Shown here: positions 1 through 64,000 of the stretch, piece after piece | How the letters are laid out: the number at the start of each line of letters is the position of its first letter | How positions within the stretch are numbered: the first letter of the stretch is position 1 | Assembly: GCA_030272585.1 (NCBI GenBank) | Contig: BSYQ01000007.1 | Location: 5,894,001-5,958,000 of the forward strand | Direction: 5' to 3' | From: Bryopsis sp. KO-2023 | Taxonomy: Eukaryota > Chlorophyta > Ulvophyceae > Bryopsidales > Bryopsidaceae | DNA: 64,000 nt | Position numbers and translations under genes: made by a program | Notes under the pieces: model-generated | Database searches by the model: none | Told to the model about the DNA's origin: nothing | The model's input: the letters and a program-made list of their open reading frames with translations, nothing else

Positions 1-1048
1 CGATGATGAGGGAGTGGCCAAGGGCAAATTCGCTGGTGTCGTGGTAAGTCTTGCTTTCCTATTTTGATTCAAAACTTTTTCTTCATGTCAATAGGTTTTG
101 TCTGACCTATGGATAAATCTGAGTTTGGCAAGAATTTTGTGTACAGTCGGCGGGAACCATCAGTATTGAAGAATGGATCGATATTTTCACCGAAGAAAAG
201 TGCAACTTGGCTGCCCTCAAGCGTTTGATCGACATGGAGTACACGGAGGAAAAGGACCTTATCAGTCTGAAAAAGATGGCCATGAAGAGGAGCGTGAAGG
301 ATAGGTCAGCTTCTTCCAGATGTTCTGCCAGTTCAGAGGCCTCGAGCAAGAGGGGCAGCTTTGATTAGATTGCCCACTGATTTATTTTGAAAGTTTTTTT
401 CTAAACGAGATATATTTGTTTGCTTTTTAGGGCTTTGCCTGCAGATTTGCTGGAATCCTTGGGCATCCCGCTGTTGCAGGACGAAGAAGGCAACCAAGAA
501 TCTGAAGAGGAATCTGAAGAGGAGATGGACCCTGACTATGTTGAATACACACAAAACAAGAGGCGTTTCTTCCTGGAGTTTTTCCTCTCAAACGACCCCA
601 AGGTTGGACCTATCCTATCCAGAAAGACCGCTGCCACCAAATTTCCCGAATTCAACGTATTTTCTGCTGGATTTGCCTTTTTCTTGTTTTCTGGCAAGGG
701 CGATACTAGCACCGCAGGGACAACGAGCCTTATGGCAGTTCTTGTTATATATGTATAGATTTGTCCGATCGACACAAATCAGAGTGTGTATGCATGCGTG
801 TCTTTTATTGTTGACATGTCCACATTTACATAAACACCCATCGATGTCGTACAGACCCTTGTTCAAAATCCTTTTCGATCCTGTTGCATGAATTTGCTGT
901 GTTCTTGTTTGTTGTTGAATGAAAGGTTGCTGAACCCTTGCCATCTCCACAAGTGGAACCATCTGGCCATGTTGACATCGACTTTTCTGGGCTGGATGAC
1001 CTTGTTGACAATGACATTCCCACTGGAAAGCCAAAAGATGACGAATAA
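1..1048 (+). CDS. 3' end of a P2X-tail paralogue (partial, runs off left edge)
   Basis: Four exons can be joined in phase: 1-43, 147-304, 431-602 and 926-1048, ending at TAA 1046-1048. The encoded tail contains the stretch ISIEEWIDIFTEEK followed by LAALKRLIDMEY. This is almost the same as the tail of the P2X gene at 43.3 kb (ISIEEWINIFTEEK, LAALERLIDNEY). The first intron here falls at the same place and in the same phase as the intron before exon 11 of that P2X gene, so the two loci are paralogous by descent. The end differs: it is longer and strongly acidic (repeats of glutamate around 500-530, then DDLVDNDIP). Because the 5' part lies outside the window, whether this gene has the P2X channel domain cannot be seen. 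The second EF-hand-like loop is weaker here, since the first acidic ligand is missing. Homology of the tail is certain in my reading; a full P2X identity is inference. Confidence 0.75.
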
Positions 1049-2715
1049 ACGGTGAGTGCACTTCGTTGTCTATCCCCCCAAATTCCTTAACAAAGAAAAG
1101 AACCTCTTTGGCAGTGATGACTTCTGAGTATTGTTCACTGTGTGCGGCAAAAACTTCATTCTGTGTGGTTTTGCAGGGCTTTTTTTGACGAAGAATATTG
1201 AAAAAAAACTTTGATGGGACACAGCAGTGTGATGAGTGTCCTGCAAGGGTTGTCTGTTGGGTTTTTTTCAAGTCCTCTGTTTGCAGTTTTTTTATGAAAC
1301 AATATATAATAATAAGTGTCAAGCGATGTCGTTTTGTTTTCGGCCCTCAGTTTTTGATCTGCCGTGTTGGAACTATTTGATCTCAATTTTCTATGTTGGT
1401 GTCCAACACGTGTCTGAAGAGAAGGAAGCCATTTTGAAGGAGGAGGGGGGTCTGCGTACACATAATTTTTTTCTCTTTTCCAAAGTGTTTTTTCCTGGTT
1501 GTTTTTTCCCGGTTGTTTTTTTTCCCCCACAGTGGGGATTTTTTCCAGCAAAATATATTGTGGACTTTTTTTGGGGATAAATTGTTAGAACAGGCAGGAA
1601 TGCTGTGTTTCGGTTTTTCCCTTGTGGAAAAGAATCACTTTGGAAGCCACTTGAGCATCTCAGGAAAACTTTGTGGAGGGGGGGGTGCACGTTTTTTAAG
1701 TGTGCCGGAAGAATTGTCAATATTTGAAGTGAGTTGGCAGCCTGGCTGCAAAAGGGACAAGGATGGGGTCATTAATATCTTTGTAAGAACTGGAATCAAG
1801 AAGGAAAAAAAGTGTTGGTGTCATGTGTATTTTTATGCCATGATTTGGAGGAAATATGTGACCAAGGTGGGAGGGATGAGCAGGTGGCGAAGTCTGTCGG
1901 GTGTTTTAACTATCCAGTTGAAGCAAAAGTTTAACTTCCATGATGTGCAAAACTTTAAGAACCTACAAAATGTCAACTTGGCTCATGGACACTCTGATTG
2001 CTGAAAATAGTTTTTGCCTCCCTGACCCTGCCAAGTAGGGTTGCCAGCCAACAACCCTGCTCTGTTTCAACAGAGCAGGAGGCTGGCGGGTTGTCAGGTA
2101 CTTGCCCCAACTCATTTATTCATCTTCAGGCAAACACTCAGCATCAATGATACATGAATCCTCCAGTTTCCCTATATTTGCTAGAGTTCCCATCACCCCC
2201 CTGCAGCAGATGATCATCAGAAAATCGTGATCATTTAGCAGACCACTGTTGGAGACACAAAATTGCTTTGCCATACGAAGGCAAAAAAGCAAGAAAAGTT
2301 GAAAAATCCATCCCAAGATGCAGCATCCTTCCACCCCTCCAGTGCATATTGCTGGAACCAGGAGTTGTTGCATAGTGATTGGCAGGAGGGATTGAGTTGG
2401 AGAGCCTGAGAAGTGTGGCAGTATTATTGGCTCACCGTTCTGGCGGTGGAGCCATCCTGAGCAACTCTCGTCGGAGATCCTGCTCCAGAAGGATGGAGTG
2501 AACTGAAACATCCAACCCATCATTGCGATTACTGATTCTGTACTGAATCAGTTCTATCATCTTTTGTATCCACAGTAAATCCTCTTTTTTTCTTTTTCCT
2601 GGCAAAATTTGGCGCTTCTGTCAGGCTAACAAGAGAGGCGAGGGCGTGCGCAGACGAGCGGGGAGTTGGCTCGATAGGAAGTCGGTAGTGGCGTGAGTTT
2701 TGGGGACCTAAAAAA
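1049..2715. other. Intergenic region / 3' UTR and RPL27 promoter side
   Basis: No convincing coding exon was seen on either strand. The sequence is T- and G-rich with homopolymer runs. It holds one strong inverted repeat near 2043-2087 (listed separately). The last part, 2590-2715, is GC-richer and probably includes the RPL27 promoter and 5' UTR. Confidence 0.5.
2043..2087. repeat. Two-part hairpin (inverted repeat)
   Basis: An inner perfect 11-bp stem (CCTGCTCTGTT / AACAGAGCAGG) has a 2-nt loop. It is enclosed by an outer 7-bp stem (GCCAGCC / GGCTGGC). A third complementary pair (ACAACCC / GGGTTGT) offers an alternative fold. It lies between the end of the first gene and RPL27, with no coding context. 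Confidence 0.6.
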
Positions 2716-4581
2716 ATGGTTAAATACTTGAAGGTGAGAGCGAAGGCGGATCAAGACGAGCCCTTCGACCGCCCAGCCGCCCGTTTTATTCTTCTCGGGT
2801 TGGTTGGGAACTCGAGTTGAAGGGAAATATGTCGGTATAAAACGTATTGTAGATCATTCTTGGTTATTGGCGGGAGTTTCTGGCGGCTTACGAACAACCT
2901 TTGAGACGGGAATAGATTTGAAAACAAGTTTTCTGTTTGTTGAAACAGCAAAACAAGGTGGTTATCGTCCTGACCGGACGATACGCCGGGAAGAAGGCTG
3001 TCATCGTCAGGTGCTATGATGAGGGAACCACCGGTCGCCCATACGGTCACGCTTTGATCTGTGGTTTGGCAGAGGAGCCCAAGAGGGTAAGCGAGCAAAA
3101 CTATGTCTAGAATATAATCCACCTGCCCAACTGAAAGAGTGAAGAGCCTCTCTGGTTTGGAACAACAATGAGGTTTCCAAAAATGTGGGTGGAGTTTTTT
3201 GAAGCACACCTGCAGGGGAGGTGTTAGACTTCAATGGACCAGTTTTGAAATCTCTCCTCACCGAAAAGAATATCAACGCACTGGAAAGAATCTCAGTGAG
3301 AAGTTTTCTTTTATAAGTAGGGGGAAATGTTGTACTTCTGTGATACATGCATTGCAGCTCGAGGAATTGATAATAGAAAAAAAAACTGCAAATGATCAAT
3401 GAAACCGAAACCACATGCACGTTGGAAAGACACGGGGGTTTACAAGGAAAATTGGGGAAAGGCTTGAGACGAATCCTAAGCTGGTCTCTTTTTTTTCCTC
3501 GTAATAACTTATGCTGAAGAATTGGGGAAGAAATGATCTTGCCCTGTATGTCAGCTCATGGAATTGATCTGTGGTCCCTCAACGACTATTGTATTGTGGT
3601 CTGCAGTTGAGGAAAAAGGACTCCCTTAAAAAGAAGGAGAAGAAATGTCGCTTGAAGGTAAAGTGAGCTTTCTGTTGTGCGGATCTTGAAGAATTTTCAC
3701 AATGATGAATAAAAATATTTTGGAGATTTTCGCAGACATGTACATCCAGCTCTGGGAGTGTGCTTGGAAAATAAAACGACGACAAAATTCTGCATTATTA
3801 TTCAATATTTGTAAACTCAGTCATTCTTGGTTCATTTTCATTTTTCATTTTTTTTCTTTGGGGGGGAGGGTATTCTGACACTTTGGAAAGGGCTCAGGTT
3901 TCGAATTTGGGAGAAAAGGAGAAACGTTGGTGGGAAAATACAACATGAAAAGATAGGATCAGTTGCACGCAAGATGATGTAGCTGTTTGATGTAGGGAAG
4001 GTTTTTCCTTGGTAAAATTCATCCGTGAATTTCCTGTTTTCTTTGTTTCGGATAGACTTTCATCAAGGTTGTGAACTACAACCAACTGATGCCCACTCGT
4101 TACACCTTGGATATGGACTTGAAAACTGAGGTCACCCCTGAGTCATTAGAGAACAGCACTGCCAAGAAGGAAGCCCGAAAGGTATATATCCAAAAATAAA
4201 TTTGAATTCATTGCATCACCTAGAATGTCTCGCCAAGAAAGTAGTTTCCCCCCAGAGATTTTGACTTCATTTCAGTTGGGAGCCATCGCTCCAGGCAAGC
4301 TTATCATTTTATTAGTCTTTGTGGGGATGAGTTGCTCCATGCTGCACAAATGAAATGCATGGTATTCAAGATATGTTGAACCTTCATGTAATTGGCATTT
4401 TGCATTCCACATTGAACAACTGCTGTGGAGCATCTGAATTTTACTGGCACACTGACTGATATTTGAATTTAATGTTGGATTAATATGGTGTATTTTTCGG
4501 TCACAGGGTGCGGATGCCAAGTTCTTGGAGAAGTACAAGACTGGAAAGAACAAATGGTTTTTCACCAAGCTCTACTTCTAG
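2716..4581 (+). CDS. RPL27: 60S ribosomal protein L27 (eL27)
   Basis: Cytosolic large-subunit ribosomal protein eL27. Five exons join in phase: 2716-2733, 2949-3086, 3607-3657, 4056-4181 and 4507-4581 (stop TAG), giving 135 aa; the family is usually 135-136 aa. Diagnostic stretches are VVIVLTGRYAGKKAVIV in the N-terminal KOW-like region, FIKVVNYNQLMPTRYTLD in the centre, and YKTGKNKWFFTKLYF at the end. The lysine-rich linker RKKDSLKKKEKKCRLK resembles the plant version more than the animal one. The start is the ATG at 2716, which gives MVKYLK as expected for the family. It is followed by a large first intron, a common arrangement for ribosomal protein genes. All introns begin GT and end AG. 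Confidence 0.95.
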
Positions 4582-5588
4582 ATTGGTGGTGGTTGGGATG
4601 TTTTGACTTTTCTTCTGGGTGGGTAGAGAGAGTTCACTTTCTGATCTGGGGGCCTTCGGAAAAAAAGCTTCTTGTTGTTATTGTTGGGTTTTGGAGGAGC
4701 CGGGTATTCTGTCGTAATCGGTGGGGTGGCGATTGAATGTGAGAGCGGATATTTAGGGCAGTGTAATCGTCGCCAAAAAAGAACCCAGTCCGCTGGTGTT
4801 TAGATGTCAATACTAGCGTTTTCATGCAGTCCTACCTAGAAATTGGTCATATATTCAGATATTATTGAAACCTCTATGAATGACGGAAATATTCATAATT
4901 CTACTTTCCCTTTGATCCAGTTGACATAGAATGATCCACATGCATGATGGGGTATGGATGAGGAAGAAAGCTTCTTTCTTTGTGAGGGGCGCTGTGGCAC
5001 AGTTGACCAGCTTGATGGCCAAGGTCAAAAGCACTGAAAAGACAAAATCAGAAATCTAATTTAATGCTGGAATGCTTCCTCAAAATTTCACAGTGTGTAC
5101 TGTTTTCCACATGATGTTCATGGTCACCGCCCAATTCAGACTTCCCTCCCCTCGGACAGCATCAGCCGAATTTAAGCCGTGTGGCATGACCTTTGCCAAA
5201 AATGTTTTTTTCAGAGCCTCCACAGTGAAGCTCCCAATACACACATTTCCGGTGGTTTCATCCCTATTTCAGCAATTCCCCAATCTACCCAGTCTGACCC
5301 AGTCCAAAACGTGAACACACATGCATTCTTCTCTTTGCAAAAATGCCCAGGTTCGCCGTCTAGACTATGTTTTTTTTTCGGTTTGTTGGAAAGTCAACTG
5401 ACAGTTTTGCCTTCAGTAGTGGGTATTCTTCCACTCCAAAACCGCTGAAAGAAACACATAAAGCATGATGTGAGTGAAAGACATTACAAAGGCAAGTGAC
5501 TTCGAAAATCCACCAGCACTCGTCTCATTTTAGTGTGACCTTGGTGCTTAATGAAGGACCATCCCGTAAACCACATCCAGAATTCCTG
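4582..5588. other. Convergent intergenic region
   Basis: This stretch lies between the 3' ends of RPL27 (+) and IF1 (-). I see no exon with recognisable similarity. It should hold both 3' UTRs; no clear poly(A) motif pair was assigned. Confidence 0.5.
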
Positions 5589-6422
5589 TTATTCTTCCCT
5601 GTACTCCTCAACTGGAAAATTGCTGCAGGAATTCTCGGTGCAGACATTTGCAATGTCGTATTAAACAGGAATAAAGGACAAAAGCACATATCCACAGCAG
5701 AACGTACCAACCATGTCGTCATCGCTAACTTTGTACTTTCCGAGGATATCCTTCAATGCTGACAATTCAGCAGCCTTGGTTCCTTCTGCCCCATGTTTGT
5801 CATTCTGACATCCATAAACAATGCCGTGTCAGCTCAACAAGAATCACCATCGACAAAAAAACAACAACAAAACAACAATCACAGAGGATCGAGATTTAGA
5901 CTACTAGATATCGTGCATTGTGGACTTGTTTCATTAGGAGCTTTCCTCAGCTCAAATATATATTATATATATTGCATTTTTCAGCATATTGTATATCAAC
6001 ATTTAACCACTGCATATCAGTGCTTCGATGAAAACCAACATCCTTCATCAAGTCATGAATGTTCGATGGATTAACAAATCATTAAAGAAGCACTCACCTT
6101 ATCTGCCTGGCCCTTGACCTTCGACAGAAGTTTCTTGAGAAGTTTCTCGTCTTCCTTATTAAAGTACAGTCGCTGCGAGAAACACGACAAAACCGAATCT
6201 AAGCAACTCTCTCAAAGCCTCCATGAAAACTACAGTCTTCGGCAGATAAATGCACTATTTTCGAAAGCCTGGCGCAGGTCCTACCTCTTCACCACGTTCC
6301 TTTTCGGGAAGATTTCCGATGCCTGAAACACTCATCCATCGGGACGACTGTCCGAACGTCGCTCGCACCGCGGGCTGGTACGCGAGCCCTGCAGCTTTGA
6401 GTATTTTTCCGCACAACGCCAT
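5589..6422 (-). CDS. IF1: Mitochondrial F1Fo-ATPase inhibitor, IF1/IATP family
   Basis: Small mitochondrial protein that blocks ATP hydrolysis by the F1 sector when matrix pH falls. Four exons on the minus strand, 6285-6422, 6098-6172, 5708-5804 and 5589-5611, sum to 333 nt (110 aa, stop TAA). The N-terminus (MALCGKILKAAGLAYQPAVR) is a basic, hydroxylated presequence typical of matrix import. It is followed by the IF1 minimal inhibitory signature EKERGEERLYFNKEDEKLL, comparable to the AEEERYFRARAKEQL region of animal IF1. The C-terminal half is a lysine/acidic helix with one histidine (NDKHG), ending VVEEYREE. An upstream in-frame ATG would add 12 residues; I prefer the start at 6422 because it gives a clean presequence. 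The promoter side faces the 12-kb insertion beginning 450 bp upstream. Confidence 0.8.
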
Positions 6423-6871
6423 TCGATAACCCGTCTCGTGCTTCAATCGAAACCACACTCAAGCGACAAAACCGAAACAAATAGGACGCACGTGTACCAA
6501 ACGTGATAGGCCAAATCAGCCGAGTTGATAAAAATCGAAATCGTACTCATTTAAAGAGTGAAAAGGAGTACTGTAAGTGAAATTGAAAAAAAGCCTCCCT
6601 CAAAGATGGATGAACAAGCAAATGTAAAAACTCAATTCGATGTTTTTTTGTTTGTTTGAAACTGAAAACTCCAAGGCACCCCAAGATTCAATGCATCAGT
6701 GGAGGTCTTGACATAATCCCAACAACATTGGCTTCAATCACATTGCAGCAATCAATTGAACCAAAGGTTGAATAAACCATGGTTTTCCACACAAACATCC
6801 TTAACCCTGCCCCCTGCATTCTCAGCTCCTTTGATAATGGGGTAATTTACCCAGCGTTATTTTTCACATTA

Positions 6872-6881
6872 GTTCATTACG
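6872..6881 (+). repeat. Left 10-bp target-site duplication
   Basis: GTTCATTACG, identical and in the same orientation to 18976-18985. It lies exactly 8 nt outside the conserved block of the left terminal repeat. The right copy is also exactly 8 nt outside its terminal repeat, which supports one insertion event. Confidence 0.7.
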
Positions 6882-7025
6882 GTTCGGTACCTTCAGTCCG
6901 AATGCCATTGGTCCGAATGCGTGTCAGTCCGAATGCCGTAAGTCCGAATGTCGTAAGTCCGAACGCCGTCAGTCCGAATGCTGTTACTCCGAAAATTTCA
7001 GAAAGTGTTAATTTTCCACGTCGTC
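6882..7025 (+). repeat. Left terminal inverted repeat with 15-nt subrepeats
   Basis: From 6890 to 7025 it matches the reverse complement of 18833-18967 with few differences. The core consists of about seven head-to-tail 15-16-nt units of the form GTCCGAATGCCGTAA, followed by a shared single-copy stretch ending TTTTCCACGTCGTC. The outermost 8 nt (GTTCGGTA) match the other end only at the first two bases and one more. Confidence 0.75.
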
Positions 7026-7640
7026 GGCATGGCGTGGACTGGGGCATCCTGGTACCCGTGTTGGCTTGATATTTGCAGAAGGTCAGCAACTGCAGAAGTG
7101 GCGCAGCTGTTCAGCAGTTCACCGTGTAGGAAGGCAAAACCTGGATCACATCGGTTACGAAGGTGCACCCTGCAACCCCACAAAATCAAGAACCCATCCC
7201 TCGACGCGATCCCCAGCAGCGCGGGGACGCACCCCACGTGTTTGCGCGACCGAGTATGCGGAGCCACCTCAAAGGCGAAGTAAAAAAAATTGAGGTCAAA
7301 GAGGATATAAAAAGGAAATTACTTTTGGTTTTTTTTATTTTTTCTGTTGAAAGCACCAAAGAGAGACTGTTCTTTTTCATTCGTTCAACCTCGTGTTTTG
7401 CAATGGCATTGTGGGGGTGGGTGGGGGTGGTGTTTTTTTTCTTTGGGGGAAGGGGGGGGGGTTTAATAATACTGAGCAAAGATTTTAGTTGATAGTCAGT
7501 GAGTACAATTGAGTGATGGAGGATGACTGGGATGGCATGCTTATTTTTCCAATATTCAGGTGTTGTGCTTTACTCTTATTTGATCAGCTTACATAAAATT
7601 ATTTTGTTGATCAGTACAATAGTTTTGAATTTCCAGTTTC
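7026..7640. other. Inner left segment of the element, no recognised gene
   Basis: GC-rich sequence to about 7290, then T-rich with G runs. Short open frames occur on both strands but none resembles a known family. The N-terminal two thirds of ECD, expected upstream of the fragment that follows, was not found here. Confidence 0.4.
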
Positions 7641-7644
7641 TGTG

Positions 7645-10101
7645 GATGTGCCGGCAGAATGATGATCAGTTGGATGTCATGCCAGGCTGGGAGGATTTCT
7701 TGGGGAGTTTGAAATGAAAAGGATATTTTGGCGAAAACATACCGGGGTCAATGCGACAACGAGAACTGCTGTCTAAGGCCTCCGCAAGTTTCCTATCATG
7801 CTCGGGGCATCAATCGAAGATAAACCAACTGGTGTCCACTGCAGTGGCGATTGATAATATTTTGAAGGTAATTTCTACAATTATATCAGGGTTACCTAAG
7901 CAAATTAGGTGTTTGTTGCACCCCAAAACAGTACTCATATGAGGAAGAATGCCATTGCCATCAGGTGATCTTTGCTGCTGCTTTCAGAACTCCGATGGCG
8001 TTGGTACGCTCTGTCCTAAGGAGGATTTGTTTGCAGAAGATGATGACTCTTGGCTGTATATGGGGCAAAGCGATTTGGACATTGAATTGGACAAGCGACA
8101 AAAAGAGCTTCACAAGGAAACGTAAGAAGGAGATCCCCTCTCTGAGCAAGATGCATTCCATCCTGAGCAGTTGGTTGATGGATTCAAGTCATTCGTGGAC
8201 AAGATGTCTTCCCATGAGGGTGCAGAAGTGCCCGAAGGTAGTCTTGTGAATCCTCCTCGTATCCAGGGAAAAGTTGATAGTCAGCTTCACCTCTTGTTCT
8301 TGTGCCGTATGATCATTCTTGCCCTTTCTTGCCTTTCCAGAGAACTTTGGTGATATCAATTTCGACACATCACGATTCGTGAGTGAGCTTCGTGGTGTCG
8401 TGGGAATCATTCCTGGCAGCACGGATCAGTGTACAATATTTTTCAAGTCATAGGTGATGTCTCTTCTTCTTCGGCATGGGGGGACATGCAAAGACCAAGA
8501 AGGCCAAGGGGAAGGGGTCCATGAATGGGTGGAGATCTCAAAAGAGCCAGGGGCAATGTCCACTCTTTCTTACTCTCAACTTCTCGCTGTGGTGTAGGCA
8601 GAGACAGCAATAGACAGCGATGATGACAGTGTTGACAGTGAAGAGTTCAATCAAGCCTACTCAGTTGCCTGCCCAGAGCGAGGAATCTGCAAGGCATGGG
8701 CAGCATGTCGTTCCCAGCGAACGTTGCACCTGCATTTGGAGCCCAGCAGTTTGCATCGTTCAATACGAACCCACAGGGCACATTTCAATCTCAAGGTTTC
8801 GGAGGAGCTCCTCAGCAGCCCCAGGGAGGGTTTGGAGGAAATCCCAACCCCCAGGCTGGGTTCGCCAATTCAACAAGGAGATGGCGGTTTTGGTGGGGCT
8901 ATGCATGGCAACCAGACTGGATTCAACGGGAGCCCTCAGCCGCATAGTGGCTTTGAAGCAGTGCAGACATCTGGGTTTTATCCCCAGGGTGGTCAAGGTT
9001 ACTCTGGAATTCAGCCGGGCATGGTTAATCAACCTAAGTCTGGTTTGCAGGGGGGTTTGCAGTCGTCAGGCAACCCTTTTGCTTGAAAAAGGCAAAACTA
9101 AATTTATGGTCCTCGTTTGAAAAAAGAAATTGGATTTGGGGGGGGGGGGGAATGGGTGTTTTGAAATGAAGAAAGTGGAGAGGGGAGGGTTTGAGGTCAT
9201 GTTGCAAAACTGTGAAGAAATTGCAGATCGGGTGGGTTTTTCGGATGGGTGGGTGGCTGTTTCCAAGTGCATTCACTTTTGGGGAAAAGAAAAAAAAAGG
9301 GAAAGAAAGGTGTTCGATTGGGCTGGGTTTTTTTTCCCTTTTTTTTTGACACCTCTTTTCATATGAACCCAGAACCTGGGGTGGCCATCCTTCAGGGTGG
9401 AGTGTTTTATTTTAGAATGGCGGAGAAAAAACATCAGCAATTCGAAATGTGAATTTGCTGGTGGATGATGTTTCATTTTTCCTTCTTTTAGAGATTTCGG
9501 GCTGTTTTTTGTCGAATTTCGACTTTTCAGTATTCAGCGTCTTCAACAAATGGGGGGTCATGTCAGTTTCAACAAAAAGAAAAAGAAAAAGATTGTGAAT
9601 GTTTTTTTTCCCCTTATTTTAGGGAGGGGGGGCGAATGGTGGAAAACTATTTAAAAAAAAAGAGTCTCCAAGGGTTGGTCATGCCTACAACGTCCCAGGT
9701 TGATGGGATCGTGCGATCCTTTTTTTGAACAAGATAGCCTTTGCAGTGGCAATGCCCAAGGAGGAAGGGAGGATGGCGGAGCCTTGTTTATTGGCGAGTT
9801 TTTTTTTGACACTGTGCATTTGGGCGGCAGGTAATGTAAGGCCATGAATGAAGAGCTGAGTGGATCCAAATTGGACAGCAGTTTTGCCGTCGATCCCCAT
9901 GAGAGTCAGCCCACCACCAGCAGTGCTGCTGAGAACACCACCGATGGATTGACCCCTGTGGATGTTGACATCAATCTAGTCAGGGGGTTGCTTGAGTCAT
10001 ATTCCAGCCAGAATGGCATGGCAGGGCCTGCTGGAAATCTCTTAGGGATGATGGATATGAAGTTGCCTGGTCACAGTGAAACTCGAAGTTCTGAGTCGTA
10101 G
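7645..10101 (+). pseudogene. ECD: 5'-truncated, broken ECD/SGT1 (ecdysoneless) gene fragment
   Basis: ECD/SGT1 proteins act in pre-mRNA splicing and cell-cycle control. Pieces matching the C-terminal third occur in order: about 7645-7867 (WEDFLGSLK then KGYFGENIPGS), 7988-8237 (EDDDSWLYMGQSDLDIELD, then LVDGFKSFVDKMSSHEGAEV), 8341 to about 8420 (INFDTSRFVSELRGVVG), about 8598-8690 (DSDDDSVDSEEF), and 9841-10101 (PVDVDINLVRGLLESYSSQ with AGPAGNLLGMM, the family's signature C-terminus, stop TAG). There are in-frame stops inside conserved sequence: TGA at 7715-7717, in the place of a lysine in human ECD, and TAA at 8123-8125. Splice sites between pieces are still visible. The N-terminal two thirds is absent. 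Lying inside the transposon, it is best read as a captured, decayed fragment. Confidence 0.75.
8694..9086 (+). pseudogene. Gly/Gln-rich NPF-motif protein tail, frameshifted
   Basis: A low-complexity, coding-like stretch starting MGSMSFPANVAPAFGAQQF continues with Gly, Gln, Asn and Phe repeats. Near 8870 the frame must shift by one base to continue as GDGGFGGAMHGNQTGFNG and end GNPFA with TGA 9084-9086. Asn-Pro-Phe at or near the C-terminus is the ligand of EH domains, found in ArfGAP (AGFG) and epsin-type endocytic proteins. The exact family is not recognised. It lies between two exons of the ECD fragment, so it seems to be a further capture or a nested insertion. A sequencing error at the shift is possible. 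Confidence 0.5.
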
Positions 10102-13000
10102 GATGCTTTCCTGAAGGAAAAGCATTTTGAAACAAGTTGTTCTCTGCCTCACAAATCCCAGGAAGAGAGTTAGACAATGATGCAATAGAATGATCTTGAA
10201 GAGACGCGTGCAGGGATGGATCCTTGCAGAGAGAAGTGGGTCACAGATAACCCAACTCTTTGCACGCATACGCATCATTGTTTGCAACTTCTGAAATGGG
10301 AGAAGAAATTATAGTCGACTTGGACAATAGATATGTGCAACATCTGAAACAATGAGAAGTATTGATTATCCAATCTTGAAGGGCACTGTTTGTGCCAAGC
10401 ATAGCATCACACTTCACATTCATCGATCCGGATCGATGGGCAAGGGATCCCTTGCCCACTGACCTATATTCCGGAAATTAAGTTGAGAGAATATGACGAC
10501 AAATCAAACTACATCAATCATCCAGAGCAAGCACACAGCGCAAGAACTTGATCTGTGTATTGAATCAGTCATTAACTAGTCTAGTCTAGTGACTAGACTC
10601 TAGTCTATCCGCCTGATAGAATCATGCCATAAAAAAGAACATAACCTGATGTCCCAGTTGTGTGGAATACAGAGTTTTTTTAAATGCATGAAAGCATTTC
10701 TGCTTGGACAAAGTGCCATCCCTGCTGGCCTCCCTCACCATAAAAGCAAGGGTCTCATTCTGACAGGGAAATATGCCACCCCTTCAAACCTTCGACACAA
10801 AATTGCTCCCACACATTCAAAGCAATGGGTGATAGTTTGGTGATTTGTGGGAATGCTTAGGTGAGCAATGCTCACTGAGCATCGAGGATATTTATTTTGT
10901 GATATCAGTAGAATATTATACCTCCATTAGTGGAGGGGGTTGGAACACTGGTATTCATATGAGAAATACCCATCATATATTCATAAGTATTTGATAGATT
11001 TACCGCTTCAGCAAGGACAATTATTATGGGCAGATAGATCAAGCAAAGCAGAGTAAAAACTGAATATTATCTGGGAAACAGGAGAAAATTTGCTGACTCT
11101 TTTTTGGACTTTTTTTTTAAGATGTTGTAATATAGTTGGATTTCGTGGTAGATTTCCAGCAATGTATGAAGGCCTTTTTGGTGTTGGATGTTGGAGAGGG
11201 GGTTTTGTATGGTGTAAATTAGAGGAATGCTGGTTGGTTCGCTGGCTAGTTCATTTCTTTGGACGGGTTGTGAAGGAAACCTTCCTTTTGGATTAGGCAC
11301 TATCAGCTGCTTGGTCATTGATTCGTTTTTTTCAACACATTTTTGAGTATTTTGAGAGACGCAAAGTTTGGCTGTCAGCGCTTTCGTGTATCGGGACTGA
11401 CACAAGACTTTGTAAATAAGGGATAACGCTGTTTTGTTTTTTGTTTTATTTTGTTTTTATTTTTTTTTGGGGGGGGTGTGATGGCCTTCTTTTGCTGTTC
11501 TTTTTTCTGGCAAGATTTCTCTCGATTCTAGCCGGTCTCCTGCCTTTGGTGACTATAGAAAAGACACTCCTATTTTCCACAGTGACATGAAGCAATATTT
11601 TTTTTCACCCCCCGTATCAACAGTGAAAAAAAACCCCAACGTTCAACACAAACAGTTGTACTTACCCAACAGATGCATAGGAAGGATCTTGTTAACTTAT
11701 TCAACTTAGTTTAATCAGTTGCTCCAATTATTTTTTCCAATTGAGTTTGGGGTGTTATGGAGAAAGTATAAAGTATGCAAAGGAAGAAGGGGGGAGGGGG
11801 GAGTTCAAAAAATAACCAATGAAAAGAGAAGACTCCTGAGCAGAGGGCATAGAAAGAAAAGGTGCCAAGGGTGGGGTAACAAAAAAAAATTACTATCGAA
11901 TTTACAGCATTGAAAAGCAGGATGTGTACCTTTTTTTGTCTATTTAAATGATCCACAACTCGAATTTTAATCACTTCTGTTCCTTGTAACTCTATCACCT
12001 GTCATATTTTTTTTTTCAAATCTGTGGAAACTTAATTTAGATGGTAGGGAGTTGGGATCAAATTTAGTTCACATAATTTCTGGATACAACGATCTATGAA
12101 GCAATGGATGGATTAGAACAATCCAAGAAAACATAGAAAAATATTCTAAAAAGATGTCAGGATGGTGGTTGTATAAGACACAATGACATATTTCTCGGAC
12201 AGGCTCCAAGGGCCTAGCAGCCCACTTAATAACTATTTTTCCAAAAATTCAAATAATGACCTACAGCAATTAGAAAAATTAAAATTTCAAAATTTGATTT
12301 TTAAAATTTGCTCTTTTTTTTCCACAACACCATTCGAATACACAGACAGCAGCAATCTTGATCCATATGACACAGCAACCTCAAAATTGGCACTAAGGAA
12401 ACATCGTTCGTTCACAATGAACCTGAATCTCCTCTCCATAATGAGTTTGTCTCTTGGCACTACAAAATCTGCAACAAAACCTTACTTCCAAAAAGTGAAC
12501 AAGAAAAGAAATTGTTAAATTGTGACATATTCTTCACCCACTCCTCTTACTGGTGTCAGGCAGCTTCTTCGTGTGTTATCATGATTTGATTTGATTGGCT
12601 GTTTTTCTTTGGGGGGTGTCGCTCTACATACATTGGTGTTTTCATCGAAAGAATTTGCTTGGAGATCAACAAACGTTGTATTTGCTTTAAAAAGCACTCG
12701 CTAAAACACGGTCGTCCACTTCTTGTTACATTCGATCAAATTTATCTGTCTCTTCCTCAGTGAGGAATCCTCACATTCTTTTTCACTAATTTCACTTCAA
12801 TGCTGACCCGCATTCTCCAAACACACTTTTCGGAAAGTCAGTCGTTTCATGTACTAATCCTATCTATTTTGGTTTTGATCATCCAGCTAGAGTCCGTGAA
12901 AATTGTGTATCAATCCCCACTGCTATATTTACAATTGGCAACACGGAACTCGCCAAGGTAAGTTATGCCACAAAAAAAGAGAAAAGAAAAAACTGGCAGG
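10102..13000. other. Non-coding interior of the element
   Basis: AT-rich sequence with no exon I recognise on either strand. Minor structures are a short hairpin around 10575-10605 built from repeated CTAGT units, and CCTCCA-TTAG-TGGAGG near 10920. No transposase or reverse transcriptase similarity was seen. Confidence 0.45.
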
Positions 13001-14011
13001 TTAGGTAGGGGGAAAATTCTCGAAATCTAGTTTAGAGTCATAAAAATCATTCAAAATTTCCCTGGCTGTTTCAGAAAGATCTTCATTTTCACGAATCGCC
13101 AGCCTGCAAGGAAAGAAAAAAAGTGCTTTCAACAGCTTATTAGAAAAAAGAACACCCCTTTTTCTGAAATAGAGTAGTGCAACGCCCTATGCTTATCAAA
13201 CCTGATGATCAGATTCACAACAAAAATGCAGTCCAGATAGCTGATGCAAATGGTAATTTTTTTTTGCCACAATGATGCAAGGGTAACCTCACTGCTAAAT
13301 AGAAAGAATAACTCCCCGATCAGCAAGTGGGTTAGTCATCCTATTTCTATGCCCATCCAAGTTGGAATTTTCCCAAAAAGAAAGCAGGCATCATCCACTC
13401 ACAACAAAAGGCGCATTTCAGAAGTCGAAAAACTAGCCCTTGTAAAACAAAACAAAACAAAAGCACTCCTCACCGGTCAAGGCCATCCCGCCCTCCAAGT
13501 TCTTCAATCATTTCGGCGAAATGATTGTCTTCCACTCCTGTTTTGTGAGTTCCCCTGATGCTAAAATCGTGTTCAGTCCAGCGACACCAACACTTTGACG
13601 AACGATTTTATGATTAATTCGTTTGCGAAGTAATCTCGGATGACCTATGATTTAAAAAATCCAAAAAAGTACGTCAATGATACCCAAGTTCAGGACGATT
13701 CTGGATGCCTGTTCGTTATGTGGGTGGGGTATTGCTGGGAACAGATCAATGTCACTGGCTAAAACCCAGAATATCACTGGCTGGTGATGGTGGTGGCTCG
13801 TCGATGTCAAATTGCAAATTGCCATCCCAGTGATGTACCTCGTCTGATGCAACTGCTGCTGAGTTGGCAAGAACTAGCACAGCCATTTTCTTGACCGAAA
13901 AATCCTCCCGTATCACATACTCCCCCATGATGTCCAGGAAATTGTACTTGACTAAGACCTCCAGTCGAGGCGGGGAATCTATCACCAAATTGTTAGCGAT
14001 TTCACACAGAT
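13001..14011 (-). pseudogene. Importin-alpha (karyopherin-alpha) C-terminal fragment, broken
   Basis: Armadillo-repeat nuclear import adaptor. The minus-strand exon 13839-14011 encodes ANNLV, VLVKYNFLDIMGEYV and EDFSVKKMAVLVLANSAA, matching a late ARM repeat (compare DIKKEAAWAISNATSGG). The next segment, 13474-13644, begins IRDYFANELIIKSFVKVLVS. The match then moves to another frame (LNTILASGELTKQE) and shifts again to DNHFAEMIEELGGRDGLDR, the typical ARM10 stretch. The last exon, 13001-13103, gives LAIRENEDLSETAREILNDF with TAA 13001-13003. The need to change frame inside one exon marks it as broken. The N-terminal IBB domain and most ARM repeats are missing. Identity is moderate, based on pattern only. 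Confidence 0.6.
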
Positions 14012-14759
14012 CTGCAAAGAAAAAAATTCCATGCTGAAATTTACAATGCAAAAACACCCTTGCCCCACATAGAGCATGATATGCCATAAACACTCTCACT
14101 GCACAAGTCTGGCAAATTTGGGAGGGAAAAAAAACTATTTTCTTCTTTCTTTCAAGAAATTATGACTGGCTGATTTGAAGGTACCTTCGTAGATCAGAGC
14201 AAATCCCATCTCTTGTCATTTGCACGTTTAGGCTTCTTGCCAGCCCCTTCTCCAGCAATTCATCCAGTATGTCTTTTCTGTGGTGATGTAGCGGATGCTC
14301 CTCATCAAGTACAGCAAAGCTTCCTCATCTTGGATGCTACCAGAATAAAACCGCCACTAATTACAGTGTTTAGTGATATGTGGGAGTGCTTCGGGGGTAC
14401 TGGCCATATTGTGACTTGTGGAACCAATTGCTGACTGACTCAATATATGTTGAGGGGCATGAGGGTTGGTAGGTGGTTCCTTTTACCTTATTTCAGTTTC
14501 ATTTCTTTTTATTTTTGTATGTTTTGCTTGTTACTTTTTTCATGACATTTTTTCTTTTCATTGTCCAAACTGAACCAAAATCTGGGTGATGGGTGGAAGT
14601 TCACCCGTCAGGGACGAACACAATCCTCCTTACATATCTCCACAAAATTTTTCGTGAAAGACAACAACAACATCTTTTTTTTTCACCAGCTTGATTCCTA
14701 CAGGTTGGTTTTCCAAATACTCCAGCATCCGAAAAAAAAAAAAACATAATTAAAATCCA

Positions 14760-17700
14760 ATCCACAGGAGAAGCTCTGTCGTGAGGGCGATTCGGGCGAT
14801 CAGGTCAGCGGCTTGATGTCGAATTTTCGCAGCTTAGTTGTTCAGCCGTCACTTGATGGTACCGCAGACCTGGGGGAGGTAGGGCTTCGCTCTTCGATTG
14901 TGCAGGGAATTGATCACCATTCCAAACCTGTTCAGCATGACATGGGCATCATCGCTCACCTTCAACCGACAGCAGAAATTTATGTCAATTAGATGCCTAA
15001 AACAATTCAAAATACGGTTTCGTATATTGCGCTCCTGACTAGCATTGTCCCCACCAGTGGAGAAAACTCACTTGCTCTTGGAAGGCATACAAGATGCCGT
15101 CGATCAGCAGCTCCTCCAACCGAGCATCAATATATGCCGTCCCCAGTTTCGAAATAACCTTGTCAATGGTTTCCACCACCATTCTCCGATACAGCTCACT
15201 TTCGTCCTTCAAATCCTCCACAATGCGGCTGATGATATCCCCGCAGCCCACCTTTTCAGCCAACGCCACCACTGAATGAACAACTTGGAACACCAGACTG
15301 CATCTTAACCTGTGCCAACATTTCCACGTTTTTGAAAAGGTTTCTTCCCAAAGTGATCTATACACACCTGTACGATTTTTTTCATTTCCTCGTCGGGTGT
15401 TTGGAATTCGCGAATTTAAATGAACATCTCTTCCCGAGTGTAGTAGTTAGCATATCTTGCATCCATCAATGGAATCAAATCCTGCACACGAAAACACAAA
15501 AAAATTGACCCTCTGTTCAAAATGTGTCGTTAGACCTTGACTTCACATTTCCACCGACCTATGCTATTGCACTCTGTTTTCAATCAGATGTATTGCCCCA
15601 AATTTCACTCAAGATATGCATCGAGTCCCAAGGCATTCCCGAAAAGAATATCCATATGTGGATGCATAGTTGGGTGAATGATTCAGAAATCTGGCGCAGA
15701 AGTTTTTTTTTGCAGCGAAAAACTAGCAACTTGAACAAGGGTCCGCAGAGGTGTTGTAGCTCCCAAAAACAAGGGGAAGAAGAAAAACAATTTTGGAAAT
15801 AAACGTGCCAGCAGCCAAGGAACAATAAATTCAGATTCTAAGAACACTTACAAGGGAGAATTGACCACAGAACTGCATACCGATTGCCTTGAGAAAAGCG
15901 GCCAGCACTTTTCCCCTCAATGTACGGATGCCTTTCCAGAGAGGCTCCAACACATCATCGACACTTTCGATTCCATAAGGAGCAGCAGCTTCAGCCAACG
16001 CCGCCAAAGACAGGGCCGTGAAGGTTTTCACTTTCTGGTTCTCATCCACCAATCCGTGCTTGATGATATCCACCAGTGCTTATAAATGTGGCAACACTGC
16101 CACGCCCATCAAAATGGCTATTTGCTGCACGATCTTGATTCCTGGATGCAGATTCATTGGTTTAAAAAACAGAAAAAACAGACAGCAAGTGTTCCTGTAT
16201 TAACAACAGTTTTTATGGCCAGAGAAGGTGGAGCACCAAAAAGAAACATTGTTGAAATTCGCTAGGACGGACCCCAGCAAAAGACCAGTTGCTCAGCTTG
16301 CACAAAATGGAATTTTGACTCACCCGTATGTCTCGCTTGCCATGATTTCTTACTGAGGCACACCGCCTTCAAGAGCAACTTGGGAATGCCCAATGCAGAT
16401 GCGACCACACAGAACGCTCTCGCTGTGGTGTTTCTGACATATTCATCCATTTTGTTCAAGTCTGGTCGCATGGCTGCAATCATGGAAGGCAGCCCAGCTG
16501 CTTTCGACAAATTAGCGATGATTTCTCTGCCCTCCACCCTGGCATAGCAGTCCTCATCAATCAACAGAGGCTCGATAACGACCAAGATCTTGTGAACGAA
16601 AGGCCTGACCAACTCATCCAGATTGAAGAGGATCCGTTCAATCACCTGACCAGAAACAACACACACACACACTCGGTGAGCACAATTGTTTACCTAACAC
16701 AAATTGATCCACTTCCAGCACCATTTCAATATAAGTTTCCTCCCAAGATGTGCAAACAAGACAAACTGAATGCACAACTTCTCTTATTTTTGGCTCCCCA
16801 CTGTCCCAAAGCCGAAACCGTTAGTCATAAACAGCGAAAAAATGGACTCACCTTGACCAGCAAATGCCTTTCTTCATCCTCCAGAGTGGGCTGCATCAGC
16901 AATGGCAAGATCTGATTTAACTAGGCTCCTGCACCGAACTACCTGGATTTGTCTGGCAGCTGGCTGAGAGCGGACTTCCTTTGCGGGGGGGATCCATTTT
17001 TGACCTGCAGCAACAGCTTCATGATTTTCCTTTCCTTGAAATCCTCCGAGTTCAGGTCTCCTTCGTTGATTTCTTGAAGTAAGACCCCAAAGTGTTGCAA
17101 ATCTTCAGGCTTCATTTCTGGCAGCCCCTCAGGGGTGGCTGGAACATCAGATCTCCCCAATCTGCACAATACAGTCCGTCCAAAATTAGACGTATGCAAA
17201 CCTTTTTGGTTGCTCAGCAAACCAACGAGTTCTCAGTGACCGGCCCGGACGAGGATTGTTCGGTGGATCCACGGTCCGAAATATAATTATCTATTCAATT
17301 CTTGATGCATATCCCACAAACGAAATCGACAAAACACCAGTGGGTATATGCCATGTCTTTTCTTAGCAAGGTTGGTTATGGAAGAAAAAAACCAGGGCAA
17401 AATCCGTGATTGTCAGGTTGTCGATCAGCCAGCTTTAAAACAGGGAAAAATTGTTCCAGATCATTTCATGCAGACAGGAGGGTTGCACTCACACATTGTC
17501 TTCGGGAATGCTGTATAGTGGGGTGCCTCCGATGGGGGTGGGCGTTGCTGTCACTTTTCTTGCTGGAGTTCGAATCGGTTGATAGCCTTGAGGTGGGTCC
17601 AAGATCTAGGGGCAAGGGGGAAAGAATTGAAGTCAAGCAGAAGGAGAAAAACATCTTAGCCAAAAGACAGGCATGCCACCATGAAAAGCTGGAATATGTC

Positions 17701-18330
17701 TCACTCAAAGACCAAGGGGTCGAAGATGTGAAGAGCAGCAAGCTAAGGGGCCCCATCAAATAATAACAAAGGACGAGAAAACATCTCCACATGCGTTTTC
17801 CAACTCCAGAACGAGGTGGCTTTAAATATCCTACCCAAAAGTTGCCAAAAACAGTGTTTTTCCTTTGCAATCCACATCATCGCATGCAAGGTATCAGAGA
17901 TTAATATTACTTCTGATAGTATCCGAATGAACCCCACCTTGTATCCTTCTTTCTCTCCGGCCAGCATGGAATCGACCTCATCATCAGCCAAAGGCCTGTT
18001 TCTTTCCTCAATTTCCCGATCCCATCACATTTGCTGGAAACATACGAAATTTGGATTTAAAAAACATGTCTTTACACTCACACGGTGTGGACAATTTCAG
18101 CATAACTTCATTCTGACAAAATATCTCCACCGTAAAATTGCACAACTCAATCTTCCAGGAGTTGGGGTTTCATCCCATCTGTTTCTTCTTGGAGTGGGCT
18201 CCACTCCCAGTCTGCCTGGTGTGGGGGTGGCATCCCACCTCCCAGGTGTGGCATCAGAGTGACCTGGAGTGGCATCCCATCATGAACCTCAATGACCAGG
18301 AGTGCCATCTGCATCCCAATCCAAGGTCTT
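14760..18330 (-). pseudogene. SF3B1: SF3B1 (splicing factor 3b subunit 1) fragment with many in-frame stops
   Basis: U2 snRNP component that recognises the branch site. Minus-strand pieces follow SF3B1 in order from the Thr-Pro/Trp-Asp repeat region (about 18150-18330: RWDATPTPG, RRNRWDETPTPG) through REIEERNRPLADDEVDSML (17941-18020), PIRTPARKVTATPTPIGG (17495-17605), ERKIMKLLLQVKNGSPPQR (about 17000), then HEAT repeats ([20 protein letters not shown] near 16550; [16 protein letters not shown] near 16340; [18 protein letters not shown] near 15950; [20 protein letters not shown] near 15220; AKPYLPQVCGTI near 14870). At least six in-frame stops interrupt conserved segments, for example in WRLNN (TGA for Trp), [18 protein letters not shown] and LPHL-stop-ALV. 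About 500-600 codons of the gene are represented. The 5' start and the C-terminal third are missing. This is a captured, decayed genomic fragment. Confidence 0.85.
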
Positions 18331-18345
18331 CACTTTTTTCCTGAA

Positions 18346-18832
18346 AAAAAAGCAGGGGTGAAAACAACACACTCACGCCTTGTCCTGTAGGTCCTCAACC
18401 TATATCTATATATAGTGTGGGATGATACCACACTTCTGCAGGCAATGCCAACAGAGTTTGGCATTTTGGCATTGTAACACAAACCAAAACTTAAGGAATC
18501 ACACAGGATTGACTGTACCAATTGAGGGTGTGCCATGCAGCAAACTGGTTTATTTCCAAACTGGGTTGCAGTTAAGGAATTACGCTACGAAGCTCTGCGT
18601 CCCGCAGAGGGCAGGAGTGTCACGCGGGGCGAGCTCGATGCCCGACGCAGGATTTCGACGTTTCGCCAGGGCCCTTCTTGGTGGTGGAGGACGACGGAAA
18701 GCAGTGGTGGGAGCAGTGGTCAAGCAAGACTTGGTACAGATTTCGGCGGCCCTCCGTCGTGCTGCTGATGCCGTGCGGACCTTGGTTCGGAGCAAGAAGT
18801 GTGTCGCTGAAGCGTGGAGTCCGCGCGGACTT
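18346..18832. other. Inner right segment of the element, no recognised gene
   Basis: GC-rich from about 18590 onward. Open frames occur on both strands but look like composition effects. No homology to the inner left segment was seen beyond the terminal repeat. Confidence 0.4.
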
Positions 18833-18975
18833 GACGACGTGGAAAATCAACACTTTTTTAAATTTCGGAGTAACAGCATTCGGACTGATGGCGTTCGGAC
18901 TTGCGACATTCGGACTTACGGCATTCGGACTGACACGCATTCGGACTAATGGCATTCGGACTGAAGGGAGTTCAC
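18833..18975 (-). repeat. Right terminal inverted repeat with 15-nt subrepeats
   Basis: Reverse-complement copy of the left terminal repeat. Units of the form CATTCGGACTTACGG are repeated, flanked inside by GACGACGTGGAAAATCAACA. The shared block ends at 18967 and is followed by 8 divergent nt and then the duplicated target GTTCATTACG. Confidence 0.75.
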
Positions 18976-18985
18976 GTTCATTACG
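18976..18985 (+). repeat. Right 10-bp target-site duplication
   Basis: GTTCATTACG, direct copy of 6872-6881. It ends 100 bp before the start codon of the HAUS4-like gene, so the insertion lies in that gene's promoter or 5' UTR. Confidence 0.7.
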
Positions 18986-19085
18986 TAGTTTCGTTTTCGG
19001 AACGAGGGAGGATAACGCGCAAGGAAACTGCCCAACTTTGCTCGTAGCTTCAGTGAGGTTGAGAGTTGAGACTCGGCTCTGCTTC

Positions 19086-22000
19086 ATGGCGTTCGACTTC
19101 AACGCAGGCGTGCAAAATAGAATGGTTGTACGTCCAGTTGAAATGGGTGCCCCCAGCCTCTTGAACTACATTCCCGAGCTTCCAGAGCAAACAGTCGACC
19201 ACAGGTTCAGATCGCTGTGGGACGCTCTGAAAGCGAATGGCGAAAAAGGTGAGCTGTTCCTGTCGATGACACTCGTGAACAATACTCTCCGAGCTTGATT
19301 CTTTGGAGAAATGGGAAAACGATAAACCTCGTCGAACCATCGAAATGTTTATGTTGGGTGTATTATTGATGCAAGAGTGTGCGCGGCGGCCGGACACGGA
19401 AAGAGCCTGACAGTCAGACGGTTTAAGAGTGACAATCGCTTTCTTGATTCTGGCATTTATTTTGCATAGACGTCGTCTGTTCCGTTCTCGTCGAATCCTC
19501 TTTGATAAAAACGCTTTGTGTGATGTTGTGTCCTTCCCCAGCGGAGGCTTCTCGAAAAGAGCAGGAAGAGGCCATGGCCCCAGAACTAAGGGAGGCGAAA
19601 TTGGGGTAGGTTACCTTCAAGAAAATTTATCTCCACAGTATACCTTGAAGGTGCAAATTTCCATTGTGAACCTTAGTTTTTTCTGAGGACTGGATAGCTA
19701 AGGGTAAAATGATTGAACTGTGGAACATAGTTTAGACGCTTCCACCCCTTACAGCACTCAACTCTTGGTGGGGGGGTTGCATTGGCTTCAAGACATCCTG
19801 GTGTGTTTTTCTGACTACACCCAAGTGCTTCTTTATGATCCTTAAAATCTCGTGGTTTTAGGTATCTCCTGCACAGCGCCCTGCTGTCAGAAATAATTGC
19901 ATTTTGCAATGAGGACCAGAGCTCGAGAAAATCTTCAATACAAGCTAGCCTGCGCTCGGCAGTGGAATTGGGGCTCGAGGTCAGTTCACAGGAAATACAA
20001 CTCGTCCAAATGAAAACTCCCGGCACAAAATCAATCAAACCAAGATTAGAGAACAGGTCCATTTATCGCGTGTTCTTTCCCCCCAAAAAAAATGGTGACA
20101 GTAGTTCCACTTCTGACCGACTCAGATATTTTCTTTCAAATGTAATTTTGGGTCAAGTAGAACTAGAAAGACAAGTCAAGGTTGAAGTGCATCAGTCTGC
20201 AATTGATTCCGTGGCTGAAAGCAGAGGGGGGGGGGGGGAGGGGGTTGATGTGATTGGTTGAATTGTAGTTATTGGTGATGCATGGAGTCCGATTATTGAA
20301 TTCCCTGACAATGCCAGGCTGCTGTGACAATTCAAAGTCTGACACTCGGTGGAACACCTGCCAGACATAAAGATGTGGATGGGATGGATCCAGAATTTGA
20401 CGAAAATCACACACCCAAAAGAAGGCGAAGTTTCGAGACAGATGGGATGGACATGGGCGAATACAAATTGTTTTGGGGGGGCCCAAGGAGGGGGATGCTG
20501 GGGTTGACGAAACAGCAAATTTTGGAAAGCACATTCAGAGATCACCGTCAGGTATTCTGGTCAATCAATCACCTTGTAAGGGTGGTTCAAATGGGCACCT
20601 GCATTTTGGGATGAAATCAATGCTGGGTGCGGTTGGTTGGAGAGGAAAGAATCGAGCATTGGAAAAGTGAGGTGTAAATGGATGGGCTAACTTCGAAACA
20701 AGTGTTTTGAAATATGAAATGAGAAATGTGCTTCTTTTTGCTGCTGTGTCTTTTAGCCTGGTCCTGAGTTGGTGGCCGAGGTTTCGGGCCGTTTTCGTGA
20801 GCGTGCAGAGGAAATTCACGTCTGGTGCAGGGAGGATGGAATGGAAAGCTGTGAGGGTTCGCTGCAAGGTACATTTTTCAAGCATCCCATCTCACCAAGT
20901 TTTTTCAAATCCTTTGATCACACATTTTAGTGGGTGTCAAAAAAATTCAAGCGATTCAATGGTCATCAAATGTCTTACTTTTATCTCTGCATCTAAACTT
21001 GTTGGTGGTGGTGGTGGTGTTTTTTTTGTGGAGTTATCCAGATTCATTTACTTATCTCCTTTGCAAAACATTTTTGGTGGGTGTGCTCTTTTTCCTCCCA
21101 GATCGGCACGATTGTTGCCTGAATTACTTGAGGTTGAAAAGGGATGCCGTGGTGACTGGCCGGATCGCATTGGATAAAATTCAACAAGAGATTCTGAGCG
21201 AACTGGCTAAATGCCACTCAATCCGGATGGAGATTTTTGAAGGTGCAGAGCGAATAGTAGATTATGCTGCTGAAGGAAATGTTGAATATGAAAAGGTACC
21301 AGAAAGAGTGAAATGAGATTAAGAGTGGGGTTGCTTAATTTCGTGGCCATCTGCATCTTTTTTCATGGTGAAACACTTTTCGATGTGGCAGTCGTTCCAA
21401 ACCATTTCTGTACCTTCATTTCCTTTCCATCTACTGGTCGATAAAAAACTAGGCATGTATTATCTTCAGCTGCGGAGCAAATTTCAGATTGAAGATAGTC
21501 AGTGGCTCATACGGTGGTTTGTGTGTCCCGTGCATTGCAGAGAAAAGTGGAGTATTATAAGGATTTTATCGAAGTCGAATCCAGGTCAGTTTTTGCCCCT
21601 AATATTGGATTTAGAGAAATGCATGGTGCATCAAAAAAATCCTCCCCTGCGTCCGAAAATTCTGATGCAACACTGTGGAAAACTGAGTTGTATGGGCCTT
21701 GATCTTCTCTTGCATCTGTGAATGTGTTTTTCCAGTCAAAGTGAGGCTGTGAAATCTGAGATTGAAGCCGGCACTTACACAGCACACGTCAACAGAGCCT
21801 TGGAAGTAATCCACAGAAAACTCGAATCTGAGATTAACAAAACGACAGAGCAACTAAAGGAGGTAAACCGTAGTATTCTTTTGCATTGTGCATGCTGTGA
21901 CGTGGCTGCAAAATAGCCAATCGACAAATTCCAGCTCTTGTGTAATTATCATTCAGGTGGAATCGAACTTGCAGCAGCGAGAAGGCCTTGGGCAGGAATA

Positions 22001-22261
22001 CAATAGGATTGCCGAAGAATACTCCAAAGTGAAGGTTGGTTTTCTCCAATCCAATTCACACTCTGTTTTCTTCACTCAAATGTGTGGCAAATAGGCTCCA
22101 TCCAATTCCATCCAGTTTTCCAATTGTCGAAATGACTGTTCTCAATATTGTTCCATCTCATGTGTGTGTGTGATTTGTTTCCTTTCCAGGCAATGATAGC
22201 GAGTGCTGAATCTTGTATGGCAGATTTCGAGCAAATAGAGGAAGAGTTGGACGAAGCTTAG
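19086..22261 (+). CDS. HAUS4: Coiled-coil protein resembling augmin subunit HAUS4
   Basis: Augmin recruits gamma-tubulin to existing microtubules during spindle and cortical array assembly. Ten exons join in phase: 19086-19248, 19542-19605, 19862-19979, 20318-20551, 20757-20868, 21102-21295, 21541-21584, 21736-21862, 21957-22034 and 22190-22261, giving 401 aa (human HAUS4 is 363 aa). The clearest match is near the end: GLGQEYNRIAEEYSKVKAMI against the LGEEFDRLVKEYTVLK region of HAUS4, preceded by GTYTAHVNRALEVIHRKLES against the TYTVEKVEVHRLIRDRLEG region. The middle is predicted coiled coil. A basic, acidic-flanked insert (HTPKRRRSFE) near residue 115 is not typical and could be a nuclear localisation signal. 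The C-terminus loses the usual Trp. The ATG at 19086 lies only 100 bp from the transposon edge. Family assignment rests on pattern memory; another coiled-coil family remains possible. Confidence 0.6.
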
Positions 22262-22808
22262 GATATTTGACAGGGTGAAAGTTTAAATCCGTTGGGTTTG
22301 TTTCGATTGGAAAACTTGGCAGGCTGTCATATTGTAGATACACTAGATATGGGCATATCATTTTCAAAAAACCAGTCATTTTGCAGTCGCTGTTCCTTTC
22401 TGTTCAAGGGCGCTGAGCCTTGGTACCCCTTAGTTTTCTGTTTCTTCTTTGGTTTTTGATTGGTTCAGGGTTGGGGGAAGCAGTGGGAATGAGAGGATCG
22501 TTTTTTTTGTTTGAAATTCTTTTGGAGGGGGGTAAAATCTCAAGTGTAAAAACAAAAAAGAATAGAGGCCAAGGAAGGTACAATTGGCAATGCATGAAAT
22601 TTTGGCAGGAGAAGACAATAATATTTGGAATTGACTCTAGATTGGCAAAAGACGTCATCAAGACGTCGAATAACTGCCAGGAATCCACGACCATCTCCAC
22701 ATGATTCAAAAAAGACGGGAGAAAACGAAAACGATAACGAGCCCGTTCAGTTTTATACGGAAAACAATAGGTTGAGGAGCAGGAAAAGAACGCAGATCAA
22801 TCCACGAT

Positions 22809-25065
22809 ATGGCTCAAGAGTCGTCAGAAATCATCACCCCTGAAACCGTTTTGGCTCTCGAAGGCCCTACGGATGGTGAGAACATAAAAAACTAGACACT
22901 GGTGAAAGGGAATTGACTTTACTGCAAATCCAACGAAGTGCAAAGAGAAGAGATGAGCTTTTGGCGCGCATGCAGACATGAAATCAATGATGTTGATCCA
23001 AATGCATCTAAAAGTACCCCCAACAACATGCACGTTTGGACTCACAAAGCCGACGTTCAGATCCAAGGGTGCCACAAAGAAGTGTTATATTCTAATATGC
23101 CAACCAACAGACAGAAATGAGCACTAGGCAGAAGATAGCAAAAGACAATATAGGACATAAAATTAACAAATAAGATACAAATATCACAAATTAAGGTGAA
23201 AGCCACCATGCACAAGTACGACGTTGAAATGTTGACAAGTAAATGAGGAAACTGAGCTGAGCCAAGATATAGCCAAAAATTCCATCCAATACTGCCAACC
23301 ATGTTAAAGGAGGTTGATTTAAACAATCCAGGATACCTTTGCCCGATGTCAGCAAATAACATTGGCCTGGAGTTCATGCGATTCGAAATACGAGATTGTG
23401 ATTCAGGGGAACTTATGCTGAAGGTAGGTTCTAAGTGTGCATGACTGACCCACTGAATTCGAATCGATTACACTTTTCCTTCACGGTGACAAGAAAAGGG
23501 TTGGATACTGGAGATAAAATTAATGTTCAACCCATGTAGAAAAATCAACACACATATTTACATGTGCAGATAGAACAATGGGTATGTAAAATTGTGAAAC
23601 CCACCAAATGCTTCAAATCTCATCCAATCACTTGATCCCACATCTCGACATGAAACAATTCTCATAGAAATGACTGCACTTTGCTTCAGTTCAGCGTAAT
23701 CATAAAGACTAGCTTATGGCACGGTAATTGTTGTTGTGCTTTCTTGGGGCATCGACCACTTAGATATCGAGCAAACCCAGCAGTCCGATGTCGGTGATGG
23801 AAGGCCCTGGAAACCAAGAGCCTTGCCGGGCAGTCAGCTATTGCTTTCCACTCAGATTTCTGAGAATGAAGAATATACGAACACTGTAAGTACTGCATTA
23901 TGGGCCTCCAAGATAGAGCTAAGACCACTGGAGCGATAAAAAAGGGCAAAAAATTCAGAAAATCAGGATTGTGGATTCTCCTGAATTCAGCGTAGAAGAT
24001 AATGTAGATATGTCAATTGTGCTACGACCATTGAAACACCGAGAATATACAAAATACAAAATATATAATACTTTTCTGCCAAGAGCATAATGTAGACGTG
24101 TATCAAGCTTTTTTGTGTTTCAGGCTAAATTTCGGTGTTGGAGCAGATGTGATCGTGAACTCCCTCAAGATGATTGAAAGGCATTACTTCAAGGTCAGTT
24201 GCTTGAATAACTATGTACCCAGAGACTCAACAGTTTTTGAATGAAGAATTGTACAGGGACAAAATGACTATTAGCCACGGTTCCACCTCCAAGTAAAAAT
24301 GCTCTCTGTTTTTTTGATGTGCAGGAAGGAAATTTTCATGCCTTGTGTGTTCCACAAAGTTTATACATATTTTGAGTTCATACTTTAGAGTTTACAGTTT
24401 TGAAATCATTTATTTCATCAACAAGCACAGGCCCTTCAATAAAAAGCCATACGTAATGTTAGTTGCGTGAAGAGGTCTACCCATGCAAGACTACTTTATT
24501 CCTTAGCAATGCCCATTTCGCATTTCTTGAAAGAACACAGTCTCCGTCATAATGTTATCGCTTTGGATAACAGCAGTTGAAATGTCTTTTGATTGAAGTG
24601 AATGTTAAAATGGCAGGGAGAGCTCATAAGAAGCTTCTCGTTCGACTTTGGATTCTGCATCCCTGGCTCTGAAAACTCATGGGAGGGCATTTATGACTTG
24701 CCTCAAAAATCAGAGGAGGAAATTGACGAATTCGTGAGTTTTTTTTGGCATAACCAGATGATTCAACCTATTTTAGACTCGACAGTGATGTATTTGCCAG
24801 AGTATTCTTTAGCGCTTTTGTTTCTGTTCAATCCCGAATGAGCAATAGCTGAATGTGGTTGCATCTGATTGAAAGCAATCTGGGCCTCTGGCTCTTCGAT
24901 TGCTTTTATGGTCACCGTGACTGTAACAATGCTTGTGATGTTCAGGAGAAAAGCCCAGGGGAGCACCAATCCGACAGTTTCTACTTTGCTGATGACCGCT
25001 TAATTATGCACAACAAAGCCTTTTATGAATACCGTGATGGCGAATCTTGGGTGGTCCGTCAGTGA
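22809..25065 (+). CDS. UNC119: UNC119 / GMP-PDE-delta family lipid-binding chaperone
   Basis: UNC119 extracts N-myristoylated proteins from membranes and delivers them to cilia; ARL3-GTP releases the cargo. Six exons (22809-22875, 23332-23423, 23764-23885, 24124-24193, 24617-24733, 24946-25065) total 588 nt, 195 aa. Signature segments in order are [20 protein letters not shown] at the N-terminus, [38 protein letters not shown] (compare VRYQFTPAFLRLRQVGAT), [40 protein letters not shown] and [20 protein letters not shown]. These build the immunoglobulin-like beta-sandwich with its lipid pocket. The length is slightly under the animal proteins (about 240 aa), which have a longer disordered N-terminus. 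Land plants lack this gene, so it suggests a flagellated alga. Confidence 0.92.
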
Positions 25066-25988
25066 CCAGTTGTTTGTAGCCTGAATTATTTTTGGACATT
25101 TTTTACTTCTCGAAAATTCTTTCTTTCCAGGTTTTGTAATTTGAACAAGGGTCAGCACTGTAAACCAGGTGTCTCCAACAAAAAGAACTTTGCCCGGTTT
25201 TGGGCATTCTGTGGAGAGATCAACCCAGGAAGGTGCTCCTTCATGTCCTGCGCCGCCATTTGTGAAGCATTCCAATTGATTATTTACGAACTTGTTTGAG
25301 AATCAATCACACTGGTGCGGTTTCAGCGCTTTGGAAAATCGCGATGCCAACCAGGAATTTTGCTTAATCTGACGTCCACGTCGGATAAAACTCGTGAAAT
25401 GTGTCAAATCAGTCCGACGTGGAGGCAAGAGCAAAGTTCCCATTTCCCATCGCGATTTTCCTTGGGCTCTGATGGTGCCGTTCACGTGGGTGGGTACAGC
25501 GTACGTCAGCTTGCTTCACATTAAGATTCGTTTCCTCCCTACAAAAGTCCCCAGCGCAATCTACGCAATTTTTCGAAGGTTGGTGCACGATTTCGATTGG
25601 AAGGAAATCGCAACAATCGAATTTGCTGACACGCTTTGCCAGCTTTGTTTGGAGCCTTGATTCAGAGGTCTATTTCGCACACCTCTTTTTTTTTTGGGCT
25701 CGCGAGCGAGAGCATACCTCCACCGCCCGAAGGCCGACGACCCTTATTGTCTCTGGGAAAGGAGGTTTACAGTGTGTGCTGAGAGGGCGTGTTTTCACAG
25801 CGCTTGTCGTGCGAACAAAGGGACTAAAGAAAAAAAAGAAAAACTGTCTCGAGTTATGCTGGTTACCGCCTAGTGACGTTACCCCTCGACTGCAGTGAAG
25901 TTTTTTTATCTGTGGAAGTTTCGCTGGAAACTGCGAATGCTCGATTGTGGACCGGGGCAGTGCGAAGTTTGAAAGCAGGACAGAAAGG
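25066..25988. other. Intergenic / 5' region of the MATH gene
   Basis: Three-prime UTR of UNC119 followed by GC-richer sequence from about 25640 that probably includes the promoter and 5' UTR of the next gene. Short open frames at 25394-25660 have no recognised similarity. Confidence 0.4.
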
Positions 25989-28900
25989 ATGTCTAATGCC
26001 CGGTTGAGGGAGGCGCTGAACGCCGGAAACAACACTAAAGAAAAGGGGCCCCCTGTGGCTGATGGGATACTGTCTGTCACACCCGACACCCCAGAAGCAG
26101 TTGAATTGAGGTCTCGACGCTCCGCGATCGACTGCGTGGCAACGAGCTCGACGTATTTAGAAGAGGAGAGCGACGGTGGGTGTCCGTCCATCCCCTGGTC
26201 AGACCCAGACCCAAGCCTCGGACCCAGCTTCTCTGTCTTGGCAGATTTCACGCACGTAATTACAGGGAAACGAAAATCCAAAAGAATGGGAAGAATTAAG
26301 GCACGTCGGTGTTTCAAAGGAAGGGTTTTGACAGTCGAGAAAAGGGTCAAGAACGTCTCTCGCGCTGATTGTTTCCCATCCGGGTGGTTGTGCAGGGCCG
26401 AGGCCTCACGAACTGTACGGAAAGTTTACCTGGAAGATTGAGAATTTTTCCGAGACGAGCAAGAGGGAACTGCGAAGCAACGTCTTTGAGGTTGGGAGCT
26501 ATAAGTGGTGAGAATCGATTTCAATCGAGAAAACATATTACCCCTCATAGCCAGCCTAAAATCCCACAGCAAGGTTTTCCCCCAAACACCAACTGCTCCT
26601 CTGTTTGGGGCTGAAAGAAAAACCTTCCACTCTATAGAGTTAGATGGAACTTCCATCCCAGATCTTGTTGGCTTGTTTTGTTCTCTAGAAATAAGACCTT
26701 CAGGGAAACTGGAAAAACGGTCCAAAAACAACCAAATAAACATACACTTGCTTCGGGAGGGAGAGATTTTTTTTTTTCAGCCATTTTCCAACTAAAACAA
26801 ACAGAAACACAAGAAAAACCCATCAATGACGCAGGGGAAAATTGAAAAAAAGATTGAAAAATAACCCAAAACTGAACACGCGATACTCTAATGTTTTTTT
26901 TTTTTTCTTTCCTTCGTGTGTGTGTGTGTGTGTGTGTGTTTCTCCTTTGTTCATTTTTAGAACAGAGTAGTTGATGGGTTGGGAGTTGGAGTGACTGGTG
27001 GACATGGTTTTGGTCAGGTATATCCTTGTTTACCCCCAGGGTTGTGATGTGTGCAACCACCTCTCGCTGTTCTTATGCGTCGCGGACTATGACAAACTAC
27101 TACCGGGTGAGTCCATAATTCCTGTTTCTCAAATTAAATATTTATTCCTTTTTCACCCCACGCTCTTTTTAATCAGAAAATAAACATATCAGTGAGGAAA
27201 AATATCTCAAGAAAAAAGAAAGTGGGCGGATGAAATGAATGCCACCCATGTTTTCTTACCATGAAATGTAAAGGAAATTTTGGGTGGTTGCGATTACGTT
27301 GCTTTTCGCAGACGGGAGGCCATGTTGATTTTTTTTTGGGGGGGAAGTAATCGCAAGTAAGTTTTTTTTTGCTTATCTTTTATGGTTCATTCTGTCTTGT
27401 GTTTCTAGGGTGGAGCCATTTTGCACAATTCACCATAGCGGTTGTGAACAAGGATCCCAAAAAGTCTAAATACTCAGGTGCTTTCAGCCAGTAAATATTT
27501 TTCAAGGGACGTGGAAAATAGTTATTCTTCAAGGTTCATTGCGTGATCATTCTGGCCATACAAAAGTGAAACTTTTTCTAGTAAATTGATTGGAAAAAAA
27601 AGTGAACTGGAAAACTGCATGCCGGATCTCCAACATATTTTAACGCTGGGAATATTTCAACGGTAACATGACAAAATGAAGATATTAAGAATGTTTTTGT
27701 GACAATAAATTTGTTTTTGTCTGGGTGTACCAGAGGACGCAAGGAATTATTGTTTTTGAACGTCTTACTTTTTCCCATGACAGACACTCTGCATCGGTTT
27801 TGCAAAAAGGAGCATGATTGGGGATGGAAAAAATTCATGGAATTGTCGAAAGTGCTGGATGGATTTACCGTCGCTGACACGTTAGTCATCAAGGCCCAGG
27901 TTCAAGTCATCAGGTTGGGAAATGCTTTCTTGTTTTTTTTGGTTAGAAGTATGTTTGCTGGTTTGGTTGTGAATCTTGGAAGCCTGAAAATGAATTGGAG
28001 GGGAAAAGAGAAGGATCCTTAATGTGCAATGACTACGAAAATGAATTGGAGAATTTATGAAGTAAATGTTCACAGTGCTCTTCCTTCTTCACTTCTTGAA
28101 CTGCTCCAAGTTGACTGTGTCTCAAATTACATGCAAATGGAATTCCATAATCCATGTTTTTCGGTTCAGTTAATCAATTCAAATAAAAGAATGAAAAAAA
28201 AAACAGCAAAAAATGAAGACAGGCAAGTGTTACATGTTAACATACATATATATATAAAACTCTTTATCAATTAACAGAGGTTATTTTTCTTCCTCTTTCA
28301 ATTTCCAGAGATCGTGTGGATCGACCTTTTCGCTGCTTAGACCCTCAGTATCGACGTGAACTGGTGCGTGTTTACTTGACGAACGTGGAGGGTATTTGCC
28401 GGAGGTTTGTGGAAGAACGCAGGGAGCGACTGGCTTGGATTCGTCAAGACCCCAACACTTTTCGAGCGTTTTGGAGAGGCCTGGTCGATGACATCAAGAA
28501 AGAGAATATTCTGGACATGGAAGATGTCATTCTCAAGGTGCACAAATGCTGTCCAGGGAACATGGAAATTTAATGCAAAAATTGAAACTGTTTGTTTTAC
28601 TTAGGGTTGGCCACCACTCACGAAAAATTTATTTCATCCATGCTTTTTCCTTGAGGAGAATTTTATTGACTACCCGATAAGTCATTTCCGGATTTCATAT
28701 TGTAGCATCAGTAGGTGTGGTGCTTGACATAAAAATATGTAGAAAAAAATACAATATTTGTTCTATTTTCCATCTTTCCGAGAGTAAATTCAGTAGGTGT
28801 TCACCGTTTAAGTGAAAGTAAAAAGTCACTCGAAGAATTAACCATGTGTCGAGCAGTAATTGTATTTTGAATCAAGAATTTCCTACATTTTTTGAAATTT

Positions 28901-31900
28901 TTATGGTCCGTGCCTTTCAGGGAGTTGTTAAAAGATTCTTCAATGAGAAAGAGGTCACTTCCACACTGGTCATGGATGCTCTATTTTGTGGATGCAGACA
29001 ATTAGAGGAACAAAGCAGGATGTGGTTTCAGGTGTGGACCCTTTCCCTTAAAAAAAGAAAATACGCAATGAAAACTATGAAAATAAAAATTAAGAATGGA
29101 AGACCATGTATGGAAAAAACAAACCACCTACACATGGCAAAAGTGTTTATTACCGAGGGCAAGACTGGAAGAGGGGAGCTAGGTTGTTTTTCATTCTTGA
29201 TGCCGATGGGGCTGCTTGCCAATTTTTTTGGAAATGCATGCACCCAAGGATTGATAGGATCGATGGCTTATTAGTGAAGCAGGCAAATGGTTCCTATCAT
29301 TGATTTTCGCATTACAATATTACACAGCCATTCCCCGACCACATCATCAAATCAATTCCATTTCAATTTAATGTGCAACCCTCACATCAATACAATACCT
29401 TGCTTCTGGGCAATCCATTTTCTATTATTTTTTGTGAATTTCGACGAAAATTCACGCACATGAGGGATGTTTTGTTTGAGTTTTGTTTTATCAGAGATAT
29501 ATAGTTGGGTGTAGTGTCGCACTCCAGTGAAAAAATTCTGTTTGGCATAGGGAAAGTTGGGCAGAAATGACGACCCAAACATTGTCATCGATGCTCATCA
29601 GGGCGTATTTTTGGTTGCTGGAGATGTCATAAGGGTGCTCGAGCGGGCTGCCAATGAAACCATCCCTCCATGCGGTAGGGATGAAAAGGTAAGATTTCTT
29701 GATTACCCATTTATGTACAAACGCATGTTCATCCCTTTTTCTCGTCTCCTGAATGCACTTGAAAGTGAAGTTGGTTCACTAATATACAATATACATTTAA
29801 AAGAGTGACGAGAATTTGTCAAGGGGTGATATTGAGCTTGATGAGTAATGTGTGTGCCTGTGTTTTGTTTTCTTAATCATTGATGATAGCGATGATTAAT
29901 GTCAATGATTAATTTTAATTTTAATGCTAATAATTATTAATGTGTTTCTGTTTTCAGGCTGCGGATGGGTCTGCCATGAGAAGCGGCCAGGATGATGAAT
30001 CTGTGAAAGATACGATCGAGCGAGATGAGCGTCGATTAGCAGAGCTGGGCAAGAGAACTGTAGAAATGTATGTCATTTCACACATTTTCACAGAGCATCT
30101 AGAGGTAGGAGCCGTATTGCAAAGAAATTTAGAAAATGCTATGTTGTGTGTAGTGATTTGTGTTGATACACTTAAAGGAAGCTTGATTTTCTTGAACTGT
30201 GATGTATTTTCATCGTCATGTTGTCAAAATAAAATAAAATAGAATAAATGATGGATGGATCTGAATGCTTTTCAAATTGGGTTCCACTGGGTAATAGGGG
30301 TGCACTTGTCAATTTTTTTTCTAGTTGTATATTTCATCCCAGTTGGTTCAATGTGTGTTCAAAACAATGTTGTCCGTTTTCCCCCCAATGATTGTCATAG
30401 TGATGTTGATCAGATAAAGAATATTGTTTTTGCTGTAGGTTGCTTATCGAGAGGCTGAATCATTGAAGAGACAGGAAGCCTTGATAAGAGAGGAGGAAGA
30501 AGCAGAGCGGATGGAAGAATACAGAATTCAGTTGAAAGCGCAGGCAGAACGTGAACGAAGAATGAAAAGAAAGGTGAGGTCAATGACCACCCACATATTT
30601 CACATATGGAAAATGAAAAACAAATCGGGGAGGAGGGTGGGATAACGAGAAGAAAGTAGAGTGTGTGAAAGTACAATGCAGTACCTTGTACTAGCATTGC
30701 CCAGGTACCGTAGCTTTGTTAATCAAAGCAAAAAACAAAAACGTTGCCCAAGAAATCAGGACTTTTTTTTGCATGTCTGGTGGGTTTAGTTGTGGTGATT
30801 GGTGAAAGATCACACCACCGAGTGATGATTTTTTTTCTTCCTTAGGGTTTTGGGTTGGTGGCTCAACATCCACATTCTTGAAACTCGGGCAAAAAGCCAG
30901 TTCTGGTTATTTTTTTCAATGATGGGTTTTGTGCAAGATGCCAACATTCGCTGTAGGATTAGGACACTGATTCTCGTTTTTAATACATGCGTTTTCCCCT
31001 TTGTGTGTGTGTTTTTTTCTTCTTCGGGTTATTTACTTCCCCAGTTAGCAAGTGGGTTGAAGGAAGGGGGCAGATAAGAGTAAATTACTTACAGTTTTGG
31101 GGAGAGGGAAAGACTAGGGTTCAAGGGTGGGCTTGTGAACCTGGATTTTGTTCCATAGGACTGATCTCTCTATCTCTCGCACGGTGTTCAGGAGAAAAAA
31201 CGGGCCAAAAAAGAGGCAGAAAGAGTTCGACGCGAAGAGGAAGAGAGCGAACGACGGCGCCTGGAACAAGTGAAGAGAGATGAAGTCGAAAAGAAACGAA
31301 GAGAGGAGGCAGAAAAAAAAAGGTACCCAGCCATACGGACAACCAAGAAAGATCATGCCAGTGTTTTTCTTGAAAAGATATATCCACAGGCGCAAGAGAG
31401 AGAGAGAAGAAAAACTTCTTCATCGTCTCCATGTCAATTCATGCATTTGGCTCTTTGTTAATGACCCACCATGGCAATCAAGAGAGGTGCTTTGACCCCG
31501 TATTTTCTGCAGGAAGCTTGATGAGGAACGTGAGACGGAAAGGCAGAAGGCTTTGGAGGAGGCTGCCAGACGGGCGAGGGAGATTGAACGTAGGGAGGCC
31601 GAGAAACGAAAAAGAGCCCAGCAAGCTGAGGCAATCAGTGCAAAGGCAGACACCTCCACGTCAACCTCTACCTCTGGCTCCAACTCAGGGAGCTCTTCAG
31701 ACCCCCAACCATCCAGATCGGTGGCTGGAACACCCACAGGTGTGGTTGCGGCTGCCACTCCCCAGCCTCCCCAGAAATATGAGGAGCGGAGTGTCAGCTC
31801 AAAGGACGCAAGTTCACAGCCATCGTCATCAGCACCATCCACCGTCCCAGCTATTCTAGGAGGCAGGTAGGAAAAGGCACTGATTGAATTCAGCGAATTC

Positions 31901-34426
31901 GCCCTTGTCAGAAACTCACATCGATGAATGTAATGAACTGACAGAGATGAAATTCGCAGTCGATAAACAACGAATGTGCATCTGGGAGCACATAAAGGAC
32001 AACCAAAGGGACCTAGTATTTAAACTCAGATAGCTTGCTGCATCCTGATAGATAGAATCTTGATGGGCTGGATTTTAGAGAGGGGGGGGGGTGGGGGTTA
32101 TCCAATCCAATCGTAGAGGAGCACTCCTTGGATTGAAGCTGTGTGACATCAAATCATTCTTCAGGAGGATAGCTATGGCCAATGCACAGCTGCGACCGAA
32201 TGGAGTGAATGTGGGTATTCGAATCAACGATGTCCATCAGCCGTCCGCAGCTGTGTTCGGGAATCACATAGCTTACAGAAGCATCCATCCCCACTCCGAT
32301 CGCCTGCCCAATGGAACCGATCCGAATCCTGCCGAGGTCAATAGCCTCCGCGTGAGAGTGAAAGACCTTGAGCGAAGGATCGACGAAAAGGACACCGAGA
32401 TTTCGAGGTTGAAAGCCGAGGTTTCGGAGTACCAAGCGCGTGAGAAGACGAGGGAGGTGGTGGCTGCTGATCCTCCCTCCCAGATTTCACAAGGTTCGCA
32501 AACCCAGCCTCAGGGACAGCCTGGCGCTGGTAGCCATCCACGACAAGATGTGAGTACTGGGACTCAGGCACCCCCGCTTCTGGGTACGCCTGGGGTGGTG
32601 AATCAATCCCCTTCTCAAGGAAGTGAAGCTGGGAACCAGACTCCCACGCCGTCTCAACCACCACCATCCCGTGGAGGCGCCATCGTCTCAGGTGCGATCA
32701 CAATGCATCTCCACCACACAGGCCAAAACGTCTTGTACCATTGATGTCGTACCCTTCTCACAGACCAGCAAGGAAATGTGTTCCATCAGGCGGCTTCTTG
32801 TTTCAGCAAATGCTGGGGATGTCGCCTGTAGGCCAATTAAATTGGAGGTTGGACCCCTAGGAAGCTAGAGGTTGACTGAATGCTAGAAATAGTTTGATAA
32901 TGGTTAGGAATGCTCTTCTGTATCCGCTGTTATGCAGTGATGTCTCAATTGATTCATTCACTTCAGGCGGCAACCGCGTGAGTCATGGCAGTGCCAGTGT
33001 GAATCCGGACAAGACGAGAACAATGGGGAACCCCCCCAGTCCTATCTCGCATCCGATTGATCAGCGAGGTAAGGACTCATTGACGCAAGCTCCAACCCCC
33101 CACCAACAAAGAAGTGCGCAACAGGCAGCCAGGCAAGAAGGAACGAGGACACCCCCGGAATCCGATGTTGCCTCCATCAATGTGGGTCAAAGCACGGCTC
33201 CAAGGGCTCCGCCCTCTGCCCCCAGTCCTGCCGTCCAACCGTCTGACTCAGTTTCTCAGAAAGCCCCAATTGTTGAGAAGCCTGGCCCACGTAAGTCTAC
33301 TCAGCAACAGCAGACCCCCGTATTGTTCCAGAGGTCGTCAGGGGCTGTACCAATGCCCAGCACTACATCTGGTGCACCCAGCCGCCATGTGGGAGACATG
33401 CAACCTGTGACGTCGAATCCAGCAGATGGTGCGACATCAGTGCCCAATCAAGGCTCGATACAGAATCATTTGCCTGTTCACAGCATGGGTACCGTCCACC
33501 CTACTCCAGGACCTGCCTCTGGGCATTTCATCGGACCTCGCCAGCATCAGGGGGGCCCGTACAGTCATCAAGGGCATAGTGGATACCCCAATCTTCAATC
33601 CCATCCCCATCTGGGGATGCATCAACCGTCTATGCAACCGCTTGGCCATGGAGCTCACCCTGCTGGTACATCAGTGGGGCATAGTGTGAATGGTGTTTCA
33701 GGACCCTCCGTTTCGGGCATGTCTCAGAAAATGGCGGTTGGTTCTGGTCAAGGAATGCATCCTGCACACCTCAATCATGTAGCATCTCAGAATTCGGGTT
33801 CGAGAGTGATGTCGGGGGATCCATCATCACGATTGCCAAATGGACCCCTCCGACCATATATGAGTGGAGGCTACAGCGTGGCGGGCCCTGCTCCACGGCC
33901 AATGTCTCAAGGACTACCGGGAAGAGGTCACGGCCCCCATGAGATGCTGGGTTCGATGCCTGATGGGTCCAGCATGAAAAATGGTGATATTGGATACATG
34001 GGGTCCAATCATATGTTGATGCACCAGCGGCCTCACTTGCAGGGCTTCAATAGCTCCATGTCCACCAAGGTACTTCACTGTTTCTTTCAAAGTTTTTTGC
34101 CGCTCTTTTTTGATGTGACCTACCGAAGTCAGACAGTTCTGTGGCATCAATCCAACTTGATGATTGTGGTTTGTTAATGATGATTTTTAAATTTTGGCTG
34201 GGAAGCAACCTCACCAAGATTTCTCGCTATGGCTAACATCTCACTTTGGACACCAAAAAATCTTCAAGATTCCACTATAATATTTTTGGAATATTTTCGG
34301 ATGTTGATTCTAAGAGTGTTTTTTTTTGCGTTGTGCTAGCGGCCGGATGTTCCGGGCAGACATAGTGACACTCCTTGCTTGGATGACTTCGCCCACATGG
34401 GGCTGATCACAGACTTGTTGGAATAG
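25989..34426 (+). CDS. MATH-domain TRAF-like protein, MUSE13/14 (TRAF1a/b) family
   Basis: In Arabidopsis these proteins are adaptors for SCF-dependent turnover of NLR immune receptors and of ATG6. Fifteen exons join in phase: 25989-26175, 26396-26507, 27018-27106, 27409-27477, 27784-27913, 28309-28537, 28921-29031, 29551-29688, 29958-30104, 30439-30573, 31192-31322, 31513-31866, 32165-32691, 32967-34069 and 34340-34426, about 1182 aa. Residues about 63-195 form the MATH domain (YGKFTWKIENFSETSKRELR, VYPQGCDVCNHLSLFLCVA, GWSHFAQFTIAVVNKDPKKS, KEHDWGWKKFMELSK). A conserved helical region follows (FRCLDPQYRRELVRVYLTNV, FFNEKEVTSTLVMDALF, ERDERRLAELGKRTVEM), then a long Arg/Glu coiled coil, a Ser/Pro/Gln-rich disordered tail, and a short conserved end (LDDFAHMGLITDLLE). 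The exon 1 donor (26175) is a choice between two sites; the one used keeps phase. Confidence 0.9.
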
Positions 34427-35300
34427 TCTTTTTCCTTGGAATGGAAACAGTGATCAAGGAGAGTATTAAACCAATTGTTGAGGAGGGGGATTGGGGGTGA
34501 GGGGGCATGCCACCCAGCAGCAGGGCGTGACTTGAAGTGGCCAAAGGAAAGCAAGGGGTTGAAGGAGAAAGAATCGATGAAAATTCTGGGCTTGGATTCG
34601 GTCCAATGGATTGGCTGATTGGTTATGTGTAAGGTGGCGGGGTCGTCTCTCCCACAGGGGGGCCGTCTTTTTTTCACAGAAACTGCTTTTTTTTTATTAC
34701 ATGCGCTGAGTGTGTTCGAGAGACGTGGAGTGGACAAATCAACATAGAAGCGGTGCTGTTTCGTGTGAGTTCTTATTTGGGCACATATTTTCAGGGGGGG
34801 GAGAGTGAGGTTTTGCGGGAATCTTTTTAAAATGTGTGCCACTGGGGAATAGAATGATGGACAGTTTGATATAGCTGGGTGTGTGTGTGTGTTTGTGTTT
34901 GCTATTTAGACTGTGGTGGCTGAGCAACAGTATTTGTCATTTTGCTGAGAGTCAGAAAAATAATCTGATTGTGGGTTTTCGTCGGCAGTGACTTAGCAGA
35001 GTAATAACAGGTATGGCTTGATTAGCTGCATATTCTGCGTATTCTGTGTGTGCTTTTCTCTGTGTTGGTGCATGTATCTGTGTTTGAGTAAGTCACCAAA
35101 GTTCTGGTTCCAGCTATCCCTGGTCCCCATCTCTCAAGGAATTCTAATGTGCTGGAAGCAGTATGGGGGTTCACATTATTTTGGAACAAACGATGGGCGT
35201 TTTGGGGGTCTTTTTTTTCTCGTTTTCGTTTTTTGGAGTGTAGGATATGGCACTCGTGAAGGTGGTGGCGGAGCTTGTAAATCAATTTTCATATTTATGC
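34427..35300. other. Convergent intergenic region
   Basis: G- and T-rich sequence between the 3' end of the MATH gene and the minus-strand gene to the right, with a short GT repeat near 34878-34895. No exon recognised. Confidence 0.45.
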
Positions 35301-35309
35301 CAGCCGTGA

Positions 35310-36400
35310 GAACAGACCTTCCCTGAAACTTTTGCTTCACCCCTTTCTCATGCAAACCAAAATCCAGCAGTCTTGATGGGGGTGAATGGAACCTTGTTGA
35401 AGTTGGTGCAGTGAAGAAGCTGGCTCTGTGTCTGACCAGGAGGGTTGCCTGAACAGGGAGCACACAGGGTCAATGGACCGCCAATCTCATCAAAACTTCT
35501 TACTCAGCGTTTTTTCAGCATTGACACACAGGGCTCTACCTCCTTGTGTCGCAGCACCAGCACCAGGATCGATACACACTCTTATACGACCATTGTAGTC
35601 GCAAGGAATCGAAATTGGGACCTGCTCATGAAAAAAAACATTCACTTTTGACAGAAATCATATTTTGATGTGAGAGGTTCAAGCATAGTTCTGGGAAGAA
35701 AAAAGGGAATTAGCACAACCAATGAATTGACGTTGTGGGTTTGGTACCAGGATCTGCTGGATGGGGGATTGATTGAGAATCGCTGGCCTCGATACTACTG
35801 GCGGCGTCGAGAACGCTTGCTGCATTGCAGTCACTTGAAAATTCAATGGAGTGACGAATACTGGCTGCAGACAAGACATCACAAAGCTTGCTGAGCACTC
35901 CGAGGTGTGTGGGAACATCCCATTTGTCCCAAACTCATCCGCGCCAAAAGCCATGCCAATCGTGTACAGTTGGCAGGATAGCAGCGCTGCTGTGATCCTA
36001 AAAAAATGTCAATGAAAAGGATCGTGGGGTTTGGTGGACCTTGCTCGAGACTCTCATCGAGGTTTCCCAGCACACAGTCAGGCGACCAGAAATGCATACC
36101 TTTGTAGCTGTTGAATGTTTAGTTGAGGCGTGGCAACTTGTCCACCAGTGAATTTTGCAAGAAACAGAACCAAGGCACACATGAGCCAGCCTATCTGCTG
36201 CAATGAAGAGGTGTAAGCCGCCTTTGCCCAATTCTGACGAGTTTTCAAACCCCTGGAAATCGGGCTTCAAACGTAGCTGTCTCAAGCGAACCTTGAAATT
36301 GGGGGACGCCATGTTCTGTCCTGACGAAGCAAGACCTAGGTGCGGATAGTCAAGGTGTGGGGCCACGACTGAAAAAGTGAGCCCTTCACCATCTCACAGG
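35310..36400 (-). CDS. Unidentified multi-exon protein
   Basis: Several minus-strand segments look coding and are bounded by splice-like sites, but I cannot name the family. They are near 36200 (NWAKAAYTSSLQQIGWLMCA, then LVLFLAKFTGGQVATPQLNIQ), near 36080 (MHFWSPDCVLGNLDESLEQ), about 35740-35930 (WDKWDVPTHLGVLSKLCDVL then SAASIRHSIEFSSDC), near 35560 (VPISIPCDYNGRIRVCIDPG) and a last exon ending VPFTPIKTAGFWFA with TGA near 35330. A start may lie near 36310 (MASPNFK). A competing frame in the 35740-35990 block cannot be ruled out. The hydrophobic run in the first segment may be a buried helix or a membrane segment. Exon edges are approximate. Confidence 0.35.
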
Positions 36401-36938
36401 CCAGGAACGATTCCCTTCTTCTTCTAACCGTCGGCCCCCGGCTCATCTTGGAATTGCGAGGTAAGTCCTCTTGTTCTCTTTGTTAGTTGTAATTGGCATG
36501 GCCTTTTGCATTGTTGGGTGCTGAGGGATAACTTGATCAAAAGTGCGACAATCCACACGCTCCCTTTTTTACTGCTTTACTTGTTTCACGAAGCCCCATG
36601 AAAGCGAACATGAAACCTTGATTCAACACCCCACAGCGACCACATGACAAAACCGAATCTCCCTTCAGGTTCACTGCTCCACACCGTGAACAGTTTTCTT
36701 CACATCCCAACCCTGGCCTTTGAATGGAAGATTCGCAGTAGAAGTTTACAAAGTCTCGCCAGAATGTTATACACTAAATTCTACATTTTCCTGTTCATCT
36801 CATTGGAGACGCTTCACCACAGAAGCACCTGCACCCTCGTTCCTTAACGAATACCTTATGCCCCCCCAGCCCCTCAAAATTGGGCCCCAAATATTGCATC
36901 GAAAATATCTGATAAGCCACGTATAGTGTACAACTCGC

Positions 36939-37991
36939 CTATGGATTCGAGGCCCACTTGGCGACCTCTTCCACTATCCGATCGGTTCTCGCGCACCACC
37001 CCACCAGGTCTTCGAACCCGACGCCTTTCCCCTCTTTGTCCAGCATTGCTACGGCGGCTTGAACTTCGTCCTCGCTCATATCTTTGTTAATCCTGTTAAA
37101 CATATTCGTCAGGTCCATGGCGTCCAAAACACTTTTTCCCCGCTTGTCAAACTGAACGAAAGCACTCGCCACTCGCTGTGACACTTCCGGACTGACTCCA
37201 TACTTCTCGGGATCGAAGCCTTCATCCTGTGCCTTCGAAAGGATCAAGAACGCAGCCAGACTGTCCGCTCCGCTGGTTGTTTCCGAAAGGCCGAGGCACC
37301 AATCATTGTCTATTGGGCAAGCGCTCTCAGACTTCAAACAGCTGGCCACCAAATCCATACCATGTCTCAGTCGTGAAATATCAACTGCTGGAAGTTCTTG
37401 CCGTGTTAATGGTTTTCCTTTCGGATAAGCCAACTCTTCCACCGCTGCCATAACCAGTTCGGCGTCTGCCCCAAATCTACCCAAGGACACAAGTACACCC
37501 AAGAGTTTGATCACGTCGAACAATGTAGCTGCAGCATAGTAAACAGCGAATACCCCAGCCACGACAACGAATGGAGAAGGTTCGCCGGTCAAAGACGTCG
37601 AAGCAACTGCGCCCGTTGCCACGAAACCAATTCCTGACGCCGCTGCATCCAGCGCAACCGTGATGAGAGCTCTTTGAATGACTTTCGAATGCTTTCGAAA
37701 GTACCAAAAGCGAATGTCCATTGGCGTTATTGCGCCCTCGTCGCTCCAGGTGCTGATCAGTTTCTGTGCCGACTTTTCGAATACTCCATTCTTTTCCAAG
37801 TCATTTTTAATCTCCTCTTTTCTTTTATTCCTTCCGTTTTCTGTCCCATCCGTTTCGCTTTTATAGCAGCGCAGCAGCAAGTCCGACGTCCTGCGATTCG
37901 GTTGGAGTAGCTTGACGCTGTTAAGGCCTCGCTTCCGCAAGCATGGGCTTCTCACTCCAGCCAATGACCTCTTAAGAATACTGCTTGCCAT
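36939..37991 (-). CDS. Organelle-targeted membrane protein with C-terminal EF-hand pair
   Basis: An intronless 350-aa frame, unusual beside its intron-rich neighbours. The first 45 residues are rich in Arg, Ser and Leu with almost no acidic residues (MASSILKRSLAGVRSPCLRK), which fits a mitochondrial or plastid transit peptide. Two hydrophobic stretches at about residues 107-135 and 140-170 (VVVAGVFAVYYAAATLFDVI) are likely membrane helices. The C-terminal 70 residues form two EF-hand-like units: a first loop DKRGKSVLDAMD, with side-chain ligands at positions 1, 9 and 12 but a weak middle, and a second, DKEGKGVGFEDL, which seems one residue short of canonical. Calcium binding is thus plausible but not assured. 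I do not recognise a named family. It is transcribed divergently from the P2X gene, whose start is 534 bp away. Confidence 0.75.
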   Translation of the reverse strand: MASSILKRSLAGVRSPCLRKRGLNSVKLLQPNRRTSDLLLRCYKSETDGTENGRNKRKEEIKNDLEKNGVFEKSAQKLISTWSDEGAITPMDIRFWYFRKHSKVIQRALITVALDAAASGIGFVATGAVASTSLTGEPSPFVVVAGVFAVYYAAATLFDVIKLLGVLVSLGRFGADAELVMAAVEELAYPKGKPLTRQELPAVDISRLRHGMDLVASCLKSESACPIDNDWCLGLSETTSGADSLAAFLILSKAQDEGFDPEKYGVSPEVSQRVASAFVQFDKRGKSVLDAMDLTNMFNRINKDMSEDEVQAAVAMLDKEGKGVGFEDLVGWCARTDRIVEEVAKWASNP

Positions 37992-38524
37992 TGTTGTTGC
38001 TTTGCCTAGGGTGCGACTTCCTGCTGGAGACGTTTCGCAGCTGTGCGCTAAAGGCGCACACCTGGGGCAGTTGCTGGCATCGACCGTGGCACCACAAAGC
38101 CGTGAATGGGATCGGCGTCAGCCAAACAAAACGAAACAAAATCAACAAAACATGTGCAAACATGCACAACCAAAACAATAGATATGATCAGCTGTAATGC
38201 TGTGACGCTCCAGGCTCTTTCTCTGAAGGTATTCGCAGCATCACTGAAAAAACGACCAAAAAGCCCTGGACACAATCCACAAATTGCTGTGGGAGGAGAA
38301 AGGAGCATGGAGGTTTCCCAATGGCAGTGTTGTTTTTTGTTCTGTGGAATTCCAAAGAATCGTGCCGCGTGCAAGCCAGGAGGATTGAGCTGAATAATCC
38401 AGAGGTTTTACATGATTGAGCCAATTGAGCTCTGGGTCACGTGCCGCTGTCGCGGTCCAACCCTCTTCTTCCTCCCCCCAACTTACAAAAGAAATTGGTG
38501 CCAAACGCTGGGGCGCTCGGCAAA

Positions 38525-39704
38525 ATGGCCTTCCTTTCACGGACTTGCGATGCTTTTTGGAATGGACTCGATTCGACCATCCATACTCTTATCCCCGAAA
38601 AAGTTCGAAACGTGCTTGGGCAGCTCCAACCTGCCTTCAACTTCACAGCCAGCAAATACGTGCTGATCAAAGATTGGCGCCTGGTAAGCGGACTTGTTGC
38701 TGCACTTTGCAGCCAGGTGCCCTCGACAAACAGCAGAAATGAAGTTGATTCATGTTTCCCATTGGACCGTTCTAAATGAAAGGCCGTTGAAAGTCAGGCG
38801 CTCTTCGGCTGACCGAAGCAACAACTGAACAGCGCGTGGAGCCGCGCAGCATCAATCACGTTTTATTTGTGCGCGCTCGTTTTTGATCTTGTTTAACCAA
38901 ACCATGTTTTGCGTTTAGGGTGTGGTTTTGCGTACCTTTCAAGTGGCCATTCTGATCTACATCCTGGCGGACGTCTTTCGGGCGGCGTCGTACCTGGAGT
39001 CGGAGGTATGTTGACTTTTTGTTTGGAGTCCCGAAAACCCGGAAAACCCGAAAACCTGGAAATCTTCAAAAACATATAATTTCCCCGCGGCCTGGCTTGA
39101 ATTCAATCAATCATGTATTGAGAGTGAAAAAAGGTGGACAGCAGTTGCTGACTAAGCAGGGCAGTTGATGTCAGTGAATGCTTCTGTAATGTGCAGCATT
39201 GTTCAAGTGAATTGAATTTTTTTGGGTGATTTTCTCAGGTTCCAAAAGGAGTGATATTGCCCTTCACTCCTGCAGAAAATCGAAAAGAAAGGAAGACCTT
39301 GTGGGGGAATCGAGCCGAAGTGCGGAGATCAAACACATTGTCAAGAAAAACGTTGCTCTGTGATTATTTCAGAGAAGTTCTCGAAATTTGTTGTTGTACT
39401 TGATAATTTTTGTGACGTGTTTCTATTTTCTATGTCTTCGAAAACAGTGGGTTTTTTTGTTTGTTTTTCGACTGGAGCTTTGTGTTGGATTAAAGTGTTT
39501 CTGCATGTTGTCCTGTAGAATGCTACGAAGCTGTCATACTGCACAGACCCTGATGAGTACAATTTTGAATATCAAGGGCAAAAATTTGAGGATATCACGT
39601 GAGTTTTTTTAGTCATATGGAACTGTTGGTCTTTTCTTAAACACAACACAGTCTTGTTTTTAGCCCCTCTCTTTTCACTCAACTTCGCTTGTGTACTCTT
39701 AATT

Positions 39705-39739
<35 letters not shown>

Positions 39740-40533
39740 TTTTTTTTTTCAAATGTGTTACATCGAGGCAAACCGCCCCATGTAGCCCGTCCACTATACA
39801 AATGAGTGATATGGGCCCTCCACTCTAATAATAATTGTCTGTACTACCCCTGGCCCGAATTTACTCCCAAAAACAACCTGCTAAAATAAAAAATCACCCT
39901 TCTTCCGATTCAGCGCGTAAATTGTACATACGAATACAAAATTCCACTAGTACCCGTAACCCAATTTCCGAAGCAAACATCCCCTCCTGCCAAATCAGGG
40001 GTTCCGATGAAAAAAGTTGAACCACCGCGATACTATCCCGCCTGCAATCCTCGAGCCCCGGACAATCCCATAGTAAATGGTTCCTAGATCCCAACACCAC
40101 TCGGTCCCGATGCGCACAAAACCAACAGTCCGGGTCCTCACCCCAAACCCTGTTGTTGTACACTGGGAAGTTTCCATGGCCCGTTGCGACCTGGGCTGCA
40201 CGTGCTAATTGTTGTCTCGTGTAATTCCATCGCCACGAGTTATCACGATCCACGTAAGGGGCATCGCGCAGCTGCCAAAGCAATCGTCCTTTCGCCGTAT
40301 TACGCCACTGAGCGCGCCAGCTCGTTGCAATCCACTCTGAGATTAAGTGCAGGAGCTCCTGATAAACCGTCTTGGGCGAGCGCGGTCTCAAATCCCGAGG
40401 GAGTTCCCGGAGTTGGATCCACTCCTCTTTTTTTTGGGCGGTCGCATGATCTCGCATCCATTCCCTTTGCGTTGCTCGCAACACATCCAAGGCACTCGTA
40501 AAGTATGGGGTGGTGTTGGGAGGGGCCTCCAAC

Positions 40534-40597
<64 letters not shown>

Positions 40598-43500
40598 TAA
40601 TTTTTTTTTTTTTTTTGGGGGGTGTTGTCTCTTTCGGTTTGAAATATATCCTTGTGGGGTCCCTTCCAATAATTGCGAACAGCCTTTGTTTTTGCATTTC
40701 ACGTGAACAGCACTTTTTTCCCCCCCTTTCAGGTGTATGTTTGCAGAAGCATCGTCGCTGTCCAAAAAGGGTGATAATCAGGTATGTTTTTCCCTTTTTT
40801 TTCCCAACTTATGTCGCAAGTTTCATGGACTGAAAAGAAAAGGATATACATGGACCCCTACATGTCTGTATTTTTCTGCTAAATTCTATCGACACTTAAC
40901 ATGACGGGAGGAAAGTGCTGTATTTTTTCAAGTGCAGTTTTTAAGTTGTGTGCTTTGCACTGCAGTATTTTATCACAACATATACCAATGTGGACAAGCT
41001 GGTATATATCAAGGCTGCAGAACGTGGCGATTGCGGTCAGTACAAACCTGATGGTTATTCACTGATCATTTTTGTTGATGGGGATGATGCTGGTGCGGGT
41101 GGGGCTTGCGTCTATGAAAGCTCCGCTTCTTACTTCCCCATTGGAGCCGACACAGGCAGACTGGTGAGAAATGATAAAATCGTAAATGCTGGTATCTGCA
41201 GTTGGTCGAAATATATGTCAGCTTCATCTACCCAACTATATTGCTGATTTTTTTTTTAATTGAAAAAGAGCACCACTTGAACAAACAAATTTGTTCAGGA
41301 GGAAGGGGGGGGGGATATTTTTTGTTCTTGTATTCATGCGTTAATTTTTGTTTTTGTGTTGTGACCAGAAAGTGCTCCATGGATATTTCACCTCCATCGT
41401 GGAGAAAAACGGGGGAAACCCTAAGACATATGTCAGAAATGCAGTCACAAAGGAACAGGAAGTTTTTCAAGGTGCTTTTGTGAATTACATCTATACGAAA
41501 AGTAAAAAAAAAAAAAAGAGAAGAAAAAAGGGTGAACATAAATTCAACGGTACTCCCGATTGAGCCTTGACACCAGCACATACTATGAGCAATACTCTTT
41601 TCAGGCTGGGGCCATACAAATTTGATTCTCGGAGTGTTGATGCTCTGGTAGAGATTCCTTTTACTTTTTCGTTTTTCCACAAGAGGGGCTTGAATGTCCC
41701 GAGTTATATCTGTTGATGCAACCCTAAATTTTAGCAATGTTTTGTAGCTTTCATGATTTATATATATAAATATATAGTAAATTATGTTTCAATTTGATTG
41801 GATCTGAGGTTGGATCATTGTTTTCCCATAACAGCTGGAGACGTGATTGATTTGACTGTTGAACGCTGGTTGGACATTGCTGGAGTGAAGCTGGATCTGC
41901 CAATGGACGCCCCAGAGCAAGTCACCTTTGAGTCTGACAGCGCACAAACGGGCTCTGGCGATTATAAGGACCGATACCCAAGGCTCAGACTGTCTGGTGT
42001 GAACATCTTGGTCAACATGAATTACTACACAAGGAAGCTGGCCCCACCGCCCTGGAAGAAATCCACCGGAAAGGGTGCCGACGACATAATCTGTGTCATT
42101 GATGTCACTCCAGTGTACAGATGGAGTTTGCAGGGCTCTGATATTCGGCACTCCATTACCAGACCTGATTCTCCCATCTTTTTGGACTCCAAGGGCTTGC
42201 CAGCTTCTTTCAACGATGGCGAAGTTGCTGCCATTCAAACTGACCTTCAGAATTATGGAATCCAGTTTTCCTTCCAGATTGCAGGTGAGGACGACTAGTT
42301 ATCACTGTTTAGAGGATTTTTTCTCTCTGTTCGGCGCTGATTTTTCTGTGAATGGAAGAATGCGGGTCAAAGGAAAGTTCAATTTTTGTGTGTTTGTGAA
42401 CCGTTAGGAAACGTGGGTCGTTTTGCCATCAGCGCTTTGATCGCTGCATTGGTGGCTGGTTCCGTCCTGCTGAGTGTTGCTCAGGTTTTGGTCACCTTCG
42501 TGGCTTTGTATGGAATGGGTCTCAGTTCGCAGCTCTACATGGAATTCATGAGAGAGTCCGTGGACTGGCGTAAGGAATACGCGCGTTTCGCAGCCCAGGT
42601 GAAATCCATCCCCCACAACAACTTCACACAAACACACGATTTGTTTCGCCACGTCCAGTTTCCACTGAGGTCACAGAAATCTGGAAGTGGAAATCTCATT
42701 GTTTGTTTAATTTTGATTTTACTCACAGCTGGACCTACCTACGAAATTTGTTGTTTTTACGATGTTCTTTTTCCCCCACCCTCCAAAATAAACGCCTGCT
42801 TCAAGAAAGAATTCCTGTGGTCTGACACAGCATGTGTTTACCTTTTTGTTCTGCAGGCTTTGGTGGCTGGGTACGCCTTCATGGGTTACGATGAGAATAA
42901 CTCCTTCAGGCTTGATCGCAAGGAGATTTTCAAAACTCTCAAAACCATTTTGGGTCAGCGACTCCCTGAGGACAAGCTGGCAGCCTTGGCCGATTTCGTG
43001 ATGCGACAGGGAGAAGAAGACGTCAAGGTTTCCAAGGGAGCTTTCAGATTGGAAGAGGTCCGTCTTATGTACCATTTGAATCATATCCACCTGCTGGACA
43101 GACACAATGACCCAGGCGCTCGCTTTATTCTGATCCATTCTGCAACCTTGGTGGAGTGATTTCCACCGACGGACAAGATTTTGTGTCCCGATGCCCGACA
43201 TTCGACCGGTTTATTGCGGTTTATTTTTCTGGCTTTCACTTGGTCATTTAGTCACCTTTTTTGTTGCTTGGTGTTGTACAGGGTGATTTCCCAGCCAGCA
43301 ACCTCATCAGTATCGAGGAATGGATCAACATTTTCACTGAAGAGAAGGTCAGTTTGGCTGCTCTGGAGCGTCTGATCGACAACGAATACAAGGACGTCAG
43401 GACTCGCGATTTCCTGGTCAGAATGGCCCAGGGCGTGAGAATGAGGGGTCTCCCCACCGGGGAATTCGAGGAAGATGGTGTGTACCCAGAGGATGGCGAT

Positions 43501-43983
43501 GGTCCTGACCCTGATGTCGATCCTGAGATTCTGGAGTTCCAGCAGTCGGCCAAGCGTCAAATGACCCAAGCTTTCCTTGCCAATATGGGCCAGTCAAAGT
43601 CTGAGGTATGCTTCCTCAACACACACTCACACACAAGCACATATCGATTCAAATTTTCTTCAGGTTGATTTGTCAAGGTGGTATCGTAGTTTTGGGAACA
43701 TCTGCTGAATGATACTCCGACACTGATGTACGAGTTTTGAAAGAAAAAGGAGGTTTGTGTCGATCCATTGTTGAATGGAGAGTGTTTTGTCTCGTGGTAA
43801 AATTGGCAAATACCCCTCCTAGCTGCAGCTGTGTGGTGTATCAAGAGTTGGAAACTTGAAAAGAACAGCAGGGCTGATCTGTTTTGGACGAGGTGGTCCC
43901 TGGAATCTGTGTGAACTGACAGCTTTTTCTTTGATTTTCTGATGCAGGATGCTGGGGGACCCGATGTTGAAAAGGGCGACTAG
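38525..43983 (+). CDS. P2X: P2X-type ATP-gated cation channel with C-terminal EF-hand-like extension
   Basis: Trimeric channel with intracellular ends and a large ectodomain. Twelve exons: 38525-38683, 38919-39005, 39239-39319, 39519-39598, 40733-40781, 40966-41163, 41369-41471, 41835-42284, 42408-42598, 42857-43057, 43282-43605, 43948-43983; 1959 nt, about 652 aa. Before and in TM1 is SKYVLIKDWRLGVVLRTFQ, with the conserved Lys/Arg-Leu-Gly pattern. The ectodomain resembles Dictyostelium P2X (NATKLSYCTDPDEYNFEY; VLHGYFTSIVEKNGG; DVIDLTVERWLDIAGVKLD; YPRLRLSGVNILVNMNYY). The pre-TM2/TM2 signature is YGIQFSFQIAGNVGRF followed by a hydrophobic helix. After TM2 come about 250 residues: an EF-hand-like loop DENNSFRLDRKE (ligand-type residues at 1, 3, 5, 9, 12), a second loop DFPASNLISIEE, and an acidic tail ending DVEKGD. 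The exon 3 end (39319) is the least certain boundary. Typical P2X proteins are 380-600 aa and have no such module. Confidence 0.88.
39703..39749 (+). repeat. (TTTA)n microsatellite plus T-run at LINE 3' end
   Basis: A run of TTTA units followed by a T-run adjoins the 3' end of the minus-strand LINE, so on the LINE strand it reads A-run then (TAAA)n, like a retrotransposon tail. Confidence 0.6.
39750..40536 (-). mobile_element. 5'-truncated non-LTR retrotransposon (LINE), ORF2 C-terminus
   Basis: The minus-strand frame 39894-40535 (213 aa, open to the 5' edge) ends in a zinc-knuckle typical of LINE ORF2 C-termini: CWFCAHRD, then NHLLWDCPGLEDCR (C-x2-C ... H-x4-C). It is preceded by RWNYTRQQLARAAQVATGHG and NFPVYNNRVWGEDPDC, the pattern seen after the RNase H/RT domain in plant and algal LINEs. 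The reverse transcriptase and endonuclease parts are missing, so this is a dead 5'-truncated copy. It lies in intron 4 of the P2X gene in antisense orientation, flanked by TTTA repeats that could represent its tail and a duplicated target. Confidence 0.75.
40536..40617 (+). repeat. (ATTT)n microsatellite and T-run
   Basis: About sixteen ATTT units (40536-40600) followed by a long T-run and G-run. It matches the repeat on the other side of the LINE, consistent with insertion into a pre-existing ATTT tract or with a second, older LINE tail. Confidence 0.7.
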
Positions 43984-45134
43984 CCATCCTAGCAACCTTG
44001 TAACCTACTCCCCCTCCAAATCGTATGTGAAGCCTTTTTTTCTTTTTTTTTTTGGCTGTGAATGGAAATAGCCCCATGTTCTTGGGGTAGTGTTGTGTGT
44101 CATATTCTTAGGGCATCAACGGAACAGAGAGTCACTCTGTTTTCGGCTGGTAAGGATATCTGCTTTTGGAGGGGGAGGTGGTTCCCTTCCAATCTCAAGG
44201 GGCATCTATTTGTTGTTGGCTGCTCTTTTTCTTTTTGTTTATTTTGCCGGTGCAGGGGGAGGGGGGTGGTTGGGTGGGGTCAATGTGGAATCCAGTTGAC
44301 AAGAAAACCCAAGAAAGCAAACAAATGTGGGAAAAAAAAGCTTTTTGCAAGTTTTGTCATATGGAGGTAGCTCGTTAATATCTAAGCTCCAATGTGTTTA
44401 TATTTATTTTTCTTTGATCAATCTAACTTGACGTTACAAACATCACGGCTTTTTGTGAAGAGGGGGGGGGGGGGTTGCAGGGAGTGACTGAGTTTTTTTC
44501 TGTGTGTGGGTGGATGGGTTCAAAAGGAAAAAATTCAAGTGGCGGTGTTGCTGGATTGAGAACAAATGAAATGTATGTGCGAGTGCTAGTACGAATTTCG
44601 ACAAGCAAATTTTCAAGCCAGCTGTTTTTTGGTCACAGTGGTCCTTTTTTTAATGGCATGGTCTATGTTGGGTCCTCGGGGATGGGGTTGTGTGGGGAAA
44701 AATGTTGACTTTTTAATGTTTATGACTGTCAGGAACGAAAGCTTTTGCAAATTGATACAGGGAATTGTGGAAACTCATCTATCTGATTTGTGAGCGTTGG
44801 ATTAGAAAGCACATATAAAATCTGTCATCCTGACAGTTACCAAGGAAATGCTTACCATTCATTCACCATTGTGTCACATCAAACAGCAAATCTGAAGGAA
44901 ATGGGCCACCCAAAAAGTGATTAGAATCAATTTTCAGCAGATTTTTCTTTGTATTCTTTCTAGTTTTCCAAGAAAACGTGAGACAGTCTGAAGTTTCTGC
45001 TGTGTTAGAATTGGGAGTAAAGATTATGTTCACAAGTCAATGGAAGATAAATGTTTACACGAAGTCTAGAAGCCCTCCATGACCACAATATTGCTTTGGC
45101 ACGAGGGATTCAATTTTCCATGAAGAGGAAATGG
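43984..45134. other. Convergent intergenic region
   Basis: Region between the P2X stop and the THG1 stop. G-rich and T-rich runs occur (for example a G-run near 44461-44474). No exon was recognised on either strand. Confidence 0.45.
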
Positions 45135-47545
45135 TCATTTGAGAATTTCGGGATGCTCTTTCCAGAACTTGTTTTTGATAATATCGACATGATGAACCGT
45201 GGGGATTCGCCTGTCTCGATATATTGGGCTTCCATCTTCCATGTGTTTCGATAGGAAAGATTCAGTACCCCAAATCAAAACGGAGCCCTGTCGCGAACAG
45301 ACAAAAAACACATCCCCGTTATACAAAAAAAAATTGAAGAACATATGGACACACAAACAAATTAGATGGATTCGTTGTTGGCAACTGAATTCCAGAATTC
45401 CACACAGTATAATTATGTGCGCATCTTTTGCGGAAAATCTCACAAGAGCCTAGAATTAATGCCTCGGAAAATATGTTTTAAGAAAAAATAGCAAATTTTA
45501 ATTTTGAGATGTGTAAAAGATCGTACTTTCTTGAACTGCTCTGGCAAATCTGTGTAATTGATTCCAAATTGTGAAAAAAGCAACTCGTTCTTGAAATCCT
45601 TTTGTGTCCCCTGATCGCAACAAGAGTTTGTCAGTGAAACAAGTGAAATTGGAAAAAGACAGGCCTGGGATGACCAGATGCTCTGGATAATATCAAAACA
45701 ATCCATAAGCCCACTAACAGCGAGTGGCGATTCCTCCCACACAGAAAAAACAACGGAAACTGATTTGCAACACAACAATGGACTGATCGACAAAAATATC
45801 CAGTTCGTTTCTCGCAAGGATCAGGAAGAGTTGCTGCTGGTTTATGCAAGCTGTCCGATCTGTGGGCTCTGTCCATGAGTGATTATGTTTTTGTAAGTTT
45901 TAGGATGGCTCCTTTCTTGTATTGTTTGGGAGGTTATTTTCGAGGGTTTCTCTTTTCGGGGGCTTCCAAATGGGGATGGGCCAGGGGGAATGGTTTAGAT
46001 TTTGTTGAATTTCCTACCTTCAGAATTTCCTGCGATTCTTTAGGTGTTTTTCCCGACTTCACAAGAGCCCAGAAACACGTATTGTACTGAATTCAACACA
46101 CCAAAAAAAACACACTCAAATGGGAAAGCACAATCATCCGCTAAACTCCGAATAAGGTTTCAGTTCTCAAGGTGGAATTCCTGGCAGTCGAGTATTGCTT
46201 TCCACATTGCACCAACAAGCAAGTAATCCCTAAAGAAAAAAATGATGTTCAGAAGAAATATCCACAATTTAAAAATTCAGAAATACCTGATTGTTCACGT
46301 GAGTGTCAGCTTGCCGCCATGACAAATAGTCCCTTAAAATGGAATCAGCTGGGTATTCCACAGCCCTTCCATCAAACACTGGGGTGTATTGCAAAGGAAC
46401 ATCCGGGAGGAATTTGGACCAGAGCCGAACATAGTTACTAGAAAAGCAAGAAGTCATTGTGGAAACGATTTTCATTGCTCTTCGACCTGCAATAAATCCA
46501 AAAAAAGGCTCATTTTTAAAAATATTGATGGATTTCTGTGATCGGCAAACCTGTAAATACCAAAATAACTCAACAACGAAAACATCGAAGACTGAACATG
46601 GCACTTATTGGCCAAAAAAACAAAGAGAAAAAAATACTGGATACGTTTCACAAAAAGATGTTCAATCTTTTAAAAGTGTTGAAAGGGAGCCCAGGTTCGA
46701 GCTACGTTGAGGGAAATCATTCAGGATTTTGGGAAATTTAAAAACCGCTTCTCACACATCATTCCATGGGTGCCGAAAGGCTATTCAAGTTCACTGTCTT
46801 TCGCTTTTCTATGTCTTACCATAAAGATTTGTATCCTTGGCTAACACAAAACTGTATTCGTCACTCTGCCCAAAGGCAATTCGAATGTCTTGAAATTCTT
46901 TCATTAATTCCTGAACAGCACAAACACAATTTAATCATCACCATAGAATCCAGATCACTGGACCAGTTTCCATTTTTTTCCTTATCCAAAAGAAACAAAA
47001 AAAAAGTGCCATGAAGCCTGAAACGTAAGCAGCTGCCGAGTTGTCCTATTGTCAGAAGCCTGAACTACGATTAAAGTAAATTTCTCCACAGATGCATTCA
47101 AGATAGATTGTTATTTCTGTGACCTTCGCACATTCATCCATCAGATTCAGTGCTCGCATATCATTTGGCTTCTCGAATTCATGAGAAGTGCAAAATCTAT
47201 ACAAAAACACAAGCACAATACTCTATTCAAAAAACCATTCAGTAGAAGAAAAAAAGGAAGAAAACCAACACAAGAGGTATGAAAATACTGCCACAATCAT
47301 ACCGCACCCAACATGTTCGAGAATACACTGTTTTTTGCCTCCACATGTGAGTATTCTTTCTTTCAATTGCTCATAACAGACCTGATTAAACACTTGTTCA
47401 AATTTTGAAAATATTAAAAAAAAAAAGCATGACAGCCTTACTTGGTGAAGCCTTTTCCGTCGAGTCTGACCACAACCCAGCAGCCATCCAGCAAAATCTG
47501 CTCCCGCTCAAATTTTTTGACATATTCATACTGCGACTGTGCCAT
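45135..47545 (-). CDS. THG1: tRNA-His guanylyltransferase (THG1)
   Basis: Adds the G-1 residue to the 5' end of tRNA-His by 3'-5' polymerisation, which histidyl-tRNA synthetase needs for recognition. Seven minus-strand exons, 47442-47545, 47124-47196, 46820-46910, 46287-46486, 46018-46086, 45527-45610 and 45135-45287, sum to 774 nt, 257 aa, in the family's usual size range. Motifs in order: MAQSQYEYVKKFE start; VVVRLDGKGFTKF, carrying the first metal-binding Asp; HEFEKPNDMRALNLM; IRIAFGQSDEYSFVL, with the second catalytic Asp; PVFDGRAVEYP; LRDYLSWRQADTHVNNQYNT; GTQKDFKNELLFSQFGINY. An upstream in-frame extension could add about 40 residues, possibly organellar targeting, but the canonical start at 47545 is preferred. 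Catalytic residues look intact. Confidence 0.95.
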
Positions 47546-47559
47546 CGCCCGAGAATTTC

Positions 47560-49635
47560 CGAAAACGACCCCCGATGATCGACCAACACGATTCACCAGA
47601 TTGAAAGCAGACAATAGCAGCATGATTCCTTGTGACCGCAGCCGGATTGCGCATTGTACTTTTGACAAGTGTAATCAAACTGTCAAATTTCGTACTGTGG
47701 CTGCTGTCTTGTCTGTTCTGCCCCAAGTGGGAGCAGGTACAGATTCCACTCCAACATCCTCCCAGTACAGTGTATTTGCAGGCACTCGACCAAATATTCG
47801 ACATGTAGTGAGAGACAGGCCATTTGCTGGATGATGTGGTCAAGTCTCGGAGTAAAGTTGGGATCAGCATCCAGGTCTTGTGCTGTGAAGTTTCTGGCTG
47901 TAAAGTCGAAGGGGACATTTGTTCCTTGAATTCCATGGTGGAGCTGGACGGGCAGAAAGCTTTAATGAAAGGAGGAGTGTTTCAAGATTTTGGATGTTGA
48001 TGTATATATGTTCTTACAAACTGAGATACCCCTCCCCCCCCCCCAAAAAAAAAGTACAATCCCTCAAGGGACAACAATGCTTCCGGTGTTCCGCTCACTG
48101 ATGTGTTTGATTGTGGACACAGCGTTGTGGTTGTGTCAGTCGGACTCAGGAATTAGAGATATATCAACAGTTGATGTGACCAATTTGAAATCACAGTGGA
48201 GTTCGAAGTAGGAGTTGAACAATTTTGACTGTAAGAGCTGTGTTTGGACTTTGTTTTTGTAAGAATTTGTCCTCGCTTGATCCGTGTGGGTCCATCACCG
48301 CAACAAGAGTTTACAAAGTTGAAGGGTTGATTTTGATGCCAGTCTTGGACAAATTTTCTCCAGAAAAATTGAGGACCTGAAGTAAAAATTATCCAACATG
48401 ATCGACATTGATGATGTGGAAGGATCTTGGACGGCTGCTCACAAAGGCCATCTAAAGTCCAAATCAAGTCTCAGCTCGGAACTGAGCCTTTTAAGAGGAA
48501 ATCATTCTTTTGTTTATGTATCAATACTCAGTTTGATATATCTGGGAGGACACTGTCTGAAACTATGGTAGGACACCAAGCCCAGGCAGAACAAAGAAAA
48601 CACAAGAAGAAAATTTCCAACTCGTCGATTTTGCTTGAATTTGATGATTTTTTTATATTTTTATGTTTTTTTTCTCGAAGGGTGCTGTTGTGGCATCCAC
48701 AAGGTTTGATTCGATTCCCATCATGAGCTGGGGATCAGCACACCAGCGCCAGAAACTCCATCAGATTTAAACAGAGGGCCAGCGAAGCCTCTCTCGGCCT
48801 GGCCATCTTGCACTTCGAAAAACGGTTTTCGAAAGGTATCGAAGTCGGAGCGCCACGACTCGTACTGAACTGAAACTTGTAGGGAAAAAAGCAACTCGTT
48901 TGGACAAGAAACGACATCTCGGGCGGAACTTCTTGAGAACGGCAACGGAGGGTGAATACAGCTTTTGCACTTTCCTGTGTTTTTTTGTGGGGTTGGGTGG
49001 TTGCCGACTCCAGTTTTTTCGCGCGTTTTGATGAAATCCCTTCCTTTGGGCATCCAGCGAGGAAATTGGAAACAGAAACTTGCAGACAAACACAAGTTTT
49101 ACGGTTATGAAACGACGTGACCCCCCACGCTGTTACGGTCGTCGCCGTTCGCGCTTCCAAGAAAGAAAGGGGTCGCAAGCTGGGCACAGGCATCCGTCCA
49201 ACCAGGTTTCGTTGTTTCTTGGCGACGTTTTCCCCTCCTTTCTCCGTCTCACTGCGCGCGGCGTTTTGCGTGTGCTGCGCGACGACTCTTGCGCGAGCTT
49301 TGATTTGTCCTCAAGGGAAAATCAGAGCTTGTTTCCGTAGGTAGGAATTATCTGGTCACGGATAAGGCATCGCAAACAAGATTCGCAGCTTAATCGGAAT
49401 ATCGACACGAGCGTTCGTCTCGAAGTCTCCATCTTTTTCTTGGACTCGCGCAACTCTACTCTTGTTTGCAGAGTTTCGTCCCGTTTGTCGCGGTTTGGCT
49501 CGGAGTTTGGATCTTCGGGTGATCGGTGGGGTGGGGGGCATTGATCCATACCGCGTCCACGTTTTCCTCTTTCGTGAATGCAATCGTTGTCCAACGCTTT
49601 TGGTTGGTTCTTCTCGACTGTTCCCAGATTCGTGA
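47560..49635 (-). other. Possible unidentified minus-strand gene and TOG-gene promoter side
   Basis: A minus-strand block, 47683-47943, is bounded by an acceptor-like site and has a natural-looking sequence (HHGIQGTNVPFDFTARNFT; DPNFTPRLDHIIQQM), ending in TGA at 47683-47685. Near 48810 a minus-strand ATG begins MARPREASLALCLNLMEFLA, a plausible signal or membrane anchor. I could not connect these in phase or name a family, so the gene is tentative. From 49100 to 49635 the sequence is GC-richer and likely contains the promoter of the plus-strand TOG gene. Confidence 0.25.
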
Positions 49636-52161
49636 ATGAAGCGCACCGCCGGCGACACCATCAAAAGAGACGAGAAAGCCGTCGATTCGATGCATTCGGG
49701 ATCCAGGGAAGACAGCCAGGAGCGCTGCAAAATCCCTCGCACCCAAGATTCGCAGAGCCCCTCCAGGTCCACTGCTGAAGTCAAGAACACCACGCCTGAC
49801 ATGCTGGCATCATCCCCTCCCTCTATGGTGGCCACTGCCACCGGATTGCCTCTAGGACCGAGGGCTGTGAATGACCCAAAAAGCGGTCCTGAAACTTCGG
49901 AGCCCATGCAAGTGGATTACCAACCATCTGCCAAAGAAATTGCTGCAGCAAAGGCAGCCAGAATTCGACTGGGTCTTGAAGAAGATGACGGGACCTTGCA
50001 GGTGGGTCAGTCATGGAAGCCTTCATTTTCCTCTCCTTACAAATCACTATCCAAACTAGAAACCTTTCTTCAATATATTCGACGATACGCAGATGAGAAA
50101 TGACAAGTTGAGGACTCCTTTTTCTGGTTTGGGTTTCTAAAATCAGCCAGGAGGGTGTACTGGAAAATTTTCAGCGGAGATATCGGATTGAAAAACAAAA
50201 CCTGACTGGGAGGCAGATTTCTTTGGAAAGAAATGACAAACAAATCTTGTTGGTTGCAGGCTGTTGAGACTGCCCCACCAGGTCTGCCTTCTGGAACAGA
50301 ACCATCAAAAGAGGTCGATTGTGAATACGTTGAGACAGCTCATCTCAAGCCTCTTGCTGACCCAGCTGCAACATTGCAGGTAGAAGAAGAAACTGCTTTT
50401 TTCTTTATTTATTTATTCATCTTTTTTTTTTTTTGGGGGGGGGGGGGGGAATTCGCTGTCAATCACTGCATCTGATGGGTGTCCAGCTTTCATGAGCACT
50501 TTGTTGTGGAAAAGAGAAAATCAGCCTAAGAGGAGATTAATGTGCTGGTCCTGCTTATTTCCCTAGGGCGAGTTTCCACTAAATATTTTTTCCATCATTT
50601 TCTTAGGGAATTTTTGACGCCCTGGCATCCAAGAACTGGGTTGAACAATTCAAGAGCCTGAATATCACCAGACAGCTGATTGTGCATCACACATCTCTCT
50701 GCCGACCAGAACTGTGAGTGCTTTATTCAAGCTAAACCTTAACTAAGAAAACACACACAAATCTATACTTAAAAAATCTATACTTAAAAAAATATCATAT
50801 CGAGGCTGGAATCCTGACGCGTCTTATCCACCAAGTCCAAAAGTAAACACTTAAAATAATTTCGATCAAATTCTACGTGCATTTTTGGTCACTATCAAAA
50901 AGTAAAGTGAAATTTCTTTGATTTCGACACACTGTCAATCTTTGTGTGGCCATTGCGAATCTAACTCTGAGCATTTCTTTCGGGGGCAGGCTTGGGAAAT
51001 TTCTCTTTTAGCATGTTCAATCCCATGCTCCAAAGGAAAATGTTTTAAGTGCAATAAAATGAAATGAGCCCTTGAAGACTGGATTGAGTGGTGGAGTGGG
51101 TGCGAGTTTCTCGGTCTTTTTCCCCCTTGTTTTTCTTGTCTTTAATAGAAAGAAGCAGCCTACTGCCACTTTGTTTGTGGGATTTTTTGTTGATTTTGGG
51201 GTTGTATCCCCTGTTTTCAGGGAGCGTTTGATGGCGGGAGTTCTGAAGTTGGCGAAAAGCCCTCGTAGCTCCATATCGAAGGTCAGGGAAATTCATGAAT
51301 CACAATATGGCCATCTTGATGTGTTCCCGTTACATACTTCACCCAACAACAAACAAAGGCAAATGCACTGGTCACTGCGAACTTTCGTAAGACCTGCCTC
51401 GAGGATTTCACCCTTTGGGAATCCAGATCATCAGGATTTGGACAAAAGATATGAAGAGTTGGTGATGCTCGAGTGGGTTGTGAGCGATAAAATATGAAGC
51501 AAAGTCTTGACGAAGTGAGAAACTGTGTTGTGATTGGCAAGCATTTCTGTTGTTTTGTGTGTAGACAGCCGTCATGTGTTGCTGTAATCTGTTCGAGACT
51601 TTCGGCGACGAAGTCATCCCTTGGATTGATATCGGAGGCCCGACGAAACCTGCAAACAGCATGGTTTCTCAACTCCTGTTGAAGGCAGGCTCCAACGACA
51701 AGCAATTTGTGGTGGAGGAGGTTCAGCGGAGCCTCACAGCAATGGCCAAGTGCCTGTCTCCAATTTCCATCATTGAAATGCTGGTGCCTTACACGAAACA
51801 TCGCTCCCCCAAAGTCCGAGGAAAGGCGGCGGTCTACCTCACTGTTTCTACAGAAGAGATGGATGGGGATAGCGTGCAAGAATTCAAGTTGGAAAGGTTG
51901 CTGGGGATTGCTGGTGGGTTGATCAAAGACAACACCCCTGATGCCAGGGATTCTGCCAAGAAACTGGTGAATTTGATACACTCGGTGTTTTGTGTTGGAG
52001 CCGATACTAAGGAGCATGACGAAAATGGAAATGTTGGGGAAGTCAATACTGGGGAAGAAGGTGATGAGGGGGATGTGCCTAAGAAAACCCCATGGGAAGA
52101 GTTCTGCTACACGAATTTGGATGCTTTGACGGCTGCTGCGATTGTGAAATCGCTCAAGTGA
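49636..52161 (+). CDS. TOG-domain (CLASP/Crescerin-like) microtubule-associated protein
   Basis: TOG domains bind tubulin and regulate microtubule growth; single-TOG and Crescerin/TOGARAM proteins act at cilia. Five exons (49636-50001, 50260-50379, 50607-50713, 51221-51281, 51565-52161) total 1251 nt, 416 aa. The first 165 residues are Ser/Pro-rich and probably disordered. The TOG part begins ALASKNWVEQFKSLNITRQL. A HEAT-like helix pair follows (RLMAGVLKLAKSPRSSISK), then CCNLFETFGDEVIPWIDI, LLLKAGSNDKQFVVEEVQ and YTKHRSPKVRGKAAVYL, the usual order (Trp in helix 1, LRS/SRxA-like turn, KAGDxNxFI, HRNxxVR). An acidic Gly/Glu segment and the end TAAAIVKSLK complete it. Only one TOG domain is visible. 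Which TOG subfamily it belongs to is not resolved. Confidence 0.75.
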
Positions 52162-53546
52162 AGGCAAGAGTTTATCATGATCTGATGGAGTAGGGCAATG
52201 TAGATTGGTTGGCTGTTATTTTTTTTGTGATGTTTCTTGCTTGAAGAAAGGGGTCATGGAGTCATCGATAAGGAAGGGTTGTGGGGTTGTAAGGTGTGTT
52301 TGAGGGATGTCACTCGCTGCTCCTGAAAGGTTGTAAAAAGCAGTATGTTCGGACTATGCAAATGGTTTTTGCCACAGAAATGAATGCATCAGATGGGGCA
52401 GAACTGCCAATGCTCACCACAGTGAATAGACAGGAAACAGTGAATTCAATCTCCGAAAAATGAAGACATTCTGTAGCCACGAGACAGTAACAAATAAACA
52501 ATACACATCAGTTCCTGTACTCTTCCTGCCAATGTGCAACTTATGATCGAACGACTGACTGACTGACTGACAGGCAAGAAAACAAATCTTCCCACAACAC
52601 ACACACACGATTCATCCCTCTCTCAAGGTTTCCCCCAGTGCAAACGATACAACTAATAATCACAGTAGATTCTCTAGGTAACTGCTAAGTAAAGACTCCA
52701 TATGCACCACCACCCAACCCAGGCTTTCGCCATGGTTGTAATGCCACATTCTTGAATTAGATGAAATTGGCCAAACTTGTTTGGCAACCAAAAGCCACCG
52801 GCAGCACCGGGCGATGGGGCAAATTGTTTAGCGTCCAAGTTGAGCCGTCTGCACCAAAAAACGAGAGAAAAAACGTGGTGTTTCGCCTATCAGACAATTA
52901 TTTTAATGGTTCTTTCGACCGACAGGTTATCCATAATTTCTTTTTTTTTCATCCCCTGTTCTACTCTTTGCTTCGAACCACAATACGATCTTGCACCCAT
53001 GCCTTGGGGATACTTGGGAGAATAAGCTGTTAAAAAGAATAAATGAACTGTCTCTGACCCTCCCTTCCCAATTCCCCCCCCCCCCCCCTAGAACAAGACC
53101 TAGCCCACTCTAGGAATCAACTCCCCACCAAAACCAATGTCACAATGAAGTCGCCATTAGTCAATATCTTCTCATGAAAGAAAAGACTCGATGTCAGTTT
53201 CAGCACAATCCTCCAAAGATCAATTTGGCACTGCCTGGTATTCCCCTCACAAATCTACCTTACACCTGCGTATACGGTTTATGGTTGCTGCGTTTTTATG
53301 AGTAAGTTTCATTTTTTTGCTCGCAGTACCAGGATCACTTTATTTGGTTGGAAGAATTTGACTCCCATCTGGAACCCCTCTATGTCCGAAGCAAAGACTA
53401 TAGAAATCTATAAAGAACAAGGCCCTCATCCACTGGGGGGTGTTAATTGCCACACACCGTAGATATTTCAAAATAAAAAAAAAAACCTTTTTGACCATTT
53501 AGTCACGAATGCCAATCCTTTCTTATAAAACACAATATGTGGGTCT
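52162..53546. other. Convergent intergenic region
   Basis: Three-prime side of both the TOG gene and the secreted-protein gene. It contains a short GACT repeat at about 52553-52572 and a C-run near 53078-53089. No exon recognised. Confidence 0.45.
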
Positions 53547-54164
53547 TCACAACATAAGCTTTCTGTTAGCTTGATTGCCAGCTGGATTCACAGAATTCAC
53601 AGCTTGGAGGTTTGCTGGAAGCTCATCTCTTGTAACCTGCTCAACAACAACAGATTCTGGGTTGGCTCCCCCCACTGACACGACACCATCTTCAACGATA
53701 AGAACAACCTCCCCTGGATTGACAGGCACCTGCTGGATTACCGATGCTGCTTGAGTGGCTGCGAGGGCGGGCTGGACTGCAACAGCGGGTTGGACAACGG
53801 GGAGAGCAGCAGCAGGTTCAACGACAGCGTTCTTTGGTGTCTTCATCTTGCTCAGCTCCTTCACCACGTCGCTGTTCTTGCATGGCTTCCCCCCAATTCT
53901 GTTGACTGTGAAAGTCGCCCCGGTAGGAGAAACACTCTGAGTTTCACACAGCAACGGAGAAGTGAACCCTCCGTATCCATGCCCATTCGGAAAAGACAAG
54001 AGTTCGCTCTTTCAGCAGCGTTACAGCGTTCGTACCACAATGTCACAGAGGTTTATTTGGTTCTGCTCCAGTGGGAACACGCTGAAGTCCACGTCGTTCA
54101 GCTTCTCAAACGCGGATGCACCGCAGAACAATACCACAAGAAGCACACAGCTGAAGGCCCGCAT
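53547..54164 (-). CDS. Small secreted Ala/Val/Pro/Gln-rich protein, function unknown
   Basis: Two minus-strand exons (54036-54164 and 53547-53936) give 172 aa. The N-terminus MRAFSCVLLVVLFCGASAF is a textbook signal peptide with a likely cut after Ala-Ser-Ala. The mature part starts FEKLNDVDFSVFPLEQNQIN, has two cysteines (LCDIV, KPCKNSDVV) that could form a disulfide, and continues into a low-complexity Ala/Val/Pro/Gln region and a valine-rich end. The intron is short (about 99 nt) with a GT donor at the gtg|gtacga junction and an AG acceptor. I recognise no family. A cell-surface or extracellular matrix role is only a guess. Confidence 0.5.
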
Positions 54165-57100
54165 CTGGCAAGGATAAAACAAAACAAGTAACTTCCCTAC
54201 CGCAGCGAAACCTCATAACCAAAAAGCTTCTTTTCTAAGTGCAACAGGTAGTGCGGGAATGTAGGCAACCAGGAAGAAGCCCCAACAACGAACATGACTG
54301 GGAGGTTTGCACAGAAGAAAAAGTTGGTGCGCACTTTCACGCCGGCGAGTGTTGCCGTTTACCTCTGCACAAATGTTTCGTTGTTCAGATCTTGAAGTGT
54401 TGAACGACGGAGTCAGAAGAGCTCAACACGGTTTCCTTCACAGGTGGCGTTTCCTGGTTGTGAGCGAGAAGAATTGGGCACTGGGATAAATGCATCGTGG
54501 AGCACTGGCGTAGTACACCCTGCTGGCATCACCGATGTTGTGGCGGGTGTACCCCCATGCTCACAAACGCCATGTCTACTAATCTCATGGATTATCGTGG
54601 ACGCCCCCCAGTCGAGCACGAGAACGCGCGATCAGCGAAAGGCCTGGACGAAACGCTTCTCGGCACCTCCTTGCAGAAACTTGACGAGAGGGACGAAGAA
54701 GCAAGTGGTGTGCAAGCTCTCGACTATGTCTGGCGGTTACAGTGTTATCAGAAAACGCAATCGTGCGTTTGTTAAAATTGGTAACGCTTCCATATGTCTG
54801 TCAACTCAGAGCTTGGGGCACTACCAGTTTTTTTGCGTACAAGAATTGTCTGCAATGCGACTGTGAATTGATTTTGTCTGCGGGAAAATAAGAAACAAAG
54901 AAAATAACAAAACGAACACCGACCCCCTTAACTTTCACACGAACAGATTTTTGCAACGAGAAGAGCAGAAGAGCTTGTTCCAGCGACACCATTTTCCCTT
55001 ACATTCCATAGCACATCGCTCACACTGAATAAACCTCTGGAGTCTCCTTTTCCCAAATCTCAATCCCTCTCTGACCCATTTCTCAACACCCCTTTCACAT
55101 CACATTGTCCTCATGAAATTTTTGCTCACTTCTATGGCGTTGGAGCAATCTGAAAACTGCCCATCAGAGTGTGTTCGTCCCATCCTCACTTCTGAAGCGA
55201 TGATTTCGGTACTTTTGGGATGGCAAACTTCACCAATCCAAATCAAAGTAGTTTCACTTCATACCTTGTACTTCCAAAGTTGGGAAATTCATAAACAACA
55301 GCTGGAAAATATTTCGCCCAGCACTTCTCTCTTCCAATTCTTTTTCAGCACAATAATGACTCGTCTCGTTGACACCTGGAGCTGGCTTCTTGCTGGATGT
55401 ACATTCAAGTGAAATGTTAAATTGGTGGTGAGACACGGATTCTGGGGAAGAAAAAATTTGTGATCAAACTGAGTATACCTGCTTGTTTGTTTGTTTCTTT
55501 CATTGCACCTGTTTCATTCTTGGGTTTGGATTAGCTCACAGCCATCAGGACATCTGTACATTTTGTTTTCAGCAACATCACAGGTAAAAAAATTGCACTA
55601 AAGTATAACTTAAATCAGAAAATCACGACATGAGTTCATGATGTCCTTGGTGGTGGTGGAGGTGGAATGTGACGATCAATATGACGGCAACTACCAGGGT
55701 GCATCAGAAGTGATTATCCGAAGTGAATGCGTGTGGAAATCCACACCTGCCTTCACGAAACAATGTCGCTGGCCAGAACGTGCTGCTCATTACTGCCATG
55801 TTCAAACTTGCAGCAAACACTGGAGCACAAAATACATATCTTTTTGCAAAAAAGACTCTTTTCAGCATACCCTTTCCCTATGAGAAACCTCACCACCACA
55901 GTTCAATTGCAGGGAGCTGTTCCAAGGAAAAATCATGTTTTAAATGAGAGAATAGAATGTAGTTTACATCCAGACATCCCCTCCACCAAATTGACGATAT
56001 CAAATTGAAAAAACCAACAGGCTTCAAAGCTAGACTGTGCCTCTTTACACATCCCATCATATCCCACAAACCACCAGCTAGTAGGATTCCACTAAAAAAC
56101 ATGGCCCAACTGACAATAGCCAATCAGTGCTCATGCGCTACCAACCTTCTTATCTTTTCCCTTCTTTTCCATGCCTCCTATTAGCAACATCCCACAGTTA
56201 CTTGCGTGAATAGACGAGCTTTTCCCCATGTTTCTCTTCCTTTCCTTCCCTTTCCCCTGGGCAGCGTTATGTTGTGTGTGCTGTTGTTTTTTTCCTTCCT
56301 TTCTCATCCTTTTTCATTTTCAGCTGCTTCTCTTCTTATTCCTCAATGCATGTCAATAGCGCCCTGCGTGACAGGGCAATCGGACCACCCAGTTTTTCTT
56401 TTCCAAATGCTGAATGAGTCCTTGTTGATGTCAGACAAGCCCTCACTCCAACCATCCAACAACATAGTTCACAACTCTCCACCACAATGATGCTATTCAA
56501 CAGCCAGATTTTACCCAGGGTTCACCCCTGCAAAAATCAAGCAAAATAAACCTTTCCCGGACAAAAGCAAAGGTCAACATTCAGATTTTCTCTGGACCAG
56601 AAAAACTACTGAGCAAGCTCCAAGCAACACAATCAATTTTCCCTGTGGTTTTCTCAAACAACCTCTTTCGAAACTCTGTTCTGTTCTTTTTTCCTTCTTG
56701 CTTTTCATGTTGCCAGGAATTTCCACCAAATGTTCGCCTTACAATAATATTTATCCTCTCCAAAACAACTAATCGTAAACTAAAAGAGAAAAAAAAGCAA
56801 ATTATATATAAAAAAATAAAGCTTAGATGAGAAAGAGAGAAAAAATATCCGTTTGTAAAAATAGAAGCGATGGACACCACCAACACACACACACACAGAA
56901 AATGAAATCCAGCACCACCTTGGGGAAAAGAAGAAAACAAAGACAGTAGGAGATTCATTGTAAAACATTCATGTTTTTTCCCCCCTCATCCCTTGCTTTT
57001 TTTTCTGGCTTATCTATTATATTAAAATGAGAGTGAAAGATATTTTATATCCAACCATCTCTTGTCTACCCCCCTCTCCCCCCCCCCTGCTCCAACAACA

Positions 57101-58337
57101 ACAAAAAAAAGGAAAAAAAAAAACGATAGAAAGATAAAAAAAACCGCCACAAGGTTTTTCCTGACTGTTGTTCATTGGGCTTGTCAATCTGAATTCGCTT
57201 GTCAAGATCTTATAGACAGTGCCTTCCGCAGATAATTAAAAAAATGAAACGAAAAAAAAAAAAAAAGAGAAAAAGATAAGAAAAAAAAGGGGGGGGGGAA
57301 CAATATTTAAAACAGCGATAATCCCAATCCCCCGACTCAAATCCGAAGCCAAACGCTACGCTTCTCTTTTTTTTTTTTTTTTTTATTTTCCTACTCATGA
57401 TTAAAAGAATGATATAAATATATACACACGCACACATATACTTGTTTGAATGACAATATATGTAAAGTAGTAGGCTGCGTTTTTTGGAGGCCCGAAAAGG
57501 AGACGATAGAAGAAGCGAAAAAAAAACTGAAAAAAAACGACCAAGAAAAACAATAACACTGCGATGCGATCATAAGAACACAGAGGTTGTACTCAGCAGA
57601 ATAAAATGACATTCCACCAAAACAGTGATCCATTGTTCTTCATTTTTTCTCTCTCAATGCACCCCCCCCCCCCCCTCCCTTCCCCTTCTCCCACTATCAA
57701 CCCAATACTCTCGCCTCTTCCCAGTAAATTCCCAAACCCCCTCCCGATAATTTTTTTCCTCTCTTTGTATTTTCTTTCAGGTTTTTTTTCCTTGAGTTTT
57801 CTTCACACAAATAGTACCTTTTTTTTTTTTTTTGGCAACTGACCCCCCTTCTTCTCTTCGCAAAAGCAATAAACAAAAAAGAAAAAAAAAGTTGGTCAAA
57901 ATTTCGTCTCATTTTTGGTTTTTTGTTTTTTTTTTCCCCAACCCCCCAACCCAACTTCAGCAATCATATATTGTTCATAGAGTGTGTGTGTTGATGCATG
58001 TCTTTTTCTTTGATTTTTCCTTGGTTCAGTTTTTCGCCCCACCTCAGTTTCAAAAGAGTCGGTTCTTTCTTTTTTTTACCTTTTCCCAAATGATGAAACG
58101 TATATGGTCTATACTTTCTTTACAATCAACGATCAAATCGATTGAAGTTGATTAAAAAAAAAGAGCTGGCGAAAAAGTCGAAAGAAAAACAAGGGGAACC
58201 AAAAACAGGCAAGCCAATCAGAAGGTAAATTCCCTACGAATCACTCAGCTGCATTCTTGGTATGATTTTTTTTATCCCTCTGCTTATTCTTTCAATGATT
58301 TCCACTTCTCTAATTTTTTTTAATGTATATAGACAAT
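54165..58337. other. Long low-complexity intergenic region
   Basis: Mostly C/T-rich and A-rich sequence, with runs of C near 57661-57674 and several long A and T runs between 56900 and 58150. Short frames on both strands are best explained by composition. No gene, repeat family or RNA gene was recognised. Confidence 0.4.
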
Positions 58338-60607
58338 TCATTTCCAGGAAGCGACGACCTTGAAGGTTGTCAAGACAGCAGCAGCAGCTCCAACACAAAT
58401 TAGGGGTATGATATGTCTGAATCGAGGGGAAAAAACAATGAAAGCTTTTTAACAAAACATAATACAAATTTATTGAGAATACAATAGAACAGTTAAAAGA
58501 ACAGCTGAGCACACGACAAAAAAAAAATCAAAAGTAGCAATATATCAGTTTTACGACTAGTCCAGCTTGAATGCTAAACAGGAAAAAAAAAATGCACAAA
58601 CAGAAACACACCCGCATTTTACATTTTACTTTTTCATAGAGTATTTTCTATATTTTATATTTTATTTCAACTTGGGGGTTTGGATGGCTTTTCAACACTG
58701 GAAAGTATGCAACAATTGGCATGAAGAGACAAAGCAAGCATTTGACATGTCTGACCTGCCCTTCCCTCCAGCCTCTGGATCCTGGGGTTGTTGGTTGTAA
58801 CCGGACAATCGCTCTTGAATTTGCGCAGCAACGTCTCGTGATAAACGGACGTTTTCTAGAAAACAGTGAAAAAAAAGTAACATAAAAATCAGCCCCTCCT
58901 TTGCATTGCATTTCAAAGTGAACAGGCCCTGAAACGCTTGCTGAAGAAAATTCAATCAAGTGGATTTCGAATGTCTATGAAGAAAATCGAAGGGTGATCC
59001 TAATGTTGTTTTGAATGCACTTAAAATTTTCAGATCAAGTTTTCCTATTTCTCAACACAAAGCTCAACCTCCAGGATGAAACGAACTTTGATATTTTTCA
59101 GGGGGTATTCCAGCAGACCTTGATTTAAGCTTTCGTCTCCGTTTCCTTGCGTCTCGGCCAATGGTTTTCTGGTGGAGCTCGCTCTCATCGCAATTCGAAC
59201 GAAACCCCCCAGCCCGCAACTCGAATCGGCAACAGGTTTAAACAGTTCGAAATATTTGTCGATTGGAACTGCTTCCAATATATCAGACACAAAGATCCCT
59301 GCATCAGAGAATTAGAAAAACCTTTCAAACACGGGGAGCATATCTCAATTTTATACAGAAGCCCCTCCCACGAACGGCTAGAAAAATAAAAAAACAAGTG
59401 CAACTGGATTGATGCCCTTTTACCCTCTGATTGATATGAAAGGATTCTTGCACATGTTCACGTGGCCACGCTGCAAACTTGAAATCTAATATTATTCTAG
59501 AGGGCGTTTCTGTGAAAAAGTAAAACTGCAAGAGTGAAAAGATACATGGTGGCACCCCTTGTTGGATCACTCACCACACGCTGCGATGACTTGAGCACTT
59601 TTCCTGTCACTTTCTGACCTCACCCGTTCTTTGCACAACATGATACGCAATTCTTGGGAAGTGTCAGAAACCTCCCTGTAAAGCAACGCACGAAAAACAA
59701 GACCATCGATTCCAACTTTTTCCACCTTTTTCACATCAACAAATAATAATAGAGTGAATGGGATGCACTCACAGTCTGAGTTCTTGCTCCCATGTGATGG
59801 TGCAATCCTCCACTCTTTGATTTAAGGTGTTGGCCTGAAAAAAAGAAAGACGAACAACGATAAGGGAACTGCCATTCATCTCATTTCAATTCAAGACACC
59901 TCTTTTTCTAGGATTAAAAAAAACATCCTTCAAAGATTGACCTGCAACCATGTCGAAGTATTTGATTTTGGCTGTTATCACCCATTTCCATGCATTCACA
60001 ATATACTGTGTAACAATGCCAATTTGGAAACTTGGAATTTGATTAGCAGCCAAAGTACCAACAAGAATATTGGCTGAAAAAAAAAGAAGATCAACTGACC
60101 TTTGATACTTTTCCTTCGCCCTTAACCTCAACTGTCAAAGACCGCAACACAATAATTTCTCAGAATAGAGAAATTCAGAGGACTAAACATCCAGGTCATT
60201 TTTTTTGAGATGAAAAGAAAAAGAGGGGCCAAGTTTATTTATGCTGCGCTCTTTGACAGCATGCGGTCACCCCAACACTATGTTCACAAATTGACTAATA
60301 TTTTAGTCCTTTGATTTCCTAACAAATCAGCGAATAAAAAAATATCTTCTCCTCCAGAAGAAGGCTTCTTCTTGTTACCAGGCCAGTCAATAAAGAAGGA
60401 GTATGGATATGGAATTTCGTTTTGGAAAATATTACAGTCAAGAATTTGAAGACTAAAGTATGGAGATGGAGGATGCGGGGTACCTCTGACGAAACCGTCC
60501 GTGAAGGTGGGTTCCCATAAGACCTCTTTGTCGCGTAAGAGTCCCGAGGCTTCGTGCACCGTAAGGTACAGGTATTTTTTTGGACGTGCGCTGCCTCTGG
60601 TGCCCAT
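58338..60607 (-). CDS. Possible tail-anchored protein with C2-like beta-rich region
   Basis: Minus-strand exons that look coding are 60484-60607 (KKYLYLTVHEASGLLRDKEV), 59949-60073 (GTLAANQIPSFQIGIVTQYI, then WKWVITAKIKYF), 59773-59834, 59575-59675, 59424-59509 (PSRIILDFKFAAWPREHVQE), 59119-59298 (VSDILEAVPIDKYFELFKPV), 58756-58855 (RLSRDVAAQIQERLSGYNQQ) and 58338-58416. The last exon encodes PLICVGAAAAVLTTFKVVA and ends in Trp-Lys, a single C-terminal hydrophobic helix typical of tail-anchored proteins. The first exon's YLYLTVHEASGLL resembles the first strand of a C2 domain. Junctions around 59300-59424 and 58856-59118 do not join cleanly, so at least one exon is missing or misplaced. The family is not recognised. 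Confidence 0.4.
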
Positions 60608-62490
60608 CAGCACAACCTGGTCAACCAATTCACGCCAGAAACGCTCAAAAAAAATGCAACGGAAAAGAACGCAACGAAACCTCTGTCTTTTTTCGCTGCG
60701 TGCGGATTCGCCCGACCTGAAAGCGACCTTTTTTCTCCCCAGAAAAGCCAACGATGGTTTGCGACTCGCCCAACCCAAAAGCTTGGGACGAGGGTGCGAC
60801 AGCAGCGAGCGATTGTTTAACGAGGGTCGACCGACCCAGAGAGAAGTTAACGCTCCTAAAAAACCCCAACGTATCGAAAATCTAAAACCTTCACGTTTGA
60901 CGATTGTCACTCATTTCTCAAGCGAACCCACGAACGCTCACGGACGGCGTGAAGTACTGATGCAAGCCCCCCAAACAAAACACAAACACAACCACTCGCT
61001 TGCGAAACTCCAACAAGTTCTCGACTTCCCAGAAATCTCAGCACACCAATCGTACAGATTCTGTCAAAGTTGCCTCCGCTCGTCACCTTGCACTCGAGTG
61101 CGCGTTTGTGTTTCCCCTCGAAAAGAAGAAATGGTGTTTTGGGATTGTTTGGGAAAAGCTATATCACTCCGACGCGAAGTCCCACCGCAAACTCGCGAAC
61201 GGGGGCGTGCGCGTGAAAGCCAGTAGTTTCGGGAAATTCGAAAGGAGAAGTCGTACCAGCTGTTCTTTTTTCCACCCTTTGAACGTCGACACGCACAACA
61301 GCTACCTCATCTGTATAGATGCGGGCTTCAGGGAGAGTGGTTTGTTGTTTGCACGTGTTTTTTCGACGACGAAGGGATCAACCATCAGGGATTCCAAAGA
61401 TCCCGTTCAGTCAGTCATCCATGCACTCCATGAATATCCTTGCGCAAAAACACTTTTCCTTCCTTCTCAGGGCTGAAGGTTGGAAAGAGGGGATTTTACA
61501 CTTGGGGTGTCTTTCATCTGACAGGTTCTTTTTTCACTGAGGTGCACACCACTCCTTTTAAAGTTTTGCAGGATTAAAGCATCATCCCACACGAATCTCA
61601 AGAAAATCACATTCCCCAAACTGGGGCTCTGTTGAATTCGACATAATCAGAGAGTCTTGTTGGTCTGGCAAAATATCACTTGCAAGAATTTGGTTGTAGG
61701 TGCGAGGTCTTAGGATTGTGAGTTTGGCGATGATCTTTTGCAACTGAACCCAACATGGGTGTTTGGTGGCATTGGGTTTTGGGGAATAGGTTTTACTCAT
61801 AATGACCGCTTATCAGATAACTAGAAAGGAATTTCTCATTTCCAGGTATTTTTCTTGGGGGGAATCTCAAATTGGATGTTGGGATTATCACTTCTCATCA
61901 TCGAACTTCAGTTCTGGAAAATATTAAACTTGGAGTTGCCGCAGCTCACCACTTGTTGGGTTGATTGACGGATCCAAGTGGTTGAATGTGTGAAATTTTC
62001 TTTCCCAACAAGGGCATGTCCCCTTTCATTCTGGGCAACGATTCATGGACGAAATGTGGGTGTTGGAAGTTTGGGTCCGAGATGACTGGACCCTCAGTGA
62101 AGACTCATGCTTTCTGTTCAATTTTTTTTTCACCAGAATTGGAACCTGGAGAGGGTTGACCCCTCCACAAACCTCTGAAACAAAGGACACACAAGTATCT
62201 TCTGGTTGACAAAAGCTATTCACTTCTTTTACAAGTGTCCAAACAAACAGTGTGTGTTTGCAGTTCCTCCCCCCGCTGCAAGCATAGCTATTCCTTTTTC
62301 TTTTGTTTTTTCTTTTCTTCCATTGTTGCTCCCCCCCCCAGGAATTCCGAAACCCATCTACCCGACCAATCAACTTCTCGTAGTGCCAGCAACCCCGTCC
62401 CCAGACTCTACCTCCCAGTGCCATCCACGGCAAGAAAAATCTAAATGTTCATACACCGCACAAGTTCATTTTTTTCTTGGAATAATTGGT
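60608..62490. other. Intergenic region
   Basis: The first 700 bases are GC-richer and lie upstream of the minus-strand gene; the rest is mixed, with T-runs. A 241-aa open frame on the plus strand (60501-61226) overlaps that first exon antisense and has shadow-like composition, so I do not call it. Nothing else recognised. Confidence 0.4.
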
Positions 62491-63727
<1,237 letters not shown>

Positions 63728-63814
63728 TCATGAGGCATGGAGATCACTGATGTACTGTGCAAGCATCGCACAGATGGAATCCTTGGACTTTCTCCAATCT
63801 TTCTTCAGCTCGTT
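63728..63814 (-). CDS. Last exon of a minus-strand gene leaving the window
   Basis: An acceptor-like site (TTTCCAG) precedes a 29-codon open stretch reading NELKKDWRKSKDSICAMLAQ and ending DLHAS with TGA at 63728-63730. The charged, helical composition and clean exon edge suggest a real terminal exon. No upstream exon was recognised in the remaining 186 bases and the family is unknown. Confidence 0.35.
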   Translation of the reverse strand, partial: NELKKDWRKSKDSICAMLAQYISDLHAS

Positions 63815-64000
63815 CTGGAAACATGAAATCATCATTCAAAAAGTCAATATCGCTATATAAGATGATCAACACATATTCTACGTTCTGAAATTGTTCTATC
63901 CATGTGGCGACAATTTAACCTTTGTTCGCTTTTACCCAACTCAGCTGTTCAAACCACTTTCAAATCAATTAGTTGACTAAATTCACTACTCCCAGTTAAT

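Follow-up and report, generated by a model that had tools for sequence, protein, structure and literature searches.

A 12-kb block in the window (the whole stretch of DNA analyzed, 64,000 nucleotides at C7:5894001-5958000 of a 91.09-Mb assembly of 28 contigs, C7 being one of them) is almost certainly a non-autonomous Mutator-like element (MULE) of the Pack-MULE kind, and the Pack-MULE family to which it belongs in this alga is real and recently mobile. Relatives with the same ends contain a MULE-type DDE transposase domain (PF10551), the block ends in terminal inverted repeats, and its target-site duplication has a length in the MULE range of 8-11 bp according to the accessible text of PMC6446971, which also supplies ranges for terminal inverted repeats and describes FLYWCH-bearing groups; host gene fragments with parental loci outside the element mark it as a Pack-MULE. 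A prior interpretation of the letters (the sequence-only reading) had proposed a Pack-type transposon and was right in substance, requiring correction on the length of the duplication, the number of donors and the name importin-alpha.

The two inverted terminal repeats that had been described about 12 kb apart were recovered as arms at 6890-6997 and 18860-18967 (108 nt, 96% complementary); those of the 15-kb copies discussed below are about 366 bp long (91-92%). The tips are not mirror images of each other, the A tip being GGTTCGGTACC or GGTTCGGTGC and the B tip CGTGAACTCC, and behind both unlike tips (the outermost 9-10 nt) lies the same array with a period of about 15 bp. The direct 10-mer GTTCATTACG that had been noticed on either side is present (6872-6881 and 18976-18985), but a comparison of the flanks of nine elements rejects a 10-bp duplication in favor of one of 8 bp, because one base per side is the element's own tip. 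Pairs of 8-mers drawn at random from the window are identical at a rate of 7.5e-5. An empty site had been suggested as a check; in the element's own genome the joined flanks matched only as two halves, at the site itself, and no allele without the element was found.

Table 1. Coordinates of the element, its captured pieces, their donors and related solitary ends
Feature	Window position	Strand	Donor locus or remark
Whole element	6881..18976	+	12,096 bp; both tips common to eight other elements
Left 8-bp target-site duplication	6873..6880	+	TTCATTAC
Right 8-bp target-site duplication	18977..18984	+	TTCATTAC
A-end terminal repeat	6881..7025	+	Tip GGTTCGGTACC, then array of ~15-bp period
B-end terminal repeat	18831..18976	-	Tip CGTGAACTCC
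Captured piece	7166..7287	+	C5:906749-906867, 92%
ECD fragment, first part	7282..8669	+	C1:5835170-5833468
NPF-gene fragment, nested in ECD fragment	8668..9664	+	C1:9257457-9258471, 92%
Captured piece	9664..9840	+	C1:2396926-2396745, 88%
ECD fragment, second part	9840..10677	+	C1:5833471-5832677; resumes at first part's stop
148 bp common to transposase-bearing C8 and C12 elements	10678..10825	+	93%
Importin-like fragment (importin-alpha in the sequence-only reading)	10878..11449	-	C1:10790749-10790173, 91%
Importin-like fragment, same donor region	12551..14363	-	C1:10788621-10786771, 89%
SF3B1 fragment	14781..18581	-	C10:1344535-1349483; internal deletions relative to donor
Overall donor span, ECD			C1:5832677-5835170
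Overall donor span, importin-like			C1:10786771-10790749
Overall donor span, C1:2.40-Mb piece			C1:2396745-2396926
Strong solitary ends			C5:4977814, C12:1400529, C3:4971260, C7:3054341

Nine elements have both ends: two of the 12-kb type, six of the 15.3-kb type and one of 70.5 kb on C8. The second 12-kb copy (C7:234 kb, on the same contig, 5.65 Mb from the window copy) is 99.92% identical to the window element over 12,000 bp (six mismatches and three gap openings), is 255 bp longer owing to an insert in the B repeat, and is flanked by its own 8-bp duplication, so that more than one copy stands at an independent insertion site; further copies bounded by duplications, which had been proposed as something to look for, are thus found within this genome, in this copy and other relatives. 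The six longer copies (15,258-15,292 bp) are 98.96-99.99% identical in pairwise comparison, and they have three interior stretches, as well as end-proximal sequence, in common with the 12-kb type. Searching the genome with the left end yielded 26 rows, of which 19 fall in the nine paired elements, 4 are strong and solitary and 3 are weak or short; of the 35 rows found with the right end, 20 fall in the nine, 5 at the same four solitary loci, and 10 are short or weak. Ends occurring only singly had been named as evidence that would count against a transposon; solitary ends exist, but they are a minority among the strong matches.

Flanks were compared between 11 A ends and 11 B ends, each set made up of those of the nine paired elements and of two solitary ends. 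For the paired elements each A flank equals exactly one B flank at 8/8 bases, and all other combinations agree at 5/8 bases or fewer. The matching flank is at the element's own other end in four of the nine (window, C7:234 kb, C7:3.61 Mb and C8) and at a neighbor's end on the same contig in the remaining five, with flanks swapped in a cycle among three elements at C1:11.16-11.28 Mb and reciprocally between two at C12:3.29-3.35 Mb. These five neighbor-matched flanks therefore require inversions or an assembly error: by our working, own-end pairing is recovered on C12 by a single inversion, and on C1 by two, between copies that face in opposite directions, and the neighbors that swap flanks are 99.95-99.99% identical over 15.3 kb. 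The swaps may thus reflect either recombination between copies or misassembly; if the assembly is right, they suggest recombination between large, near-identical copies, with inversion of the intervening DNA.

Positions 7030-18690 of the window were searched against the same genome and the donors were then aligned in detail. Six donor loci, all outside the element, cover 9,666 of its 12,096 bp (about 80%, counted from the alignments), at 81-95% identity by segment and with non-coding stretches between exons kept; parental loci had been called for, and these supply them. The sequence-only reading had counted four donor genes, among which ECD and SF3B1 are confirmed, with the number of donors rising to at least six and the name importin-alpha finding no support in Pfam or PDB searches (two donor open reading frames [ORFs] without a Pfam match, and no meaningful PDB match). 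Its fear that the ECD, importin-alpha and SF3B1 loci might be single-copy was not borne out, as donors exist outside the element, and the mixed orientation it described holds (ECD and NPF on the plus strand, importin-like and SF3B1 on the minus strand). Exons of the ECD donor match PF07093 (Pfam name SGT1), which we take to be the ecdysoneless family, and this donor runs past the captured part, a PF07093-matching exon lying almost wholly outside it; an exon of the SF3B1 donor matches SF3B1 in PDB. A donor locus was likewise found for the NPF piece, and its ORF has no Pfam match. The donor genes are likely intact. No donor was found for two gaps (11450-12550 and 14364-14780, 1,518 bp together), which among the fetched loci match only the second copy and elsewhere in the genome give short, weak matches, the longest being 76% over about 175 bp at C1:10804057-10804222.

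The NPF piece and the C1:2.40-Mb piece lie within the ECD piece, and the ECD donor coordinates are continuous across this nested insertion, resuming with a 4-bp overlap. A second 4-bp overlap marks the join where the window lineage is without 826 bp of SF3B1 donor DNA that the 15-kb lineage keeps. The order NPF, C1:2.40 Mb, ECD also occurs in the 15-kb lineage, and part of the mosaic is therefore ancestral. From the nesting and the overlaps we infer break repair with template switching. Capture by an RNA route, with precise loss of introns, was considered for six element/donor gaps and dropped, because the gaps resemble deletions more than cleanly removed introns, with SF3B1 coding bases gone in one of them, and because other non-coding stretches are kept. 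The interior of the 15-kb type has matches of its own at 80% identity or more, among others at C5:6.67 Mb, C9:4.87 Mb, C4:3.09 Mb, C11:3.90 Mb and C1:5.66 Mb.

PF10551 has 13 matches in the genome, two of them within the element family: C8:2515133-2515423, inside the 70.5-kb element that has both ends, and C12:1387117-1387407, which lies some 13.3 kb from an A end, toward the interior, in a partial copy for which no B end was found. Both score 54.3 bits (cut-off 27.6), and in both a FLYWCH domain, at or just above its own cut-off, lies just upstream (the two domains together span C8:2513514-2515423). The C12 copy and the C8 element are 99.1% identical along the 9.6 kb that begin at the A end and 99.0% along a 3.75-kb stretch surrounding the transposase. 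The distance from A end to transposase is about 17.5 kb longer in C8, which is enlarged by insertion and has satellite arrays further in; its 70.5 kb, of which 19.7 kb is unread, may not reflect its length at the time it moved. The acidic residues in DGTFK, CDFE and NNNLEGWH look like a putative MULE catalytic triad, on our assumption that such motifs hold it. A search with the predicted 222-amino-acid transposase exon found four relatives; three share 33-35% identity with it across 75-77% of its length, and the fourth 51% across 28%. The window element contains none of the genome's 13 MULE, 5 FLYWCH or 150 listed hAT matches, and the FLYWCH-MULE transposase of the C8 and C12 relatives, predicted from its domains, is the likely mobilizer in trans. 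The autonomous relative that had been anticipated is accordingly found in part: a transposase-bearing relative exists, known from its domains, and no compact autonomous copy of the family is known. An ORF of the C8 element (2517826-2518686) read by eye as USP-like has no Pfam match, so we do not adopt that reading, and a Na/H exchanger piece (PF00999) of the 15-kb type recurs at about 89% in the C8 and C12 elements.

These observations are consistent with a mechanism in which the C8 or C12 transposase would bind the repeat arrays in the element ends, excise the element and insert it elsewhere with an 8-bp stagger. Fragments would enter the element as DNA and not through RNA, when breaks inside it are repaired; copying with template switching in the course of such repair would explain a piece within a piece with no evident loss of donor bases. 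Spread of the copies would follow, and there may have been recombination between like ones.

Divergent, broken-up gene copies pointing both ways might also be expected if segmental duplications and pseudogenes had been patched together and the bounding by repeats were only apparent, but this is barely conceivable given a 12-kb copy 5.65 Mb away, so nearly identical and with an 8-bp duplication of its own (unless the assembly created that copy), and tips common to seven further relatives. Transposons of the hAT superfamily also produce 8-bp duplications and are very abundant in this genome (at least 150 dimer matches, plus 35 candidates left unscored), so that a Pack-type element mobilized by hAT or KDZ has to be weighed. 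We regard that as very improbable, since both transposase-holding relatives carry MULE and FLYWCH domains and none of the 150 dimer matches listed (the 35 candidates being unscored) falls in the C8 or C12 element; the KDZ transposase (PF18758) has no match in the genome, and likewise none in 14 control genomes. Points against a Pack-MULE are the flanks of five of nine elements that match a neighbor's end, the 1,518 bp for which no donor was identified, and the facts that no empty site was seen and no compact autonomous copy is known.

A further alternative, that selection maintains the captured pieces as working chimeric genes, draws on the concentration of element/donor differences at third codon positions (92/1074, against 21/1074 at second positions, summed over four donors), a bias that also fits constraint on the donor genes. 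We judge it highly unlikely: there are two stops each in the captured ECD and importin-like exons, the captured SF3B1 exons are without 357 donor exon bases, and exons are not spared on the branches leading to the elements. On the last point, SF3B1 changes private to the 12-kb lineage number 9/342 in exons and 15/1295 elsewhere, and those private to the 15-kb lineage 4/342 and 17/1295; exons are therefore not spared, and of the nine exon changes in the window lineage 5 are at codon position one, 2 at position two and 2 at position three. The captured pieces of the Pack-MULE look non-functional. The broken reading frames claimed for them hold for ECD, importin-like and SF3B1, but the exon compared for the NPF piece is free of stops.

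Across five stretches shared by the two lineages, the donor differs from both at 4.0-8.5% of sites, and private changes amount to 0-1.5% in the window lineage and 0.8-2.5% in the 15-kb lineage. We took second positions as a bound on how long the captured sequence has been free of constraint in the element. They differ from the donor at 8/446 for SF3B1 (446 being a third of 1338 exon sites), 6/275 for ECD, 4/217 for importin-like and 3/136 for NPF, a divergence of 2.0% (interval 1.2-3.0%); non-exon differences are 7.6%, 10.2% (probably inflated by gapped alignment), 7.6% and 7.7%, respectively. Under direct capture and equal clocks, half of 7.6% predicts about 41/1074 second-position changes and 21 were seen (Poisson P 0.0005), a codon-position pattern that is suggestive only, because exon limits were drawn by eye on the ORFs and the non-exon class may contain unmarked exon. 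It suggests, weakly, that the fragments derive from gene copies already diverged from the present donors (by our arithmetic 3.6% at capture, 1.6-5.2% over the interval). Assembly of the fragments in another lineage (a hybridizing strain or related species) with genes about 4% diverged, followed by entry into this genome, would yield 2.0% at second positions against about 7.6% outside exons in three of the four donors, but so would deep polymorphism in one species or genes changing faster than elements, and we consider such an origin possible though doubtful. If true, the element preserves a piece of another genome, much as a fossil would.

Comparison with known systems follows the accessible portions of the cited papers, including the definition of Pack-TYPE elements (PMC8903248) and a review of how genes are captured in plants (PMC13317346). 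Like plant Pack-MULEs, this family has MULE-type ends, 8-bp duplications, intron-bearing fragments and a transposase, here putative, in trans; unlike them it has an algal host, the outermost 9-10 nt of its two ends differ from each other, and its elements measure 12.1-15.3 kb, whereas those of Jiang et al. 2004 include none above 7 kb and are mostly 1-2 kb, as stated in PMC6431247. Animal Pack-TIRs are explained by gap filling or template switching at short microhomology, with transposition thought to spread the multicopy ones (PMC8277862); template switching and spread by transposition are likenesses, but here one family is a nested mosaic of at least six donors with a transposase-bearing relative in the same genome. 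The giant DNA transposons of Ectocarpus, another alga, are also mostly longer than 10 kb, and several transposase-less families are called analogous to Pack-MULEs (PMC12477816); they belong to KDZ, EnSpm and Sola-1, in contrast to the MULE whose donors are mapped piece by piece here. The pairing of a MULE transposase with a FLYWCH zinc finger recurs in, for example, MuDRx-Phytophthora and one TvMULE (table in PMC6446971). Among the literature matches listed, subscription papers aside, there is no direct precedent for a Pack-MULE in an alga, the nearest algal precedents being the Ectocarpus elements of other superfamilies, and the family is notable among Pack-MULEs for its size, host and visible partner. 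One genome holds the donors, two lineages with a partly common mosaic and a candidate transposase, and the order of capture is therefore partly readable; the mechanism of fragment capture can be tested outside plants and animals. The light-harvesting domain PF00504 has 107 matches in the genome, supporting an algal host.

Two fragments of host genes lie beyond the known element copies, one of SF3B1 (C19:20634-20918) and one of ECD (C11:1802605-1803024), and where they depart from the donor loci they mostly do so in common with the window element (11/281 sites and 20/420 sites, respectively). Because these donor differences are shared, further carriers of fragments may exist. Searches of the genome with the family ends also found two ends facing each other, about 310 bp apart, at C2:1220208-1220525, possibly a miniature relative.

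Comparison of flanks showed that, in five 15.3-kb copies on contigs C1 and C12, the flanking 8-mers (target-site duplications) are swapped between neighbors; one or two inversions undo the swap, which reflects either recombination or misassembly.

Coordinates of features in and around the family
Feature	Position	Loci
Swapped-flank copies	C1:11163914-11276240	L011-L014, L021, L022
Swapped-flank copies	C12:3288960-3348770	L017-L020
Satellite arrays, 70.5-kb element	C8:2520975-2524494 and 2533646-2544752	L050-L052
Insert beginning AGAGCATCCCCACCGCGG, ~250 bp	about 688-935	L009
Insert, recurrences	7960-8215; 605-876	L027; L028

The satellite arrays within the 70.5-kb element have a period of about 168-178 bp and are adjoined by a 630-bp perfect direct repeat. 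At one locus (L009) the terminal repeat holds an insert beginning AGAGCATCCCCACCGCGG, which may be a small TTA-targeting element. Across the whole genome, hAT transposases occur in great abundance (at least 150 dimer matches), with many open frames of 774-839 aa among the matches listed.
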